Shown here: in pieces, positions 1-62,336 of the stretch
How positions within the stretch are numbered: position 1 is the stretch's first letter
How the letters are laid out: each line of letters begins with the position of its first letter
Assembly (NCBI GenBank): GCA_022616555.1
Contig: JAKEEG010000086.1
Location: forward strand, 1-62,336
Source of the DNA: Ignavibacteriota bacterium
Lineage (GTDB): Bacteria > Bacteroidota > Ignavibacteria > UBA10030
DNA: 62,336 bases
Direction of reading: 5' to 3'
Made by a program: the position numbers and the translations under genes
The notes under the pieces: model-generated
What the model saw: the letters and a program-made list of their open reading frames with translations, nothing else
Database searches by the model: none
Told to the model about the DNA's origin: nothing

Positions 1-46
1 ACCGTCATCGGAGACACTCGGCGCTCGGATATCACTCGCCGGTTGA

Positions 47-298
47 CTTCGAACAATTACACTCTTAACTTCGTGTCCAACTTTTCGGGGAAAGATCATT
101 GTAACCCTTATCGGTTTAATACTTTCGATCATTAGAACGGTTTTCCGTTTCGAAGAAAAGACAATCTTCGATAAAACGCTAAAAGACGAGATACTAGATG
201 TTGCAATGAGATATGATAAAGGGCTTTTCAATGATAAAGAACTGATCGATAAACTTTGGCTTATTACAGCTAAAGAACGAAAAGAAGTAGAAAAGTAG
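47..298 (+). pseudogene. Short open frame without a usable start; possible gene remnant
   Basis: An open frame runs from just after a TGA at 44-46 to a TAG at 296-298. It would encode a hydrophobic stretch followed by a charged helix (KGLFNDKELIDKLW) that loosely resembles a SHOCT-type C-terminal helix. The only ATG in the frame is at 206, which would give 30 residues, and there is no GTG or TTG further upstream. It may be the tail of a decayed small membrane protein. The similarity to SHOCT is weak. Confidence 0.25.
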
Positions 299-459
299 AA
301 TTACTTAAACATAATAACCTCCCGCATCGGCTAGAACGAACTCAGCCTCTCCGCAGGGTTTACCGTGTGGAGGTGATTGGGAGTATCACGCTCTTGTTTT
401 TTAAATTTGAGCCTGATACTTTCAGGCTACTAAGTGACCACCATCTAAAGGAGAAACCT

Positions 460-975
460 ATGAAAACTTTCTCAATGCTTCTAATAAGTTTGGTTTTCAT
501 CGCTTTAGGCTGTGCTACCCCATATCAATCAGTTGGATTTACAGGAGGATACGAAGAAACACGACTTGACGAAAATATCTATAATGTTTATTTCCGTGGC
601 AACGGCTACACAAGCCGTCAAAAGGCAGAAGATTTTGCTTTGCTGCGTGCTGCAGAACTGACCCTGCAATCTGGCTATAAGTTTTTTGTTATTACAGCGT
701 CAAACGCCTACACCTCTACTTCTTTTTATACAACTCCAGTCCAGTCAAAAACAAAAACTAACGTGAGTGTTTATGGCAACACTGTCTATGGTAAATCTAA
801 AACAACTACGACCGGAGGTGATACCTACGCTATTAACAAACCGGGGGTTGCACTAACAATTGTATGCTTTAAAGAGAGACCAGAAACCAACGCAACAATT
901 TTTAATGCTCAGTTTATCGATGAGTCTATCAAGAGTAAGTACAAAATTGAACAGACGAAACCGTTTGCATACTAA
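460..975 (+). CDS. CC0125/CC1285-type lipoprotein
   Basis: This is a 171-residue predicted lipoprotein. A signal peptide ends in the lipobox ALGC near residue 18. The mature part contains GNGYTSRQKAEDFALLRAAE, the hallmark of the CC0125/CC1285 lipoprotein family, whose function is unknown. The C-terminal half is rich in Thr, Ser and Tyr. The ATG at 460 was chosen over an upstream in-frame start because AAAGGAG lies just before it and the signal peptide begins there. A proline-rich mini-gene follows after 23 bases. The local sequence is AT-rich compared with the core genes. The family call is fairly secure and the role is unknown. Confidence 0.75.
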   Translation: MKTFSMLLISLVFIALGCATPYQSVGFTGGYEETRLDENIYNVYFRGNGYTSRQKAEDFALLRAAELTLQSGYKFFVITASNAYTSTSFYTTPVQSKTKTNVSVYGNTVYGKSKTTTTGGDTYAINKPGVALTIVCFKERPETNATIFNAQFIDESIKSKYKIEQTKPFAY

Positions 976-998
976 GTTATAATTAAGGAGTAACCCAG

Positions 999-1163
999 AT
1001 GAGTTGGAAGCTTCGTAAAAAACCGAATCCGTTTCTACCTAAATTACCCAGGCCGCCGAAACCTTCCAAACCACCAAAGCCTCCTAAACCGCCAAAGGCT
1101 CCTAGACCGCCAAAACCACCAGCTCCTCCTGGGTACGAGTATTACTGGAAGGATGATAAGTAA
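999..1163 (+). CDS. Lys/Pro-rich mini-protein (54 aa)
   Basis: A 54-codon frame starts with ATG at 999 behind AAGGAG at 984-989. The product has a basic start (MSWKLRKKPNP), a central run of PPK-type triplets (residues about 17-43) and an aromatic/acidic end (GYEYYWKDDK). The low-complexity middle would form a polyproline helix. The good ribosome binding site and closeness to the lipoprotein gene at 460-975 suggest co-transcription. No family is recognised. It could be a surface or periplasmic tether peptide, but no signal peptide is visible. Confidence 0.5.
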   Translation: MSWKLRKKPNPFLPKLPRPPKPSKPPKPPKPPKAPRPPKPPAPPGYEYYWKDDK

Positions 1164-1194
1164 CTATAACCTATCTCAAAAATACCCTCAAACC

Positions 1195-1282
1195 TGTCAT
1201 TACGAGCGTTTCTAGACGAAGCAGTCGCATTTCTTTTCGTAGGATTTAGGTTGCTTCGAACAGAATGCCTTGTAAGGACGAT
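1195..1282. repeat. Degenerate dispersed TGTCATTGCGAGCG-type repeat
   Basis: TGTCATTACGAGCG followed by CGAAGCAGTCGC resembles the repeat at 30000-30085, which starts TGTCATTGCGAGCG and has GCGAAGCAATCTCGC. This copy is worn: the closing inverted end CGCAATGACA is not intact. The element lies between the proline-rich gene and the membrane protein gene. Confidence 0.5.
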
Positions 1283-1346
1283 TATTTGCGATGAATTCCA
1301 GTCGTTTTTAATTTAAGTCGTATTCAAACTGTACACTTGACCTGTT

Positions 1347-1844
1347 ATGGAAGAAAAGGACGATAACTTTTGGTCTTCCTTACTTGATATCGTGAAGCTC
1401 ATCACTAAAGGGCTGATTCATTTTGACAAGAAACGAAATACGACGAGTAGCTCACACCAAATAGAAAACACAAACCACGTGAAGAGTAAAACACAGAAAA
1501 TTGGCAGCATTACTTTTCAACCAGCCGTACCCCAATATATTCGACGTATCCAATTCTTTCTGGAACGCATACAAAATCAGTATATACTACACACTATTGT
1601 TATAGGTTACTCAACATTGATCCTATTTTATTTCACAATTTCTAGACTTCTCGCTTTTTTTCTTCTGAATATTTTTGTCCTCGTTGGCGTTATTGTGTCT
1701 AATTACAATATTCCTGTAATTTATAAAGGATATAAAGGTTGGTTATTTCGTTTTGTGGTCTGGGCATTCATAACAACAGCTATCACCGTTTCTTTATTCA
1801 TGCCTGTAAGTTTTATCGACGGTTTAGTTGAAATCCTCAAATAA
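1347..1844 (+). CDS. Unknown membrane protein (165 aa)
   Basis: The N-terminal 80 residues are polar and basic. They are followed by about three hydrophobic segments (residues about 83-97, 99-118 and 131-152). No family is recognised. The frame is AT-rich, like the two genes upstream, and unlike the GC-richer core genes from 2.7 kb on. ATG at 1347 is the only plausible start, and no strong ribosome binding site is visible. The gene could belong to a small accessory block of transferred DNA. Confidence 0.5.
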   Translation: MEEKDDNFWSSLLDIVKLITKGLIHFDKKRNTTSSSHQIENTNHVKSKTQKIGSITFQPAVPQYIRRIQFFLERIQNQYILHTIVIGYSTLILFYFTISRLLAFFLLNIFVLVGVIVSNYNIPVIYKGYKGWLFRFVVWAFITTAITVSLFMPVSFIDGLVEILK

Positions 1845-2035
1845 GTGTTTGAATTGATTAGAATCAAAAACGGAATTTTGGTGGCTGACTAACTACCTAA
1901 ATAAATCCAGCTCTCCGCCCCTTTGTACCCTTGTCGCTCTATAATCTTTTCACCCCAAAATGTAAAATGTAATCCCGTGTAACTCTCGCAATCTCAACGC
2001 GTTAGCGGAAAAATGCACATTTGTTAATTTTTTAC

Positions 2036-2064
2036 TTGACAATGTAAAATTACTGTATTATACT
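2036..2064 (+). promoter_or_regulatory. Strong sigma-70-like promoter
   Basis: TTGACA at 2036-2041 and TATACT at 2059-2064 are separated by exactly 17 bases. Transcription would start near 2071. No convincing protein gene follows on this strand, but a nested set of inverted repeats begins 16 bases downstream of the predicted start, so the likely product is a structured RNA. Confidence 0.6.
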
Positions 2065-2070
2065 TATTTA

Positions 2071-2245
2071 CATTATTAAATTGAGTGCTGATTCTCGCCG
2101 ATACAGCGGTACAATGATTGCAACCAACGAGCTCGTTTGCAATCATATAGAATTACCGTATCTGTGAAAATCTGTATTGAATCAGCGTTGTTCCTAGCAG
2201 ACGAGGGCGCCTTTGGCTATGCCTTTTTTACGCCCTGCGCCTATC
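2071..2245 (+). ncRNA. Candidate structured small RNA
   Basis: Three nested inverted repeats follow the promoter at 2036-2064. GCTGATTC (2087-2094) pairs with GAATCAGC (2179-2186). GATAC plus GGTA (2100-2111, with an AGC bulge) pairs with TACCGTATC (2154-2162). ATGATTGCAA (2114-2123) pairs with TTGCAATCAT (2137-2146). Downstream, GGGCG (2205-2209) can pair with CGCCC (2231-2235), with T-rich runs within and after it that could end transcription. The overall long interrupted hairpin recalls 6S RNA in outline only; I cannot assign it to 6S, tmRNA, RNase P or SRP RNA. Ends are estimates. Confidence 0.4.
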
Positions 2246-2520
2246 TTTTTATTTTTATTTGCGCTTGGCGGGGCGCTCTCGATGTTAGGATATAGCAATA
2301 GAAAAGGAAGTAGTAAACAAAAGAAGTAGCACCAGCACACCATACCGACACAGTCATCCTCCCTCTCTCAGTACCGAGAGCAACACGAAACTGATGACAC
2401 TCACACAGCACGGGGCGACTCACTCTTTGGATAGAGCCGCCAACGCATTGGTGTGTGCGTATTGCGTATAACAAAGTATAAACAGAAAAGCTGAAAGGAC
2501 ATGCAGTTTTTTTGCGTGCG

Positions 2521-2705
2521 GGCTACCGAAATCGAAGCGGTGTGCGGAGGGAACTCATGACCTGCCTGCCGGCAGGCAGGCGTGCGTTTGATTTCAGCCT
2601 CGCTGCTCATGGCTGAAATCGGGCTCGCGCTGCTGGAAGTCATGAGGCGGGTTACGATTTCGGCGGGCTTTCTTGGTTACTTCTTTGCCCGAACAAAGAA
2701 GTAAC
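2521..2705 (+). repeat. Structured repeat R, copy 1 (with internal palindrome)
   Basis: This is one of three copies (others at 37915-38084 and 38319-38484). Nested stems are CCGAAATCG with CGATTTCGG, CTCATGAC with GTCATGAG, GATTTCAGCC with GGCTGAAATC, and a final hairpin GTTACTTCTTTG with CAAAGAAGTAAC. Relative to the other copies it carries about 20 extra bases forming a perfect palindrome (half-site CCTGCCTGCC) next to the second stem. It sits just beyond the 3' end of the namZ-like gene. The stretch 2246-2520 upstream holds no convincing gene. Confidence 0.75.
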
Positions 2706-2733
2706 AAAAATTAAACTAGGAGAATAAACAATT

Positions 2734-3990
2734 TCAATATATAACGCACTTCTCCTTCATCCTCTTAAACTCCTGTACCTCCCTCTCCCACATCTCACAG
2801 ATCTTGTCGGGAGCAACGCCGGAGTCAATCGCTTCGCGCAGCCGGTGCGTGCCGGCAAGGAGGGCAATGCTTCGCGTGCGCCATTCGAATTGCTTGGGGT
2901 ACATCGCTTTGATGGTGGAAAGCACATACACAGCAGTCTTAACAGGCTCGTACGAATTCCGGTCCGTTACGCGCACGTACACCCCGCCGCACGGTTTGCC
3001 TTTGTGTTTGGGATTTTCAGCAACACCAGGGATCGCAATCGGCGTGAACGTAATCGGCTCGAACACAACTCCCGGCAGCTTGAAGGCATTCATCCGCCTG
3101 GCGAGCTTTGTGCCGGAAATAAACGGGGCACCGACAGTCTGGAACGGCCGTTCCGTCCCACGGCCTTCGCTGAGATTCGTGCCTTCAACGAGACACATGC
3201 CGGGATACACAATGGCAGAGTTCAACGTAGGAATATTCGGCGAGGGCGGCACCCAGCGCAGTCCCGTTTCATCATACCACTTCGAGCGCTCCCAGTTCTC
3301 CATCGGCACTACGGTGAGATTGGCTTTGGAGCTGTCTGCGAGCCATCCCGCTTCGTTGATCATCTTCGCCAGCTCGCCCATCGTCATCCCGTGCGCAATG
3401 GGAATCGGGTGCATACCGACGAACGACGCGAGCGAGTCTTCCAGCACGAATCCCTCTACCCATGTACCGCGGATGGGATTCGGGCGGTCGAGCACCACGA
3501 ACGGAATGTTGTTCTCTGCTGCCGCTTCCATCGCGAGCGACATGGTGCTCTCATAGGTGTAGAAGCGAGCGCCCACGCTCTGGATGTCGAATAGCAAGAT
3601 ATCGATGCCCTTAAACATCTCCGGCGTCGGTTTTTTGGTTTTACCATAGAGCGAATACACGGGAACGCCGGTGCGCTCGTCTTTGCCGTCCTGCACGGTC
3701 GCGCCCGCCGCAGCGTTGCCGCGTATGCCGTGCTCTGGACCAAACAGTGCTACGAGAGTGACAGTGCGATTCTCTTGCAGCGAGTCGGCAAGGTGCTTGC
3801 CGCTCGCAAGCAGTGCGGTGTGATTAGCAATCAGCCCGACCTTTTTGCCATCGATAAGGTGGGAGTATTTCTCAAACAACAGGTCGGCCCCAATTTTGAC
3901 TTTGGGCGCTTGTCCAAAACACAACACCCCCGCTAACGCAAGTGCGAGGGTGATTGTGATAAGTCTACTAGTCTTGAGTCTCAAGTTCAA
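2734..3990 (-). CDS. namZ: DUF1343 protein, NamZ-like exo-beta-N-acetylmuramidase
   Basis: The 418-residue product has an N-terminal signal peptide (residues about 8-27) and typical DUF1343 motifs: GPEHGIRG, DIQSVGARFYTYEST, LDRPNPI and LSEGRGTERPF. Family members such as NamZ of Bacillus subtilis and Tannerella release N-acetylmuramic acid from cell-wall fragments. The product is probably periplasmic and serves murein recycling or scavenging. The start is a TTG at 3990 without a clear ribosome binding site, chosen because the signal peptide begins there. Structured repeat copy 1 lies directly downstream. The family assignment is strong; the exact substrate is inferred. Confidence 0.85.
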   Translation of the reverse strand: MNLRLKTSRLITITLALALAGVLCFGQAPKVKIGADLLFEKYSHLIDGKKVGLIANHTALLASGKHLADSLQENRTVTLVALFGPEHGIRGNAAAGATVQDGKDERTGVPVYSLYGKTKKPTPEMFKGIDILLFDIQSVGARFYTYESTMSLAMEAAAENNIPFVVLDRPNPIRGTWVEGFVLEDSLASFVGMHPIPIAHGMTMGELAKMINEAGWLADSSKANLTVVPMENWERSKWYDETGLRWVPPSPNIPTLNSAIVYPGMCLVEGTNLSEGRGTERPFQTVGAPFISGTKLARRMNAFKLPGVVFEPITFTPIAIPGVAENPKHKGKPCGGVYVRVTDRNSYEPVKTAVYVLSTIKAMYPKQFEWRTRSIALLAGTHRLREAIDSGVAPDKICEMWEREVQEFKRMKEKCVIY

Positions 3991-4038
3991 AGTGAAAGGC
4001 TTTCACTGATTACTGACAACTGGCAACCGAAAACTGTC

Positions 4039-4467
4039 CTATTTGCCTTCAACGAGCTCGCGCTCCGAGAAGAAAAATGCTACTTCAATGCGTCCGTTCT
4101 CCGGTGAATCAGAACCGTGCACGATGTTCTCGCCTTTGCTGTCTGCGTAGAGCTTGCGGATGGTGCCTTCTTTGGCATCCTTCGGGTCGGTGGCTCCGAT
4201 GAGCTCGCGGAAGTCCGCCACCGCGTTTTCTTTTTCGAGTGCGATGGGCATGCACGGGCCGCTCGCCATAAACTCGACGAGGCTGTCATAAAATGGCCTG
4301 CCCTTGTGCACAGCATAAAATGCACCGCCGGTTGTAGGCGTGAGCTGAACCATCTTCATGCTCAGAATGTTAAATCCGGCTTTTTGAATATGCGCAACAA
4401 CGGTGCCGGCCAAATGTTTCCGAATACAATCCGGTTTCAATATCGCAAGTGCTCGTTCTACGGCCAT
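4039..4467 (-). CDS. ndk: Nucleoside diphosphate kinase
   Basis: This 142-residue enzyme moves the gamma phosphate of ATP onto nucleoside diphosphates through a phosphohistidine. The catalytic histidine is in NIVHGSDS (His117). KPD near the start and the C-terminal SERE segment fit the family, and the length is normal. The ATG at 4467 follows AAGGAG about ten bases upstream. It lies 48 bases from the start of the namZ-like gene. Core metabolic gene with nothing unusual. Confidence 0.97.
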
Positions 4468-4551
4468 TATCGCTAAAACTCCTTAAGTAATGGTGAATAG
4501 TTATACAATATCAAATACCTAATTTCAAAATACTAAACAAATGCTAATATA

Positions 4552-4592
4552 AAAAATCCGAAACAATGATTTTTTGAATTTGTTTCGGATTT
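4552..4592 (-). terminator. Rho-independent terminator after the HerA-like gene
   Basis: On the minus strand AAATCCGAAACAA pairs with TTGTTTCGGATTT around a 13-base loop, and six T residues follow the stem. It begins 27 bases past the stop of the HerA-like ATPase gene at 4619 and lies before ndk. Confidence 0.65.
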
Positions 4593-4618
4593 AGGAATTC
4601 AAGTTTAGGATTTAACCG

Positions 4619-6244
4619 TTACATGTCCCACGTGCGTTGCTGTTTCCACCAGCGCTCCATCACTTCGCCGGCATCGGTCTTGCCGTAGCTGGCCTTCCAC
4701 TGGTTGTAGAAGTTGATGTCCGAGCTGTCGGGTTCCGGACTGGGCTGGTCGATTTGGACGCGCAGGGGCATAGCCATCGAATCGCCAAGCACGATCGCCT
4801 CGCCCTGTCGGAGTGTTGGGATCGCGGCATCGAGTCCGCTGAACGTATCCGGTACAAGCCTGCGCATGTACGCCTGGTCAACCGGATTCAGCAAGCGTAA
4901 AATGACAAAGCTGTTGCACTGCGACAGGATGGTTTCAGAAATCTCAGAAGGTCGCTGGCTGACAATCATACAGCTCACGCCATACTTGCGTCCTTCCTTC
5001 GCAATGCGCTCCACCGTACGGACTGCTGCCTTAGAGCCAGAGCCGGAGTGCGTCAAGTAATTATGCGCTTCTTCGAACACAAGCAGTATCGGTAAGTCGC
5101 GGCGGTTAGGATTCCAGAAGTTAAAATCAAAGGCAATGCGAGCGATGAGCGCGGCGACAGTGTTCACGATGTCAAACGGGATACCGCTCATGTCCATAAT
5201 CGTGATCTTCGATTTCTTATCAAGGCCGAAAATCATCGAGAGCAGCGCTTTGGCGGATTCGGTGTCCGTGCACACGCGGGACTTGAAAATAAACGCGTAG
5301 CGTGGGTCGTTCATCTTCGTATTGAGCCGCACGATGAAGCGCGCGAATTTTCCAAAATACGGCCCTTCTTTACCGCCGCTCGGACCCGTAATTTTCTCGG
5401 TATCGAGGAATTGAATTTTCGCCCGGACTTCGTTCAGGTCGTAAAATACCGGGGAGTCGGCTGTAATGGACTCAGCAAGTCGCTGATTGGCGGATTTCTT
5501 CGCGGCCAGGATCAAATCGTGAAGCGTCGCTGTTTGCGTTGCGGCGTTTTCATCTTTGGGGTCGATGAGCATCTCGGTGATTTCTTCGAAGTTCATCAAC
5601 CAGTACGGAAGCTCCAACCCTGCGATATCGAAGTGCCGCGAGCCTTCCGGGAACGCGCGCTTGTACTCGGAGTGGATATCAATAACGACTATTTTCGTTT
5701 CAGCCGAATTGACAGCTTTTTGGAGTATCGAAGCAACAGTGCAGGATTTCCCTGCGCCACTGGAGCCGAGGATCGCAATATGCTTGCCGAAAAACTTATT
5801 CGGGTCGATATAGGCTTGTTCGTTCTCAAACAACGACAGACGCCCAATAGAAAAATTAAATTTTTGATACGTCGCGAACGCTACTTTGAGGTCCTTGTCC
5901 TCGAGCACATACACGGGCATATCCGCAGTTGGCGGCACAGAGACACCGCTCTCAAAATAACCCTTCTTCAGCGAGCCGACCATCGTCACCGTCATGATGT
6001 AACGTTGAACGATTTTTTCCTGCTCATTGATGTCAGCCTTCTTGAAGCCGGACACGATGCCGATGACGTACTGCTTCCCGACCGGCACAAGCACATAGCT
6101 CCCAATCTGGCCAATGAGGTAGATTTTTTCACCAATTTTTTTCGAAAGGTTCGTGATGTGCGGATCAATCACAACAGTCAACGTTGTGCTCGAGACCTCT
6201 CGGATAACGCCTATTTTCTTTTCATCCCACGCGGATTGAGACAT
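4619..6244 (-). CDS. HerA-like (DUF87/FtsK-HerA) ATPase
   Basis: A 541-residue protein with an N-terminal beta-rich HAS-barrel-like domain (residues about 1-130), Walker A GSSGAGKS (160-167), Walker B LLVFEEAH (387-394) and the conserved REGxKYG-like stretch KEGRKYGVSCMIVSQRP (416-432). HerA-type hexameric motors translocate DNA and usually work with the nuclease NurA in end resection; bacterial relatives also occur in phage defence. No NurA, SIR2 or other partner lies next to it here; its neighbours are sucD and ndk. It may be a lone chromosomal motor. Start ATG at 6244 has no strong ribosome binding site. The ATPase family is secure and the biological role is open. Confidence 0.85.
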   Translation of the reverse strand: MSQSAWDEKKIGVIREVSSTTLTVVIDPHITNLSKKIGEKIYLIGQIGSYVLVPVGKQYVIGIVSGFKKADINEQEKIVQRYIMTVTMVGSLKKGYFESGVSVPPTADMPVYVLEDKDLKVAFATYQKFNFSIGRLSLFENEQAYIDPNKFFGKHIAILGSSGAGKSCTVASILQKAVNSAETKIVVIDIHSEYKRAFPEGSRHFDIAGLELPYWLMNFEEITEMLIDPKDENAATQTATLHDLILAAKKSANQRLAESITADSPVFYDLNEVRAKIQFLDTEKITGPSGGKEGPYFGKFARFIVRLNTKMNDPRYAFIFKSRVCTDTESAKALLSMIFGLDKKSKITIMDMSGIPFDIVNTVAALIARIAFDFNFWNPNRRDLPILLVFEEAHNYLTHSGSGSKAAVRTVERIAKEGRKYGVSCMIVSQRPSEISETILSQCNSFVILRLLNPVDQAYMRRLVPDTFSGLDAAIPTLRQGEAIVLGDSMAMPLRVQIDQPSPEPDSSDINFYNQWKASYGKTDAGEVMERWWKQQRTWDM

Positions 6245-6272
6245 TGTTTTTCTTGCTTCTCTACTAGTACGC

Positions 6273-6300
6273 GAAAGGGCACGAATGCTCGTGCCCTTTC
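6273..6300. other. Perfect 12-bp hairpin between sucD and the HerA-like gene
   Basis: GAAAGGGCACGA pairs perfectly with TCGTGCCCTTTC around the loop ATGC. No T run follows on either strand, so it is not a typical terminator. It begins 29 bases before the start codon of the HerA-like gene on the minus strand, so it would lie in that gene's leader or act as a processing or stability element. Confidence 0.5.
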
Positions 6301-6432
6301 ACAAAATACGATTCAGTTGCCAAAAATAAAAACTAATTCAGTGCTCGACTATCGCTTATTTCGACGACTCATTTCTGGACTGCATCTATCGCTATTGATG
6401 CAGTGTTGCAATATCGTTTGCAGTAATCCTCT

Positions 6433-7437
6433 TTATCGGCTCTTTTTCTTCTTTGTAGGCTTAGATTTTTTCGTTGCTTTCTTCTTTACAGGAGGCTTTC
6501 TGCTCGATACGGAAATGGTTTTCTTTCCACTACGACCGGATTTTTTGAGGGCTTTCGCCATCGTTTCACCGAGGAGCGCCGGGCTTTCTACCACGTGGAT
6601 GCCAGCTTCGCGTATTGCAGCCATCTTTTCCGCGGCGGTTCCTTTGCCGCCGGAAATAATCGCTCCCGCGTGCCCCATGCGTCTGCCGGGAGGCGCTGTT
6701 TGTCCGGCAATAAATCCGACCACCGGTTTCTTTACATGTTTGGCGATGTACTCTGCGGCCTCTTCTTCAGCCGTACCACCAATTTCACCAATCATAATGA
6801 TGGCGTCCGTGCCGGAGTCTTCGTTAAATAATTTCACGGCATCAATGAAGCGCGTGCCGATGACCGGGTCGCCGCCGATGCCAATGCACGTCGATTGCCC
6901 GATCCCTCTCTCAGTAAGTTGCCATACAGCTTCATACGTAAGCGTGCCGCTGCGCGAGATGAGTCCTACCCGACCCGGCTTGTGGATGAACCCTGGCATA
7001 ATTCCCACCTTGCACTCGCCCGGCGTGATAATGCCCGGACAGTTTGGTCCAATCATGCGCACGCCTCGCGCTTTCAGGTACTCGTACACTTTCACCATAT
7101 CGTTCGCTGGGATGCCTTCGGTGATCGTCACGACAAGCTTCACGCCCGCCTCCGCCGATTCCATAATGGCATCTGCCGCAAACGCTGCAGGCACGAAAAT
7201 AACGGAGACGTCCGCACCCTCTTTGACTACTGCGTCTCTCACCGTATTAAAAACGGGCACAGCTCGCGCGAGCTGGTCTTTCTCGTTGCCGCGATATAAT
7301 TGTCCGCCTTTGCTCGGCGTAACACCGGCAACGACGTTTGTGCCGTACTCAATCATCATTTTGGTATGGAATGTTCCCTCACCGCCTGTGATACCTTGCA
7401 CAACGAGGCGTGTTTTTTTATTAACAAGTATGCTCAT
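6433..7437 (-). CDS. sucD: Succinyl-CoA ligase alpha subunit with a Lys-rich tail
   Basis: This subunit binds CoA and carries the phosphohistidine that couples succinyl-CoA cleavage to nucleotide phosphorylation in the citric acid cycle. TGGEGTFH (17-24) is in the CoA-binding domain and GHAGAII (255-261) contains the phosphorylated His256. The usual protein is about 290 residues; this one has 334. The extra residues 297-334 are almost all Lys, Ser, Pro and Thr (for example [15 protein letters not shown]). The beta subunit gene sucC is not in the window. The enzyme call is secure and the role of the tail is unknown. Confidence 0.95.
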
Positions 7438-7595
7438 GTGTCAGTTATTGGTTATTGGTGAATAGTAAATAGTTAACGTATGTAAAAGTACAACCTTTTC
7501 AAACAATCCGTGGAGGATACTAAATATGCAGATTAGGCAGACTTACCTTCACAACAAATCCGCTCTAATCAGGTTTTGTCGGCTTTTTCAGCGTC

Positions 7596-9014
7596 CTATT
7601 CTTTTGCATTTTCCAAAAAATCAGCCACGTTCAAAATTGTTGCTTCATCAAAATGTTTACCCAAAATTTGCAAGCCGATTGGCAAGCCTTGCTTGTCAGA
7701 GCCGCAGGGGATGCTGATGCCGGGAATGCCCGCGAGGTTCGCGGAGGTTGTATAGATATCCGACAAATACATCTGAAGCGGATCGTCCGTCCTCTCTCCT
7801 GCTCTAAACGCCGTCGTGGGCGAGGTCGGGGTGATGAGACAATCAACTTTCTTGAATGCGTTCAAGAAATCCTCTTGAATCAGCCTTCGCACTTTCTGGC
7901 CTTTGCGGTAGTACGCGTCGTAATACCCACTCGACAAAACGTACGTGCCGAGCATGATGCGGCGTTTCACCTCAGCGCCAAAGCCTTGACTCCGGGATTT
8001 GGTATACATCTCGGCGAGGTCGCGAACGCCATCGGCGCGGAAGCCATATCGCGCTCCATCATACCGGGCAAGATTGGAGGATGCTTCAGCGGTCGCCAAA
8101 ATATAATACGTGGCGATAGTGTATTCCGTGTGTGGGAGCGAAACCTCCTGAATAACGGCGCCGTTGGAGCGAAGGACATCGACTTTCTTTTCCATCGCGT
8201 TTCGAATCTCCGCAGTGAGCGCGTCGCCATAGTACTCTTTGGGCAAACCGACTCGCAAGCCTTTAACATTCTTTTTGAGCGCTTTGACAAAATCAGGCAC
8301 CGGGACATCAGCCGAAGTGGAATCTTTCTCGTCATGCCCGGAGATGACATTCAGCACCTGCGCGGCGTCCTTCGCGCACAAAGCGAACGGACCTATCTGG
8401 TCAAACGACGATGCGAACGCAACAAGACCGTAACGCGATACGCGGCCGTATGTCGGCTTCATCCCTACGACTCCTGTCAACGCGGCTGGCTGGCGAATCG
8501 AGCCGCCTGTGTCCGTTCCGAGCGCAGTTGTCGCCATCCCGGCTTTGACTGCTACGGCGGAACCGCCGCTGGAACCACCTGGGATGCGAGATTCATCCTG
8601 CGGGAGCTTTACGCGCCCGAACGCCGAATTCTCCGTCGAAGACCCCATCGCGAACTCGTCCATGTTCGTTTTGCCAACAATGACGGCGTCGGCGTCGAGC
8701 AATCGTTGTATGCTCGTCGCAGAGTAGGGCGAAACAAAATTCTCCAGAATCTTCGAGCCACAGGTGACACGCTCACCTTGAAGCGCGAGCACGTCCTTCA
8801 CGGCAACAACCATTCCTGCAAGCGGCTCTGCTTTACCCACGCGGAGTTTCTTATCGACTTCGCGAGCCCGTTGGAGTGCTTTTTCGGGAAATACAGACAG
8901 AAAAGCATTCAGCGACTTCCCCGCATCGATCGCGCGGAGGTAGTCGCCGGTAAGCTGCTCGCACGTCGTTGTGCCCGCCGAAAGGTCGGCGCGTATAGCG
9001 TCAAACGTTTTCAT
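7596..9014 (-). CDS. gatA: Glu-tRNA(Gln)/Asp-tRNA(Asn) amidotransferase subunit A
   Basis: The 472-residue amidase of the GatCAB complex produces ammonia from glutamine, used to convert Glu-tRNA(Gln) to Gln-tRNA(Gln). The amidase-signature triad is visible with the expected spacing: Lys73 (AVKD), cis-Ser148 (GGSSGGS) and Ser172 (GGSIRQPA). gatB and gatC are not in the window. A tRNA-Gln gene and a tRNA-Glu gene lie about 3 kb away on the same strand. The gene follows tatA by 116 bases. Confidence 0.96.
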   Translation of the reverse strand: MKTFDAIRADLSAGTTTCEQLTGDYLRAIDAGKSLNAFLSVFPEKALQRAREVDKKLRVGKAEPLAGMVVAVKDVLALQGERVTCGSKILENFVSPYSATSIQRLLDADAVIVGKTNMDEFAMGSSTENSAFGRVKLPQDESRIPGGSSGGSAVAVKAGMATTALGTDTGGSIRQPAALTGVVGMKPTYGRVSRYGLVAFASSFDQIGPFALCAKDAAQVLNVISGHDEKDSTSADVPVPDFVKALKKNVKGLRVGLPKEYYGDALTAEIRNAMEKKVDVLRSNGAVIQEVSLPHTEYTIATYYILATAEASSNLARYDGARYGFRADGVRDLAEMYTKSRSQGFGAEVKRRIMLGTYVLSSGYYDAYYRKGQKVRRLIQEDFLNAFKKVDCLITPTSPTTAFRAGERTDDPLQMYLSDIYTTSANLAGIPGISIPCGSDKQGLPIGLQILGKHFDEATILNVADFLENAKE

Positions 9015-9130
9015 GTGCGGGAGAACAACAGTTCTTCATCGACAATTTGGGATAAATTGCTGGATGGTTGGGCAAGGAACGAGGACAAAGCCGACGGCGC
9101 TAGGATCGACACAACTGTTAATCCGGAGAA

Positions 9131-9334
9131 TCAGCTCTTGTCGTCTTTTTTGTCTTTGTCCTCAACCTGCTTGGTTTCTTTTTCGATGTCTTCCTGGACA
9201 TCGCGGGCGGCTTTTCGGAATTCGCGCAAGCCTTTACCCAAGCCCTGCGCAAGCTCCGGAATCTTCCGCGCTCCGAAAAACAGGAGCACGACCAGCAGAA
9301 TAAGAATAATTTCCGACGCGCCTAAATTCGGCAT
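9131..9334 (-). CDS. tatA: Sec-independent translocase subunit TatA/TatE
   Basis: A 67-residue protein with a single N-terminal membrane segment (residues about 6-20), the conserved FG motif ([10 protein letters not shown]), an amphipathic helix ([12 protein letters not shown]) and a charged tail. TatA oligomers form the channel for folded proteins with twin-arginine signals. It lies 9 bases after purQ, so it probably shares a transcript with purS and purQ. TatC is not in the window. Confidence 0.93.
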
Positions 9335-9343
9335 CGTACACCT

Positions 9344-10060
9344 CTACGCGGATAGTGAATGATACACAAAACTTTCGACCAGCGACTCAAAGATCTTTCT
9401 CCCGTCAGACGATCCCATGACCGGCTCAACAGCATTTTCGGGGTGCGGCATCATCCCAAGCACATTGCCTTGCTCGTTGATAATACCCGCGATATTATTG
9501 ATGGAACCGTTCGGGCTGCTTTCTTTCGTCACGTTGCCGCGCTCATCGCAATAGCGAAAAACAATTTGGCGATTGTCTTCGAGCCGCTTCACAGTGTCCG
9601 GCTCGGCAAAATAATTACCGTCGCCGTGCGCAATCAACACTCGCAGTACATCTCCCTGATTGCATTGGGAGGAGAACCGTGTCTGGTTGTTTTCAACACG
9701 CAGGTTGATGAAATCGCAAACAAACTTGAGCGATTCGTTCCGCAGCAGAACACCGGGGAGCAAGCCAGCCTCGGCAAGAATCTGGAACCCGTTGCAGATG
9801 CCCATCACGATACCGCCGCTTTTGGCAAAGCGCACAACGTCTGTCATGATCGGCGAAAACCGGGCAATAGCGCCGCAGCGCAAATAATCTCCGTACGAGA
9901 ATCCGCCCGGAAGGATCACCGCATCGACATCGCCCACGCTGCCCTCTTTATGCCAGATGAGCCGCGTTTCGAGTTTCATGACGGATTCCATGGCGTACTG
10001 CGCGTCGTGATCGCGGTTGGATCCCGGGAAAACAACTATGCCGACTTTGAGCTTAGACAT
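9344..10060 (-). CDS. purQ: Phosphoribosylformylglycinamidine synthase glutaminase subunit
   Basis: The class I glutamine amidotransferase subunit (238 aa) supplies ammonia to PurL in the fourth step of purine synthesis. The nucleophile is Cys89 in GICNGFQ and the partner residues are His206 and Glu208 in [10 protein letters not shown]. It overlaps purS by 8 bases, the usual gene pair in bacteria with the small PurL. purL is not in the window. Confidence 0.96.
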
Positions 10061-10322
10061 GGGCTTTCTGAGCGTGAACTTCTTCGAGCGTGAAAGTAAA
10101 GTCTTCCATTACGGGATTGGCCAGGAGTTTTTGGCAAGCTTCCTGCACAATGCGTTCAGCTTCCTGTTTGCTCGAAGCCTCTACTTTCATTTCAACAAAT
10201 TTACCGATACGAACGTTCTTTGCGTTCTTATAGCCAAGTGAATGTATGCCGTGTTCAACGGCTTTCCCTTGCGGGTCTAAGATAGACTTTCTCAGCGTTA
10301 CAACAATTTTTGCGTGAAACAA
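10053..10322 (-). CDS. purS: Phosphoribosylformylglycinamidine synthase subunit PurS
   Basis: The 89-residue product bridges PurQ and PurL in the three-subunit FGAM synthase. The family motif [18 protein letters not shown] is intact. The start is a TTG at 10322 preceded by AGAGG at a suitable distance; no ATG lies near. It overlaps purQ. Confidence 0.93.
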
Positions 10323-10407
10323 CAGAACCTCTTTTGTTAAATACTAAATTCTAATCGGATATTTGAGTTTTGATATTGTTTAGAATTTAGGTTTTTGGAT
10401 TTCAGAT

Positions 10408-11172
10408 TTAGATGTCGATACTCGAAACTTCGTTCTCTTCGTCCGGCTCTTTTTCAACTTTGGATAATACATGAGCTATACCTTCATAGATATAACGGAT
10501 AACACCGAACACAATAAACGCCGCCAACGCGGCAAACAACAGTGTGCCTTCGGACGCTATAACAACGATGGCACCCAAGACGGAAAACAGCGCCCTCAGC
10601 GGGTGCTCTTTCAAGCCGCGGCGCGTGAACTTCGGCAAAGTATCGTATCTGACATTGCTTACCATAAGCAGGGACAGCAGGACAACCATCGGTGCAAGCG
10701 CATCACGCGTCCAACCCTGCAATCCAAAGCCTTCGGAATAATACTGGAGCATGAAGGCGACGATTGTCATCGCTTGGGACGGGATAGGTAAGCCTTTGAA
10801 GTAATCTTTGTCGAATCCGACCAGTTGCACATTAAAGCGTGCGAGTCGAATTGCTCCAAACGCAAGCGGCATTGCGCTCACCAATATGCCTGTGCTGCCG
10901 AAGTTAAAGAGATATGCCTGATAGACGAGGAATGACGGAGCGGCACCGAATGAAACCACATCCGACAGTGAATCAAGCTCAACACCAAACTGGCTGGAGG
11001 AGCGCGTGATACGCGCCATCACGCCGTCGAATGCATCGAAACCCGCTGCGAGGATGATGAACCATGCAGCAAGTTCGATTTTACCTTGACTCGTATAGAG
11101 GATGGACAGAAACCCGCAAAAAATATTCAGAACTGTAAACAAGCTGGGGACAACTGCCCGTGTTATTTTCAT
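10408..11172 (-). CDS. pssA: CDP-diacylglycerol--serine O-phosphatidyltransferase
   Basis: This membrane enzyme makes phosphatidylserine from CDP-diacylglycerol and serine. The CDP-alcohol phosphotransferase motif is complete: D46, DG 49-50, AR 53-54, G63, D67 and D71. Several membrane segments follow, and the end is acidic. ATG at 11172 is preferred to the TTG nine bases upstream because GGGAG then has usable spacing. It lies 46 bases after psd, which uses its product, so the two form a phosphatidylethanolamine synthesis pair. Confidence 0.93.
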   Translation of the reverse strand: MKITRAVVPSLFTVLNIFCGFLSILYTSQGKIELAAWFIILAAGFDAFDGVMARITRSSSQFGVELDSLSDVVSFGAAPSFLVYQAYLFNFGSTGILVSAMPLAFGAIRLARFNVQLVGFDKDYFKGLPIPSQAMTIVAFMLQYYSEGFGLQGWTRDALAPMVVLLSLLMVSNVRYDTLPKFTRRGLKEHPLRALFSVLGAIVVIASEGTLLFAALAAFIVFGVIRYIYEGIAHVLSKVEKEPDEENEVSSIDI

Positions 11173-11218
11173 CGTCAACAATCTCCCAGATTGTGATGGG
11201 TTAGATTGTACAAGATTG

Positions 11219-11872
11219 CTATCGGTATTCCGCCAGCACCGTTTCGCCGGCTACGGTGATGTCGCCGACCTTCACGTTAACCGCAACAGAAGTCGGTACG
11301 AAAACATCCACTCGCGAGCCAAACTTGATCATGCCGAAACGCTCGCCCGCTGTCGTACTGTCGCCCGGCTTCAGGTTGCAGACAATCCTGCGGGCGATGA
11401 AGCCGGCAATTTGTTTGAAGAGGACTTTACCATGTTCCCCTTCCATGCCGATAATCGTCTGCTCGTTTTTTTCGGAGGCTTTATCCTCGAATGCCGCGAA
11501 ATATTCGCCTTTAACGTACCGGTAATGCTGCACCGTGCCGGTAATCGGCGACCGGTTCACGTGTACATTCACCGGCGACATAAAGATGCTGATCATCGTT
11601 GTTTCGCCCTGAAAATATTCAGGCTCTACGGCTTGTTTCACGACGATCACTTTCCCATCCGCGGGCGAAATAACAAGTTTTTCGCCTTTTGGGGTACTGC
11701 GCTCCGGGTCTCGAAAAAAATTAGCCGTAAATGCGAAGAGCAGTACTGAAAGTCCGATGACACCGAATTTGACGCCCTTTGGCTCGATAAACACCAGAGC
11801 CACGACGATCAGAATAAGGCAAAGTGCTGTAACGGTAAAAAAAACATCGTAACCGTATTTTGTGATGCCCAT
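11219..11872 (-). CDS. psd: Phosphatidylserine decarboxylase (short form)
   Basis: A 217-residue proenzyme with two N-terminal membrane segments and the core SPADGKV, SPVNVHVNRSPI and GSRVDVF motifs. The chain cleaves itself before the serine in FGS, giving the pyruvoyl group that decarboxylates phosphatidylserine. The length fits the short bacterial/archaeal-type family rather than the longer E. coli form. The ATG at 11872 was preferred over the TTG at 11893, which lacks a ribosome binding site. It is the first gene of the psd-pssA pair. Confidence 0.92.
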   Translation of the reverse strand: MGITKYGYDVFFTVTALCLILIVVALVFIEPKGVKFGVIGLSVLLFAFTANFFRDPERSTPKGEKLVISPADGKVIVVKQAVEPEYFQGETTMISIFMSPVNVHVNRSPITGTVQHYRYVKGEYFAAFEDKASEKNEQTIIGMEGEHGKVLFKQIAGFIARRIVCNLKPGDSTTAGERFGMIKFGSRVDVFVPTSVAVNVKVGDITVAGETVLAEYR

Positions 11873-12061
11873 TTCGCCCGGGAAAGTCCTCAAAAAAAAT
11901 ATTAAGATGAACTATGGTACCGAAAAATAGGCCGAAAGTCAAGGAAGGGTATCGAATGCGGATTTTGGAGTGTAGAGTGCGGAATGTTTGAACGGAAACG
12001 TGAGCAGGAAAATAATGAGTTCAGAATGGGCGGAGTTCAAACCTCATTCCGCATTCGGTTG

Positions 12062-12134
12062 TAGCCCTAACGGGAATCGAACCCGTATTTCAGCCTTGAG
12101 AGGGCTGCGTCCTAAACCGTTAGACGATAGGGCC
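12062..12134 (-). tRNA. tRNA-Glu (CTC)
   Basis: The minus strand folds as a cloverleaf: acceptor GGCCCTA with TAGGGCT, anticodon stem CAGCC/GGCTG with loop CTCTCAA (anticodon CTC), and T loop TTCGATT. Discriminator base is A and CCA is not encoded. Confidence 0.95.
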
Positions 12135-12220
12135 GTAACAATTGCGAAAGTCGAATTTTCAATTTCGAAATGCAAACCTTAACATTCGCAATTGGCAATT
12201 CAAAATTCGAAATGGTTTTG

Positions 12221-12293
12221 CTGCCCCGCTAGGGCTCGAACCTAGACTTTTCTGATCCAGAGTCAGACGTGTTGCCAATTACACCACGGGGCA
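12221..12293 (-). tRNA. tRNA-Gln (CTG)
   Basis: The minus strand shows acceptor TGCCCCG with CGGGGCA, anticodon stem TCTGA/TCAGA with loop CTCTGGA (anticodon CTG), and T loop TTCGAGC. Discriminator is G. It lies 86 bases upstream of tRNA-Glu in the same direction, so both are probably cut from one precursor. Confidence 0.95.
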
Positions 12294-12370
12294 AAAGTAG
12301 TGTGCATTAATCTAAGGAAAACAAACAACATTTTCCAGCATATTCCGTAGGGAAATTCTCAAGCATTCAT

Positions 12371-12394
12371 GCAACCTTTTGCTCTTCAAATGTC
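12371..12394 (+). promoter_or_regulatory. Possible ECF-type promoter of the sigma factor gene
   Basis: GCAACC at 12371-12376 and TGTC at 12391-12394 resemble the AAC and CGTC boxes of ECF promoters; 16 bases separate AAC from GTC. The site lies just before the start codon at 12410, so autoregulation is plausible. The leader would be about ten bases with no ribosome binding site. This is a visual match only. Confidence 0.3.
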
Positions 12395-12409
12395 ACTCAT
12401 TATTGATTA

Positions 12410-12958
12410 ATGGAACCGGCTCCTCAGGCACAAACGCATACTGTCGAACGTCAGTTGGTCGGCGATTTTCTGGTCGCGCGCGACGCACAGTCTTTTCACC
12501 AACTGTACCAGTACGCAACGCCGTACCTCTACCAGTTTATACTTCGGTTGATAGGGGGAAATGAAAACGACGCACAGGACATTCTGCAGGATGTCTGGAT
12601 ACGGGCTGTAGAGCGGCTTGCGGAGTTCCGCTGGGAATCAAGCCTGCGCACATGGATTTCTGGTATCGCGGTCAACAGATGTAGGGAATTCTTCAGGCAG
12701 CGCGCAAAAAGTCAGGTCGGCGTTAGTGACGAGGAATTTGGTATGCCCTTCACAGTCGATTCCCCTTCTCAACGAATCGACCTCGAAGACGCAATTGCGC
12801 GATTACCCCACGGCTTTCGCGCTGTGCTTGTTCTGCACGACATCGAAGGATGGACGCATGAGGAAATTGCAGTGCTGCTTGAAATCGAACCTGGCACGTC
12901 CAAAAGCCAGCTTTCGCGCGCACGAAAAGCGGTCAGGCATATGTTGTCTGAAGATTAA
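12410..12958 (+). CDS. ECF-type RNA polymerase sigma factor
   Basis: A 182-residue sigma-70 family protein with region 2 (residues about 28-97, including DAQDILQDVWIRA and WISGIAVNRCREFFR) and region 4 (about 124-180, with the helix-turn-helix WTHEEIAVLLEIEPGTSKSQLSRAR). There is no region 1.1 or 3, as expected for an extracytoplasmic-function factor. The next gene, 14 bases on, encodes a membrane protein with an anti-sigma-like layout, so the pair is probably a sensing unit. The sigma call is secure and the signal is unknown. Confidence 0.93.
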   Translation: MEPAPQAQTHTVERQLVGDFLVARDAQSFHQLYQYATPYLYQFILRLIGGNENDAQDILQDVWIRAVERLAEFRWESSLRTWISGIAVNRCREFFRQRAKSQVGVSDEEFGMPFTVDSPSQRIDLEDAIARLPHGFRAVLVLHDIEGWTHEEIAVLLEIEPGTSKSQLSRARKAVRHMLSED

Positions 12959-12972
12959 CGGAGAACAAATGT

Positions 12973-13611
12973 ATGTCAACACATGACCACAAACTTTCAC
13001 CGGAGGAACACAAGCGGTTCGTGTCGCTTTCGCGGCACCGCGTGCCACCTCCACATCTTGAGGAAAACATCATGAACGAACTACGCGAACGCGAGCTGAT
13101 GAAAACCGAGTCTCAAAGCGGCTGGAACTTGTTTTCAAAAATAGCCGCAGTGCTTGTGTTCTTGATCATCGGCGGGGTATCTGGGTTTCTTGTCGGGAAA
13201 TCTGAAACAACCGGCTCCGTTCCCGATCCAAATAATCAGCTCTATGTATTGTTGATTCGCGAATCGCCAACGAGCAGAGGAGGTCAAGATCTTGTCACTG
13301 AATACAGCCAATGGGCGGCAGGCGTGCATAACTCGGGTAGATACATCACCGGCGAAAAGCTCCGCGACAGCGGACGAATCCTGAAGAAAATCGGCGTTTC
13401 GGCGTCTTCACAAGAAGGAAAGCAAATTCTCAAAAAAATCGACGGGTCCATCGCTGTCATAGATACCTTATTCAATCAAGGCGAGGGTGAACTTGGAGGA
13501 TATTTTATTATCGAGGCAAAAGACTATGATGAAGCAGTAAAGATTGCTTCGCAATGCCCTCACCTGAAATACGGCGGTACGATAGAACTGCGGGAGATTG
13601 AACCAACGTAA
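12973..13611 (+). CDS. Anti-sigma-like membrane protein fused to a YCII-like domain
   Basis: The 212-residue product has a cytoplasmic N-terminus (1-52), one membrane helix (about 54-75, KIAAVLVFLIIGGVSGFLVG) and an outer domain. The outer part (about 90-212) reads like a YCII/DGPF ferredoxin-like domain: YVLLIRES, YSQWAAG, ITGEKLRDSGRIL and GYFIIEAKDYDEAVKIASQCPH. Position right after an ECF sigma gene suggests the N-terminus holds the sigma factor. In other bacteria separate DGPF proteins accompany some ECF groups; here that domain appears fused to the membrane regulator. The domain call is by eye. Confidence 0.65.
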   Translation: MSTHDHKLSPEEHKRFVSLSRHRVPPPHLEENIMNELRERELMKTESQSGWNLFSKIAAVLVFLIIGGVSGFLVGKSETTGSVPDPNNQLYVLLIRESPTSRGGQDLVTEYSQWAAGVHNSGRYITGEKLRDSGRILKKIGVSASSQEGKQILKKIDGSIAVIDTLFNQGEGELGGYFIIEAKDYDEAVKIASQCPHLKYGGTIELREIEPT

Positions 13612-13622
13612 AGGATAACACA

Positions 13623-14216
13623 ATGACACAGATTATACTTTCGATGTGTTTTAGCCTCGCGCTACAGCTTCAGACCGGATTTCAGGAGTATAGGAATGCC
13701 CCGTGCTGCGGGAACTCCGAGCTATCAAGCCTTTATAGCGCAGACACTCCTCACGCGCTGCTGAGTGCCGAGGAAGCAAAGCAAATATTCGAGCATTTCA
13801 AACGGCACGAAGGAGTATGGAAAGGCAAAAGCACCAAAGGCTGGACGGAAGAATCAACCGTGAAGTTGATCGCAAACGGCTCGGTTATTCAAATGACTTC
13901 GTTCGACGCGCATCCTAACGAAACAATGCTGACTCTGATGCATATGGACAGCGAACGGCTCCTGCTTACACACTACTGCGTTGCTCGAAATCAACCAAGG
14001 CTCATCGCATCAAAAGTCGAGGAAGGTGGAAAGAAAATTACGTTCGAATTCCTCGATGCCACAAACCTTCTTTCGCGCGACAAAGGGCACATGGATAAAA
14101 TGATCCACTCTTGCACGGATGAAAACAAGTACAGCACTCGTTGGACGTGGTATCAGGACGGCAAGGAGCAATGGTTGGAGGAAATCATCATGGAACGAAA
14201 GCACGAAACTGAATAA
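13623..14216 (+). CDS. Secreted protein of unknown function, beta-barrel-like
   Basis: A 197-residue protein starts with a hydrophobic signal-like segment (residues 3-17). The body has GVWKGKSTKGW, LLLTHYCVARNQPR and WTWYQDGKEQW, a pattern of alternating strands like small lipocalin/DUF1579-type barrels. It lies 11 bases after the anti-sigma-like gene and is probably the last gene of that three-gene unit, since a terminator follows at 14341. It may be the effector or the thing sensed; I cannot name it. Confidence 0.6.
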   Translation: MTQIILSMCFSLALQLQTGFQEYRNAPCCGNSELSSLYSADTPHALLSAEEAKQIFEHFKRHEGVWKGKSTKGWTEESTVKLIANGSVIQMTSFDAHPNETMLTLMHMDSERLLLTHYCVARNQPRLIASKVEEGGKKITFEFLDATNLLSRDKGHMDKMIHSCTDENKYSTRWTWYQDGKEQWLEEIIMERKHETE

Positions 14217-14340
14217 CAACGGTCAAGCAAATCGAAGACCTCACCCTGACCTTCTCCCAAAAGGTATCGAAGGAGATTATTGCTTAACCTTATTGGGCAG
14301 GGATGGGGTCTTCTTTTTGTGCTACTACAAAAAAGAAAAA

Positions 14341-14362
14341 GGCTCCCCTCTGGAGCCTTTTT
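14341..14362 (+). terminator. Terminator after the ECF sigma unit
   Basis: GGCTCC pairs with GGAGCC around a 5-base loop and TTTTT follows. A run of A residues precedes the stem, so it could also work on the other strand. Confidence 0.75.
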
Positions 14363-14404
14363 ATCCGACGATATGAGACAGACTATAAACTATAGCTGTT
14401 TCAG

Positions 14405-14584
14405 TTACACAAACATCGCTTCGAATTGCTCTTCCGGTATTTCCACCGGGAATGCACCGAAATTCTTCGCGCTCGACTCATCCTGCTCCGCAAAATGTAA
14501 CATATCTTTGCGATGGATGAAGCTCTTTGCTATGAAGAAGGAGCCTAACGCTCCACGTGCCAATATGGTGAGAAGTTTTTTCAT
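14405..14584 (-). CDS. Small hypothetical protein (59 aa)
   Basis: The frame starts at ATG 14584 (MKKLLTILARGALGSFF) and ends in an acidic tail (EIPEEQFEAMFV). The first 20 residues are basic and hydrophobic, like a short membrane or signal segment. The ribosome binding site is weak (GAAAG). It sits alone between two terminators. No family is recognised and it could be a chance frame. Confidence 0.35.
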   Translation of the reverse strand: MKKLLTILARGALGSFFIAKSFIHRKDMLHFAEQDESSAKNFGAFPVEIPEEQFEAMFV

Positions 14585-14651
14585 GATGCTTTCTATAATA
14601 TAGTAACGGACAGCAAGGGGGAAAAGTTTCAAAAAATCGCGTAGCGGCAAT

Positions 14652-14677
14652 AAAAAATCCCGACCGGAGTCGGGATT
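14652..14677 (-). terminator. Terminator of the hexuronate operon
   Basis: On the minus strand AATCCCGAC pairs with GTCGGGATT around a 4-base loop and six T residues follow. It lies 65 bases beyond the kdgK stop and closes the roughly 10-kb operon that starts near 24.9 kb. Confidence 0.8.
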
Positions 14678-14741
14678 GAATTCGCAAGAGTTCAATATAT
14701 TGAACCCTTGACGTGAATGTTTCCAAAATACTCTACCTTGG

Positions 14742-15770
14742 TTACCTTTGTACCCTTCCCGACCCGCCTTCTTTGATAAGCGCCTCGACCTCAGCGGCAG
14801 TGACATGGTTGAAGTCGCCCGGGATGGTATGCTTTAGGCACGAGGCGGCGACGGCGAACTCAAGCGAATCTTGCGTCGATTTACCCGTGGCCAATCCATA
14901 GATGAGTCCACCGCCGAAAGCATCTCCGCCGCCAACGCGGTCAATAACCCGGATGGCATACTTGCGGCTTTGGTAGAATTTCGAGCCATCCCAGAGCACG
15001 GCCGACCAGTTATTGTCCGACGCCGACAGCGACTCGCGGAGCGTGATGGCAACTTTCTTGAGCGAAGGGAACTTCTTCATCAACTGTTCGGCAACCGATT
15101 GGTATTTTGCTACATCAAGTTTACCGGCGTGGACATCCGTCTCCCCCGCCTTGATACCGAACACCATCTCCGCGTCTTCCTCGTTGGCGATGGCAACCTC
15201 CACGTTCTGCATTACATGTGTCATTGTCTTCTCAGCTTGGTCGCGTGTCCAGAGCTTCTTACGATAATTAAGGTCGCAGCTAACTGTCAATCCTTTGCTG
15301 CGCGCAGCTTTCACAGCCTCTACCGTCGCCTCAGCTGCACTCAGACTTAACGCGGGAGTAATGCCAGTCGCGTGAAACCATAGCGCACCCTCCAGCACAG
15401 CGTCCCATTTCACCATACCCGGTGCAATCTCGGCTATCGACGACTGTGAGCGATCGTAGACTACCTTCGATGCGCGTTGCGATGCTCCGGTTTCCAAAAA
15501 ATATATACCTAACCTTTCGCCGCCACGCACGATGTGTTGTGTGTGGACGCCATAACGGCGTAGCTCATTTTCCGCAGCGTCGCCCAGATCGTTCTTCGGA
15601 AGGCGTGTAACATAGTATGAATCCAGACCGTAGTTCGCGAGGCTTACCGCGACGTTAGCCTCTCCACCGCCATAGTTCACGTCGAATTGCTTCGCTTGTA
15701 CAAATCGCTCGTAGCCGGGCGTAGATAGCCTCAGCATGATTTCACCGAATGTCACCACTTTTGTTGACAC
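14742..15770 (-). CDS. kdgK: 2-keto-3-deoxygluconate kinase (PfkB family)
   Basis: The 342-residue ribokinase-type enzyme phosphorylates 2-keto-3-deoxygluconate to KDPG, the substrate of the aldolase encoded next upstream. The N-terminal GGGEANVAVSLA and the ATP/catalytic signature DRVGGGDAFGGG with the catalytic Asp are intact. It follows eda by 11 bases, is the last gene of the operon and is followed by a terminator. A paralogue with the same C-terminal ending style (GGSxRxQR) lies at 17932-19014. KDG as substrate is inferred from family and context. Confidence 0.9.
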   Translation of the reverse strand: MSTKVVTFGEIMLRLSTPGYERFVQAKQFDVNYGGGEANVAVSLANYGLDSYYVTRLPKNDLGDAAENELRRYGVHTQHIVRGGERLGIYFLETGASQRASKVVYDRSQSSIAEIAPGMVKWDAVLEGALWFHATGITPALSLSAAEATVEAVKAARSKGLTVSCDLNYRKKLWTRDQAEKTMTHVMQNVEVAIANEEDAEMVFGIKAGETDVHAGKLDVAKYQSVAEQLMKKFPSLKKVAITLRESLSASDNNWSAVLWDGSKFYQSRKYAIRVIDRVGGGDAFGGGLIYGLATGKSTQDSLEFAVAASCLKHTIPGDFNHVTAAEVEALIKEGGSGRVQR

Positions 15771-15781
15771 AGGTTTCTCCT

Positions 15782-16429
15782 TTACTTTACTCTCCCTTTG
15801 GCAATGCTTTCACAGAGAATTTTTGCATTTTCTGTGAGCTGGGAGTAATTTTCTGCTTCAATTGCCTTTTTATCGAGCAACGCCGTTCCAACGCCCACAG
15901 CGCAGGCTCCAGCTTTCAGCCAGTCGCCGGCGTTTGTGAGTGTGACGCCGCCTGTTGGCATTAACGGCAGGTGCGGCATTGGCGCTAGAATGCCTTTGAA
16001 GAATGCCATCCCTACTACATCGGCTGGGAATACTTTGATGACGTCCGCTCCCGCCTCGTAAGCTGTTTGGATCTCGGTTGGAGTGAAACAGCCAGGCATT
16101 GCCGGCACATTGTTCTTGTGGGCAGTTTCAACAATCTCTTTCTTGAAAATTGGCCCCACTACAAAACGCGCGCCCGCGTCGACAGCTTGTTGTGCCGTTG
16201 TTGAATTAAGCACCGAGCCGACTCCGACAGTTATGTCACTGCTCACGGACTTCGAGACTTCCTCAATCATCTTCAACGCATTGGGGACAGTCATGGTAAT
16301 CTCTATAATAGAGACTCCGCCCTTGTTGATGGTATCGATGACTTGCAGCAGTTTCTTCGCATCAGCTATGCGAATAACTGCAACGGCTGCTTTTTCTTTT
16401 ATTCGAGTTACTATTTGCCCTTTGTTCAT
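15782..16429 (-). CDS. eda: KDPG (2-keto-3-deoxy-6-phosphogluconate) aldolase
   Basis: A 215-residue class I aldolase that splits KDPG to pyruvate and glyceraldehyde 3-phosphate. Schiff-base Lys132 is in VIKVFPA and Glu43 is in IEITM; MPTGGV is also typical. The ATG at 16429 lies 4 bases after the gnd stop; an ATG five codons upstream inside gnd is a possible alternative. Together with kdgK it completes the lower uronate route. Confidence 0.93.
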   Translation of the reverse strand: MNKGQIVTRIKEKAAVAVIRIADAKKLLQVIDTINKGGVSIIEITMTVPNALKMIEEVSKSVSSDITVGVGSVLNSTTAQQAVDAGARFVVGPIFKKEIVETAHKNNVPAMPGCFTPTEIQTAYEAGADVIKVFPADVVGMAFFKGILAPMPHLPLMPTGGVTLTNAGDWLKAGACAVGVGTALLDKKAIEAENYSQLTENAKILCESIAKGRVK

Positions 16430-16433
16430 ATTG

Positions 16434-17888
16434 TTATACGACATATGCTGTCGAAGCCGTCTCTCCTCCGCGACCAGTCCAGTTTGTGTGGAAAAACTCT
16501 CCGCGTGGCTTATCGGTGCGCTCGTACTGATGCGCGCCGAAGTAATCCCGTTGTGCCTGCAACAAGTTGGCAGGCAAACGGGCATTGCGGTACCCGTCAA
16601 AATAATTCAATGCCGTTGAGAACGCCGGCACCCAGATGCCGTTCAATACGGCGGTCGAAATCACCCGCCGCCAAGCATCCTGCGCTGCGCTGACCTTCTC
16701 CTTGAAATATGGGTCGAGTAACAAGTTCGAAAGTTTCGGATTCTTCACAAACGCATCTTTAATCTTGCTGAGGAACACTGACCGAATGATGCACCCGCCG
16801 CGCCACATCAACGCAACGCCGCCGTAATTCAGGTTCCATTTGAATTCTTCCGCCGCGGCGCGCATGAGCGTAAACCCCTGCGCATAGGAAACGACTTTTG
16901 AAGCATACAAGGCTTTCTCCAAATCTGCAAGGAAAGTTTTCTTGTCGCCGTTAAATTTTGGCCCGGGACCGTTCAAAACTTTCGAGGCTTCCACGCGTTC
17001 CTCTTTCAAAGCCGATAAACAACGCGCATAGACCGCCTCGCTAATCAACGTGAGAGGAATTCCTAAATCGAGCGACGAAACGCTTGTCCACTTACCGGTG
17101 CCTTTTTGCCCGGCAGTATCGAGAATCTTATCAACGAGCGCTGAATTATCACCATCCTTATAGGCAAGAATATCCCGGGTAATCTCAATGAGATAGCTAT
17201 CGAGGTCGCCTTTGTTCCACTGCTTGAAAACCTCGTGCATCTCCGCCGCACTCATGTCGAGCAGTTCTTTCATGATTTGGTACGCTTCGCAGATGAGTTG
17301 CATATCGCCATACTCGATGCCGTTATGCACCATCTTCACAAAATGTCCTGCGCCGTTCTCGCCCACCCAGTCGCAGCACGGTGTGCCGTCTTCTACTTTC
17401 GCGGCGATGGATTGAAATATCGGCTTCACATGCTCCCAAGCCGCGGGTGAGCCTCCGGGCATGATAGAGGGACCTTTCAGGGCGCCTTCTTCGCCGCCTG
17501 AAACCCCTGTACCGATATATAACAATCCCTTCCCTTCAAGATATTTTGTCCGGCGAATCGTATCGGGAAAATGCGAGTTGCCACCGTCGATGATAATATC
17601 GCCTTTCTCCAAATAGGGAATCAACATCTCGATAAACTCATCCACCGGCTTGCCCGCCTTCACCATCAACATCACCTTGCGCGGAGTTTTCAACGACTGC
17701 ACAAGCTCCTGCAATGAGTGCGCGCCGACGATCTTCTTCTCTTTCGCACGGCTGTTCATGAAATGATCAACCTTCTCTACCGTACGGTTGAAGACAGCCA
17801 CCGTATACCCGCGGCTTTCCATATTAAGGACGAGATTCTCGCCCATTACTGCTAAACCAACTAATCCGATATCAGCTTTCTGTTGCAT
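16434..17888 (-). CDS. gnd: 6-phosphogluconate dehydrogenase, decarboxylating
   Basis: The 484-residue enzyme oxidises 6-phosphogluconate to ribulose 5-phosphate and CO2. The N-terminal nucleotide fold GLVGLAVMGENLVLNM and the catalytic GHFVKMVHNGIEYGDMQ are intact, and the length is that of the long (E. coli-type) form. Its presence inside a uronate operon between two sugar-acid kinases is unusual, since the standard uronate pathway does not pass through 6-phosphogluconate. It suggests that some carbon reaches 6-phosphogluconate in this organism when uronates are used. Confidence 0.95.
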   Translation of the reverse strand: MQQKADIGLVGLAVMGENLVLNMESRGYTVAVFNRTVEKVDHFMNSRAKEKKIVGAHSLQELVQSLKTPRKVMLMVKAGKPVDEFIEMLIPYLEKGDIIIDGGNSHFPDTIRRTKYLEGKGLLYIGTGVSGGEEGALKGPSIMPGGSPAAWEHVKPIFQSIAAKVEDGTPCCDWVGENGAGHFVKMVHNGIEYGDMQLICEAYQIMKELLDMSAAEMHEVFKQWNKGDLDSYLIEITRDILAYKDGDNSALVDKILDTAGQKGTGKWTSVSSLDLGIPLTLISEAVYARCLSALKEERVEASKVLNGPGPKFNGDKKTFLADLEKALYASKVVSYAQGFTLMRAAAEEFKWNLNYGGVALMWRGGCIIRSVFLSKIKDAFVKNPKLSNLLLDPYFKEKVSAAQDAWRRVISTAVLNGIWVPAFSTALNYFDGYRNARLPANLLQAQRDYFGAHQYERTDKPRGEFFHTNWTGRGGETASTAYVV

Positions 17889-17931
17889 TGAAGTTTTCCT
17901 CTATTATGTTTACGGTAGCCTGCGATACCAG

Positions 17932-19014
17932 TTACCTCTGTATCCTCGCCGAACCGCCCTTCGCGAACGCACGCACATGCTCCGCCGACGCCATTGTCGT
18001 ATCTCCGGGGAATGTCGTTAATAACGCGCCGTGTGCCCAGCCGAGTTTTACCGCTTCTTCCGGAGATTCGCCAGTCAACAGTCCATAGAAAAATCCACTC
18101 GCGAACCCATCGCCACCGCCAACGCGGTCAAGCACATCCAATTCAGCGGTTGGCGCTGAGTACGTTTTTCCGTTGATCCAAGCCACTGCGCTCCAGCTAT
18201 GCCGGTTCGTGGAATGAACCTCGCGCAATGTCGTAGCAACAATTTTCACCTGTGGGTGTTTCTTGGTGGCTTTATCGATCATCGCAAAAAACGCACTGGG
18301 ATCGAGCTTGGATTTCGATTCAACGTCCTGGCCCGGAATGCCCAACCCCTTTTGTAAATCCTCTTCATTACCAACGAGCACGTCCGCATTCTCAACGATA
18401 CGGGCGACGACCTCAACCGTCTTCTTTTGTCCTCCCCAAATGTCCCAAAGCTTTTGTCGGAAGTTCAAATCGAAGCTGACCACCGCACCAGCTTTCTTCG
18501 CGGCTTTCATTCCTTCGATAATAACTTCACCGGTCGTTTCGGAAAGCGCTGCAAAAATTCCGCCGCTATGGAACCATTTCACTCCACCTGAAAAAATCGA
18601 ATTCCAATCGAAATCACCCGGCTTGAGCTGCGCGGCGGCTTCATTTGATCTGTTATAAAAAACTACGGGCGCCCGCACTCCTTGACCCCGGTCGCTGTAG
18701 ACCGTCGCCATATTGGGGCCGTTCACGCCGTTGTGCTTGAATTTCTTGTAAAACGGTTTTACTCCCATCGCCCGTACCCGCTCGGCAATGAGGTCGCCAA
18801 TGGGATACTCCACCATCGCAGTCGCAATACCCGTGTTCATGCCGAAGCAATCCGCGAGGTTCGCGGCAACGTTGAACTCCCCGCCGCTCACGTGTATCTT
18901 GCATTCTGTTGCTTTACGGAACGGAATCACTCCCGGGTCAAGCCTATGGACCAACGCACCGACGGAAACGAAGTCTAGCGCAGCATCTTTTCGAATTGTT
19001 AAACCGGTGCTCAT
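17932..19014 (-). CDS. PfkB-family sugar or sugar-acid kinase, paralogue of KdgK
   Basis: The 360-residue ribokinase-type protein has GGEFNVAANLAD near the start and the catalytic signature DRVGGGDGFASG. It resembles KdgK at 14742-15770, including the C-terminal GGSARIQR, but diverges in the substrate half, with an inserted YDR-like segment around residues 100-125. It lies between larA-like and gnd. It may be a second KDG kinase; alternatively, given gnd next to it, it may phosphorylate gluconate or another aldonate. Family secure, substrate not. Confidence 0.82.
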   Translation of the reverse strand: MSTGLTIRKDAALDFVSVGALVHRLDPGVIPFRKATECKIHVSGGEFNVAANLADCFGMNTGIATAMVEYPIGDLIAERVRAMGVKPFYKKFKHNGVNGPNMATVYSDRGQGVRAPVVFYNRSNEAAAQLKPGDFDWNSIFSGGVKWFHSGGIFAALSETTGEVIIEGMKAAKKAGAVVSFDLNFRQKLWDIWGGQKKTVEVVARIVENADVLVGNEEDLQKGLGIPGQDVESKSKLDPSAFFAMIDKATKKHPQVKIVATTLREVHSTNRHSWSAVAWINGKTYSAPTAELDVLDRVGGGDGFASGFFYGLLTGESPEEAVKLGWAHGALLTTFPGDTTMASAEHVRAFAKGGSARIQR

Positions 19015-19046
19015 TTATCTATTATGCTCCTTTCGCATTATCTACA

Positions 19047-20306
19047 TCAACTACCGTTTCGCAGCCTATAAAGATTCTGGCCCGCATTTTCAACCACAAG
19101 CAAATCTCCATTCTGCTTCGCTCGCCACTCATTCATATTGATGCTATGGTAATCTCGATAGCCGAGGTTAATTCGCTTACATGTCTCTTCAGGCACCGAT
19201 GTTGCCAACGTTACAGTAATGCGCGGTTTCTCAACACCGTTTTCAAACTTCCCGATCCCCCGCACATTCGTCGAATGCGCAAGAATAAGCTTATGTTCGT
19301 TCTTAAATTTATCCCACTGCTTCGTAAAGTATTCTACGACGTGGTAACCGATTTTCTCGACTTCCTTCCCGTGTACAAACGAAATCTCCCGTATCTGCGG
19401 ACCGTAGATAATGAGCTCGCCACCGTCTGCTACTACAGGCTCTAATTTGTACATTGCTTTACCGCCGACCCAAATCTCTTCATACATCGGTGGCGTAACG
19501 GCAAGCACTGTCTTTACGGGCTTTTCCAAATATGTGATGTGCAATTGCGCCGAGTAATCCGCCGCATGAGACCAGGTTTCCTTCGGCTCGCCGACAAACA
19601 AACACATCGGGTCGTCATATTCATTGACAGCGAATGCCAAACAGGTGCGCGGCGTGGTAATAAACTCGCACGCCCGGTCGATGACCCGGCGGGTCGGCGT
19701 ATCCTTCACGCCGTTGACAACCGGATTCGTAATGATCGCCCCAAGCCAATGGAACGTTTCAACAACCTCAAGCCCTGCAATATCCGGGAAGAAATATTTA
19801 TTTCCCCCTGCAAATCCCATCGTTTCATGTGTCACCACCGGCGATACAATCAACACGTGGTCATACTTCAGAACTTTCTTATTGATGGTAACCTGCAGGG
19901 GCTCAGAAAACAAGCCATCCGTAAGCTGCGAGATTTCCTTTGCCCGTATCGTCCCGATTGTTGCCAGTGCATCCAGATTTTTGTGCGCATGATTGAAGAA
20001 TCGTACACCGTTGAAGCGCGTCCCGTGCTCTGCCGCGGTAATGCCGACATGCTTATAGATTCGCTCCGGCTCCATATCCGCATGAGTGCCAGTGGCGATC
20101 AGGAAATCCAGAGCCTTCGCTTTCCCCAATAACAGTTCGCAGAGTATATGAAAGAATAAATCGATGCGCGCATGCCGCGTATGGTCGGGAATCAACACGA
20201 GGACGCGTTTTCCCGCCAACCCGTGGGGCTTGATCCCCTCCTCGCAAATTTGACGAACTTCGGCGTCTGTCAAAGGCTGCTTTAACGAACCCTTGCCTAC
20301 CATCAT
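19047..20306 (-). CDS. LarA-family (DUF2088) nickel-pincer racemase/epimerase homologue
   Basis: The 419-residue protein matches the lactate racemase fold family. VVTHETMGFAGGNKYFFPDIAG contains His160 and Lys170, and ETFH contains His186. Their spacing (10 and 16) equals that of His174, Lys184 (cofactor attachment) and His200 (Ni ligand) in Lactobacillus LarA. DHTRH (41-45) and TGTH (72-75) also fit. LarA relatives act on hydroxyacids, and gluconate 2-epimerases have been reported among them. In this operon an aldonate substrate such as mannonate/gluconate is more likely than lactate. Genes for making the pincer cofactor (larB, larC, larE) are not in the window. Confidence 0.82.
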   Translation of the reverse strand: MMVGKGSLKQPLTDAEVRQICEEGIKPHGLAGKRVLVLIPDHTRHARIDLFFHILCELLLGKAKALDFLIATGTHADMEPERIYKHVGITAAEHGTRFNGVRFFNHAHKNLDALATIGTIRAKEISQLTDGLFSEPLQVTINKKVLKYDHVLIVSPVVTHETMGFAGGNKYFFPDIAGLEVVETFHWLGAIITNPVVNGVKDTPTRRVIDRACEFITTPRTCLAFAVNEYDDPMCLFVGEPKETWSHAADYSAQLHITYLEKPVKTVLAVTPPMYEEIWVGGKAMYKLEPVVADGGELIIYGPQIREISFVHGKEVEKIGYHVVEYFTKQWDKFKNEHKLILAHSTNVRGIGKFENGVEKPRITVTLATSVPEETCKRINLGYRDYHSINMNEWRAKQNGDLLVVENAGQNLYRLRNGS

Positions 20307-20308
20307 TC

Positions 20309-21484
20309 CTATCTCGCTTCCTCACGCACGAGTGTGCGAAATCCCAATCCTTCAAGCGTCGGCACTATGGTTGATTGTGCCGATGACATTTCCACTGTAC
20401 GGTGAAAAAACTCCCGCCGAATCCTGTACTCTGCACGCAATTTCATAAAATAGGTGCCCCGGTCGCTCGCGTTCATCGACGCGCTCTCGCGCAGCGCAAC
20501 GTCATCCACCTCAATGTCGTACGCTTGCCGCACGGCGTATTTGATTATTGCGATCTCATCCGTCTCAGCTCCCGGAATCACTATCGGCTGCATGTCGCGG
20601 CCTTCGGTCGTTTCCAAACTCCAATTCATAGGAATTTGAAGGAATTTACACGCTTGCTCGTACACCATTTTCAGCGCATTGATTTTGCCGTCAAGAGAGT
20701 AGCCGGCAATATGCGGTGTACCGAGGAACACACGATTCAACAAATCGGCGTCTATTACTGGCTCGCCTTCCCACACATCAAGCACAGCAGCGGAAAGGTG
20801 TTTCTTTGCAAGCGCGGCTCTGAGGGCATCTGTCTCAACAACTGCGCCACGAGAGGTGTTGATCAACACCGATCCCGGTTTCATTTTTTCAATGCGTTCT
20901 TTGCCAAAGAGATGGAAAGTTGCGTCTTGCCCGTTTTTCGTGAGCGGGACATGCAGCGTAATAACATCCGCCTCCATCAACTCCTCGAGTGAGCGGTATT
21001 GCGAATTCCCTGACGTGCGTGCAAGCGGTGGGTCGTTAAGCAACACCTCCATGCCAAGCGCCTTCCCAACACTCGCCACTTTGCTGCCGACGCTTCCAAC
21101 GCCAACGATGCCGAGCGATTTACCGCGAAGCGGTTCACCAACTCTGCGCGCCCAAACAAGAAGCGCAGCGGCAATGTACTCGGCAACAGAGTTCGAATTA
21201 CTGCCCGGAGCGCTCGCAAAAGCAATTCCATGCTGTTTCAGATACTCAAGGTCGATATGATCGGTACCGATTGTCACGGTGCCGACAAATTTGACCGCGC
21301 TGCCATCAAGCAAAGATGCATCAACACGTGTCTCTGAACGCGCGATAAGTATATCAGCATCGCGTACTGCTTCTCGTGTCGCTGCGCGGGTATCGAGTCC
21401 AGCAACGTTGCCGATTTTGGAAAAAACTTCGACGGCGTGCGGAGTGTTGCGGTTAACGACAATCGTGGGCTTGCGTGAAGTCAT
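20309..21484 (-). CDS. pdxB: PdxB-like 4-phosphoerythronate dehydrogenase
   Basis: The 391-residue D-2-hydroxyacid dehydrogenase aligns along its full length with E. coli PdxB: FVGTVTIGTDHIDLEYLKQ, GIVGVGSVGSKV for NAD, INTSRGAVV, LDVWEGEP and HIAGYSLDGK, then a C-terminal dimerisation-type domain ending LGFRTLVREEAR. PdxB oxidises 4-phosphoerythronate in vitamin B6 synthesis. Here it overlaps the uxuB-type gene by 4 bases and is 2 bases from larA, so it is translated as part of a uronate operon. Either a B6 gene has been captured or the enzyme handles a sugar acid. Family strong, substrate uncertain. Confidence 0.8.
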   Translation of the reverse strand: MTSRKPTIVVNRNTPHAVEVFSKIGNVAGLDTRAATREAVRDADILIARSETRVDASLLDGSAVKFVGTVTIGTDHIDLEYLKQHGIAFASAPGSNSNSVAEYIAAALLVWARRVGEPLRGKSLGIVGVGSVGSKVASVGKALGMEVLLNDPPLARTSGNSQYRSLEELMEADVITLHVPLTKNGQDATFHLFGKERIEKMKPGSVLINTSRGAVVETDALRAALAKKHLSAAVLDVWEGEPVIDADLLNRVFLGTPHIAGYSLDGKINALKMVYEQACKFLQIPMNWSLETTEGRDMQPIVIPGAETDEIAIIKYAVRQAYDIEVDDVALRESASMNASDRGTYFMKLRAEYRIRREFFHRTVEMSSAQSTIVPTLEGLGFRTLVREEAR

Positions 21485-22302
21485 ACGCCTGAATTCGCGG
21501 AGAATCCGCCATCAATAGGAACAACAACTCCGCTCACAAATGATGATTCTGGGGATAACAGCCACAAGACCGCTCCGGTCAGTTCTTTTGCCTCACCAAA
21601 CCGACTCGCCGGTGTGTGCTCGATAATCTTCTTACCGCGTGCGGTGAGCGCCCCGCTCTCTTTGTCCGTCAATAAGAAGCGGTTTTGTTCCGTAAGGAAA
21701 AATCCGGGCGCAATTGCGTTCACGCGGATGTTCGGCGAATATTCCTGTGCCATGTACACAGCCAGCCAATAGGTAAAATTATTGACAGCTGCTTTTGCTG
21801 CAGCGTACGCCACCACGCGCGTCAGCGGCCGGTATGCTGCCATCGAGGAGACATTAAGAATCACGCCTTCTTTTCGCTCCGCCATATATTTGCCGAATAC
21901 CTGGCATGGCAGAATAGTTCCTAAGAAATTCACATCAAACACCTGCCGAAAAGCATCCTCACTTAATTGAAAAAATGATTGCTCAGGATTCGTCGTCGCT
22001 TTCGGGTGATTACCGCCGGCTGCATTAATCAACGCGTCGACTTTCCCATGCGTTTTGAGTATCTCTTCGGCAGCTTTGTGCAAAGCATGCTTATCGAGCA
22101 CGTCCGCCGAGTGTACGGAAATGCTGCCTGACATCGCTTGCGCTTTTTCAACAAGCGGCTTTGCCTTTTCGAGATGCCGGGCAAGTAACGCAACATGCGC
22201 CCCATGCTCAGCCAAGGAAAGTGATATTGTACTGCCGAGTACGCCCGTGCCGCCAGTCATAACAACCGTCTTGCCAGAATAATCGTATGTTAATTTTCCC
22301 AT
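21481..22302 (-). CDS. uxuB: D-mannonate oxidoreductase / fructuronate reductase, SDR type
   Basis: A 273-residue short-chain dehydrogenase with the cofactor motif TGGTGVLGS (17-25), NAAGG, catalytic Ser in VSSMAAYRPL and YAAAK. It resembles the SDR-type UxuB of Bacillus rather than the longer E. coli enzyme. Reduction of fructuronate to mannonate links UxaE (next gene upstream, 3 bases away) to the mannonate dehydratase UxuA encoded at 38624. Substrate assignment rests on context plus overall resemblance. Confidence 0.82.
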   Translation of the reverse strand: MGKLTYDYSGKTVVMTGGTGVLGSTISLSLAEHGAHVALLARHLEKAKPLVEKAQAMSGSISVHSADVLDKHALHKAAEEILKTHGKVDALINAAGGNHPKATTNPEQSFFQLSEDAFRQVFDVNFLGTILPCQVFGKYMAERKEGVILNVSSMAAYRPLTRVVAYAAAKAAVNNFTYWLAVYMAQEYSPNIRVNAIAPGFFLTEQNRFLLTDKESGALTARGKKIIEHTPASRFGEAKELTGAVLWLLSPESSFVSGVVVPIDGGFSANSGV

Positions 22303-22305
22303 ATG

Positions 22306-23604
22306 TTATACTCGTGCCGCTTCATGCCTTGGAGTTTCATGAAAGACGTTCGTTTCAATTCCTAGAAACAAAGGTTTAATGTGGCGCTCATAAAGATTTG
22401 TTGCAACATTCTCCTCTACTTCTTTCCGGCACTCTTTGAGCAACCCCAGATAGCGCTGTCCCATCTCCGCCGCAATTCGGAAGCTCACGTGCACCAGTTG
22501 CCGGAAGTTCCGGTCATAGCTGTCGCTGCTCTGATTATGCTGAAGCGCCGCTACATATTGCTGAGAACTCCACGATGCTACAATCTTTGGATCCGGCAGT
22601 TTGGCTTTGTTGATATCGATTACAGTGAGATAAGGCTTGCAGAGCTCGTCGTATCTCTGAATTGCCTGAGCGTAAACATCCTTTGCGAGAACCAAACCCT
22701 CACCACCTGCCGCTGCGAGACCGATGATCTCTTCAAGCCACGTGGTGCCAGCCGTTTTGAGATGCAGCCCCGCACCGGATTTCTTCACTGCTTGATGCAT
22801 AATCGAATAGAGCGAAAACTTATCGCTTCCCGAATGGACGCTAAGCTTCAAGCTCTGCGGCAGTTTGAACGTCTTTATGGCGTATGCAATTACCGCCAGG
22901 TCGTCCTCGAACTCACGCGCGAATTTTTTGATATCGCCCACATAATCAATTCCCTTAAGAAACGACCCGGTAAACTTCGGTGCAATGGTTTGAATCGGCA
23001 CCTTCTCCTGTGCGAGTGCTGCGAGAATAAAAAACAGCTCGGCGGGGGTTTGAGGGCTACTTGCTTCATCAACAGATACCTCGGTAATGAAATTCCCTTC
23101 GCCTTTTTTCGCAGCAATGGCACGATAAACTTTGCCGGCCTCCTCTATTGCATAGAGGTATTTTCGTGCAATACTCTTGAGGAGAGAGTCATTCACTTCG
23201 AACGGAGCGGGGATGCCGGGGATGCTTAGTATTCCTGTATAGTCGTCCATCGCGCGCAAAAATCCCTCCACCGACTCCTGACTCGCTTCTTTGCCAATAT
23301 AGTCTGCAACGTCAATTGTAAAAAAATTGCTTGAGTTCAAGAATTTTTCTACAGTCGTAAAGCCTATGTGGTCCGCATCGACGTAGTAGGAATGCTTCCA
23401 TCCACACATCTTGACAGCAGCGTCCGCCTCGCCACGCACGTCGTCCGGTACCGTACCGATGATGGTGTGTTCACGGTTGGATTTATTCCATACCGGAACA
23501 ACAATTGCCCCCTCAGCTTCAGCTTTTTGTAATGCCCGCAACTGCGCAACACCCTCAAGCCCGAACCGGTCTCCAATACCTAATGAAAATTTTTCGATGT
23601 TCAT
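22306..23604 (-). CDS. uxaE: Tagaturonate epimerase (tagaturonate/fructuronate 3-epimerase)
   Basis: The 432-residue protein starts MNIEKFSLGIGDRFG and contains ITEVSVDEASSPQTPAEL, APKFTGSFLKGIDYVGD and LSVHSGSDKFSLY, as in the UxaE family described from Thermotoga. UxaE epimerises tagaturonate to fructuronate and so lets galacturonate enter the glucuronate branch. This explains why no altronate branch genes (uxaA, uxaB) are seen. It sits between kduD and uxuB. Confidence 0.88.
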   Translation of the reverse strand: MNIEKFSLGIGDRFGLEGVAQLRALQKAEAEGAIVVPVWNKSNREHTIIGTVPDDVRGEADAAVKMCGWKHSYYVDADHIGFTTVEKFLNSSNFFTIDVADYIGKEASQESVEGFLRAMDDYTGILSIPGIPAPFEVNDSLLKSIARKYLYAIEEAGKVYRAIAAKKGEGNFITEVSVDEASSPQTPAELFFILAALAQEKVPIQTIAPKFTGSFLKGIDYVGDIKKFAREFEDDLAVIAYAIKTFKLPQSLKLSVHSGSDKFSLYSIMHQAVKKSGAGLHLKTAGTTWLEEIIGLAAAGGEGLVLAKDVYAQAIQRYDELCKPYLTVIDINKAKLPDPKIVASWSSQQYVAALQHNQSSDSYDRNFRQLVHVSFRIAAEMGQRYLGLLKECRKEVEENVATNLYERHIKPLFLGIETNVFHETPRHEAARV

Positions 23605-23630
23605 GATTTCTCTGTCTTATGTTTATGCTC

Positions 23631-24386
23631 TTACCGCGCGAGCCAACCCCCGTCCACCGCCAACACATGACCATTCACATAATCCGATGCCGACGAAGCG
23701 AGGAACACCACCGCACCTTGCAGATCCTCCGGCTTTCCCCATCGCGCCGCAGGGATCCGATCTAGTATGGCTTTAAAACGCACTGGGTCTTCACGCAACG
23801 ACTTTGTATTATTTGTTTCGATATACCCCGGTGCGATGGCATTTACATTAATACCGTGTTGCGCTAGTTCGTTTGCCATCGCCTTGGTTACCTGTGCAAC
23901 TGCGCCCTTGCTCGCTGCGTACGACGGAACCAATATTCCCCCTTGGAACGATAACAACGAGGCAATATTGATAATCTTCCCGCTCTTTCGTTTTATCATA
24001 TCCCGTGCGGCAGCCTGAGCAAGAAAAAACACCGCCTTCGCGTTCACAGCCATTACATCATCCCAATCCTTCTCCGTAAAGTCTACTATGGGATTCCTTC
24101 GAATGATGCCGGCATTGTTAACGAGAATGTCTATCTTGCCAAATTCCACCATCGCCTTGTCGGCAACCTTTCGTACCGATTCCATGTTGTCGAGGTCAAC
24201 TGCGATGACTGCCGCCTTGCGTCCAAGCGCTTGTACTTCTTTTGCCGTGTCTTCCTTTTTTGAATGGTCAACAAGTAGAATATCTGCACCAGCGGAAGCC
24301 AGCGCCAGTGTAACCGCCCGCCCGATCCCTGTACTGGCTCCAGTGACGACTGCAGATTTGCCTGAAAGATCAAATGGAGATTTCAT
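23631..24386 (-). CDS. kduD: 2-deoxy-D-gluconate 3-dehydrogenase-type SDR (KduD)
   Basis: A 251-residue short-chain dehydrogenase with TGASTGIGRA (15-24), NNAGIIRR, catalytic Ser in NIASLLSFQGG and YAASK. The pattern FDLSGKSAVVTGAS at the start and GINVNAIAPGYIETNNT are typical of KduD, which acts on 2,5-diketo-3-deoxygluconate from unsaturated uronates released by pectate lyases. kduI is not in the window. The gene starts 4 bases after the end of the TRAP permease stump. Confidence 0.85.
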   Translation of the reverse strand: MKSPFDLSGKSAVVTGASTGIGRAVTLALASAGADILLVDHSKKEDTAKEVQALGRKAAVIAVDLDNMESVRKVADKAMVEFGKIDILVNNAGIIRRNPIVDFTEKDWDDVMAVNAKAVFFLAQAAARDMIKRKSGKIINIASLLSFQGGILVPSYAASKGAVAQVTKAMANELAQHGINVNAIAPGYIETNNTKSLREDPVRFKAILDRIPAARWGKPEDLQGAVVFLASSASDYVNGHVLAVDGGWLAR

Positions 24387-24389
24387 TCA

Positions 24390-24585
24390 TTAATACCCAA
24401 ACAATTTTGGAATCCACAAACTCAGTTCGGGAATATACGTTACCAGCATCAATGCAACAGTCATTGCGAGGAACATTGGGATAAGCGGGCGGATGACTTT
24501 CTGTATCGTCGTCCCGGCGACACCAGTTCCGATGAATAATACACTCCCAACTGGCGGCGTGCACAGCCCGAATGAAACTCGGCTC
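24390..24585 (-). pseudogene. dctM: C-terminal stump of a TRAP transporter large permease (dctM)
   Basis: About 65 codons remain. The segment VSFGLCTPPVGSVLFIGTGV and the following hydrophobic helix to LSLWIPKLFGY match the extreme C-terminus of DctM-type permeases, which are normally about 430 residues. The other 85 percent is missing, and the frame differs from that of the xylA fragment it is joined to. The stop is intact and kduD follows 4 bases later, as it would after an intact gene. Confidence 0.8.
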
Positions 24586-24774
24586 TCCAAAAATATCCCG
24601 GCCGCTGCCCATCATAGTGTGCCAGTAAGCGATGGAGAACCGAAACCACTCGCCCATGGTCCTACCACCGACTTTCTGCTGCTTATCGTAATACCGAAAC
24701 GCTAACGGATTCTTGGAATCCCTGCCCTCAAAGACAATTTGCTTTTCTACTTGGGGAAAATATTTAGTCGCCAT
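24586..24774 (-). pseudogene. xylA: N-terminal stump of xylose isomerase (xylA)
   Basis: The first 63 codons encode a normal XylA start: KYFPQV, FEGRDSKNPLAFRYYD and FSIAYWHTMMGSGRDIFG. After about position 24586 the similarity stops and the sequence continues as TRAP permease in another frame, so the natural frame reads nonsense to a stop at 24370. The gene lacks all metal and substrate residues beyond the first strand region. The start codon, promoter and operator upstream are intact, so the stump is probably still transcribed as the head of the uronate operon. Confidence 0.85.
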
Positions 24775-24920
24775 GTAACTCTAATTCTCCGCAGCTCCGT
24801 CATGAGCAGCGAAACACTTCACCGTGCGAAGTATCCACGGCACTTCTGCTTTCTGAACTTCGGTAAAACTTTTTGTGGACCTGTTTTAAGATATTGCTCA
24901 ATATTGTACCGATACGTATT

Positions 24921-24975
24921 AAATCTAACCGGTTCGATTTTGTTCAATTTTAGTGAGAGAAAAATCTAATGTCAA
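24921..24975 (-). promoter_or_regulatory. Promoter and LacI-type operator of the hexuronate operon
   Basis: On the minus strand TTGACA (24970-24975) and TAAAAT (24947-24952) are 17 bases apart. Immediately downstream, covering the start point, is a palindromic site at 24921-24940 with the core AATCGAACCGGTTAGATT. The same core occurs at 26687-26704 in front of the arabinose operon. Placement at the start point suggests repression by the neighbouring LacI-family protein. Confidence 0.75.
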
Positions 24976-25474
24976 TAGAAATCGTGTGTTAAGGTACAAT
25001 TATTTTATTGTACTACGTAACCGATAACTACCGAGAAATAGAGGAAAAAGCGGGTGTTGGTGTATACTGAAGTGGACTTTAATTCCAAAACTTAGGGAAA
25101 TTTTTGACCGGTCTTGGCCGATCATTACTCCGTAAATACAGAACAATCACTCAAGAGTGGGAGTCCATTTCGACGAAAAAGCACAAAATGCGGAAAATGT
25201 TGAGCAATCGCATAACGAACGCGAAAATCTGTAGAACCCATCAACAAGTTACCGCCCGCATGCGTCGGCTGGGATCCCTGTTTCCGGAGAATTGTACGGT
25301 CTACCATCATTTAGGAAGAAATGAGGGTTCGGTCTTAAGCTCTGCATCAGTTTCTCCAACCCATCTATCTGAAGACAAGAATACTGCCAACGCGCAGAAT
25401 TGCTAAAAGAAAGTTCAACCAATCAACTTCGGAAAGATGAAAGCGTGGATATGACTGATTGGAATCTGTGCTTC
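24976..25474. other. Intergenic stretch, nothing recognised
   Basis: About 500 bases between the operon promoter and the end of the lacI-type gene. One 100-codon frame on the plus strand (25104-25406) lacks a ribosome binding site and any recognisable motif. No repeat or terminator is evident. Confidence 0.4.
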
Positions 25475-26506
25475 TCAGTGTTTCAGTACGCGCGTGGATT
25501 TTCTCACAATGAACTCTGTGTCCAACACTACACGTTCTGTGGGAAGGATGGTTGGGGATTCAATGTTTCGAATTAAGATTTCCGCGGCTTTTCTGCCTAT
25601 TTCAAACTGAGGAGCGCGTATTGTTGTCAGTGGAACAGGGTAGAGTCTCGCATAATAAATATCATCGTTACCGACGATGGAAATATCTCCCGGCACTTCG
25701 ATACCCATTTCTTTCAAAGCCGCCATGACGCCCAATGCCTGCTCGTCGTTGAAACACACAATCGCCGTCGGGTACTCTTCCTTCTTCTTATCCTTGAAAT
25801 ATTCAATCGTTTTCCCGAAGCTTACCTCATAATGCGACCCGATCGAAACGATCAAATCTTCATGGAAAACGAGCGCACTTTCGCTGAATGCATCCCGGAA
25901 ACCCTCGATGCGTTCTTGCGTATGCGACGAGCTTGGCGGTCCTGCAAAATGGATAATCTTCTCATGGCCGCTTTCGATTAAGTAATGCACGGCTTTCTTA
26001 ATCGCCCGTAAATTGTCGATCGCCACAACATTCGCCTGGATTCCTTTGACGTCCTCCAACAACACAAAAGGAAAATTCACCATCTTCAGCTTGAATAAGT
26101 GCTCTATCTCAGAGGCACCTTCAACAATAGGAGCAATAATTGCGCCTTTGATGTCCTTTGCGGAAAAGAGATGCGTAACTTTCTTTTCGCTTTCGTGGTC
26201 GTCTTCCGAGCTGGCAACAAGAACAGAGTATCCTTTGCTGTTTGCATATTCCCGCACACCGGTCGCAATGATGGTGTAGAAAGGATAATTCAAATTCTTA
26301 ATGATGATGGCAATACTTTGGTCGAGGTCTTTATTCCGTAGATTTCGCGCCATTCCACGCGGGCGAAAATTGAGCTGCTTCATCACCTGAAGGATGCGGT
26401 CTCGTGTCTCAATCCTAACGGCATTTTTCGAATTCATCACCGCCGATACAGTCGCCTTAGAAACGCCGGCTAACTTTGCGACGTCGGCTATCGTTTTTCT
26501 TTTCAA
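25475..26506 (-). CDS. LacI-family transcriptional regulator
   Basis: The 343-residue repressor has an N-terminal LacI helix-turn-helix (TIADVAKLAGVSKATVSAVMN, where residues 5-24 recognise DNA) and a periplasmic-binding-like sensor domain (about 62-340, with PTAIVCFNDEQALGVMAAL and DISIVGNDDI). The start is TTG at 26506 with GAGG eight bases upstream. It lies between two operons that share a palindromic operator, AACCGGTT being the usual kind of LacI core. It probably represses both, responding to a pectin-derived sugar or sugar acid. Family secure; targets inferred from the sites. Confidence 0.9.
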   Translation of the reverse strand: MKRKTIADVAKLAGVSKATVSAVMNSKNAVRIETRDRILQVMKQLNFRPRGMARNLRNKDLDQSIAIIIKNLNYPFYTIIATGVREYANSKGYSVLVASSEDDHESEKKVTHLFSAKDIKGAIIAPIVEGASEIEHLFKLKMVNFPFVLLEDVKGIQANVVAIDNLRAIKKAVHYLIESGHEKIIHFAGPPSSSHTQERIEGFRDAFSESALVFHEDLIVSIGSHYEVSFGKTIEYFKDKKKEEYPTAIVCFNDEQALGVMAALKEMGIEVPGDISIVGNDDIYYARLYPVPLTTIRAPQFEIGRKAAEILIRNIESPTILPTERVVLDTEFIVRKSTRVLKH

Positions 26507-26631
26507 GTGTTATACCTCATGTGCTCGAGTCCTGCCTCCCCCTTGTATCCTGAGTAGACAACGATTCCCTCCGAAAAGTTATCTTAGAGAATAGTTGCCT
26601 TCTCACAAAATTGCTCTCTACTCTTCAGCCC

Positions 26632-26704
26632 TTGACATTCACTCGTTAAGTTGTAATATTGACGGCGGTTCGATCAGTGAAAAACCAAATCGAACCGGTT
26701 TTAT
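26632..26704 (+). promoter_or_regulatory. Promoter and LacI-type operator of the arabinose operon
   Basis: TTGACA at 26632-26637 and TAATAT at 26654-26659 are 16 bases apart. Downstream lies a half-site GGTTCGAT (26667-26674) and a full site AAATCGAACCGGTTTTAT (26687-26704). The full site matches the operator at 24921-24940. The two half-sites GGTTCGAT and ATCGAACC form a wider inverted repeat over the transcription start. Confidence 0.75.
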
Positions 26705-26777
26705 AGCCTAAAACTAGGTGAATATCTACAATAATATCTTACAAATGTCAAGCACTGTAATTTAAAGAGGTGCAGCC

Positions 26778-28187
26778 ATGAAAAAGACTACAACGCTTGG
26801 TTTAATCGTTGGCAATAGAGGGTTTTTCCCTGCCCACCTTTGCGAATCCGGGCGGACAGAAATTCTGAAAATCCTCGAAGAAGAAGGCATAAAAGTCGTT
26901 ACCCTGCCGCTCGACGCTACGAAATTTGGGGCTGTCGAAAGCTACTCGGATGCACAGAAATGCGCCTCCTTTTTCCGCTCGTACCGCGATGAAATTGACG
27001 GTGTTCTGGTTACGCTGCCGAACTTCGGTGATGAGCGTGCCATAGCAGATACTCTGCGGCTTGCCGAGCTAAACGTGCCCGTGCTTATACACGCTTTCAA
27101 CGACGATGCAAAAAAGATGACCATCAAATTCCGCCGCGATAGCTTCTGCGGAAAGATGTCTGTGTGCAATAACCTCAGGCAGTATAACCTTCGTTATTCC
27201 CTCACGCGATTGCACACGGTTGACCCACGCACGAACGAGTTCCGTCAAGATTTACAAAGTTTTGCCGCAACGTGCCGCGTTGTCAGACGGCTCAAGAATG
27301 CCCGCATCGGCGCGCTTGGTGCGCGCCCCGCGGCATTCAATACCGTACGCTTCAGTGAAAAACTGTTGGAGGCTTCCGGTATTTCCGTCGAGACACTCGA
27401 CCTCTCAGAAGCGCTGGGCTGGGTGCGAAAAATGAATGATTCCGATAAGCCCGTAACACAGAAGCTTGAGTCTATCAAATCGTACACATCCGTCAGCGGA
27501 ATCCCCCAGGAGAGTCTTCTCAAAATGGCAAAGCTAGGCGTTGCCATCGACAGATGGGTCGAAGACAAACACCTCTCCGCAACTGCAATCCAATGCTGGA
27601 CTGCACTAGAGGAATTCTACGGAGTTGTACCTTGCACGTTGATGAGTATGATGTCCGATTCGCTGATGCCCAGCGCATGCGAGACAGACGTCGCAGGTCT
27701 TGTTGGGATGTATGTCCTACAATCGGCATCCGAAAAGCCTTCCGCTCTCTTGGATTGGAACAATAATTACGGCGACGACCCAAATAAGGGGGTTGTCTTC
27801 CATTGCTCCAATCTTCCGAAATCGTTCTTCAGCCATCAAAAAATGGATTATCAGGAGATTATCGCCGGCACAGTCGGTAAGGACAATACATTCGGTACCA
27901 TCGTCGGACGTGTCGCCCCGGGGCCATTCACCTACTGCCGCGTCTCGACGGATGAACTGCGCGGCCGCATCACCTCATACGTCGGCGAGGGTGAATTTAC
28001 CGAAGATATGCTGGATACTTTCGGCGGGTTCGGGGTCATAAAAGTACCTGCATTTCAAACATTGTTGCAGTATATTTGCCGACAAGGGCTGGAGCACCAT
28101 GTTGCGGCTACGCGTGCCAATGTTGCCGCCGCTCTCGAAGACGCCCTCGGAACCTATCTTGGCTGGGAAGTCTATCACCATCAATAA
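26778..28187 (+). CDS. L-fucose/L-arabinose isomerase-family protein
   Basis: The 469-residue protein has the layout of the fucose isomerase superfamily: an N-terminal Rossmann-like part (LIVGNRGFFP), TLPNFGDERA, a middle with RIGALGARPAAFNTVR and ACETDVAGLVGMYVL, and a metal-site region in LDWNNNYGDDPNKGVVFHCSN. GAGGTG precedes the ATG. Because ribulokinase and ribulose-phosphate epimerase genes follow and no standard araA is present, it probably converts L-arabinose to L-ribulose. L-fucose or another aldose remains possible. Confidence 0.8.
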   Translation: MKKTTTLGLIVGNRGFFPAHLCESGRTEILKILEEEGIKVVTLPLDATKFGAVESYSDAQKCASFFRSYRDEIDGVLVTLPNFGDERAIADTLRLAELNVPVLIHAFNDDAKKMTIKFRRDSFCGKMSVCNNLRQYNLRYSLTRLHTVDPRTNEFRQDLQSFAATCRVVRRLKNARIGALGARPAAFNTVRFSEKLLEASGISVETLDLSEALGWVRKMNDSDKPVTQKLESIKSYTSVSGIPQESLLKMAKLGVAIDRWVEDKHLSATAIQCWTALEEFYGVVPCTLMSMMSDSLMPSACETDVAGLVGMYVLQSASEKPSALLDWNNNYGDDPNKGVVFHCSNLPKSFFSHQKMDYQEIIAGTVGKDNTFGTIVGRVAPGPFTYCRVSTDELRGRITSYVGEGEFTEDMLDTFGGFGVIKVPAFQTLLQYICRQGLEHHVAATRANVAAALEDALGTYLGWEVYHHQ

Positions 28188-28199
28188 GGAGCTTCGCGC

Positions 28200-29963
28200 A
28201 TGGCAACTCTCGACTGGCTGGTTATTTTTCTGTACTTCGGCGGATTGTTGGGAATAGCGTGGTGGGTTATTAAAAAAGGAAAAGACACCACGGACGACTA
28301 TTTTCTGGCAGGCAGAAATTTAAGCTTTTGGGTCATCGGAGCTTCAATCTTTGCGTCGAACATAGGCTCTGAGCACCTCGTCGGTCTTTCCGGCTCCGGA
28401 GCAACAAGTGGTGTTGCGCTCGCTCATTACGAGTTGCACGCCTGGTGCCTTCTTGTTCTCGGTTGGGTAATGGCGCCATTCTACATACGCTCGCGTGTGT
28501 TTACCATGCCCGAATTCCTTGAGAAACGGTACTCTTCCACCGCCCGGTGGGTCCTCTCTCTTATCTCGCTTGTTGCATACGTATTGACAAAAATAGCTGT
28601 CGGCATCTTTGCCGGTGGCATCGTGTTCGGCTCGTTGCTCCCGGAACTTCAAATCGATTTGGGTGGAGTTGTATTCGATAGCTTCTGGATCGGTTCAGTT
28701 CTCGTTATCCTCTTAACAGGCCTTTACACAGTACTCGGCGGTATGCGCGCAGTCGCCTACACCGAAGCCGTGCAGACATTCATCCTAGTACTCGGGTCGA
28801 TTATGCTAACGTGGTTTGGGCTTTCCAAGTTAGGAGGATGGAGTGAATTACGCGCAGTGCTCGACACCGACATGTTCAACCTCTGGAAGCCCCTCGTCCC
28901 CACAGGTATGGAAGGCACTTGGGCGCCCGTGAAAGAACCCGGACGCATCGCATGGTACTTCAATACGAATTACCCCTGGGTTGGCATGCTCCTCTGCGCA
29001 CCTATTATCGGCTTGTGGTACTGGACTACCGACCAGTACATCGTGCAACGGGCGCTCGGCGCACCCACAGAGCGTGAAGCCCGTCGAGGAAGCATTTTCG
29101 CCGCATTCCTAAAACTGTTGCCCGTGTTTATCTTTATTATACCCGGAATGATCTGGCTTGCTCTCGCTAAAAGCGGAAAAGTACCCGAGTTTGCCAGTAT
29201 GCTTAATGCTGACGGCAGTGCCATTGTCGATCACGCACAGGCCTCCTTCGCTTTGATGGTGCAATATGTCATGCCGGTAGGTTTGCGCGGACTTGTCGTT
29301 GCTGGACTCCTCGCGGCGCTCATGAGCTCGCTCGCAGGCGCGTTTAACGCAAGTTCTACATTATTCACTATAGATTTCTACCAGAAGATGAAACCCAACG
29401 CGACCCAGCATCAGCTCGTCTGGATCGGAAGGGTTGCAACAGGCATTTTGGTGCTTATCGGCTTGATGTGGATTCCCGTTATTCGCGGCGGCAAGGGGCT
29501 CTACGAATACTTGCAGGGCGTGCAAGGTTATCTCGCACCTCCCATTTTCGTAGTATTCTTCTTCGGTATTTTCATGAAGCGCCTTAACGCGAAAGGCTGT
29601 CTCTCCGCGCTACTTGTTGGCTTCCTTCTCGGGGTGTTCCGTCTAATTGTCGATACACCGATTGCTCTAGGATTAAGCGGATTCGAGAATGGCTACACAG
29701 AAGGCTCGCTGTTCTGGATCGTGAACAATATCTACTTTCAGTACTACAGCTTGTTCATCTTTCTCGTCTCCGTTGCTGTGATGATTATCGTCAGTTACAT
29801 GACAGAGAAACCGTCTGATGAGCATCTCAGGAACCTTACATTCGCGACTATGACCGAAGAACACAGAACAGAATCGCGTGGCAGTTGGAACAAGTGGGAC
29901 GTGATCAACTCAACTGTCGTTTTATTACTCATTCTAGCAGCCTATCTCTACTTCACAGGATAA
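28200..29963 (+). CDS. Sodium/sugar symporter (SSS family)
   Basis: A 587-residue membrane protein with about 14 hydrophobic helices. ASIFASNIGSEHLVGLSGSG is the conserved TM1 region of SGLT-like carriers, and GLYTVLGGMRAVAYTEAVQ, YWTTDQYIVQRAL and AALMSSLAGAFNASSTLF are further family marks. The C-terminal RGSWNKWDVINS plus last helix is common in Bacteroidota sugar symporters. It lies 12 bases after the isomerase gene with GGAG before its ATG. It probably imports arabinose with Na+. Confidence 0.9.
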   Translation: MATLDWLVIFLYFGGLLGIAWWVIKKGKDTTDDYFLAGRNLSFWVIGASIFASNIGSEHLVGLSGSGATSGVALAHYELHAWCLLVLGWVMAPFYIRSRVFTMPEFLEKRYSSTARWVLSLISLVAYVLTKIAVGIFAGGIVFGSLLPELQIDLGGVVFDSFWIGSVLVILLTGLYTVLGGMRAVAYTEAVQTFILVLGSIMLTWFGLSKLGGWSELRAVLDTDMFNLWKPLVPTGMEGTWAPVKEPGRIAWYFNTNYPWVGMLLCAPIIGLWYWTTDQYIVQRALGAPTEREARRGSIFAAFLKLLPVFIFIIPGMIWLALAKSGKVPEFASMLNADGSAIVDHAQASFALMVQYVMPVGLRGLVVAGLLAALMSSLAGAFNASSTLFTIDFYQKMKPNATQHQLVWIGRVATGILVLIGLMWIPVIRGGKGLYEYLQGVQGYLAPPIFVVFFFGIFMKRLNAKGCLSALLVGFLLGVFRLIVDTPIALGLSGFENGYTEGSLFWIVNNIYFQYYSLFIFLVSVAVMIIVSYMTEKPSDEHLRNLTFATMTEEHRTESRGSWNKWDVINSTVVLLLILAAYLYFTG

Positions 29964-29999
29964 TTATTGACTAAGCCGGTCACAAAAAAATATTTATTC

Positions 30000-30085
30000 T
30001 GTCATTGCGAGCGTTTTCCAGCGAAGCAATCTCGCTTTTTCTTCGTTGGCTAAATTGTAGAGGCAACGGGCGCCTCGCAATGACA
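30000..30085. repeat. Dispersed inverted repeat, TGTCATTGCG ... CGCAATGACA
   Basis: The element is bounded by a perfect 10-base terminal inverted repeat and contains GCGAAGCAATCTCGC. It lies between the symporter gene and araB and would form a hairpin in the operon transcript. A degenerate copy is at 1195-1282. Repeats of this kind are familiar between genes in many environmental bacteria. Confidence 0.75.
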
Positions 30086-30111
30086 ATGATTTTTAAATAA
30101 ATTTATAAACT

Positions 30112-31785
30112 ATGCCAAGTCGCTACACCATCGGCCTTGACTACGGGACAAACTCTGTCCGCACGTTGGTGGTGGATATCGCCAATGGCAAGGAAGTCGG
30201 TACAGCCGTGTGGAACTATAGGCACGGCGCGGATGGAGTCATCCTCTCCCGCGACCCGAATCTCGCGCGCCAGCATCCAGCGGACTACGTGAAAGGCGCC
30301 GAGCAGAGCATTCGAAAAGCTCTCGCACAAGTAAAACGGAAAGTCCGCGGCTTCAAGCCTGAGCAGGTCGTCGGCATCGGCGTTGATACAACCGGAAGCA
30401 CGCCGCTTCCTGTTGACCGACAAGGAAAGCCGCTCGCATTTCAGAAAAAATTCTCGAAGACCCCTGATGCGATGGCGTGGCTGTGGAAAGACCATACGGG
30501 CGTCGCAGAAGCAGCGGAGATAACCGACCTTGCAAGAAAACTTCGTCCGCACTACCTCGCCAAATGCGGCGGCGTGTATTCGAGCGAGTGGTACTTCAGC
30601 AAAATCCTGCATTGCCTGCGCACAAACAAGGAAGTTTCAGAGGCCGCTTATATATGGGTGGAGATTGCTGATTGGATTCCAGCACTCTTGACAGGAACCG
30701 AGGCTCCGGAACAACTCACCGTCGGTATTTGCGCCTCGGGACATAAGGCAATGTACAACGATGTGTGGCGCGGCTACCCGGACGAGGAGTTTTTAGGCAA
30801 ACTCCACCCCGGCCTTGCGGCGTTACCGAGACGGTTGCGCTTCAAGCCTCAAACCGTGAATCGCTCAGTTGGCGGGTTAACAAAAGAATGGGCAAAACGC
30901 ACCGGTCTTAAGGAGGGCACTCCGGTAGCGGTTGGTGCGTTCGACGCTCACCTCGGCGCCATCGGAGCCGGTATTTCAGAGGGCACGCTCGTCAAAATCA
31001 TCGGCACCAGTACTTGCGATATCGCCATTGCGCGAGTCGAGAAACCGCTGAAAGATATTCCCGGCCTGTGCGGCATTGTGGAAGGCAGCGTCTTGCCGAA
31101 TCACTACGGGCTTGAAGCAGGCCAGTCAGCAGTGGGCGACATCTTCAACTGGTTTGTGAATTATCTCCGCCCTGATGGCAAAAACGGCAACCATGAAGCG
31201 CTCGCAGCAGAGGCGTCCAAACTAAAGCCCGGGGAATCCGGCCTGCTTGCCCTCGATTGGAACAATGGGAACAGAACTATCCTCGTTGACCAGAGACTCA
31301 CCGGCCTGCTTGTCGGGCAGACGCTTTATACAACCCCCGCTGAGATTTATCGCGCGCTCGTCGAAGCGACCGCTTTCGGTGCCCTCGCTATCATCAACCG
31401 TTTTGAAGAATACGGTGTTACAATAGAACGCGTGGTAAACTGCGGCGGTATCGCCGAGAAGAATCCGTTCGTGATGCAGATCTACGCGGATGTGACCGGC
31501 AGGCCAATGATGATCAGCCGCTCAGCACAGACGTGCGCTCTCGGCTCTGCAGTCGCCGGCGCTGTCGCCTCCGGCTGCTATAGCTCATTTGCAGAAGCTC
31601 AGAATGCAATGACCGGCTTAAAGCCGCGCGTGTTCAAGCCAAATCCCGCAGCAAACGCGGTATATAAAGATTTGTACAAGCTCTACCGGACTCTTCATGA
31701 TGCTTTCGGAACAACATCGTGGAACGGCAACCTTTACCCTGTCATGAAACAACTGCTTGACATTAGAAATCGCGCAAGGAAATAA
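30112..31785 (+). CDS. araB: Ribulokinase
   Basis: The 557-residue FGGY-family kinase phosphorylates L-ribulose. The start IGLDYGTNSVRTLVVD, the segment GVGVDTTGSTPLPVD-like (here GIGVDTTGSTPLPVD), KCGGVYSSEWYFSKI and the C-terminal NCGGIAEKNPFVMQIYADVTGRP are typical of AraB. Length is normal. No clear ribosome binding site precedes the ATG. It is followed by araD after 4 bases. Confidence 0.94.
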   Translation: MPSRYTIGLDYGTNSVRTLVVDIANGKEVGTAVWNYRHGADGVILSRDPNLARQHPADYVKGAEQSIRKALAQVKRKVRGFKPEQVVGIGVDTTGSTPLPVDRQGKPLAFQKKFSKTPDAMAWLWKDHTGVAEAAEITDLARKLRPHYLAKCGGVYSSEWYFSKILHCLRTNKEVSEAAYIWVEIADWIPALLTGTEAPEQLTVGICASGHKAMYNDVWRGYPDEEFLGKLHPGLAALPRRLRFKPQTVNRSVGGLTKEWAKRTGLKEGTPVAVGAFDAHLGAIGAGISEGTLVKIIGTSTCDIAIARVEKPLKDIPGLCGIVEGSVLPNHYGLEAGQSAVGDIFNWFVNYLRPDGKNGNHEALAAEASKLKPGESGLLALDWNNGNRTILVDQRLTGLLVGQTLYTTPAEIYRALVEATAFGALAIINRFEEYGVTIERVVNCGGIAEKNPFVMQIYADVTGRPMMISRSAQTCALGSAVAGAVASGCYSSFAEAQNAMTGLKPRVFKPNPAANAVYKDLYKLYRTLHDAFGTTSWNGNLYPVMKQLLDIRNRARK

Positions 31786-31789
31786 CCGC

Positions 31790-32488
31790 ATGCTCCAACA
31801 ACTAAAAGAACAAGTCTGTGAGGCGAACCTGCGGCTCCTGCGCGAGGGGCTTGTCATCCTCACGTGGGGAAACGCCAGTGCCGCAAGCCGCGTGCATGAT
31901 CTGATGGTCATCAAACCGTCCGGAGTATCATATCATGAAATGAGGCCCGAGCACATGGTTGTCGTTTCGTTGAAAACAGGCGAGATCGTGGAAGGCCACC
32001 TACGCCCAAGCTCGGACACGCCCACGCACCTTGAGATATACCGCGCATTTCATTCGGTCAACGGGATTGCGCATGTCCACAGCACACACGCAACGGCATG
32101 GGCGCAATCCGGACGCGAAATTCCTGCGCTCGGAACCACGCACGCCGACCATTTTTATGGCGCCATCCCTTGCACGCGTGAGCTTAAAACAAAGGAAATT
32201 CAATCCGACTACGAAAAGAACACCGGACTGGTCATTATCGAGCGGTTCAAGAAAATCGACCCGCTGCATATCCCAGCCGTGCTTGTTGCTGGGCACGCTC
32301 CGTTCGCGTGGGGCGCTACACTGAATGACGCAGTCCAGAACGCCATTGTGCTGGAACAGGTCGCTCGCATGGCGAACGAGACGCTCGCCATCAACCCGAA
32401 ACGACAGCCTCTCAGCAAGGCATTGCTGGACAAGCATTTCCGCCGCAAACACGGAGCCAGCGCGTACTACGGACAAAAGAAAAAATGA
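31790..32488 (+). CDS. araD: L-ribulose-5-phosphate 4-epimerase
   Basis: The 232-residue class II aldolase/epimerase-family protein converts L-ribulose 5-phosphate to D-xylulose 5-phosphate. TWGNASA, IKPSGV, SSDTPTHLEIYRAF and the zinc ligands of HVHSTHATAW are intact, as is a further His in VAGHAPFAWG. The ATG at 31790 was chosen because it starts the conserved domain and follows araB by 4 bases. An upstream in-frame start inside araB was discarded. Confidence 0.94.
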   Translation: MLQQLKEQVCEANLRLLREGLVILTWGNASAASRVHDLMVIKPSGVSYHEMRPEHMVVVSLKTGEIVEGHLRPSSDTPTHLEIYRAFHSVNGIAHVHSTHATAWAQSGREIPALGTTHADHFYGAIPCTRELKTKEIQSDYEKNTGLVIIERFKKIDPLHIPAVLVAGHAPFAWGATLNDAVQNAIVLEQVARMANETLAINPKRQPLSKALLDKHFRRKHGASAYYGQKKK

Positions 32489-33159
32489 TCAAAGCCGTTA
32501 TCTTTGACCTCGATGGACTATTAGTTGACAGCAAGCCGGTTTGGTTTCAGGTCAGGACAAAGATGTTCGCACGGTTTGCCTTGCAATGGACAGATGACGA
32601 CCAAAAAGCATTAATGGGCCGCAGCACACAAGCATGGATCGATTATGTGCATCAAAAATTAAACGGCAAACTCACTAAAGACGAAATCGTCAACGAAACC
32701 CTCTCCAGCATGGTGTCGCAATATCGTTCAGGCAACGTGCGGTTCATGCCCGCCGCGCAACAGGCGCTTGATAATTGTGCTGGAAAATTCAAACTCGGGC
32801 TCGCTTCAAGCTCGCCGCGGATCTTGATCGATGCAGCGTTGAAGGCTAATTCATGGCAGAAATACTTCTCACAGGTTCTTTCAAGCGATGAAGTTCCCAA
32901 CGGCAAACCCGCACCCGATGCATATCTTGAAGTTATGAAGCGACTCGGCGTCAAGCCCAATGAAAGCGTCGTCGTAGAAGACTCCGGCAGCGGCATCATC
33001 GCGGGAAAAGCTGCAGGTGCGACTGTCATCGCCGTGCCGAACGAGCACCTCATGCCCTCGCCCGAAGCTCTCAAATCGGCAGATGTTGTTTTAGAATCGC
33101 TCGTTTCACTTAACAAAGCGCTCACTGAAATCACAACGAGAGCAGGAATTAAAGCTTAA
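32485..33159 (+). CDS. HAD-family sugar-phosphate phosphatase
   Basis: The 224-residue product has the HAD motifs DLDGLLVDS (motif I, residues 8-16), SSS (motif II), K in GKPAPDAYL (motif III) and VVEDSGSGI (motif IV), with an alpha-helical cap after motif I as in phosphoglucomutase-like and 2-deoxyglucose-6-phosphatase proteins. It overlaps araD by 4 bases (ATGA), so translation is coupled. It may remove stalled sugar phosphates from the arabinose pathway. Confidence 0.88.
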   Translation: MIKAVIFDLDGLLVDSKPVWFQVRTKMFARFALQWTDDDQKALMGRSTQAWIDYVHQKLNGKLTKDEIVNETLSSMVSQYRSGNVRFMPAAQQALDNCAGKFKLGLASSSPRILIDAALKANSWQKYFSQVLSSDEVPNGKPAPDAYLEVMKRLGVKPNESVVVEDSGSGIIAGKAAGATVIAVPNEHLMPSPEALKSADVVLESLVSLNKALTEITTRAGIKA

Positions 33160-33171
33160 CGAACCTTTTTG

Positions 33172-33222
33172 TCCCCCTCACTAAGGGGGGACGCGTTCCG
33201 GTTAGCCACTGCTAACCGGAAT
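33172..33222. repeat. Double hairpin between the HAD gene and galM
   Basis: CCCCC and GGGGG around TCACTAA form one short hairpin (33173-33190). GTTCCGGTTAGC (33195-33206) pairs with GCTAACCGGAAT (33211-33222) around CACT. No T run follows, so readthrough to galM is likely, with the hairpins acting in RNA processing or as a dispersed repeat. Confidence 0.55.
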
Positions 33223-33257
33223 GCAGGGGGTTACCAAAAATAAAGGAGATAGAGAAC

Positions 33258-34403
33258 ATGATACGCTTAAACTGCTATAGAAATACTATCCCAACTTTTG
33301 CACTCATTGTATTCTTTCTTCTCGCCGCTTCCGGTTGCACAGATAAAGGAGATGTCCACATGAGTATCACGAAACAACCGTTCGGCACAACTCCGGACGG
33401 CAAAGAGGTCTCTCTCTTTTCACTCACCAATGGTAATGTGACTGCTAAAATCACAAACTACGGCGGAACAATCACCGAGCTCTGGGTGCCGGACAAAAAC
33501 GGGGTTGCCCACGACATCGTGCTCGGGTACGATAGCCTCAACGGCTACTTTAGCGAGAACAATCCGTACTTCGGCTGTGTCGTCGGCAGATACGCCAACC
33601 GCATCGCACGCGGTAAATTCAAAATCGACGGCACGGAGTACACCCTTGCCACCAACGACGGCGCGAACCATCTTCACGGCGGCGTAAAGGGCTTCGACAA
33701 AGTCGTCTGGGAAGCAACACCCTCGGAAGATTCCAGCGGCGTAGGATTGAAACTCCAATACACAAGTCCAGACGGCGAGGAAGGCTATCCCGGCACCCTT
33801 ACGGTCACCGTCACCTACACGCTCAAGACTGATAACACACTCAGTGTTTCGTACGAGGCAACAGCGGATAAAGCAACCATTGTTAATCTCTCACACCACA
33901 GCTACTTCAACCTCTCAGGCGGTAAATCGGCTGACATTCTCGGACATCAACTTACGCTAAACACTCCGCGTTACACCGTAGTTGATGCAACGCTCATCCC
34001 AACCGGCGAGCTGAAACCAGTCGAAGGCACGCCGTTCGATTTCCAGACTCCGCAAGCCATCGGCTCGCGCATAGAGCAAGTAACGGGCGGCTACGACCAC
34101 AATTATGTTTTAGCCCGTTCTGGTTCGGGACTTGAGCTCGCCGCGCGAGTCGAAGAACCTACAAGCGGCCGGACGATGGAAATCTGGTCTACTGAACCGG
34201 GCATCCAATTTTACAGCGGAAATTTTCTCGACGGGTCGATCACCGGCAAAGGCGGAACGCAATATGTACGGCACGCCGGATTCTGCCTAGAGCCACAACA
34301 TTATCCGGATTCGCCTAATCAGCCGACCTTCCCTTCAACGGTTTTGAAGCCGGGCGAGACGTATTCCCAAGAAATAGTGCTGAAGTTTGGAGTGATAAAA
34401 TAA
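33258..34403 (+). CDS. galM: Aldose 1-epimerase (mutarotase), lipoprotein form
   Basis: The 381-residue enzyme interconverts sugar anomers. A lipoprotein signal ends in LAASGC (Cys27), so the protein is anchored outside the cytoplasm, as in many Bacteroidota. Family motifs: GRYANRIARGKF, NDGANHLHGG, LSHHSYFNLSG with a catalytic His, GYDHNYVL and LEPQHYPDSPNQP. AAAGGAG precedes the ATG. It probably prepares sugars for the symporter at 28200-29963. Confidence 0.94.
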   Translation: MIRLNCYRNTIPTFALIVFFLLAASGCTDKGDVHMSITKQPFGTTPDGKEVSLFSLTNGNVTAKITNYGGTITELWVPDKNGVAHDIVLGYDSLNGYFSENNPYFGCVVGRYANRIARGKFKIDGTEYTLATNDGANHLHGGVKGFDKVVWEATPSEDSSGVGLKLQYTSPDGEEGYPGTLTVTVTYTLKTDNTLSVSYEATADKATIVNLSHHSYFNLSGGKSADILGHQLTLNTPRYTVVDATLIPTGELKPVEGTPFDFQTPQAIGSRIEQVTGGYDHNYVLARSGSGLELAARVEEPTSGRTMEIWSTEPGIQFYSGNFLDGSITGKGGTQYVRHAGFCLEPQHYPDSPNQPTFPSTVLKPGETYSQEIVLKFGVIK

Positions 34404-34457
34404 TAAAAGAAGAATCAAGGACTCTACATCCCCGGTGCTGGCTCAGTTAGACCCACA

Positions 34458-34555
34458 CGTCATGCTGAACTTGTTTCAGCATCTAGCTTTTTAAAAAGAA
34501 TAGACCCCGAAACAAGCCCGTCCCGAAATGTTTTTGTTCGGGATTCGGGGTGACG
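34458..34555. repeat. Dispersed repeat, CGTCATGCTGAA ... GGGGTGACG
   Basis: CGTCATGCTGAACTTGTTTC at one end and ACCCCGAAACAAG/TTCGGGGTGACG at the other form an imperfect long inverted repeat of a kind often seen between genes in Bacteroidota. It lies downstream of galM. The stretch 34404-34862 contains this repeat, the next one and no gene. Confidence 0.65.
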
Positions 34556-34583
34556 ATTTTTTTTGAAAATGAACCATTACCAA

Positions 34584-34655
34584 ATCCCCTCTCCTCCACG
34601 TTCTTTGTGTCCCGCCGCATTTTGGCGGGATTAGGAGAGAGTCAGGGTGAGGTCT
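34584..34655. repeat. Dispersed repeat with CCCCTCTCC and GTCAGGGTGAGGTC ends
   Basis: The element contains a perfect hairpin CCCGCC/GGCGGG (34611-34629) and ends in GTCAGGGTGAGGTC. The reverse complement of that end occurs at 14237-14250, just after the ECF sigma unit. Similar sequences are common intergenic repeats in environmental genomes. Confidence 0.5.
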
Positions 34656-34862
34656 CGTTGCTGTTGCTCTCACAAAGTGGACCCTGACAGCCCAGCAACA
34701 TGCACTCTACTCATAAAAAACCGCCTTCCCCAACCCGATTATACCTTCCAAGAGCCGCATAGACTTGCAACTTGTTGCGGGAATTTCCCGTATGTAGTTT
34801 TTAATTCTCATGACAAGTTATAAGGTTACTATTAACAATCTCTATGAAAGGCTGTGCGGAAC

Positions 34863-36086
34863 ATGCGGAAACTCCTCTTCTTTCTTTTGTTCACAATCTA
34901 TGGCATCTGCTACGCTCAATGGCAGCAAGTTACACAGATACCTACGCGGGAAATCAGTACTATCCAACTGATAGACGACGTGCTCTATGCCGGTGCCGAT
35001 TCCCTCATCTATATCAGCTCGGACGGCGGCGACACATGGAACCGGAGCGGATTGTTATCCGGCGATACCGAAATCATCCCAGCGATCACAAAATTCAACG
35101 GAAAGCTCTTTGCCGGGACCTTCGGTCACGGCGTCTTCACAAGCAGCGATAGCGGTGCGACGTGGCAACCGCTCAGCAGTGGACTCAACGGACTGGGTGC
35201 TAAAAGCATCAGCTCATTCACAACCCAAAATGGTGCATTGATTGTCGGAACGCAAGGGGCGGGTACGTTCAAACTTGATTCGATGATGCAATCGTGGAGT
35301 CCAGTCGGGAACTTGCCTCTGGAAATCGCCGGCACTGTCTACGCAATGACCGAGCGCGGAGATACTGTCATAGCTGGGGCCGGCGCAAGCGGTTATATTT
35401 ATCGTTTGCTCCCCGGGTCGGTCCAATGGGAGTATCAGGACTTTTCAGGGGGTCTACATATGACCGCTCTATCGTTTGCCTGGATCGACAACGACGTGTA
35501 CGCCGCAGCGTCTCTTGGCGTCTATCGCAGTTCCAACAACGGAGAGACGTGGGATTCAGTGGGCACGGGCTGGCTCGGTTCAATCGAGTGCTGGCTCGCT
35601 TACGACGGCAACACGCTCCATGCCGCTGTGAACAAGCTTGGGTACTTTCTCGTCTTTCGAAGCACTGACCGCGGTGAAACGTGGTCTGGCGAGGATCCGA
35701 TTTCCGGAGCCTCTTTCGGTTTGGCGGTACACGGTGATAGGCTGTACTGCGCACGGTTAGATGGTCTCTGGTATCGCACGCTTACCGTCTCTTCAGTCGA
35801 CGAACACGACCCCCGTGTGCCGGCGGCATGGTCCCTTGAACAGAATTATCCGAACCCGTTCAACCCTGAAACGGTTATTCATTTCCGACTGCCGGTTTCC
35901 GGTTCTGTTTCACTCAAGGTGTACAACCTGCTGGGCCAAGAAATCGCAACGCTTGCAAATAGAGAACTCACCGCGGGAGAACATCGAGTCGCATGGAATG
36001 CCGCCGGATACGCCAGTGGGATGTACTTCTACAGGTTGGAGACAGAATATTTCGCAGCAACAAAACCGATGCTCTTGCTGAAGTAA
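34863..36086 (+). CDS. Secreted beta-propeller protein with type IX sorting domain
   Basis: The 407-residue product has a signal peptide (LLFFLLFTIYGICYA), a series of BNR/sialidase-like repeats (ISSDGGDTWNRSG, TSSDSGATWQPL, RSSNNGETWDSVG, RSTDRGETWSGE) forming a propeller at about 25-320, and a C-terminal Por/type IX sorting domain (about 330-407) with NYPNPFNPETVIHFRLP and VYNLLGQEIATL. It should be exported through T9SS and attached to the surface or released. ATG at 34863 is better spaced from GAAAGG than the GTG at 34854. Ligand unknown. It is the main taxonomic pointer of the window. Confidence 0.88.
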   Translation: MRKLLFFLLFTIYGICYAQWQQVTQIPTREISTIQLIDDVLYAGADSLIYISSDGGDTWNRSGLLSGDTEIIPAITKFNGKLFAGTFGHGVFTSSDSGATWQPLSSGLNGLGAKSISSFTTQNGALIVGTQGAGTFKLDSMMQSWSPVGNLPLEIAGTVYAMTERGDTVIAGAGASGYIYRLLPGSVQWEYQDFSGGLHMTALSFAWIDNDVYAAASLGVYRSSNNGETWDSVGTGWLGSIECWLAYDGNTLHAAVNKLGYFLVFRSTDRGETWSGEDPISGASFGLAVHGDRLYCARLDGLWYRTLTVSSVDEHDPRVPAAWSLEQNYPNPFNPETVIHFRLPVSGSVSLKVYNLLGQEIATLANRELTAGEHRVAWNAAGYASGMYFYRLETEYFAATKPMLLLK

Positions 36087-36150
36087 GCACGACAAATTGA
36101 AGAACTTAGCTTCGTTGAGCAAACAAGGGGACAAAGCGCGCAAGCTTTTT

Positions 36151-36213
36151 CCCCTCCTGACAAAGGAGGGGTGTCCGCCGACCGTTTCGACGTCTTTTGT
36201 CGAGGAGGCGGAC
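36151..36213. repeat. Dispersed structured repeat
   Basis: CCCCTCC pairs with GGAGGGG (36151-36171). GTCCGCC (36173-36179) pairs with GGCGGAC (36207-36213), enclosing TCGAC and GTCGA. It lies between the convergent T9SS cargo gene and xylB and could end transcription from either side, though no clean T run is present. Confidence 0.5.
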
Positions 36214-36296
36214 GGGGAGGTTTCCTTAACGCTGTTTCACCCAACCGATTTTCATCGAGGATAATTTCGCGTTAGTTTAGTTTCTTGAAACTGCTT

Positions 36297-37784
36297 TTAC
36301 TGACCTAGTATTGAGTTCAGCTCCTCCACCCACCGCTTGTACGCATCCTTCAGCACAGCTGCTTCCTGTTTGTCTGGGTGAATCGTATCAATAGTCTTCA
36401 AAGAACGAAACACATCGGCCATTGTTGCAATCCCCGCCCCCACAGCGGCACCGCGTGCCGAGCCCTCCGCCCCATCCGTATCAAACAACTCAACCGTCGC
36501 ACCGGTGATGGTGGAAAACATCCTCCGAAACAACGGGCTCAAGAACATATTTGAATTCCCAGCCCGGATGACCGAAATCCGCAATCCCATCTCCTTCATA
36601 ATATCTATGCCGTACGTCAACGCAAAAACGATCCCCTCCTGCGACGCGCGGAACATATGCGCGGCCGTGTGACGGTTAAAATCCACACCGATAAACCGGC
36701 TGCCGGTATTCCTGTTTTCCAATACGCGTTCCGCCCCGTTCCCGAATGGAAGAACCGCCAATCCATCCGAGCCGACCGGTACACTTTCTGCTTTGCGGTT
36801 CATCTCATCATACGATAAACCGCCTCCCACATTCTTGCGCAGCCAGGAATTCAAACTCCCCGTTCCATTCACGCACAACAGCACGCCCAAACGCGTCTTC
36901 TGCTGAGTGTGATTGACGTGCGCAAATTGATTCACGCGCGAGAGTTTATCGTACCGCACTTGACCGATTACTCCATACACCACGCCCGATGTCCCGGCTG
37001 TCGCCGCAACCTCGCCGGGATTGAGCACATTCAGTGAGAACGCATTGTTCGGCTGGTCGCCCGCCCGGTAGGAAACGACCGCTCCGGGATTCAACTCAAG
37101 CTCCTGCGCAACTGTCCTGCCTATTGTTCCTTGCACAGAAAACGTCGGATGAAGCTTCGGCAACAATTCAGGATCAATCTTGTAATGCTTCAGTAATTCA
37201 TTACTGATAGCGTTACGCTGAAAATCCCAAAAGATACCCTCTGACAAACCGGAGATAGTAGAGGAAATTTCCCCGGTAAGCTTATAGGCAATATAATCGC
37301 CCGGAAGCATGGCTTTGGAGATACGGCGATAGACATCTGGCTCATGCTTTTGAACCCAGCGAAGCTTCGACGCCGTAAAATTCCCCGGGGAATTTAGCAA
37401 ATGCTTTAGGCTGAATTTCGCGCCCAGCTTGGCAAACGCCTTTTCCCCTATCTCCACTGCCCGGCTGTCGCACCAGATAATCGATGGACGTAACACTGCA
37501 CCCTTCGCATCGACAATTACCAACCCGTGCATCTGGTAGGAAATTCCGATGGATTTGACCGCCGTTCCATCAATTGAGTATTTGGCGAGCGTCTGCCTGG
37601 TGACGGTTTTCACATGCTCCCACCACGTGTCCGGATGTTGTTCCGCCCAGCCCGGATGCGGAGCCATGATCTCCATTTCTTCCTGCGGATAATGCCCGCG
37701 CCCAACCACCTTCCCCTGTTCCACATCGAGCACGGCGCATTTTATGGAAGAACTTCCTATATCGTAACCAATTGAAAGTGCCAT
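36297..37784 (-). CDS. xylB: Xylulokinase
   Basis: The 495-residue FGGY kinase phosphorylates D-xylulose. Motifs: GYDIGSSSIKCAVLD (phosphate 1), ISYQMHGLVIVD, IIWCDSRA, TAGTSGVVYG and the C-terminal RAGNSNMFLSPLFRRMF. The MHG segment is typical of XylB. ATG at 37784 was chosen over TTG at 37790. It stands alone here; the only xylA in the window is the stump at 24586-24774, so D-xylulose must come from another isomerase. Confidence 0.92.
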   Translation of the reverse strand: MALSIGYDIGSSSIKCAVLDVEQGKVVGRGHYPQEEMEIMAPHPGWAEQHPDTWWEHVKTVTRQTLAKYSIDGTAVKSIGISYQMHGLVIVDAKGAVLRPSIIWCDSRAVEIGEKAFAKLGAKFSLKHLLNSPGNFTASKLRWVQKHEPDVYRRISKAMLPGDYIAYKLTGEISSTISGLSEGIFWDFQRNAISNELLKHYKIDPELLPKLHPTFSVQGTIGRTVAQELELNPGAVVSYRAGDQPNNAFSLNVLNPGEVAATAGTSGVVYGVIGQVRYDKLSRVNQFAHVNHTQQKTRLGVLLCVNGTGSLNSWLRKNVGGGLSYDEMNRKAESVPVGSDGLAVLPFGNGAERVLENRNTGSRFIGVDFNRHTAAHMFRASQEGIVFALTYGIDIMKEMGLRISVIRAGNSNMFLSPLFRRMFSTITGATVELFDTDGAEGSARGAAVGAGIATMADVFRSLKTIDTIHPDKQEAAVLKDAYKRWVEELNSILGQ

Positions 37785-37914
37785 AATCAAAGCCTAACGC
37801 AGGTGACGCGGCGCCAAATCGCCTTCCAAAGTTAAATCAGTACAGAGAATTGCGCCCTAATGATATTGACGAAAAAAATGATTTGCAAGTACTATCTTCA
37901 ACTCTCCGCGAGTG

Positions 37915-38084
37915 GGCAACCGAAATCGAGGCGGAGTGCGCGTGGGAAAAGTTCATGGCGCGCATTTGATATCAGCCTCGCTTCTCAAGGCTGATATCAG
38001 GAATGTGCGAAGGGCAGCCATGAACGTGCGTTTCGATTTCGGAAAGATTTCTTTGGTTACTTTCTTTCTCGGAAAGAAAGTAAC
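37915..38084 (+). repeat. Structured repeat R, copy 2
   Basis: Stems: CCGAAATCGA/TCGATTTCGG, GTTCATGGC/GCCATGAAC, GATATCAGCC/GGCTGATATC and a final hairpin GTTACTTTCTTTC/GAAAGAAAGTAAC. Compared with copy 3 (38319-38484) and copy 1 (2521-2705), base changes on one side of a stem are matched on the other. It lies upstream of xylB, which points away, and of uxuA. Confidence 0.8.
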
Positions 38085-38148
38085 GGTACTAAGTGATTAT
38101 ATGTTACTACCCCCGTACGCTTTGTAAATCTTTAAAAATATGAAAAGT

Positions 38149-38245
38149 GGAAAGGGATGGGTGTTTCTTTTCTGTCCTCCTCTACGAGACGACAGAGGGG
38201 GTATCCCCTTTCCTATTTTTAGGGAAGTTCCGTAGAATGCCTACG
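38149..38245. other. Two further hairpins between the repeat copies
   Basis: GGAAAGGGAT (38149-38158) pairs with ATCCCCTTTCC (38203-38213) with one bulged C, enclosing CCTCT/AGAGG. A smaller hairpin CCGTAG/CTACGG (around 38230-38246) follows. No gene is visible in 37785-38623, which holds only these hairpins and repeat copies 2 and 3. Confidence 0.45.
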
Positions 38246-38318
38246 GTAGGGTTAGGAAATGGATTCGTTAGAAGAAAAACAAAGAAGCCGCTAACGTATT
38301 AAGAAAGTTTTTGCAGGC

Positions 38319-38484
38319 GGCAACCGAAATCGAGGCGGTGAGCGTGGGAAAACTCATGGCGCGCATTTGATATCAGCCTCGCTTCTCAAGGCTGATATCA
38401 GGCATGTGCGAAGGTAGCCATGAGCGTGCGTTACGATTTCGGCGGGCTTTCTTGGTTACTTCTTTATACGAACAAAGAAGTAAC
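38319..38484 (+). repeat. Structured repeat R, copy 3
   Basis: Nearly identical to copy 2 in the middle. Stems: CCGAAATCG/CGATTTCGG, CTCATGGC/GCCATGAG, GATATCAGCC/GGCTGATATC and a final hairpin GTTACTTCTTTA/ACAAAGAAGTAAC. It ends 139 bases before the uxuA start codon, so it is probably in or near that gene's leader. Confidence 0.8.
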
Positions 38485-38623
38485 AAAAAACTTCTCTAAA
38501 TAAGACGCTTGCACAAGAAAAAATAACCTATCCGGTTTGTTTTCCTGCCCCATTTTACCATATATTATGGATTGAAATTACGCAATCTCGAAACACATAG
38601 GCATCGGAGACACTAGTTCATCA

Positions 38624-39832
38624 ATGGCGATTGAATTTACATGGAGATGGTTCGGCCCGAACGACCCAATTTCTCTTCAAGAAATAAAACAGACCGGGGC
38701 AACTGGGATCGTCTCCGCTCTCCACCACATCCCTATCGGCGAGACATGGACGGTCGATGAAATCATAAAACGTAAACACGTTATCGAAGCTGGAGGGCTT
38801 GCCTGGTCCGTCGTTGAAAGCATCCCTGTTCACGAATCCATCAAAAAACGCTCGCCGGGCTACCACAAGTTCATCGAAAAATATAAACAATCCCTGCGCA
38901 ATGTCGCACACTGCGGCATTAAGACGGTGTGCTACAACTTTATGCCGGTTCTCGACTGGTCGCGCACAGACCTTGCCGTCACCTTTGACGACGGGTCTAT
39001 CACGACGAAGTTTGAACACAATGTCCTCATTGCGTTCGACCTCTTCGTGTTAAAGCGCAATGGCGCGAAACGGGATTATACGAGCCAACAGATTCAAACA
39101 GCAGAAAAGTATTATAAAACGCTGGACGAACAGGCAAAAACTAAGCTTATCGAAACGATTCTGCTCGGCTTCCCCGGCTCGGGAGACGCCTACACGCTCG
39201 AAACACTCAGAACCGCTCTCAACGAATATGCGGACATTGGTCATGAAAAACTCCGTTCAAATCTGTACGATTTTATTCGGGAAATAATGCCAGCTGCACA
39301 AGAAGCTGGGATCTTGATGGCAATTCACCCGGACGACCCCCCTTTGCCCCTCCTCGGACTTCCAAGAGTCGTCAGCAACGCTAAAGATATAGATCGGCTC
39401 TTACAGGTCTTCGATTCGCCCTCCAATGGCGTCACACTCTGCACTGGCTCGCTCGGCGCAAGCCGGACAAACAATGTTGCAGAAATCGCAAACCGATTTG
39501 CCCATCGCGTCAGCTTCCTTCATTTACGGAACGTAACGAGCACCGGCGAAAGGGATTTCATCGAGGACAACCATTTGGAAGGCAACGTGGACATCTACGC
39601 CGTGATAAAAGCCTTACTGCTAGAACAACAGCGGCGCAAGCAAGAAGGGCGAAAAGACCTTCGGATACCCATGCGCCCGGACCACGGGCATTTGATGTTA
39701 GCGGATAAAATGTTAGCTGAACACAAGAAGCAGAACGTGTATCCCGGCTATTCTCTCTTTGGCAGAATGCGCGGAATAGCTGAATTGCGTGGATTGGAAA
39801 TGGGCATCAGGCGGTCGTTAGGATTAGACTAA
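38624..39832 (+). CDS. uxuA: Mannonate dehydratase
   Basis: The 402-residue enzyme dehydrates D-mannonate to 2-keto-3-deoxygluconate. WRWFGPNDPISL at the start, VESIPVHESIK, HPDDPP, LCTGSLG and MRPDHGHLM supply the metal and catalytic residues of the family. It is separated by 14 kb from the rest of the pathway (uxuB, kdgK, eda at 14.7-22.3 kb), and no copy of the AACCGGTT operator was noticed upstream. No ribosome binding site is obvious. Confidence 0.94.
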   Translation: MAIEFTWRWFGPNDPISLQEIKQTGATGIVSALHHIPIGETWTVDEIIKRKHVIEAGGLAWSVVESIPVHESIKKRSPGYHKFIEKYKQSLRNVAHCGIKTVCYNFMPVLDWSRTDLAVTFDDGSITTKFEHNVLIAFDLFVLKRNGAKRDYTSQQIQTAEKYYKTLDEQAKTKLIETILLGFPGSGDAYTLETLRTALNEYADIGHEKLRSNLYDFIREIMPAAQEAGILMAIHPDDPPLPLLGLPRVVSNAKDIDRLLQVFDSPSNGVTLCTGSLGASRTNNVAEIANRFAHRVSFLHLRNVTSTGERDFIEDNHLEGNVDIYAVIKALLLEQQRRKQEGRKDLRIPMRPDHGHLMLADKMLAEHKKQNVYPGYSLFGRMRGIAELRGLEMGIRRSLGLD

Positions 39833-39844
39833 AACATAAACAAA

Positions 39845-39876
39845 CTCCGCCCCTTACCATGCGGTAAAGGGCGGAG
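39845..39876. terminator. Bidirectional terminator between uxuA and the TonB receptor
   Basis: CTCCGCCC..TTACC pairs with GGTAA..GGGCGGAG with one mismatch around a 4-base loop. It lies between the convergent stops at 39832 and 39911. The A/T-rich flank on the uxuA side would give a T-rich tail for the minus strand. Confidence 0.65.
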
Positions 39877-39910
39877 AAAAGAAGTACCCGCCAGTCTTCT
39901 TTAATGCAGC

Positions 39911-42900
39911 CTATATCTCAAGTTTCAAGCCTAACCGAACTTCCCTCGGTGTCCCGTACATGTCGTTGCCGGTTGCATTGAGATACGCCACGCGGTTGTC
40001 GATGTTAATTGCCTTGTAAAAATCCGCATAATTCGCTGTCGCAACATACGAAGTTGCAAGCGGACTGCGGAGCCAGGCGTCGTCCGTCGGCGTACCGGTG
40101 TTCGGGAAAACGTTAACCACGTGCTTCGTATCGAACAAATTGAGCACATTCAAGTAGAGTTCGGCGGTAAAGCTCTCGAAGTAAAATACTTTACTCGCAC
40201 TCAAGTCAACGTTAAACATCCAAGGAGTGGTAGAAGAATTTAGCGGCTCCACGGGGTTCCTTGTGCGGGGGTCGATAATCGGCCTGATGCCGATGTTCCA
40301 CGGGCTTGCCTGACCCAGATTTTCCGGTTCCCTAATCTTCGTGTACGCGTGACCGCTGTTGAACGTCAGCAGGGTATTCACGCCGAAACCTTCGAGTACC
40401 GGGCCGCCATCGCCTTTCGCCCATCGGTAATCGAGCAGCAGAGTACCGCGATGCGTCTGGTCGAAGTCGAGCGAATTGATAAACGACGGGAAAAGCGTGC
40501 TCGTACCGGAACCATCGGATACGGCGTTCCGCGAAGAAGCCGGGTTGGACGCAGTTCCGCGAGCGTCGGAGAGCGTATAGTTCACCCGCGCCTGGAATCG
40601 GTTTGTCCTGCGCAGCTCGAGCGTCATCTCCAAACCCTTCACGGTCCCGAAATCGGAGTTGCCATACGCAACGAAAAGAGGCACACCGGCGTCGTTGTAA
40701 ATTCTGTTTAGCTGAATCTGATCCCGCAAGTCCTTGTAGAAGCCGGTCACAGTGAACGCAAAATTATCGGTTAGCGTCTGGCGGAAACCGACTTCATACT
40801 GCGTCGTCCTCTCCGGTTTCACTAAAAACCCTGTTCCGGCCGGATTTGTGCCTAACGAAAATCCGACACGTGAGCGCGGGCTAACGCGGTCGGCAAGTAA
40901 GCGCGTGCTGGAATACAGTCGGTTCAGCACGGGCAGCTGTGCGTATTTTCCGAACATCCCGTAGAAAACGGTCTTGTCGGTAACAGGGAACGAGAAACTC
41001 ACCCTGGGCAGCAACAAGTGCGTCGGGTCGGTTTCTTTGAGTTGGTCTTCACTGGCAAAGTAATTGAGATCGTCGTTCCATGTCGGGTCAACGAAATCTA
41101 CCGGCGCGATATTTTTCATATCGAACAACTCATATCGCACGCCGGCATTCACAACAAGGTCGTTAAACTCGAACTTGTTCTGGACATACGCGGAAGCGAA
41201 CATCGGCTCTCGGGGTCCGTTAAAGCCGTCGTCAACCTTTCTTCCCTTGAAATCATAACCGTAGATATTCATAAGACTCTGACGCTGGGCAGTAATCTCC
41301 AGCTCTTTGGCCAAGCCAGGGTTAGCGGCGAGTGAGTCCGGATGGTACAGACTGCTCGTTTGATCGATGAACGTGTTATAATTGCTAATGTTGCCGACCG
41401 CGAAAAGACGCATGGACCACGCGTCGATGCGCCCGCCAGCCTTCACTTCCCATTGCGGGTTGACCTGCGATGTGAAATCGATCGTGAGTCCGATGTTAGT
41501 CTGCTCATTACGCTGGTACGCATTGTTGATAGAGTATTCGTGTGCCAGAGGGAACGCGTAGATCACCGTATAGTTCTGCGGGCCGAGGAACCGCGTTAAA
41601 AATCCGGTAGAGCCGTCGGCTTGAATATACCCCTTCGCGCGCGAAGCTGTGCTATCCGCATAGAGCCGCCAGTTATCGCCGAAATCGGGGTCGTACGCTT
41701 TGAGATCATTTCGTAAATATGAAACACCGATTTCATAAAACGTCTTCGTATCGAGCACATGCGTAAACCGTAGATTCCAGAGGTAATTATTCGACACGTT
41801 ACGGAAATCGCGTTGCCTAAAAATGTTCGTCAAGCCGTTATTCCTCCAGTCGTTCCCGGCTGGCAAATCGATGTTTGTATAACTGCCGGAAAACCGCAGC
41901 TTAAACGGCAGGACATCCAGCAGCAGCGTACCCTGGAGTGTGTTTTCGTTCCTTGAATTCTTGTATTGGTAATTCCGTTTCATTTCGACCAGACCCGGAA
42001 GCGGTGTCCCGACGGGCCTGTTATCAAAACCATCCGTCGTTAATCCGTCAAATCTGAACGGTTCAATGAACAGGTGGTCCCTGTTGCGGGCGTAGTTATG
42101 CTGCCCAGCAATAAAATAACGAAGGTTCTGCATCACCGGACCGCTGAGGGTAATGACGGCATTCCGATACCCGCGCGACGATGTGCCCAAAAACTCTTCT
42201 CCCGGCGCCGCAAAATCGTCGGTCTGGTAGTCGAGCGTTGCCCTGAATTGCTGAGATGAACCGGTGCGCATCGTTGTGCGAACAATGGCAGAGTTTGAAC
42301 CCCCGAATTCGGCCGTATACCCTCCGGATTGAAGCTGGACTTCTTCGATGGCTTCCTGGATCGGAGTGACAGCCTCGCTGTTGAACATCGGGTTGGTTGA
42401 AGTGGCGCCGTCAATAAAATAGGAAACTTCACCGGCGCGGCCGCCGCGGACATAGAGCGTGCCATCTTGTTGCACGACGCCGGCGCTTAATGCTACAATA
42501 TTCTGCAACCCGCGAAACGGCAGGGATTCGATATCCTCCTGAGTCTGCATACGCACAGTGTTCGTGGTGTTGCGCTGAATCAACGGCCGGTCGGCGACAA
42601 CTTCGACCTCAGTTGTTTGAATGGCCGTGCTGTTCAGCTCAAAGTTCTGAGTCGTGGTCAAGTTCGCACTCACGCGAACATTGCTGACCGTCATCGCCGC
42701 ATAACCGATGTACGACGCTTTCACGGAATATATGCCCGGCGGAATGCTTAGGATGACAAATTCACCGTTGATGTCTGATGACGCGCCGAGCGATGTGCCT
42801 TCTAAAATAACGTTTGCGCCGATCAAGCCCTCGCCTGTGGCTTTATCGGTAATAATGCCGCGCAGCTTTCCGTCTTGTGCCATCAGACTCGAAAGCGCAA

Positions 42901-42940
42901 CGGTAAGCAATACAGCAAATACAGATAGCTTTCGTAACAT
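39911..42940 (-). CDS. TonB-dependent outer-membrane receptor
   Basis: The 1009-residue product has a signal peptide ending at ALSSLMAQ, a carboxypeptidase-regulatory-like domain (about 22-105, GIITDKATGEGLIGANVILEG), a plug domain (about 115-235, with LYVRGGRAGEVSYFIDG) and a large beta-barrel ending in aromatic/hydrophobic strands (REVRLGLKLEI). Start ATG at 42940 follows a strong AAGGAGG. It resembles Bacteroidota receptors for large substrates, but no SusD-type lipoprotein lies next to it. The neighbouring response regulator and sensor kinase are on the same strand and may control it. Confidence 0.92.
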   Translation of the reverse strand: MLRKLSVFAVLLTVALSSLMAQDGKLRGIITDKATGEGLIGANVILEGTSLGASSDINGEFVILSIPPGIYSVKASYIGYAAMTVSNVRVSANLTTTQNFELNSTAIQTTEVEVVADRPLIQRNTTNTVRMQTQEDIESLPFRGLQNIVALSAGVVQQDGTLYVRGGRAGEVSYFIDGATSTNPMFNSEAVTPIQEAIEEVQLQSGGYTAEFGGSNSAIVRTTMRTGSSQQFRATLDYQTDDFAAPGEEFLGTSSRGYRNAVITLSGPVMQNLRYFIAGQHNYARNRDHLFIEPFRFDGLTTDGFDNRPVGTPLPGLVEMKRNYQYKNSRNENTLQGTLLLDVLPFKLRFSGSYTNIDLPAGNDWRNNGLTNIFRQRDFRNVSNNYLWNLRFTHVLDTKTFYEIGVSYLRNDLKAYDPDFGDNWRLYADSTASRAKGYIQADGSTGFLTRFLGPQNYTVIYAFPLAHEYSINNAYQRNEQTNIGLTIDFTSQVNPQWEVKAGGRIDAWSMRLFAVGNISNYNTFIDQTSSLYHPDSLAANPGLAKELEITAQRQSLMNIYGYDFKGRKVDDGFNGPREPMFASAYVQNKFEFNDLVVNAGVRYELFDMKNIAPVDFVDPTWNDDLNYFASEDQLKETDPTHLLLPRVSFSFPVTDKTVFYGMFGKYAQLPVLNRLYSSTRLLADRVSPRSRVGFSLGTNPAGTGFLVKPERTTQYEVGFRQTLTDNFAFTVTGFYKDLRDQIQLNRIYNDAGVPLFVAYGNSDFGTVKGLEMTLELRRTNRFQARVNYTLSDARGTASNPASSRNAVSDGSGTSTLFPSFINSLDFDQTHRGTLLLDYRWAKGDGGPVLEGFGVNTLLTFNSGHAYTKIREPENLGQASPWNIGIRPIIDPRTRNPVEPLNSSTTPWMFNVDLSASKVFYFESFTAELYLNVLNLFDTKHVVNVFPNTGTPTDDAWLRSPLATSYVATANYADFYKAINIDNRVAYLNATGNDMYGTPREVRLGLKLEI

Positions 42941-43349
42941 AGAACCTCCTTCTGGAAAAATATTGGTAACCCGGTAACCCTCTACGACCAAAGAACCGAC
43001 AACATTGTATCGAATGACGGGAGATCTTCACCTCCTTTTAATAAACGATGGAATACGAGTTATTGCATTCAATAGGATTGAGGCTTATGCTTTACCAAAA
43101 GTGCCCGCAAAAACTCCTGAGAGATCGTCACGCGTAAGAAGGAAGAGAAAACCGCGTGAAAAACTCATACGATGTGTTCTGCGGGCGCGTTTGACCAAGC
43201 GCGTCACCTCTTGACAAAAGCAGTATAAGGCAACAAGACACGGACAACAACGGAAATTCAACGAGCCGTCAATTCTGTGGGTTCGCCCGTCAAGTCAAAC
43301 GAACGAATCGAGTACGGTATGATTGAAGGGTGGATGATGAAGAAAAACG
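42941..43349. other. Leader region of the TonB receptor gene
   Basis: About 410 bases between the response regulator stop and the receptor start. On the minus strand an isolated strong Shine-Dalgarno-like AAAAGGAGGTG (43030-43039) lies about 90 bases before the receptor start, but no credible small gene follows it. No clear promoter was found. Confidence 0.35.
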
Positions 43350-44129
43350 TTAGCGAGCGTCGAGCAACTTGAACAGACTCTCGGTATGGCTGCGGCTCAC
43401 ACTGATGCGCGCGCCGTTCAAAAGCGTGATGGTATAATCGCGGTGGAACGACGGCTCAAGCTCACGGATTTGATCGATGTTTACAATTGCAGACCGGTGT
43501 ACACGGACGAAACGGCTGGAGGACAACCTTGTTTCAATCGAGCTGATTTTTTCGTGCAACAAGTAACTCGTTCCTTTGACATGCAAGCGCACGTATTCTC
43601 CCTCCGCTTCGACCCAGTCGATGTCTTTTTCATGGACGGGAAAGATTCGCCCGCCCTTTTTCACTAGGAAGCGCTGGCCGCTGCGTTGCTCGTTTTTCAG
43701 TTCATGCAAAAAATTGATCAACGCGCTGTTATCGCGTTGCGTATTCTTGACGGCAAGCATTTCCTTTGCCCGTTCCACCGATTGGCGAAAACGTTTTTCT
43801 TCAATCGGCTTGAGCAGATAATCCAGAGCGCGCGCTTCAAATGCGCGAATCGCATACTGATTATACGCTGTGGTAAAAATCACTACGGGCATGTGTTTCG
43901 GTTTTAATGCTTTCAAAACGCCGAACCCGTCAACTTCGGGCATCTGGATATCGAGAAACAGAAGGTCAGGCTGCAATCGTTTCACTTCCTCGATTGCCGT
44001 GACGCCATCCTCGCATTCACCGACAAGGTCAAGTGCGGGGTCTAAGCTCATCAGTTCTTTGATTCGTTCTCGTGCCAATAATTCATCATCAACAACAAGC
44101 GCCCGTATGTTCTTCGGATTGTTAGTCAC
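43350..44129 (-). CDS. LytTR-type response regulator
   Basis: The 259-residue protein has a receiver domain (about 8-125: VVDDE, phosphoacceptor Asp in LLFLDIQMPEVDG, Thr in FTTAYNQYAI and Lys in YLLKPIEE) and a C-terminal LytTR DNA-binding domain (about 155-255: FLVKKGGRIFPV, WVEAEGEYVRLH and FVRVHRSAIVNID). A GTG at 44129 with GGGG seven bases before it is preferred over the ATG at 44153. It overlaps the kinase gene by 8 bases, so the two form a coupled pair. Confidence 0.92.
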   Translation of the reverse strand: MTNNPKNIRALVVDDELLARERIKELMSLDPALDLVGECEDGVTAIEEVKRLQPDLLFLDIQMPEVDGFGVLKALKPKHMPVVIFTTAYNQYAIRAFEARALDYLLKPIEEKRFRQSVERAKEMLAVKNTQRDNSALINFLHELKNEQRSGQRFLVKKGGRIFPVHEKDIDWVEAEGEYVRLHVKGTSYLLHEKISSIETRLSSSRFVRVHRSAIVNIDQIRELEPSFHRDYTITLLNGARISVSRSHTESLFKLLDAR

Positions 44130-47124
44130 TGTGTTCCCCTTTCTTTCTAACATGAAACGGAATCGAAATAACCGCCTCTACCCCACCAATATCGATTGGG
44201 GAGATGTCAAATTCGAAGTTGGAACCGTACAACAAATTCAACCGCGCACGCGTGTTAGTCAAACCCACCCCGTGTATAGCATCTCTCTCTGCACCTTGGT
44301 CGAACCCTCGCCCGTTATCACGAACGCAAAGCTTCAGTTTACCGTTCATTTTTTCAGACTGGATTTCGATGAGCGCTGCGCCTCGTTTCTTGCCCAATCC
44401 GTGCCTGATAGAATTTTCCACCAACGGTTGAAGGATAAACGCCGGCACGAGGGCATCTTGTGTCTCGTCTTGAATCTTATATGTCACAACGAGCCGGTCA
44501 CCAAAACGGGTTTGCTCGATATCAAGATACCGACGGAGAATTTGCAATTCTTTTTCGAGGTCAACCTCTTGTCCCAGGTCGCTTTCCAGCGTCAGTCTCA
44601 GAAGCCCCGCCAATCGGGCGATCATCTCCTGCGCGGCTTTTGGGCTTTTCCCAACAAGCGCAGAAATACCATTCAACGTGTTAAACAAAAAATGCGGTTG
44701 GAGCTGCATTCTCAATGCGTGCAAATTAGCCTCAGCCAATTGGGAATGCAGCCGAGCGGTCGTCACTTTCCGTTCTTGCACATTGCCATACCACCTGATG
44801 CCCCCAAAGCTCAAGACCAGCACTACACCTGCACAGACAACAAAAAACAGCGTTGTCTGATAGAAAAAAGGTTCAAGTTCAAAGGCCAGCGACGCGCCTG
44901 CTTCATTCCACACACCGTCATCATTGCTGGCAATTACTCGAAATGTGTAGCGGCCGGGCGGTAGATTATTATATTGCGCAAATCGGCGCGTGCCGGCATC
45001 CACCCACTCGTTGTCATAGCCTGCAAGCCGATATTTGTACCGCACTTTGGATGGCGACCGATAACTGAGGCATGCGTAATGGAATTCGATGTCGTTTTTT
45101 CCGGGAGCAATCGTCATCCCGTCAGCGACATCAATCGCGGTCCTCTCCACCAATGCACGTTCAATCACAACAGGGGGGACAGTCGTGTTCATCTTCAGAG
45201 AGCGGGTATTCACCATAGCAATACCCATTATTGTGGGGAACCACAACTTTCCGTCTTTTGTCTTCCATCCCGCCGGCTGAACACCTCCGTTGCACTCTCC
45301 ATCTTTCATACCATCGGCTTCATTATACGATTTACATGCAAGCGAACGAGCGCGACCATCGGCAACATCGTTCAATTCCTTGATGCTGACGCTGTATATT
45401 CCATTGTTGCAACTGATCCACAGATTGCCGGAGCCATCATCCAGTATTCTGTACGAAGTATTGTCGAACAACCCATGTGCCTTTGTGATGGCAACAATGT
45501 TACCATCCTTAATCCGTCTCAACCCCTCCCCGATACTTCCAACCCAAATAGCTCCTGCGGAGTCTTCATAGACCGGGCCCAAATGCCGTTGCGAAGAATC
45601 CTCCGACACGATAACGGCCGTAAACACGCCGTTACTTCCCTTGAACAAACCAGCAAATGTTCCTACCCACAAATCGCCATTGCGAGCCTGATAAATACTC
45701 CGAATAGTCGAGCTCCACAAACCCTCTTCGTGACCGAAGCGTTCAACCGAATTACGCGCAAACCGATACAGCCCGTTCCACGCGCCTGCCCAGACATTTC
45801 CGCTTCTGTCTTTGTACAACGCCCGTACAGCCCCGGAGTTGTCACCCCCAAGGTTGATCTGTTCGCGCTTGCCGTTACGGAACCGGTACAATCCCCGTTG
45901 TGTCCCAATCCAAAAACCCGACGCCGGGTCGTTCAAGACACTATTGATGGGGATTCCAGCCAATGCGCCAAACGCGGGGAGCCAAACAAATTTATTTTGC
46001 GCAAACTTAAACACTTGTCCCGCGGCATTGCCCGCCCAGAGGTTCCCGTTCTCATCCCCGGAGATAGAAAAAACCAAATTTTCGCTGGAGGTCGAACCCG
46101 TTACATAGGTCACGAATTTTCCGCTGGTCAACGCGTTCACACCGCCACCAAGCGTTCCGATCCACAACGTTCCCTCGCGGTCTTCATACAACGACCGAAT
46201 ATCGTCTCCCGACAAACCTTCAGCAGAAGTATAGGGAGTGACTTTCCCTTTGCTTATCCGCACAACGCCAAACTTCGTTGCAACCCACAGTGTTCCCTTC
46301 CGGTCTTGTTTTATCGCCCAATTGACATTACTCAACAAACCCTGCTTCAGCACCTGGGTTACCCGACCAGTACTGTCCAATCGAACAACGCCTTCAAACG
46401 CAAGCCCAGCCCATATCGACCCGTCTCGGTCAACATACAAGGCACGTATAATTTTATCTCTCAAACGGCGGGAAGGGTGCCGGGACACCTCTCCATGTCG
46501 ATACACATACAGACCTCTTTGCATCCCAATCAAGATTTCCCCGTGGGGTGTTTCTGCGAGCGAAATGAGCAGCCCTCTTCCCCGCGGCAACTCAATCCTG
46601 CCAAACACACCGTTCTCATGGTAAAACAGGCCTACACTTGTTCCTACCCACAACCGAGCTTTCGAGTCTTCAAAAATTCGAAAAATGGCATTACCCGGAA
46701 GCCCATCCTCAATGGTATAATCTGTAAATGTTCCTTCTTTCAACGACGTCAGGCCGGAGTAGCTCACGATCCACAGTGTTCCATCCCGCGACACCAAGAG
46801 CTCGTAAACGTAATTGCTTCGCAACGAAGAATTATCGGTGGTGAACACGTGAAACTCGACGCCGTTGAAACGGACAAGCCCCTCCTCAGTCCCAAACCAC
46901 AAATAGCCGTCTTGAGTTTGCGCTATCGCATGCACAGAATTCTGAGGCAGGCCGTCCTTCTTTTTCCAAACTCGGTGAGAATATTGACTAAAGTCTCGCG
47001 TTGGGTCGAGACTGTTATCTTGTGGACGGACATTTTGTACCAAAAGACAACTCACAGCACACAACGCTGCTGCAAAGGGGATCAATTTGAATCGCTTGCT
47101 ATATCTAACGAGTTCTACTATCAT
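44122..47124 (-). CDS. Sensor kinase with reg_prop propeller, Y_Y_Y domain and LytS-type kinase
   Basis: The 1000-residue protein has an N-terminal membrane/signal segment (about 14-34), two-component regulator propeller repeats (about 50-640, such as DGYLWFGTEEGLVRFNG, DGTLWIVSYSGL and EGTLWIGTLGGG), a Y_Y_Y domain (about 690-760), a membrane helix (about 770-790) and a His_kinase/LytS module with the phosphorylated His in LQPHFLFNTLNGIS and an ATPase with DNGRGFD. The periplasmic propeller should bind an outside ligand, probably a glycan breakdown product. Its partner regulator is encoded just downstream. The layout is like Bacteroidota hybrid sensors but split into kinase and regulator. 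Confidence 0.92.
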   Translation of the reverse strand: MIVELVRYSKRFKLIPFAAALCAVSCLLVQNVRPQDNSLDPTRDFSQYSHRVWKKKDGLPQNSVHAIAQTQDGYLWFGTEEGLVRFNGVEFHVFTTDNSSLRSNYVYELLVSRDGTLWIVSYSGLTSLKEGTFTDYTIEDGLPGNAIFRIFEDSKARLWVGTSVGLFYHENGVFGRIELPRGRGLLISLAETPHGEILIGMQRGLYVYRHGEVSRHPSRRLRDKIIRALYVDRDGSIWAGLAFEGVVRLDSTGRVTQVLKQGLLSNVNWAIKQDRKGTLWVATKFGVVRISKGKVTPYTSAEGLSGDDIRSLYEDREGTLWIGTLGGGVNALTSGKFVTYVTGSTSSENLVFSISGDENGNLWAGNAAGQVFKFAQNKFVWLPAFGALAGIPINSVLNDPASGFWIGTQRGLYRFRNGKREQINLGGDNSGAVRALYKDRSGNVWAGAWNGLYRFARNSVERFGHEEGLWSSTIRSIYQARNGDLWVGTFAGLFKGSNGVFTAVIVSEDSSQRHLGPVYEDSAGAIWVGSIGEGLRRIKDGNIVAITKAHGLFDNTSYRILDDGSGNLWISCNNGIYSVSIKELNDVADGRARSLACKSYNEADGMKDGECNGGVQPAGWKTKDGKLWFPTIMGIAMVNTRSLKMNTTVPPVVIERALVERTAIDVADGMTIAPGKNDIEFHYACLSYRSPSKVRYKYRLAGYDNEWVDAGTRRFAQYNNLPPGRYTFRVIASNDDGVWNEAGASLAFELEPFFYQTTLFFVVCAGVVLVLSFGGIRWYGNVQERKVTTARLHSQLAEANLHALRMQLQPHFLFNTLNGISALVGKSPKAAQEMIARLAGLLRLTLESDLGQEVDLEKELQILRRYLDIEQTRFGDRLVVTYKIQDETQDALVPAFILQPLVENSIRHGLGKKRGAALIEIQSEKMNGKLKLCVRDNGRGFDQGAERDAIHGVGLTNTRARLNLLYGSNFEFDISPIDIGGVEAVISIPFHVRKKGEHSD

Positions 47125-47148
47125 TAAGGCTTATTCGCTTTGTGCCGG

Positions 47149-47640
47149 TTACCTTAAAAAACCTTGTTTTGCAGCAACATAAGCTATAGGCAACCCTGCG
47201 CACAGTGTAAGGTTCACAATATCTGTAACCACGTTCACAATATCAAACCCGAGAAATCCTATTCGACTTAAAGGTATTACGAAAAACACCATGCCGGCCC
47301 AAATAACTATGCCATACATCGCTCCGAGCAGCCACCAGTACTTCGAAATTTTTCTCAACTGAGAAGATAACAAAATAAACAGCAGCGACCAAACAACGGA
47401 GACAGCAACATGAAGTAGGATGCCTACAACAATCATGGTAGAGCCTTCAGAATAGGCAGCCTCGCCAAATATTCCGCTTGCAGCGAAATTCAGCAAGCGC
47501 GCTGGATTTTCTCCACCCATGAGCTTATACTTCAGTGTGGTTCCACCGGCTACGAGTAAGCACACAAGTGTGCCTGCCTGAAGTACGGCCTTGAGTACGC
47601 CTGACGTTTGAGATTGTTGTAGGGATTGAGTTGCGGTCAT
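47149..47640 (-). CDS. Four-helix membrane protein of unknown function
   Basis: A 163-residue protein with about four hydrophobic helices (residues about 19-40, 66-90, 100-122 and 130-155) and a short polar start rich in Gln and Ser. No motif is recognised. It lies 24 bases after the start of the kinase gene in the same direction as the small secreted proteins upstream, so it is probably at the end of that series. Confidence 0.6.
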   Translation of the reverse strand: MTATQSLQQSQTSGVLKAVLQAGTLVCLLVAGGTTLKYKLMGGENPARLLNFAASGIFGEAAYSEGSTMIVVGILLHVAVSVVWSLLFILLSSQLRKISKYWWLLGAMYGIVIWAGMVFFVIPLSRIGFLGFDIVNVVTDIVNLTLCAGLPIAYVAAKQGFLR

Positions 47641-47667
47641 GCTTTAAATTACCGGTACGTGGGGAAA

Positions 47668-48057
47668 TTATTTGATTGGAGTAATTTGTGCCTGAACGCA
47701 CCACCATCGGCCGTGTTCTTTAATATAGGTATCAGTATAAATTGAACTTCCGCGAAGAGTTTGACCATCAACAAGTTTTTCCCATACTGTTTTCGACCGC
47801 ACGAGGGCAACGTCCCCGAAAATTCGAATCAATTCATCCTCATAATGAAACGACGTGAAGCCGCTCGTGCCGTAAGAGGTTGCCCAATCGCGCATGTACT
47901 CGTCCCGGTCCATGATTTCACCCGAATTCTGAATGCACACAAAATCGCGGTGGATGATTTCATGATGACTGATTGTATCCTGCATAACATAATTCTTAAT
48001 GAATTGAGCATTCAATTTGCTGAGTGCCGCCATGTCGTTGCTTGTAGAGTGCTTCAT
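47668..48057 (-). CDS. SnoaL/DUF4440-type NTF2-like protein
   Basis: The 129-residue protein has the small cone-shaped NTF2 pattern: LNAQFIKNYVMQD, IIHRDFVCIQNSGEIMDRDEYM and the last strands DTYIKEHGRWWCVQAQITPI. There is no signal peptide from the ATG at 48057. Such folds serve as enzymes or binding proteins, and the ligand cannot be inferred. A second NTF2-like gene lies 31 bases upstream. Confidence 0.75.
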   Translation of the reverse strand: MKHSTSNDMAALSKLNAQFIKNYVMQDTISHHEIIHRDFVCIQNSGEIMDRDEYMRDWATSYGTSGFTSFHYEDELIRIFGDVALVRSKTVWEKLVDGQTLRGSSIYTDTYIKEHGRWWCVQAQITPIK

Positions 48058-48088
48058 TTCTTGCCCTTTAGATTCCGTGTTGTAACAA

Positions 48089-48538
48089 TTAGAATTTCGG
48101 TGTTGTATTCCCGCCGTCAAGGGCTAATTTCCAGCTTCCGTCCGCCGACCGTTTCCACGCTGAAAAATAGACGCCATGTATTGCGCTGTCTTTCAAGGCA
48201 TACGTCCATTTCCCCCATGAATAACCGATTTCGCCGGAACGCGCGGCTTCTGCTTTCACGGGCCACCATTGGAGTGTTTTCGTTCCGGGTTTGCCGGCGA
48301 TGCGTTCTCGATACGCTTGCTTGCCGATCGTCGGAACAGCGCTTTGTTCAAATTTCACAAAATCGTCGTCCGCATACTGGAGCAATGCGTTGTTGAATCC
48401 TTCTTGCAGAGCCAAAGCGCTCATAGCGCTGTCTGTCGCCATGATTTCCCGTTCTGCTGCGGACTGCGAATCCGGCGCCGGGCCGCAGGCAGCGGCAATA
48501 AGCGCGATACTCAACCATTGAATAGAAAAATTCTTCAT
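48089..48538 (-). CDS. NTF2-like/DUF4440 lipoprotein
   Basis: The 149-residue product has a lipoprotein signal ending near AAACG and an NTF2-like body: EREIMATDSAMSALALQEGFNNAL, YADDDFVKF and the closing strands GVYFSAWKRSADGSWKLALDGG. ATG at 48538 follows AAGGAG. It forms a pair with the cytoplasmic NTF2-like protein at 47668-48057, possibly from duplication, though sequence identity looks low. Confidence 0.75.
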   Translation of the reverse strand: MKNFSIQWLSIALIAAACGPAPDSQSAAEREIMATDSAMSALALQEGFNNALLQYADDDFVKFEQSAVPTIGKQAYRERIAGKPGTKTLQWWPVKAEAARSGEIGYSWGKWTYALKDSAIHGVYFSAWKRSADGSWKLALDGGNTTPKF

Positions 48539-48557
48539 GCTGTCTCCTTCGTTTTTC

Positions 48558-49181
48558 TCATTCGTCATTTACCCGTACATCAGTCGCAATCCAATTCAGT
48601 TCCCACGTCTTGCCTCCGTCATCTGAAAAGGACTGTTCAAAGCGGCATGAATCCGCTGTAATGGGCAATATCACAAACCGAACTAGGATTGCGCGTCCAT
48701 TCAGCGATTCCAGCCCGAAGAATTCTCCGCGGCCGTCTTTGAACTCGCCATACATGGGTTCGAACAGTGTGCCGCCTGAAGCAGTGGAATAATTAAGACT
48801 CCACTGACGCGATTGAGGATTGTAGAGCCGTAACAATAAGCCGTCAATGCGACCGGACGGCCCTTCAACCTCTAGCTCCACCAAATTGGCGCGGCCGCCT
48901 AAAACTTTTCGCACGACTGACGTGCCTTCATATTCAACCCACGTGGTAGAACCAGTAAGTGGTCGCACAAGTCGTTTGAGGTAAGTCTTCCATGTCCCAA
49001 AATTAAAATCAAAATCATGTTGTCCGTCACGGAGTGTTTCAGTCTGCTGTTGATTCGCGCCTTGCGCCTTCGATTTCTGCCGTGCTAGACTGTCTGACAA
49101 TAGCAAAATAACCATCAAACCAAACAACAGTAACAGCGTCCGCAATCGGAAGAAAAGCCTCTTCTTGCCGTTCATCATCAT
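48558..49181 (-). CDS. DUF1579-like secreted protein
   Basis: The 207-residue protein has an N-terminal hydrophobic segment (about 14-31) and a body starting HDFDFNFGTWKTYL, then WVEYEGTSVVRKVLGG and FVILPITADSCRFEQSFSDDGGKTWE. That order resembles DUF1579-type lipocalin-like proteins. It overlaps the DoxX-like gene by 4 bases, so translation is coupled. Function unknown. Confidence 0.65.
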   Translation of the reverse strand: MMMNGKKRLFFRLRTLLLLFGLMVILLLSDSLARQKSKAQGANQQQTETLRDGQHDFDFNFGTWKTYLKRLVRPLTGSTTWVEYEGTSVVRKVLGGRANLVELEVEGPSGRIDGLLLRLYNPQSRQWSLNYSTASGGTLFEPMYGEFKDGRGEFFGLESLNGRAILVRFVILPITADSCRFEQSFSDDGGKTWELNWIATDVRVNDE

Positions 49182-49972
49182 AACCTTTCAGTTTTTGTTT
49201 GAAATTTACTCAAATACCCCGCCAAGACAAATGCAATTCCAGTTACTGCCAGAGCTTCAAATACTGCTATGCCATCGCTCACGCTGGTGAATGTCCGGGG
49301 TATATGCACAATCCAAAACCACGAGAAAACCATCAACCCGGATAAGAGGGATGCCCAACGGGCGGTTTGAGGTATGATAAGACCAACACCTCCCGCAAGC
49401 AACGCAATACCCGCGAGCCGCGTCCAAAACACCGGATCACCGGGAAACCACGTAGGGATGAGTGAAGTGACAAACTCGATGTACATGAAATGTTGAATTC
49501 CTGCCATCAGGAAAAAAATGCCGAGGCAAATCCTGTTTAGAATGACAAATTCATACTCCAAATTTATAAACTTCAAAACGAAACCGCGTCGTGCGCTTTC
49601 CATCTTCGGGGCTGTGGCAGCAACAGCCCACGCAGCACTCCAAAAAACCAGTGCCTTGCCGGCCTTCGTCCACGCACCTGAAAGAAACGAGTCCGTGGCA
49701 ATCACGGGCAAATGCCGTAACAAAGCCCAAAGGAAAATCAATGCGCCCGTGGACATCGCCGCAACGCGCACCTTCTTGCTCGTAAAAATCGCTGCTCCCG
49801 CTGCAATAAAAGCTATCCCCGTCAGATACGCCCAAACCAATTTCCCCGGCATGGATTCCGGCCACGCAGGGGCGCGCCCGGTAATAAAATCCTGAAATAT
49901 AAAGTGCTCTACTCCTAAGCAGAGCAAAGCGACGCCAAAAAATATCTGCCCAATATGTTGCAAATTTTTCAT
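49178..49972 (-). CDS. Tandem DoxX-like membrane protein
   Basis: The 264-residue protein has eight predicted helices in two similar four-helix halves. Each half begins with an alike segment: GVALLCLGVEHFIFQDFITGRAPAW and GIFFLMAGIQHFMYIEFVTSLIPTW. DoxX-type domains are usually single and about 130 residues, so this is an internal duplication or fusion. DoxX proteins are linked to quinone or redox functions in membranes. It precedes the DUF1579-like gene. Confidence 0.75.
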   Translation of the reverse strand: MKNLQHIGQIFFGVALLCLGVEHFIFQDFITGRAPAWPESMPGKLVWAYLTGIAFIAAGAAIFTSKKVRVAAMSTGALIFLWALLRHLPVIATDSFLSGAWTKAGKALVFWSAAWAVAATAPKMESARRGFVLKFINLEYEFVILNRICLGIFFLMAGIQHFMYIEFVTSLIPTWFPGDPVFWTRLAGIALLAGGVGLIIPQTARWASLLSGLMVFSWFWIVHIPRTFTSVSDGIAVFEALAVTGIAFVLAGYLSKFQTKTERL

Positions 49973-50003
49973 GGTTTTTACGAGCGTTGGTTGTGCCTTG
50001 CAG

Positions 50004-51299
50004 TCACTTAGGCTGCAATTTTATTCTTAGAATAACGTGTGCTTGAGTTCCTTTCGTCGGGACTCGGATTCCGGCGTCGTCATACGCATCCCACTGCCCG
50101 TTAGCGCTGTAGTAGAATTCATCGCCAACAATAACTCCAAGCGATGGATCGTTAAACTGCGCGTGATTTGCGCTCAGAGTTGTTAATTTCTCGATCTTTG
50201 AATAGTCGTCATTGAAGTCAAGCCGTACCACCCGGCAAGGGTTAATTCCATTCTGAATGGCGATAAAGCCGTCCTGGTACCGGTACAAACCGTCAACTGA
50301 AAGCAATGTGGCACCTTCCAGTAGAGGCTGTAGGGACAACTGCTTAGAGGCAAGGTCAATTACAAAAATTCCGCGCGAATAGTCTGCGACGAGCAGCTTT
50401 TTGTTATCAGGCGTGAAATCAAGCCCTTGCAAAGAAATAAATTCCGGGGAGTCGAAAAATACTTCGAGTGAATCGCTTTGCTGCCGAATCACAAAAATCA
50501 TGGGCGATTGGCTGTCGGTAATATATACGTCACCCTGCGCGCTAAGCGTAAGGTCGCCGAAGAGATGTGGCTGTGTCCGGTCTTTCAACTCGTACTTTTT
50601 TATCAACATTCCAGAAACTATGTCGTATTTGCAGACAGCAGTGCGAGATTTGTCATATTCCCGGTATCCTGCCATCTGTGGCAAGGCAGACGTGCAAACC
50701 CAGAGCACCCTGTTCTGAACATCAACCTTCATTCCAAATACTCCCCAAAGCCCGTCCCCCGATCGAGAGAGCTCTTTCATCTCTCCTTTCTCGTTGAATG
50801 AAAGAATCTGCCGTGTGCGAACCGTTCCGACAAATGCCGTTCTCGTCACAGGGTCGTAAGCAATACTTTCCGCTATCAAATCTCCAGAAGCAAGGCTATA
50901 CGCGACGGTAGGATCTCCAACTTGACCGCGGTTAGTTTCAAACCGGTTGAGAATCTTGTGGAATTCCTGAGAGTTTTTCAGCGAAGCGAAATCCTCGTCT
51001 GCTTTGGGGTCATAGACCAAGCCCATGTTGGCAACGCGTTCAAGTGACGCCAAGGCTTCGCGCGTATTTCCCAGCAGCGCGTTGAGCCCTGCTATATTAT
51101 AGATTAGTATTGGGTGGTCGGGACGTAGTCTGAGGGCTTGCGTGAAATGTTCCAGGCTCGTTGAGTAGTCCTTTCCACGATACGCCTGCATTGCGGACCG
51201 AACGTGTTGTTGTGCTTGCCGGACTGGATTATTCTGAGTTGCCGAGGGGTTCAACAGTGCGAGCGTCCCAAGAACAACAAAGACGAGTCTTTTTTTCAT
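50004..51299 (-). CDS. TPR plus beta-propeller secreted protein
   Basis: The 431-residue product has a signal peptide (about 1-22), TPR-like helices (about 28-110: AMQAYRGKDYSTSLEHFTQALRLRP and NIAGLNALLGNTREALASLERV) and an SMP-30/NHL-like propeller (about 130-425: YDPVTRTAFVGTVR, DLTLSAQGDVYITDS and GLDFTPDNKKLLVADYSRGIFVID). It may be a sugar-lactone-type or scaffold protein. It lies 15 bases downstream of the LolA-like gene. Confidence 0.7.
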   Translation of the reverse strand: MKKRLVFVVLGTLALLNPSATQNNPVRQAQQHVRSAMQAYRGKDYSTSLEHFTQALRLRPDHPILIYNIAGLNALLGNTREALASLERVANMGLVYDPKADEDFASLKNSQEFHKILNRFETNRGQVGDPTVAYSLASGDLIAESIAYDPVTRTAFVGTVRTRQILSFNEKGEMKELSRSGDGLWGVFGMKVDVQNRVLWVCTSALPQMAGYREYDKSRTAVCKYDIVSGMLIKKYELKDRTQPHLFGDLTLSAQGDVYITDSQSPMIFVIRQQSDSLEVFFDSPEFISLQGLDFTPDNKKLLVADYSRGIFVIDLASKQLSLQPLLEGATLLSVDGLYRYQDGFIAIQNGINPCRVVRLDFNDDYSKIEKLTTLSANHAQFNDPSLGVIVGDEFYYSANGQWDAYDDAGIRVPTKGTQAHVILRIKLQPK

Positions 51300-51314
51300 A
51301 GAATTCGAAGAGCC

Positions 51315-52037
51315 TCATTTCCATGTTGCTGAGTCGAATAATCTTTTCCCCAGCTCCACATCCACCTTAATATCCGAGTAATACTCCTCCATTGTCAGCT
51401 TGCCGTTTTGGTAGAAGTAGACTTCCGGGGCAACCCACCCGCCGGAATATTTTTCGTACTTGTTGAATTGAATTTCTGAAGTGATGCTTGAATCGCGGGG
51501 ATGCGGCTCCAACGAGCGCACAAAGACCAACCTTTCCTTGTCTATCCAGAACTGCTTGGTCTTCAGGTCGCCTTTTTCCGCCCCAACAACATATACAGAC
51601 CTCCCCTGCCAAGTATCTTCGTGGAATCGTGTAAGGTCATACGCAAGTGTTGTGAGCTTCCGGAGTGTTTCTTCAATGGGCTGTTGGTACACATCGAACC
51701 CCAGCACTAACAACGGATGGATAAACGGGCGGGACATTTTAAGGGCACCATTCTGAAATGAAAACAGCGAGTCTTTCAAAAACAACATACCGTTTCCACT
51801 CTCCGTCGAGCCGATATCGATCCGCAAACTCCCAGGCACACTTAACGCCTCGTACCATGTCTCTTCTTTAGTCGTCCCATCAGGCTGGTGCGTCACGGTT
51901 TTCTGCGTGAAGGTCAGTGTCTTGTACCATGCCTCATGGTAACGAGTGTGCATGGCCATCACTAAACTCTCCGCTGAGGTGATTTCCTGAGCATATGTTG
52001 CTTGTAACAAAAAAAATAGCCCAACAAATATTTTCAT
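51315..52037 (-). CDS. LolA/LolB-like periplasmic protein
   Basis: A 240-residue protein with a signal peptide (MKIFVGLFFLLQATYA) and a single domain of beta strands: TLTFTQKTVTHQPDGTTKEETWYEALSVP split by loops, GRSVYVVGAEKGD, FWIDKERLVFVRSLE. The strand order resembles the outer-membrane lipoprotein carrier fold. It is probably periplasmic and binds a hydrophobic ligand. No gene upstream is close, so it likely starts a transcript with 50004-51299. Confidence 0.6.
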   Translation of the reverse strand: MKIFVGLFFLLQATYAQEITSAESLVMAMHTRYHEAWYKTLTFTQKTVTHQPDGTTKEETWYEALSVPGSLRIDIGSTESGNGMLFLKDSLFSFQNGALKMSRPFIHPLLVLGFDVYQQPIEETLRKLTTLAYDLTRFHEDTWQGRSVYVVGAEKGDLKTKQFWIDKERLVFVRSLEPHPRDSSITSEIQFNKYEKYSGGWVAPEVYFYQNGKLTMEEYYSDIKVDVELGKRLFDSATWK

Positions 52038-52298
52038 TGTCAGCGCCTTTCGGTTTTACAAAATTATTCCGCGGAAATATAGAGAAGGATAAATCGAAAA
52101 GCCAGAACACCCCACCCTGAACGAAAAGACGAGAGTAAGCAGTTCTGGCAAATTTCCGATTGAGTGGATCGAAAGAACCTACGTGCCGTCCGTTTTTACA
52201 ACTGAATCGAAGTCATTTTTCGGACAAAAAAAAATTTTAGAAAGTGATAAAAAGCGACTCGCAAGAAGAGGAACATATCAAACTAAAATTCGCTACTG

Positions 52299-53243
52299 CT
52301 ATTGCCCATCCAGAAGCGATTGAATCTTCGGGTCGTTCATTTTATCTCGTGTAATTAGCTGCACGCCCGTGTCGATAACAGTTTGCGCCTGTTCGCCTTT
52401 AAGATGTTTGACTATGGTGACAACCGATTCGTACCCCATACGCGTCGGGTCCTGCGCGACGAGCGCGTCGATCTCGCCTTTCCGCAATGCTTCGATCAGT
52501 GGGGGTGATGTGTCGAACCCGACGAATTTTATTTTGCCGGCGAGGTTGACCTGCCGGAGCGTCAACAACGTACCGAACGTGGACGACTCGTTAGGACAAA
52601 ATATCCCATCTGCCTCTTTCAGTTTATCGACGAGGTTCATTGTCGCGGCTTTTGCCTCAGCGGCAGTCGCGCCAACGTAGCGATTGTCAAGAATCAAGTC
52701 GATACCCTTCTGCGTTCCAACGGCTTCCAGAAAGCCCGCTTCCCGTTCAACGGTGCTGGCCGAGCCGACCATGTAGCGCAACAAGACGACCTTTCCCTTT
52801 CCTCCCAACAGCTTAGCAAGGTGCTCTCCGCCAATGCTCCCGCCTTTCTTGTTGTTCGTGGCAATATAGCTTACAAAATCTTTTCCCGGTTCGCCGTTCA
52901 GCGCGCTATCGTAAATCACAACCGGAATTTTTTTCTGCCTTGCTGAGGAAACGGGTCGAACCAGAGCGACATTATCCATCGGAGCCAACACGATGCCTGA
53001 AATTCCTTCATTAACAAATTGTTCAACAATGGCTATTTGCTGTGCTCTGTCGTTTTCCCGCACGGGACCCTTCCAGACGATTTCCACCTTTAATTCCTCA
53101 GCAGCCTTTCGAGCCCCGGCTTCAACGGACTTCCAAAAGACGTGTGTCGTGCCTTTGGGAATGACGGCAATTTTGACGCCGTCTTGAGCCAAAACATTCG
53201 CACCGAAAACCACCGCCAAGATAATCGCAAACAATTTTTTCAT
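52299..53243 (-). CDS. Orphan sugar ABC transporter substrate-binding protein
   Basis: The 314-residue protein has a signal peptide (about 1-19) and a periplasmic binding protein type 1 fold of the RbsB kind: VAVIPKGTTHVFWKSVEAGA-like start, AIVEQFVNEGISGIVLAPMD, GFDTSPPLIEALRKGEIDALVAQDP. GAAGGA precedes the ATG. No permease or ATPase gene accompanies it, so it either borrows a distant transporter or works as a sensor input. The 260 bases on its 3' side (52038-52298) hold nothing recognisable. Confidence 0.88.
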   Translation of the reverse strand: MKKLFAIILAVVFGANVLAQDGVKIAVIPKGTTHVFWKSVEAGARKAAEELKVEIVWKGPVRENDRAQQIAIVEQFVNEGISGIVLAPMDNVALVRPVSSARQKKIPVVIYDSALNGEPGKDFVSYIATNNKKGGSIGGEHLAKLLGGKGKVVLLRYMVGSASTVEREAGFLEAVGTQKGIDLILDNRYVGATAAEAKAATMNLVDKLKEADGIFCPNESSTFGTLLTLRQVNLAGKIKFVGFDTSPPLIEALRKGEIDALVAQDPTRMGYESVVTIVKHLKGEQAQTVIDTGVQLITRDKMNDPKIQSLLDGQ

Positions 53244-53469
53244 GGAACATCCTTCTAGGTTGTAGACATATTACGGTTTATTTTTTATCAACATCCATTT
53301 TTTTTTACAACAAGGCCGATCGTAAGTGCCTTGGTGTATGAGGTTGTGCATTAATGGTAATAGAAAATACGATAGCGCACAAGTTTGCAATTCATTATTT
53401 GCAAGCTTGAATTCCGTCGGAATTTTTCTTATTTTACCCTTACTGCAACTCCCGTTAGCTTACATTCAC

Positions 53470-53543
53470 GCGCCTGTAGCTCAATTGGATAGAGCATCAG
53501 CCTACGGAGCTGAGGGTTAGGGGTTCGACTCCCTTCAGGCGCA
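53470..53543 (+). tRNA. tRNA-Arg (ACG)
   Basis: Acceptor GCGCCTG pairs with CAGGCGC, the anticodon stem is TCAGC/GCTGA with loop CTACGGA (anticodon ACG), and the T loop is TTCGACT. Discriminator A, no encoded CCA. Confidence 0.96.
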
Positions 53544-53545
53544 CA

Positions 53546-53833
53546 ATGCTTCCCCCGGAATTACAAAAGGTGGCTTTTACTTGCCCATCGTGCAGTAAGG
53601 GCATCACACTGACACTGGATATTGTATTTAAACGTGCCAGCATCCAATGCGTCCATTGTAAGAGCACTGTTGAGTTTGATGGTCCGGTTGTCGCAAGGGC
53701 CCTGCAATCAGTCGGCGACGTCGAAAAAGGAGCTGCAAAAATGGCAGAAGTACGTTCCGACTATACAAAGACGGTGGAGCGCTTTAAGGGCACCGTTGCA
53801 GACTTACTGAAGACCGCGCGCGTAACATCATAG
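53546..53833 (+). CDS. Zinc-ribbon protein (95 aa)
   Basis: Two Cys pairs, CPSC (residues 13-16) and CVHC (35-38), form a likely zinc ribbon, followed by a helical tail (VEKGAAKMAEVRSDYTKTVERFKG). The ATG is only two bases after the tRNA-Arg (ACG) end, and there is no ribosome binding site apart from tRNA sequence, so the true start may differ. It could be a cut-down transcription or regulatory factor. No family named. Confidence 0.5.
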   Translation: MLPPELQKVAFTCPSCSKGITLTLDIVFKRASIQCVHCKSTVEFDGPVVARALQSVGDVEKGAAKMAEVRSDYTKTVERFKGTVADLLKTARVTS

Positions 53834-53842
53834 CAAATCAGC

Positions 53843-53890
53843 GCACCCGTAGCTCAATTGGATAGAGCATCTGCCTTCGGAGCAGAGGGA
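53843..53890 (+). pseudogene. Truncated tRNA-Arg (TCG anticodon)
   Basis: The 5' two thirds of a tRNA are present: GCACCCG, D arm GCTCAATTGGATAGAGC, and anticodon stem TCTGC/GCAGA with loop CTTCGGA. The T arm and 3' acceptor strand are missing, and unrelated AT-rich sequence follows. Its anticodon stem differs from the intact gene at 54012, so it is a separate paralogue cut short, not a direct repeat of it. Confidence 0.85.
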
Positions 53891-54011
53891 CGATTTTATT
53901 TTGAGCCTCGTTCACAGGCTTTCTGAATAGTTTTTCTTCTGTGTGCCAAAATTGTGTCCTATTCTGAAATCCGCTTTACAATTATTCAGCTTTTTTGTGC
54001 CATAAATTTTC

Positions 54012-54085
54012 GCGCCCGTAGCTCAACTGGATAGAGCAATAGCCTTCGGAGCTATCGGTTGGGGGTTCGACTCCCTCCGGGCGCA
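54012..54085 (+). tRNA. tRNA-Arg (TCG)
   Basis: Acceptor GCGCCCG pairs with CGGGCGC, the anticodon stem is ATAGC/GCTAT with loop CTTCGGA (anticodon TCG), and the T loop is TTCGACT. Its 3' end faces the phage-like block, a usual arrangement for an integration site. Confidence 0.95.
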
Positions 54086-54094
54086 CTTTACCTT

Positions 54095-54433
54095 ATGTTC
54101 TACCGCGATCAAGTTGAAGACATCCTGCACCGCATTCAGACACTCGACCGCCCATTCTCTTTCCAGCTGGGATACGTGATATTTTTCCCCATCACTACCA
54201 TCCAGGACTCCTGCTTGATCCGATGGTCTGACGTTACTGACCAGACGCCGGATGATATCGCGCAATACATCTCCCGGGCGCCAATGGATTTCGTGCCCTA
54301 CGTTTTTAAGTACAGGAATCCCGCTAGTCTTTACAAACGATTGGATAGCGTTTTACGAGAGTTGGGAATACTGGATGATATCAGGCTGCGGGACCTGAAG
54401 GAGGCTTGGGGGAGAAAACGACCGGGATATTGA
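54095..54433 (+). CDS. Hypothetical protein next to tRNA-Arg (112 aa)
   Basis: The frame starts at ATG 54095, nine bases after the tRNA, and ends where the first minus-strand phage-side gene ends. It has a mixed hydrophobic start and a charged C-terminal helix (ELGILDDIRLRDLKEAWGRK). No ribosome binding site and no recognised motif. It is not an integrase. It may be the last chromosomal gene or the first element gene. Confidence 0.45.
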   Translation: MFYRDQVEDILHRIQTLDRPFSFQLGYVIFFPITTIQDSCLIRWSDVTDQTPDDIAQYISRAPMDFVPYVFKYRNPASLYKRLDSVLRELGILDDIRLRDLKEAWGRKRPGY

Positions 54434-54619
54434 TCACCGTATGAATTGTTCGGCCTCGATCAGCAATTCCTGCACTCTGTTCATATCACCAACATAGCAA
54501 TAGTTTTTTGGATCCTTGGCTATTTTAGAATCATGCTTTTCCAACGCCTTTTGTAACTCCGTTATTTTGTTTTCGATATCTCCCCGTACCTTTTGATAAT
54601 CTATCTGAGCGTGTGTCAT
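54434..54619 (-). CDS. Small coiled-coil protein (61 aa)
   Basis: A 61-residue, highly charged helical protein (DIENKITELQKALEKHDSKIA) with a strong ribosome binding site AGGAGG before the ATG. No family recognised. Its stop abuts the stop of the plus-strand gene at 54095-54433. Confidence 0.6.
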   Translation of the reverse strand: MTHAQIDYQKVRGDIENKITELQKALEKHDSKIAKDPKNYCYVGDMNRVQELLIEAEQFIR

Positions 54620-54633
54620 AGTATGCCTCCTAA

Positions 54634-54804
54634 TTATTTGGTAACTCTTACGACAGTTTTCTTTTCCACGACCTTGAATCCAGCTTTTCTCGCCAGCTCA
54701 ATCCAGTCCCGCTTCAAACCCCGGCACAAATCACCGAAGAGATTATCGCCCTCCAATCTCTTGTATTTGTTTATCTGTCGCTCAATGCGCTTGGCTTTTG
54801 TCAT
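54634..54804 (-). CDS. Small basic protein (56 aa)
   Basis: The frame begins MTKAKRIERQINKYKRLEGD at ATG 54804 behind AAAGGAG, contains LCRGLKRDWIELARKAGF and ends VVEKKTVVRVTK. It is basic and helical, suggesting nucleic-acid or protein binding. It lies 14 bases upstream of the coiled-coil gene in the same direction. No family recognised. Confidence 0.6.
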   Translation of the reverse strand: MTKAKRIERQINKYKRLEGDNLFGDLCRGLKRDWIELARKAGFKVVEKKTVVRVTK

Positions 54805-54888
54805 CGCTACTCCTTTCGCATTGTTGCCAGCAATTGATATTTAAAAAAATCGTTGAGCTAAAACTCTGCACCCTTGATTAATTCAAAC

Positions 54889-55020
54889 TTAGCCTCCGGA
54901 TAACCACATTTTGTATACTTGCGACGAAGTTTTTTTTTCTGCTTCAAAAGCATTCTTTGCACGCACTTCATCCACATCCCATCCAACTCGTGTATCAACC
55001 CAGAAGAACCAGATCTTCAT
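54889..55020 (-). CDS. Mini-protein (43 aa)
   Basis: The frame starts at ATG 55020 behind AGGAGG and reads MKIWFFWVDTRVGWDVDEVR, then a polar helix and WLSGG at the end. The strong ribosome binding site and position in line with the other small genes support expression. Its form resembles small phage proteins of unknown role. Confidence 0.5.
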   Translation of the reverse strand: MKIWFFWVDTRVGWDVDEVRAKNAFEAEKKTSSQVYKMWLSGG

Positions 55021-55124
55021 GATGACCTCCTGTAATTAATTCACTGTAGGGGTGCAGTTATATCCGTCCAATGTCAAGGGAATTCGGCGGGTTCATGCAG
55101 CAGTATAAGACAACGGGGACAATA

Positions 55125-55916
55125 TCAAAATGGCCAGAGGTCGTTGAGTGACGCTCGAACACCCACTCCTACATATAGCTCACCCGGCCGGACAGCAATG
55201 CTGGCACCAAACTGTTTGTAGTAGACCTCGCCGATGAATCGCGGGAAGGTGAATTGAAAGGACTGGAGATTGCCAATCTGCACATGGCCTGCGAGTGTCA
55301 CATCATCCATCCAGGACTTGTTGTGCTGTTCAAATCGATCATCGTACTTGGCATTGATGGCAGTGACCGTGATATCCTTTTCGTTCGTTTCAACGTAGGC
55401 CCTGAGAAACCCCTGCTCATCCCGTACCATGGTCACTTCTATCTCAATCGGCTTTCTCAGTCCTATTTCCGCGGTGTGGGATTTCTTGCCTGTTTCAATA
55501 ACTCCCGATCGGAGCTTTGTAGTATCTATCTCAATGGTTATCTCTAGCTTGTAACCAAAGAGATTCGTGCTGTCTTCGACCTCGATTTTCAGTTCCTTGC
55601 CACTGAATGTTGCTTGAGCCGTGCCGGCGCCGACCTGCTTTTTCAGCTCAAGGATGGTATTCGCCTGCGTGATGATCATCTCATCCCGCTTTTTCATCTC
55701 TGAATTCTGTTTGCCCGACAGATTCTCATAGTAAGCCGCTTGGGCGGCTAGAACGCCATACTCTTTATATATAACCTCCAGCGTGTCGTTAAGCGCTTTC
55801 TCGTTATTCTTTACCCGGACTTCGGCTTGTTCCAGAGAATTGCAGGTCGACAACCACTGACTGGTTGAGACGATGCACACAAGTGCGAGGACGATGCTGA
55901 CGATGTTGGATTTCAT
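55125..55916 (-). CDS. Membrane-anchored coiled-coil protein, possible spanin-like
   Basis: The 263-residue protein has an N-terminal membrane segment (about 5-22), a long helix (about 28-95, with EVRVKNNEKALNDTLEVIYKE and MKKRDEMIITQANTILELKKQ) and a C-terminal beta-rich part (ITIEIDTTKLR through PGELYVGVGVRA). The N-terminal anchor plus coiled coil next to the endolysin recalls an inner-membrane spanin, but the large beta domain is unusual for that class. No family named. Confidence 0.5.
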   Translation of the reverse strand: MKSNIVSIVLALVCIVSTSQWLSTCNSLEQAEVRVKNNEKALNDTLEVIYKEYGVLAAQAAYYENLSGKQNSEMKKRDEMIITQANTILELKKQVGAGTAQATFSGKELKIEVEDSTNLFGYKLEITIEIDTTKLRSGVIETGKKSHTAEIGLRKPIEIEVTMVRDEQGFLRAYVETNEKDITVTAINAKYDDRFEQHNKSWMDDVTLAGHVQIGNLQSFQFTFPRFIGEVYYKQFGASIAVRPGELYVGVGVRASLNDLWPF

Positions 55917-55923
55917 TTTAGTA

Positions 55924-56268
55924 TCATTGATTATTCTTAACTGGCGGTATTATGCTGATATCGAAATAACCTCCACCGCCCGCATCGATCGTGAATGCAA
56001 TCCTTCCATGCGGTTTATGTTCCATTGAATCATATGGCTTCCCATCATCATAGTAAGCCCCTATCTTCTTGCTCAACGAAGTGAGTAGATCCAATGGATC
56101 CCTTGCTTCTGAGGTCCATGCTATGGCAACTAAATCGAAATCCCTCTGTAGACTCCCATGGATTGCAAGTGCATAACCGTGCTCCATTGCAATGTCCCTG
56201 AGAATCGGATAGTAGCTAGCGTAGAGGGATGGAAGCCACTTATTTTCTATTCTCACCTTTTGAGACAT
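55924..56268 (-). CDS. Conserved-type phage protein (HGSLQRDFDLVA motif)
   Basis: The 114-residue product contains AMEHGYALAIHGSLQRDFDLVAIAWT, which in outline resembles a short nucleotidyltransferase-like or phage hypothetical family. The start at ATG 56268 is preferred because it begins just past the amidase frame; an upstream ATG at 56325 lies deep inside the amidase gene. Role unknown; it sits in the lysis block. Confidence 0.55.
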   Translation of the reverse strand: MSQKVRIENKWLPSLYASYYPILRDIAMEHGYALAIHGSLQRDFDLVAIAWTSEARDPLDLLTSLSKKIGAYYDDGKPYDSMEHKPHGRIAFTIDAGGGGYFDISIIPPVKNNQ

Positions 56269-56270
56269 TG

Positions 56271-56966
56271 CTATACCAACGGCGAACGCGGAGGTTCTCC
56301 CAATCGCATTTCTAACGTCTCCCATGGAAAAGCTGGGTGCGGGTCGGTTTTATCAGACCTGACATTGCAATGCCCCAGCACTCCAGGAAAATCGAGATGG
56401 AGACTGTTCATCACAAAACGATCGGGGCCAGGGACTACTAGTCTTGGGATGTTAAATCGATTGCATAAGTATCCTACAAGCCAGAAGCATGCCTCGAGCT
56501 GTATGTCCTCGTACGCGTCGAAATACTTGTAACCCCGCCACTCGGCCGGCAGCTCAACGCTCTTATCATGCTGCTGCCGTGCACCGTCGAAAGCATACAA
56601 CTTCCCATCCTCTTTCTTCGTAAGGGCGCCCTCTGAGCATAACTCAATACCGATGCTCTGTTGATTTAATCGGGCGTTTGCCGATATCTTCAACCCAAGG
56701 TGATGACACCAGAAACGAGGGTCAAATACTTCGTAGATCGTTCCATTGCGCTCAATGAGGTAGGCAGTTCCTACTTTTAACACGCCACCGGATTGCGTTC
56801 TGTCCATCTTCCACCAATTGAATGTTGACTTGGCGGACCCGCCGACTGTATGATGAATATAGATCTGCTTTTTCGGAAATTCCGTTTGATATATTTCCTC
56901 TGGCGGCAGGCGGAACGATGTGGTGTCAAGTCGAAACATTTGTGAAGTATCGAGATCCATTCTCAT
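56271..56966 (-). CDS. N-acetylmuramoyl-L-alanine amidase (endolysin)
   Basis: The 231-residue protein has an Amidase_2/PGRP-type domain. The N-terminal IYIHHTVGG gives the first zinc His (38 or 39), SIGIELCSEG is the central strand, and the C-terminal GHCNVRSDKTDPHPAFPW supplies the other zinc-site residues and the ligand loop. There is no signal peptide, so release through a holin is expected. It lies 6 bases from a holin-like gene. Confidence 0.88.
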   Translation of the reverse strand: MRMDLDTSQMFRLDTTSFRLPPEEIYQTEFPKKQIYIHHTVGGSAKSTFNWWKMDRTQSGGVLKVGTAYLIERNGTIYEVFDPRFWCHHLGLKISANARLNQQSIGIELCSEGALTKKEDGKLYAFDGARQQHDKSVELPAEWRGYKYFDAYEDIQLEACFWLVGYLCNRFNIPRLVVPGPDRFVMNSLHLDFPGVLGHCNVRSDKTDPHPAFPWETLEMRLGEPPRSPLV

Positions 56967-56972
56967 TATCCC

Positions 56973-57296
56973 TTATTGATTTGGCTGTTGAGGTTCTTCA
57001 GGGTTTGGCTTGGGCTTCGGATGGCCGTTGCCATTTTTCCCGAATTTCAATTCAATGACCTTTTGAATAACTTTCGGCAATAGCAGACAGAGGATGATCA
57101 AGAACACACTCTCCGGCACATCAGCTACCGTTTTGGTATCAACTGAAACATACACGAATACGAACGTGAAGGCTGGCATGAAGAGCAACATGCCCAGTGT
57201 AACGTTAAAGCGCATGGAGGATACCGGGCTATCGTCGCTCAAGAGATCCCTCCAGGTGATTTTCTTCTTCGTCTTATCTTTCGTATCAAGGTCCAT
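56973..57296 (-). CDS. Holin-like membrane protein
   Basis: The 107-residue protein has a charged N-terminus, two membrane segments (about 32-50 and 63-77) and a Pro/Lys/Gln-rich tail (HPKPKPNPEEPQQPNQ). Two helices with a charged tail, upstream of the endolysin, fit a holin. Call by layout and position only. Confidence 0.6.
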   Translation of the reverse strand: MDLDTKDKTKKKITWRDLLSDDSPVSSMRFNVTLGMLLFMPAFTFVFVYVSVDTKTVADVPESVFLIILCLLLPKVIQKVIELKFGKNGNGHPKPKPNPEEPQQPNQ

Positions 57297-57305
57297 TGAC
57301 TCTCC

Positions 57306-57668
57306 TTAGTTAAAAGGTGCTTTGAGGATCCGGTGAAACATGAAAATGAACGACATGCCGATCACAACCGGCACAACTACTATCCATAGCCATGACTGTA
57401 TCCCGGACGCTGCGATGAAGTATGCACCGACTCCAACCGCTATCCACATGAGATTCTTGCAGATGTGCCAGAAGTCCCAAACGAGCACCAGAAAACGCCA
57501 CCGTGCATTCCCGCCAGTTCCTAGAAACCAATCACGTAGCCCATTCCTATCGAAGAATGCGAACATCGGACTCTTCTTGCCCTGAAACTTCTGACTGTCC
57601 ATACAGGCTCTCAAAAAACTGGCAAGTGAGAAACACAGCACTGCACACAGCACGTAAATCAGACTCAT
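57306..57668 (-). CDS. Membrane protein, possible second holin/antiholin
   Basis: The 120-residue protein has about three membrane helices (1-18, 55-80 and 86-112). It is 9 bases from the first holin-like gene and overlaps the next one by 4 bases. Paired small membrane proteins are common in lysis cassettes, but no motif proves the role. Confidence 0.55.
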   Translation of the reverse strand: MSLIYVLCAVLCFSLASFLRACMDSQKFQGKKSPMFAFFDRNGLRDWFLGTGGNARWRFLVLVWDFWHICKNLMWIAVGVGAYFIAASGIQSWLWIVVVPVVIGMSFIFMFHRILKAPFN

Positions 57669-58099
57669 GTTTTGCCCCCTCCATTCGCTTTGAACACTTC
57701 GTGCTCCAGGTGCTTTACTTTCAGTGCGATCTGTTTAGTCTCCGAATCAATCTCATAGTTGCATTCCCACATTTCCCCAAAGGTTTTATTGATCTCATCT
57801 CTCATTTTCTGCAAGGTTTCCAGAATTTCGATAGCTCGATTGGCTTCCGCGAGTTTTAGATCCTTGCCAATGCCTTCTTTAAGATTATTGAGGTCTTTCT
57901 CATACTCTCTCTTGAGGGTTTTGAGTGTTTCGTCAAACTCCGTTTTTGTAATAACATTAACTCCCTCTAGCTTCTCTAGACGCTCGCCGTGTGCCTTGAG
58001 AGTATATTTTGAGTAAAAGTAGAATCCAACAAGGAGTATTATTGCGGGAGCGACAAATTCTATTACATTAACTATGAAGCTCCACGTTTGCATGTCCAT
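57665..58099 (-). CDS. Membrane-anchored coiled-coil protein (144 aa)
   Basis: One membrane helix (about 10-30) is followed by a long charged helix (KLEGVNVITKTEFDETLKTL and EYEKDLNNLKEGIGKDLKLA). Its 5' end overlaps the response regulator gene by 32 bases, so the two are translated together; an ATG two codons later is also possible. It could connect the receiver protein to the membrane. Confidence 0.55.
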   Translation of the reverse strand: MDMQTWSFIVNVIEFVAPAIILLVGFYFYSKYTLKAHGERLEKLEGVNVITKTEFDETLKTLKREYEKDLNNLKEGIGKDLKLAEANRAIEILETLQKMRDEINKTFGEMWECNYEIDSETKQIALKVKHLEHEVFKANGGGKT

Positions 58100-58559
58100 T
58101 GACCACCGTGTTAAGAGTTTGGATAATATTGTCTGCGCTGGTGATTATATTGTCTACGCGTTCTTTTGCTCCGCTTCTTCGACGCGTGCGCTCTGCTCTC
58201 TTCACGGCCAACTTCATGGACTCGAGCAATCCTTCGATATTCAACTGTGTTTTTAAGATATAGTCGCTTGCTCCATGTCGTGATGCCTCCTGCATCAGTT
58301 CAAAATCATCATTGCCGGTTATGATGATCACTGGGATCTCCTTGTTCGCTTCCTTCACTCGCATCAGGGCATCCACGCCAGTGCCGGCATCGGGCAACCC
58401 AAGGTCTAACAAGACGATGTCGTGTGCGTGTGCATTCTCCTTCAACTGGCAAATCCCTTCAGTCAGCGTCCCGCTCGTCTTCAGCTGTGCCGCACCACGC
58501 AGTATATGCTCCATCATCATCCGGCAGCTTGGATCGTCCTCTATTAATAGAGCATTCAC
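58068..58559 (-). CDS. Response-regulator receiver protein inside the phage block
   Basis: The 163-residue protein has a complete receiver domain: Asp8/Asp9 (EDD), phosphoacceptor Asp52 (LLDLGLP), Thr81 (IITG) and Lys103 (YILKTQ). The remaining 45 residues form a basic then helical tail with no recognisable DNA-binding domain. It lies between a hypothetical phage gene and a membrane coiled-coil gene. A phosphorylation input to phage lysis or to a host pathway is possible; it could also be cargo. Confidence 0.85.
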   Translation of the reverse strand: MNALLIEDDPSCRMMMEHILRGAAQLKTSGTLTEGICQLKENAHAHDIVLLDLGLPDAGTGVDALMRVKEANKEIPVIIITGNDDFELMQEASRHGASDYILKTQLNIEGLLESMKLAVKRAERTRRRSGAKERVDNIITSADNIIQTLNTVVNGHANVELHS

Positions 58560-58562
58560 AGG

Positions 58563-58955
58563 CTATTTCCCTTTCGGTTTGGTGACCGGTTTCCCCACCG
58601 TGCCGCCGTTCCCTTTCTCCTCCGCCGCCTTCCCCACAAACTTATCGTACAACGCCAGCCACCGTTCGTCGGTCGGGATGGCTTTGTTTGCATTCGCCTG
58701 TCTCAGATTGTTCTCAATGATCTGCAGCTCAAAGGGCGTGAAGCGGAACGGCGCCACCGCCTTTTCATTGCAGCTCTTATTCTCTCCCACTTTCAATCCG
58801 TAGATTTTCCGTTGCTCCGGCGTGAGCTTCGCCATCCGCTTCTTCAACGCCACAATCGCGCGCCCGACGTCCCGTTCCGCCTTCGCCGGCAGCACACCCT
58901 TATCTCGTATGGCCATAAACTCCCACAACGTGAGGGGCTTGATGTAGTTTTTCAT
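58563..58955 (-). CDS. Hypothetical phage protein (130 aa)
   Basis: A charged helical protein (AERDVGRAIVALKKRMAKLT and FTPFELQIIENNLRQANANKA) with a Gly/Lys/Pro-rich C-terminal tail. No motif recognised. It follows the tail genes and directly precedes the receiver gene by 3 bases. Confidence 0.55.
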   Translation of the reverse strand: MKNYIKPLTLWEFMAIRDKGVLPAKAERDVGRAIVALKKRMAKLTPEQRKIYGLKVGENKSCNEKAVAPFRFTPFELQIIENNLRQANANKAIPTDERWLALYDKFVGKAAEEKGNGGTVGKPVTKPKGK

Positions 58956-58979
58956 GCATATTTTCCTACAGTGGTATGC

Positions 58980-59008
58980 TTGACATTCAATCGTGACTTT
59001 GGTAACTT
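58980..59008 (+). promoter_or_regulatory. Promoter of the plus-strand lipoprotein gene
   Basis: TTGACA (58980-58985) and TAACTT (59003-59008) are 17 bases apart. Transcription would begin at about 59015, one base before the ATG at 59016, which has no ribosome binding site, so the transcript may be leaderless. Confidence 0.55.
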
Positions 59009-59015
59009 ACTCATT

Positions 59016-59420
59016 ATGAAATTCTCACCTTTAATACTGCTCCTCCTGTTGGCCTGCACTGATATCAGCCCTAACGAATCGACAATCAACTTGTCGACAA
59101 AAACAGGTGGGTGGTACGAAACTCCCGTCAATGGTTATGCTACATCGCGTTGGCTTGACTTTGTATCTGTCCTCACTGATAATTCAACTGTGCCGGATAG
59201 TGTCCGATATACAATCATAAACGACACGCTTATGCTTGTAACGCCTGATTCTATCATGGTGGTTAACCATAGTGACCGTGATACTGTCTATCTATCTGAC
59301 ACGTTCGACGAAGTTTCTTTCACACATTTTTATAGACGGTTTTATTTTTACGACGGTTATACTGACCGATTCGGCATAACTCAACAACTTGATTTAAGCG
59401 TCTATCTGTACTATCCCTAA
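59016..59420 (+). CDS. Lipoprotein cargo gene in the prophage
   Basis: The 134-residue product has a lipoprotein signal ending LLLLACT (Cys14) and a Thr/Asp/Tyr-rich mature part (GGWYETPVNGY, FYFYDGYTDRFGITQ). It is the only plus-strand gene in the phage block and has its own promoter, as expected for a moron, a gene expressed from the prophage that changes the host surface. Such genes often exclude other phages or aid virulence; nothing here shows which. Confidence 0.65.
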   Translation: MKFSPLILLLLLACTDISPNESTINLSTKTGGWYETPVNGYATSRWLDFVSVLTDNSTVPDSVRYTIINDTLMLVTPDSIMVVNHSDRDTVYLSDTFDEVSFTHFYRRFYFYDGYTDRFGITQQLDLSVYLYYP

Positions 59421-59429
59421 AAAAATTCG

Positions 59430-60314
59430 TTACTTTGCAACCCAGGCTCCTGCTTCTCTCACATAGAATGTCGTACCACTACCACCTCCTGTTCTCAAAT
59501 AAATCGAACCATTCGGCTCAGAAGAGCTAGGTGCTGCTGAACCTGAAGTCACAGTAGCTGTGGTTCCGCTTACGCTTAAACTTCCAGAAATATCTACAAG
59601 TAAAGTATCGAGTGATATTTCGGCTCCAGATTCTAATACGATGTTGGATAGCGAAGAGGCGTCAATTAACAAGGTTGAGGGCAACCCTAAACTGAACTGA
59701 TCAAGCCCAATCGTTGCCATAACATTCCCGTTGCCCTGTGCAAAGGAAAGCGAATTGTCACCTCCGAACTTTGTAGACTGTACTAATACTATCCCATCAG
59801 CAGTGATTTCAACACGATCACCGCTACTTAATGTTTTCAAACTTCCGATTGCATAAACATTTGTCCCCGCGATATCCCCCGCCTTCGTCAGCGCCCAGCC
59901 GGTCGTTCCTGGGTCCGTGATGTTGAAGCTCGCGTCCACCGTCCCGTCCCAGTTCCCGCTCTTTAAGATCCCCGTGTCCGCTGTGATCCCGTCCAGCTCT
60001 ATCGTGAGCTGGGAATGAACGCCCTCGCGCGACACTCTAAGTATAATCTCTTCGTCCACGTTCACGATGAAGCGCTCGAACGTCCCGACGATATCCTCTC
60101 CGCTGCCCGTCCGAAACCGTCCGTCCTCGCCTACATACCATTGCACAACATCTTCGTTATATCCCCCCATCAGCGCAATGGTGTCATTCTCGCCAGCTTT
60201 CAGCTCATGCCTGGCATACCGCACGCCCGTGAAGTTCAAGCCCGGCGCGCCCTCGCCCAGCCGGATCTCGCCACCGTCATCGAGTATAATCAGATCGTGT
60301 TGGGAACGTGACAT
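59430..60314 (-). CDS. Phage tail-fibre-like structural protein
   Basis: The 294-residue product has an N-terminal part with LGEGAPGLNFTGVRYARHELKAG and long beta-prone, Gly/Ser/Thr-rich stretches (GSLSVSGTTATVTSGSAAPS), ending GSIYLRTGGGSGTTFYVREAGAWV, a pattern common at the tips of phage fibres. It lies 2 bases after the next structural gene. Protein class by composition and position. Confidence 0.65.
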   Translation of the reverse strand: MSRSQHDLIILDDGGEIRLGEGAPGLNFTGVRYARHELKAGENDTIALMGGYNEDVVQWYVGEDGRFRTGSGEDIVGTFERFIVNVDEEIILRVSREGVHSQLTIELDGITADTGILKSGNWDGTVDASFNITDPGTTGWALTKAGDIAGTNVYAIGSLKTLSSGDRVEITADGIVLVQSTKFGGDNSLSFAQGNGNVMATIGLDQFSLGLPSTLLIDASSLSNIVLESGAEISLDTLLVDISGSLSVSGTTATVTSGSAAPSSSEPNGSIYLRTGGGSGTTFYVREAGAWVAK

Positions 60315-60316
60315 TA

Positions 60317-61249
60317 TTATACCCCACCTTGAACAATGACAACAAGCCCGGTCATGTCCGCTACACTCGAGCCGGTTGGAACAGCCAGGCTTACTTCCAC
60401 AACATACAATCGGTCGTTCGTCAAAGCGCTGATATCAATTGTGGTCACGCTGTCTTCCGTCGTCCCGCTATAGCTGGTATTGTTCCCCGTCGCAGTGGCG
60501 TTTCCACCTCCCCCGCCGCCTACGAGCTGCGTGATTTCCGTCTTTACGCCCCACGTCGCCGCACCTGTTCCTACCTTTGCACGCGCAACGGTTATGAGAT
60601 TCTTATCGATTGCACGTTTGCGGAAGATCGCCCTTCGCTTCTTTTTATACGCCATCGCACTTTCCGACCAAGTGACCATCGCAGCGACTTCGCTACCAGC
60701 GGCGGCAGCTGCTTCCTTCTCATCGGAAATCAAAATATAAGACTGTCCATTCTTGAGATCCGTATCGAGCTTCGCTATCCCCAGCCCGTCGTCCTTCACT
60801 TGCAGCTTACTCGAGCCGTCCAGATTGATTGTCGTGTCATCCGTCGCGGCGAGCGCAATCTTCCCCGCTATCACGCCGCCATCCTTAATTCCCAGCTCGC
60901 CCCCGACTTTCTGCTCGAGCGTGGTGCCGTCAACAACATCCACGTTCAGCTTCGCCTTTGTGATCCCATCGTCCTTCACGCGGAACACCTTCGTCCCAGT
61001 TGCCGCGCTCGCTTCGAGTGTCGAGCCATCGACTGCCCCTGCTTGTATGGCATCGCCCGGGATGACATCGTCCAGTGGAACCCCATTGACGCCCTCGAAG
61101 AAAGCCACGAGCGTGTTCCGCAGGCGTATAATAAAATTGTTAGAGCCATCGCCGGTGTTATCTGCAAAATTTTGATGCCCTCTTGGAACATCATCACCAT
61201 CAGGCCATACTCCTGCATTTATCCAGTCACCAGAACCTTGTCGTGCCAT
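60317..61249 (-). CDS. Phage tail structural protein with repeated beta motifs
   Basis: The 310-residue product contains repeated segments around VKDDGI and VDGTTLEQKV (for example FRVKDDGITKAKLN and LQVKDDGLGIAKLD), typical of tail fibre or baseplate wedge repeats, then a basic patch KKKRRAIFRKR and a Gly-rich linker. It is probably part of a receptor-binding fibre. Confidence 0.65.
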   Translation of the reverse strand: MARQGSGDWINAGVWPDGDDVPRGHQNFADNTGDGSNNFIIRLRNTLVAFFEGVNGVPLDDVIPGDAIQAGAVDGSTLEASAATGTKVFRVKDDGITKAKLNVDVVDGTTLEQKVGGELGIKDGGVIAGKIALAATDDTTINLDGSSKLQVKDDGLGIAKLDTDLKNGQSYILISDEKEAAAAAGSEVAAMVTWSESAMAYKKKRRAIFRKRAIDKNLITVARAKVGTGAATWGVKTEITQLVGGGGGGNATATGNNTSYSGTTEDSVTTIDISALTNDRLYVVEVSLAVPTGSSVADMTGLVVIVQGGV

Positions 61250-61284
61250 AGTTTACCTTTTCTTAAATGTTCACAAAAGCATGT

Positions 61285-61977
61285 TTACATCACATCGACC
61301 GAATTCGAACCACCAGGAAACCTGACGGTGTCCTTCGACTTGAAGGCAAACACCGGGCCTTTATAACCTACGCTCTTGCCGTACAAAGCCAGGAGAATCT
61401 CCTGCCCTTCCTGGTAATGGACATTATATTGAAAGCCCGGCGCATCTCTCCGTGGTATCAAAATTAATCTATCCGTCTCATGGAGATTCAAGCCCGGACT
61501 GATGTCCGCCAACGTCTCGCCTGCGATATACTGAGAGTAATCGAGTTCGCATCGATAGCCCCAACCCTGAAACCTCGACGCACTCCTGTTCCTGTATAAT
61601 TCGTGTATGAGTTGCAGCACTTGAAAATATTCTCTCAGCCCATCCTTTTGCGTACGCGGCAGGTCGATCACCCACCCATCGATGTAGGCAAACTGCGAAT
61701 TCGTCGGCGTTCCCAATGACCATACATCGACAGTGATCTTCTTCGCTGTGTTGTCGATGGCTGTGATTTTCCCATAGGATTCCTTGCCTACTCCGCTTAC
61801 CACGTTCCACGAGCGAAGGCGCTGGCCGGCTTTGAACGCGCTGAGATCCGGCGCTCCACCGAATGTCACCGAATCGCTTGTGAACGTCGTCGATGAGCTG
61901 CTGAAGAGCGCGGTCTGGTGCACCACCAGCAACCTCGGCGTTCCTACGCCGTTTATTATTTTTGTTGATTGTATCAT
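61285..61977 (-). CDS. Phage tail or baseplate protein (230 aa)
   Basis: A beta-rich product with GAPDLSAFKAGQRLRSWNVVSGVGKESYGKI split by turns, an aromatic helix (LREYFQVLQLIHELYRNR) and strands to PGGSNSVDVM at the end. It follows the partial gene at the window edge by one base. No family named; position between tail genes supports a structural role. Confidence 0.55.
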   Translation of the reverse strand: MIQSTKIINGVGTPRLLVVHQTALFSSSSTTFTSDSVTFGGAPDLSAFKAGQRLRSWNVVSGVGKESYGKITAIDNTAKKITVDVWSLGTPTNSQFAYIDGWVIDLPRTQKDGLREYFQVLQLIHELYRNRSASRFQGWGYRCELDYSQYIAGETLADISPGLNLHETDRLILIPRRDAPGFQYNVHYQEGQEILLALYGKSVGYKGPVFAFKSKDTVRFPGGSNSVDVM

Positions 61978-61978
61978 G

Positions 61979-62336
61979 TTACGAAGGCGATATCGTCGGC
62001 TTTGGTATTTTTTCTTCCAGTATACGCAGCTCTGTCGTTTCGTTCGTTACGTTGATGCGCGCCTGTTTGATGAGGAACCTCGACCCCATCGGCACGGTCG
62101 CCGGCTTCTTCATCCAGCTTACTCCATCACCCACCCGGTATTCAATCCCTTTCACCGACACTCGCACCGGCCGCTTCGTCAGGAACATCTCCCGCCACTG
62201 GTTCTGAAACGTCTGTAAGTCCAGCTCACGACCGAAGAAGGCGAAGACGTCCGTGATGTTGAACGGCTTTTCCACAAGCTCCGATTCCGGCACCACGTCG
62301 TTAATGCGGGTCACCGTGCCGCCTGTATTGGAGAAT
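61979..62336 (-). CDS. Phage structural protein, partial (5' end beyond the window)
   Basis: The frame enters from the right edge (FSNTGGTVTRINDVV) and runs to a stop at 61979. Visible features are DVFAFFGRELDLQTFQNQWREMF and a beta-rich end (SVKGIEYRVGDGVSWMKKPA). A GTG at 62314 is in frame but the open frame continues upstream to the edge. Probably a tail or baseplate component. Confidence 0.55.
   Translation of the reverse strand, partial: FSNTGGTVTRINDVVPESELVEKPFNITDVFAFFGRELDLQTFQNQWREMFLTKRPVRVSVKGIEYRVGDGVSWMKKPATVPMGSRFLIKQARINVTNETTELRILEEKIPKPTISPS

What the first reader, a model, noticed from the sequence alone, without database searches (positions are those of the whole stretch)
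57665..58559. Receiver-domain protein within the phage lysis block
A receiver with all phosphorylation residues (Asp8/9, Asp52, Thr81, Lys103) and no DNA-binding domain lies in the same strand and spacing as the holin and endolysin genes, and overlaps a membrane coiled-coil gene by 32 bases. Phages rarely encode receiver proteins. A phosphorylated receiver acting with a membrane partner could let the host's two-component state affect lysis timing or phage choice.
Basis: partly seen in the sequence, partly recalled or inferred. Interest (0 to 1): 0.6.

Follow-up and report, generated by a model that had tools for sequence, protein, structure and literature searches.

The report
Receiver–membrane coiled-coil pair in phage lysis cassettes
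A prophage in this genome carries a phosphorylation-switch protein (a two-component "receiver") paired with a membrane coiled-coil protein in the middle of its cell-lysis genes, and the same pairing recurs in more than twenty unrelated phages, including laboratory-grown Alteromonas phages, so these viruses probably couple bacterial signalling to the act of bursting the cell.

Summary
Window 58068-58559 (-) encodes a 163-aa receiver with all phosphorylation residues and no output domain. It overlaps a membrane coiled-coil gene by 32 nt, in an operon with a holin-like gene and an Amidase_2 endolysin, at the end of a prophage cut by the contig end. It is not a recent host capture: the best own-genome receiver is 33% identical.

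Receiver-motif scans of viral contigs, blind to neighbours, show a recurrent module. In 19 of 30 non-redundant phage loci with a receiver lacking a DNA-binding domain, a small membrane coiled-coil gene is adjacent; in 3 more the two are fused. Background genes score 3/166, host or DNA-binding receivers 0/24. The phosphorylation residues are nearly invariant among receivers under 45% identical. The coiled coil lies on the predicted cytoplasmic side in 22/25 partners. Several loci are explicit lysis cassettes (endolysin, holin, Rz). Large phages add their own histidine kinase. Cultured Alteromonas phages V22, A5, PB15, XX1924, R8W and H4/4 carry it; papers on three of them call the receiver an auxiliary metabolic gene.

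Most likely function: phosphorylation of the receiver controls lysis through the membrane coiled coil. Association shown; mechanism inferred (about 0.55). I found no earlier description of the module.

The parts
58068..58559 (-). Standalone receiver (REC), 163 aa: (beta-alpha)5 domain plus alpha5 extended as one helix (residues 108-160)
   Evidence: PF00072 61.6 bits; AF2 pLDDT 94.9; residues E7 D8 D9 D52 T81 K103
57665..58099 (-). Membrane coiled-coil partner, 144 aa: TM 8-26, then helical coiled-coil body predicted cytoplasmic; overlaps REC by 32 nt
   Evidence: Hydropathy, heptad score and K/R count; weak PHROG hits to Rz-like spanin 0.005 and holin 0.036; all-helical but low-confidence model
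58563..58955 (-). 130-aa protein of unknown function, first gene of the operon, ends 3 nt before REC
   Evidence: no family above cut-off
57306..57668 (-). 120-aa protein with 3 predicted TM segments
56973..57296 (-). 107-aa protein with 2 predicted TM segments, holin-like by size and place only
   Evidence: no family match
56271..56966 (-). Endolysin, N-acetylmuramoyl-L-alanine amidase (Amidase_2)
   Evidence: PF01510 67.2 bits; PHROG amidase/endolysin
55924..56325 (-). Phage protein of family phrog_35913 (unknown function)
   Evidence: E 1e-19
55125..55916 (-). 263-aa protein, N-terminal TM then coiled coil; spanin-like by layout only
61285..61977 (-). Tail-region gene shared with sister prophages of the same bacterial class
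59430..61249 (-). Two tail-fibre-like genes (59430-60314, 60317-61249) upstream of the operon
   Evidence: assignment from sequence character and place; no family match

Best explanation
The receiver and the membrane coiled-coil protein form one signalling pair within the phage lysis cassette. The coiled-coil protein sits in the inner membrane with its coiled coil in the cytoplasm. The receiver is phosphorylated on Asp52 by a kinase: the host's in small phages such as this prophage, the phage's own PAS histidine kinase in large ones. Phosphorylation changes how its alpha4-beta5-alpha5 face and long C-terminal helix engage the partner's coiled coil. That in turn advances or delays membrane permeabilisation by the holin and endolysin, tuning lysis to host physiology or an external signal. 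Shown by sequence: both proteins, intact phosphorylation sites, operon overlap, recurrence, fusions, place beside lysis genes. Inferred: phosphorylation, binding, direction of the effect, effect on lysis.
For: (1) Scans with receiver motifs only plus a profile search: 19 of 30 non-redundant non-DNA-binding phage receiver loci have an adjacent small TM plus coiled-coil gene, against 3/166 background genes (Fisher p 6e-16). 0/13 host RRs, 0/11 DNA-binding RRs in viral contigs, 0/6 Rcp-type RRs from the same phage triads. (2) Three receivers are fused to a C-terminal TM segment (G534, G555, G559). (3) D8, D52, T/S81 and K103 nearly invariant across 36 receivers in 34 clusters at 45% identity. (4) Coiled coil on the K/R-rich, cytoplasmic side in 22/25 partners (sign test 2e-5). 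(5) Lysis context: G540 TM/CC-REC-endolysin(phrog_465 8e-43)-small TM protein-Rz; G539/G530 REC-endolysin M15; G541 SLT lysozyme-REC-CC/TM (70, 73); G549 REC-CC/TM-CC/TM-endolysin (phrog_465 9e-34; 79, 82); G550 REC-CC/TM-holin. (6) Cultured phages: R8W and H4/4 class II holin-TM/CC-REC (137-139); A5 TM/CC-REC-Rz-like-2TM-endolysin; V22; PB15 CC/TM-REC-carboxypeptidase; XX1924. (7) HK-RR-REC-CC/TM order in large or partial contigs. (8) The window REC groups with phage RECs, nearest the fusion G534, and scores best against phage RECs.
Against: No experiment shows phosphotransfer, binding or a lysis effect. Membrane partners are not one sequence family: TM at either end, weak and mixed PHROG hits. 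In several large phages no lysis gene was recognised near the pair. Sister prophages lack the receiver. 8 of 30 loci show no qualifying partner by the strict rule, though 3 of these look like threshold or gene-calling misses. The coiled-coil score is home-made, with thresholds set after seeing some loci. The tree support for the phage receiver group is modest (SH-aLRT 85).
Confidence: 0.55

Rival explanations
1. Phosphate sink or decoy: the receiver drains phosphoryl groups from host kinases, or mimics a host response regulator, to reprogramme the infected cell; it sits in the late operon as an auxiliary or moron gene and the neighbouring membrane protein is separate.
For: Authors of the V22, A5 and R8W genome papers annotate the gene as an auxiliary metabolic or signalling gene. 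Phosphorylation residues are intact. The receiver is an optional module.
Against: Does not explain the adjacency and fusion to membrane coiled coils or the lysis placement. R8W gp48, called DNA-binding PhoB, is 153 aa and receiver-only by alignment, so it has no room for a DNA-binding domain. A late-expressed gene is poorly timed for early takeover (inference).
Confidence: 0.2
2. Membrane-tethered superinfection or envelope-stress device: receiver and coiled coil act on host sensors, superinfection exclusion or lysis inhibition, not on holin triggering.
For: G559 has a REC-TM fusion beside a 3-TM protein and a membrane GAF/PAS sensor; G558 has a PAS protein next to its REC. Large phages carry the pair with their own kinase and no recognised lysis gene nearby.
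Against: Direct adjacency to endolysin, holin or Rz in several unrelated phages.
Confidence: 0.15
3. The membrane coiled-coil gene is simply an Rz-type inner-membrane spanin, and the receiver is an unrelated neighbour.
For: Weak Rz-like PHROG hits: window 0.005, G545 1e-4, G550 0.003. In V22 and A5 a clear Rz-like gene overlaps the receiver.
Against: V22, A5 and G540 have a separate Rz-like gene in addition to a membrane coiled-coil gene. Most partners are tail-anchored, with the coiled coil N-terminal and cytoplasmic, the opposite of Rz. REC-TM fusions make no sense for a spanin.
Confidence: 0.07
4. Neutral hitchhiker: a decaying receiver gene moved around with tail-fibre and lysis modules.
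For: Module exchange between phages is documented for V22/A5/P24 (PMC10579305).
Against: Phosphorylation residues kept across receivers under 45% identical; partner rule and fusions; intact ORF with overlap coupling.
Confidence: 0.03

Closest known systems
Single-domain response regulators (CheY, Spo0F and stand-alone receivers)
   Same: Receiver fold, phosphorylation residues, no output domain
   Different: Phage-encoded, long alpha5 extension, genetically bound to a membrane coiled coil in a lysis operon
CheY-like / PhoB 'auxiliary metabolic genes' of Alteromonas phages V22 gp30, A5 gp11 and R8W gp48 (PMC7289586, PMC10579305, PMC8228385)
   Same: Receiver next to a TM coiled-coil gene and lysis genes downstream of the tail fibre; same arrangement as the window
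   Different: The papers do not connect the gene to lysis or to its membrane neighbours; sequence identity to the window receiver is low
XhlA-type holin accessory proteins of PBSX-like phages (from memory; not tested experimentally here)
   Same: Small cytoplasmic coiled coil anchored by one TM segment in the lysis cassette; weak hits to the PHROG 'hemolysin' families phrog_1193 and phrog_937
   Different: No Pfam hit over cut-off; TM end varies; always considered without a receiver
Signal-responsive lysis regulators: T4 RI/RIII with T, N4 gp62/gp63 (PMC12642591)
   Same: Phage proteins that adjust holin triggering to a signal
   Different: No two-component receiver; the N4 'Receiver domain' is only a name for part of a pinholin
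cREC, divergent receivers of jumbo phages linked to NAD/ADP-ribose enzymes (PMC7824862)
   Same: Phage receiver-fold proteins
   Different: Described as never in two-component systems; here canonical sites, and histidine kinase partners in large phages

Membership tests
Response-regulator receiver domain (PF00072) | Profile match over the curated cut-off | tested here: met
   61.6 vs 30.2 bits
Response-regulator receiver domain (PF00072) | Acidic pair, phospho-Asp, Thr/Ser, Lys | tested here: met
   D8/D9, D52, T81, K103
Response-regulator receiver domain (PF00072) | (beta-alpha)5 fold | tested here: met
   AF2 pLDDT 94.9 and PDB matches
Response-regulator receiver domain (PF00072) | Accepts phosphate from a histidine kinase | not testable with these tools
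   needs phosphotransfer assay
DNA-binding response regulator (PhoB/OmpR/NarL) | C-terminal DNA-binding domain | tested here: not met
   only Response_reg found; the residue 108-160 helix follows directly
XhlA-type holin / hemolysin | Profile match of the membrane partner over cut-off | tested here: not met
   window partner has no Pfam or PHROG match of weight; others weak phrog_1193/937
XhlA-type holin / hemolysin | Cytoplasmic coiled coil with one TM anchor | tested here: met
   22/25 partners by positive-inside count, window included, though the TM end differs
Rz inner-membrane spanin | N-terminal TM, periplasmic coiled coil, overlapping Rz1 lipoprotein gene | tested here: inconclusive
   N-terminal TM yes; weak phrog_1152 hit 0.005; no Rz1-like gene noticed inside or after 57665-58099; topology not measured
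Phage lysis cassette | Endolysin and membrane genes in one same-strand cluster | tested here: met
   Amidase_2 and 2-TM/3-TM genes
Phage lysis regulator (antiholin type) | Alters lysis time through the holin | not testable with these tools
   needs lysis curves

The most novel reading that the evidence does not exclude
A widespread, previously unrecognised class of phage lysis control: a phosphorylatable receiver acting on a membrane-anchored coiled coil inside the lysis cassette. Small phages plug into host kinases, and large phages bring their own PAS histidine kinase and second response regulator, so that two-component signalling sets when the cell bursts.
Probability: 0.5. Interest if true: 0.88.

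Novelty: new variant of a known kind. Interest (0 to 1): 0.8.

Why it matters
Lysis timing sets burst size and virus-host dynamics, yet for most phages the signal that triggers the holin is unknown. A phosphoreceiver built into the cassette would be a direct molecular input from cell signalling, and possibly from light, nutrients or stress through PAS/GAF kinases, to lysis. It would reinterpret receiver genes now filed as auxiliary metabolic genes in marine phages, and it is testable at once because lytic Alteromonas phages with published genomes carry the module.

Tried and rejected
Searches with the window receiver, endolysin or tail gene alone in viral contigs found nothing. One seven-row alignment was too divergent for a scan, and one pattern had too few fixed bases. 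The genome-contig scan with the receiver gave only weak hits, 25-34%. INPHARED tblastn hits are largely bacterial contigs deposited as phage (Listeria, Salmonella, Acinetobacter MD-2021a, faecal MT83xxxx) and were not used, except for complete, annotated phages with structural genes. DNA-binding regulators in viral contigs (11 loci) were excluded from the association count and used as a control. Recent host capture rejected. A second half of the prophage was sought with a sister terminase and not found, so a phage-borne kinase in this prophage cannot be excluded. The N4 'Receiver domain' paper is a different use of the term. The partner's single-sequence structure model is of low confidence (53) and is used only for 'all helical'. 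Literature searches with ten term sets found no description of the module; the library lacks most subscription papers.

Full report
What is there. The window is one complete contig of a 99-contig, 2.99-Mb genome. Its right end holds part of a prophage beside tRNA-Arg genes, truncated by the contig end at 62336. On the minus strand, tail-fibre-like genes (61285-59430) are followed by 58563-58955 (unknown), the receiver 58068-58559, a membrane coiled-coil gene 57665-58099, a 3-TM gene 57306-57668, a 2-TM gene 56973-57296 and an Amidase_2 endolysin 56271-56966, with short overlaps or gaps. The receiver is real (PF00072, 61.6 bits) and has E7, D8, D9, D52, T81 and K103. It is modelled at pLDDT 94.9 as a receiver whose last helix runs from 108 to 160. 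The membrane gene overlaps it by 32 nt and has one TM segment (8-26), then a helical body; three K/R and one acidic residue follow the TM, so the coiled coil is predicted cytoplasmic.

Origin. The best receiver of the same genome is 33% identical and 46 bits, and no other phylum genome in the search gave a match at E<=1e-17 (296 genomes, at most 12 candidates scored per genome). Among a set of host and phage receivers, the window protein scores best against phage receivers (52 bits vs 44 for the best host one). In a 67-row tree it falls among phage receivers; the label is clustered (6 changes vs 22.4 shuffled) but the node support is modest (85) and the host rows were chosen by similarity. Distant sister prophages in the same class share the tail gene 61285-61977 and have small TM genes in the lysis region but no receiver. 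So it is an old phage receiver and an optional cassette gene.

The recurrent module. I scanned viral contigs with DNA patterns for the receiver phospho-site motif only, plus one profile hit, and read the neighbourhoods. Regulators with a DNA-binding domain (11 loci) were set aside. Of 30 remaining non-redundant loci, 19 have an adjacent same-strand gene of 40-270 aa with TM and coiled coil by fixed thresholds, and 3 have receiver and TM fused (G534, G555, G559). The background rate in the same loci is 3/166. Controls: host receivers 0/13, DNA-binding viral regulators 0/11, and the Rcp-type regulators that sit beside kinases in the same phages 0/6. Adding five further receiver loci gives 20/35, p 2.5e-15 (the added locus G567 was judged). 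The thresholds were set after seeing part of the data and the coiled-coil score is home-made; the same measure was used for the controls.

Phosphorylation and topology. D8, D52, T/S81 and K103 are nearly invariant in 36 receivers that form 34 clusters at 45% identity (the one row that departed at several sites, G562, was a framing error of mine, corrected). The coiled coil is on the K/R-rich side in 22 of 25 partners, whether the TM is N- or C-terminal, which places it where a cytoplasmic receiver can reach it.

Lysis context. G540: TM/CC, REC, endolysin phrog_465 (8e-43), a 60-aa TM gene, Rz-like. G539/G530: TM/CC, REC, M15 endolysin. G541: SLT lysozyme, REC, CC/TM. G549: REC, two CC/TM genes, phrog_465 endolysin (9e-34), small gene. 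G550: REC, CC/TM, LLH-type holin just under the Pfam cut-off. Membrane partners give only weak and mixed PHROG hits: hemolysin phrog_1193/937, holin phrog_689, Rz-like phrog_739/1152. Histidine kinases occur mainly on the large contigs, in the order HK, Rcp-type RR, REC, CC/TM (G531, G538, G564, G565, G554, and Microcoleus phage My-WqHQDG). The smaller contigs with a lysis cassette have none, though these are fragments.

Cultured phages. A fold search led to Alteromonas phage V22: tail fibre, chaperone, papain-like amidase, TM/CC, REC, Rz-like gene overlapping REC by 32 nt, 2-TM gene. Schitovirus A5: chaperone, CC gene with a hydrophobic N-terminus, REC, Rz-like (3e-8), 2-TM, annotated endolysin. 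PB15 and XX1924: a 101-aa tail-anchored coiled coil, REC, then an annotated carboxypeptidase (PB15) or a 132-aa protein (XX1924), and a TM protein. T7-like R8W and H4/4: tail fibre, class II holin, TM/CC, REC, a further membrane protein, terminase. All keep the acidic, Asp, Ser/Thr and Lys positions. [quoted passage not shown] PMC10579305) or PhoB for low phosphate (PMC8228385). The R8W protein is 153 aa and receiver-only by alignment.

Mechanism. Shown: pairing, fusion, conserved phosphorylation sites, predicted cytoplasmic coiled coil, position beside lysis genes. Inferred: phosphorylation by host or phage kinases, binding of receiver to coiled coil, and control of holin triggering. The direction (advance or delay) is open. 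Rivals are a phosphate sink or auxiliary role, a superinfection or envelope-signalling role, an Rz spanin partner, or hitchhiking; evidence for and against each is listed in its field.

Novelty. Every part belongs to a known fold class, and receivers in phages have been noted singly. The coupling of a receiver to a membrane coiled coil as a standard lysis-cassette element was not found in the literature available here. I rate it a new variant of a known kind (signal-responsive lysis regulation); if the mechanism is proven it would be a new class of lysis control.

Noticed in passing
window 59016-59420 (+): Small lipoprotein gene (LLLLLAC lipobox) on the opposite strand between tail genes and lysis operon; sister prophages carry a small opposite-strand gene with a lipoprotein-like signal at a comparable place (L030 9396-9836, L032 10487-10927). 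Candidate superinfection-exclusion moron.
   Followed up: partly
window 53834-53880: Truncated 5' part of a tRNA-Arg between two intact tRNA-Arg genes (53470-53544, 54012-54086), possibly an old attachment-site scar.
   Followed up: no
G000 contig C31: Receiver matches are mirrored at 38594/86392, 44432/80578 and 53041/71951 with identical scores: the contig looks like an inverted duplication, probably an assembly artefact.
   Followed up: no
L095 1542-4154 (IMGVR 3300013120_000738): Receiver fused to a C-terminal TM segment, followed by a 3-TM protein and a membrane GAF/PAS sensor of 596 aa in a 227-kb phage contig.
   Followed up: partly
L120 4548-6218: Phage gene row TM/coiled-coil, PAS protein, receiver, coiled-coil/TM: a sensor without a kinase domain next to the receiver.
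   Followed up: partly
L135 10436-10897 (MW043865): R8W gp48 annotated as DNA-binding PhoB has no DNA-binding domain; the low-phosphate interpretation in the paper rests on this annotation.
   Followed up: yes
INPHARED records OR84xxxx-OR85xxxx, CAKLQ*, MT83xxxx: Many 'phage' records with receivers look like bacterial chromosome contigs; counts of phage signalling genes from this collection are inflated.
   Followed up: partly
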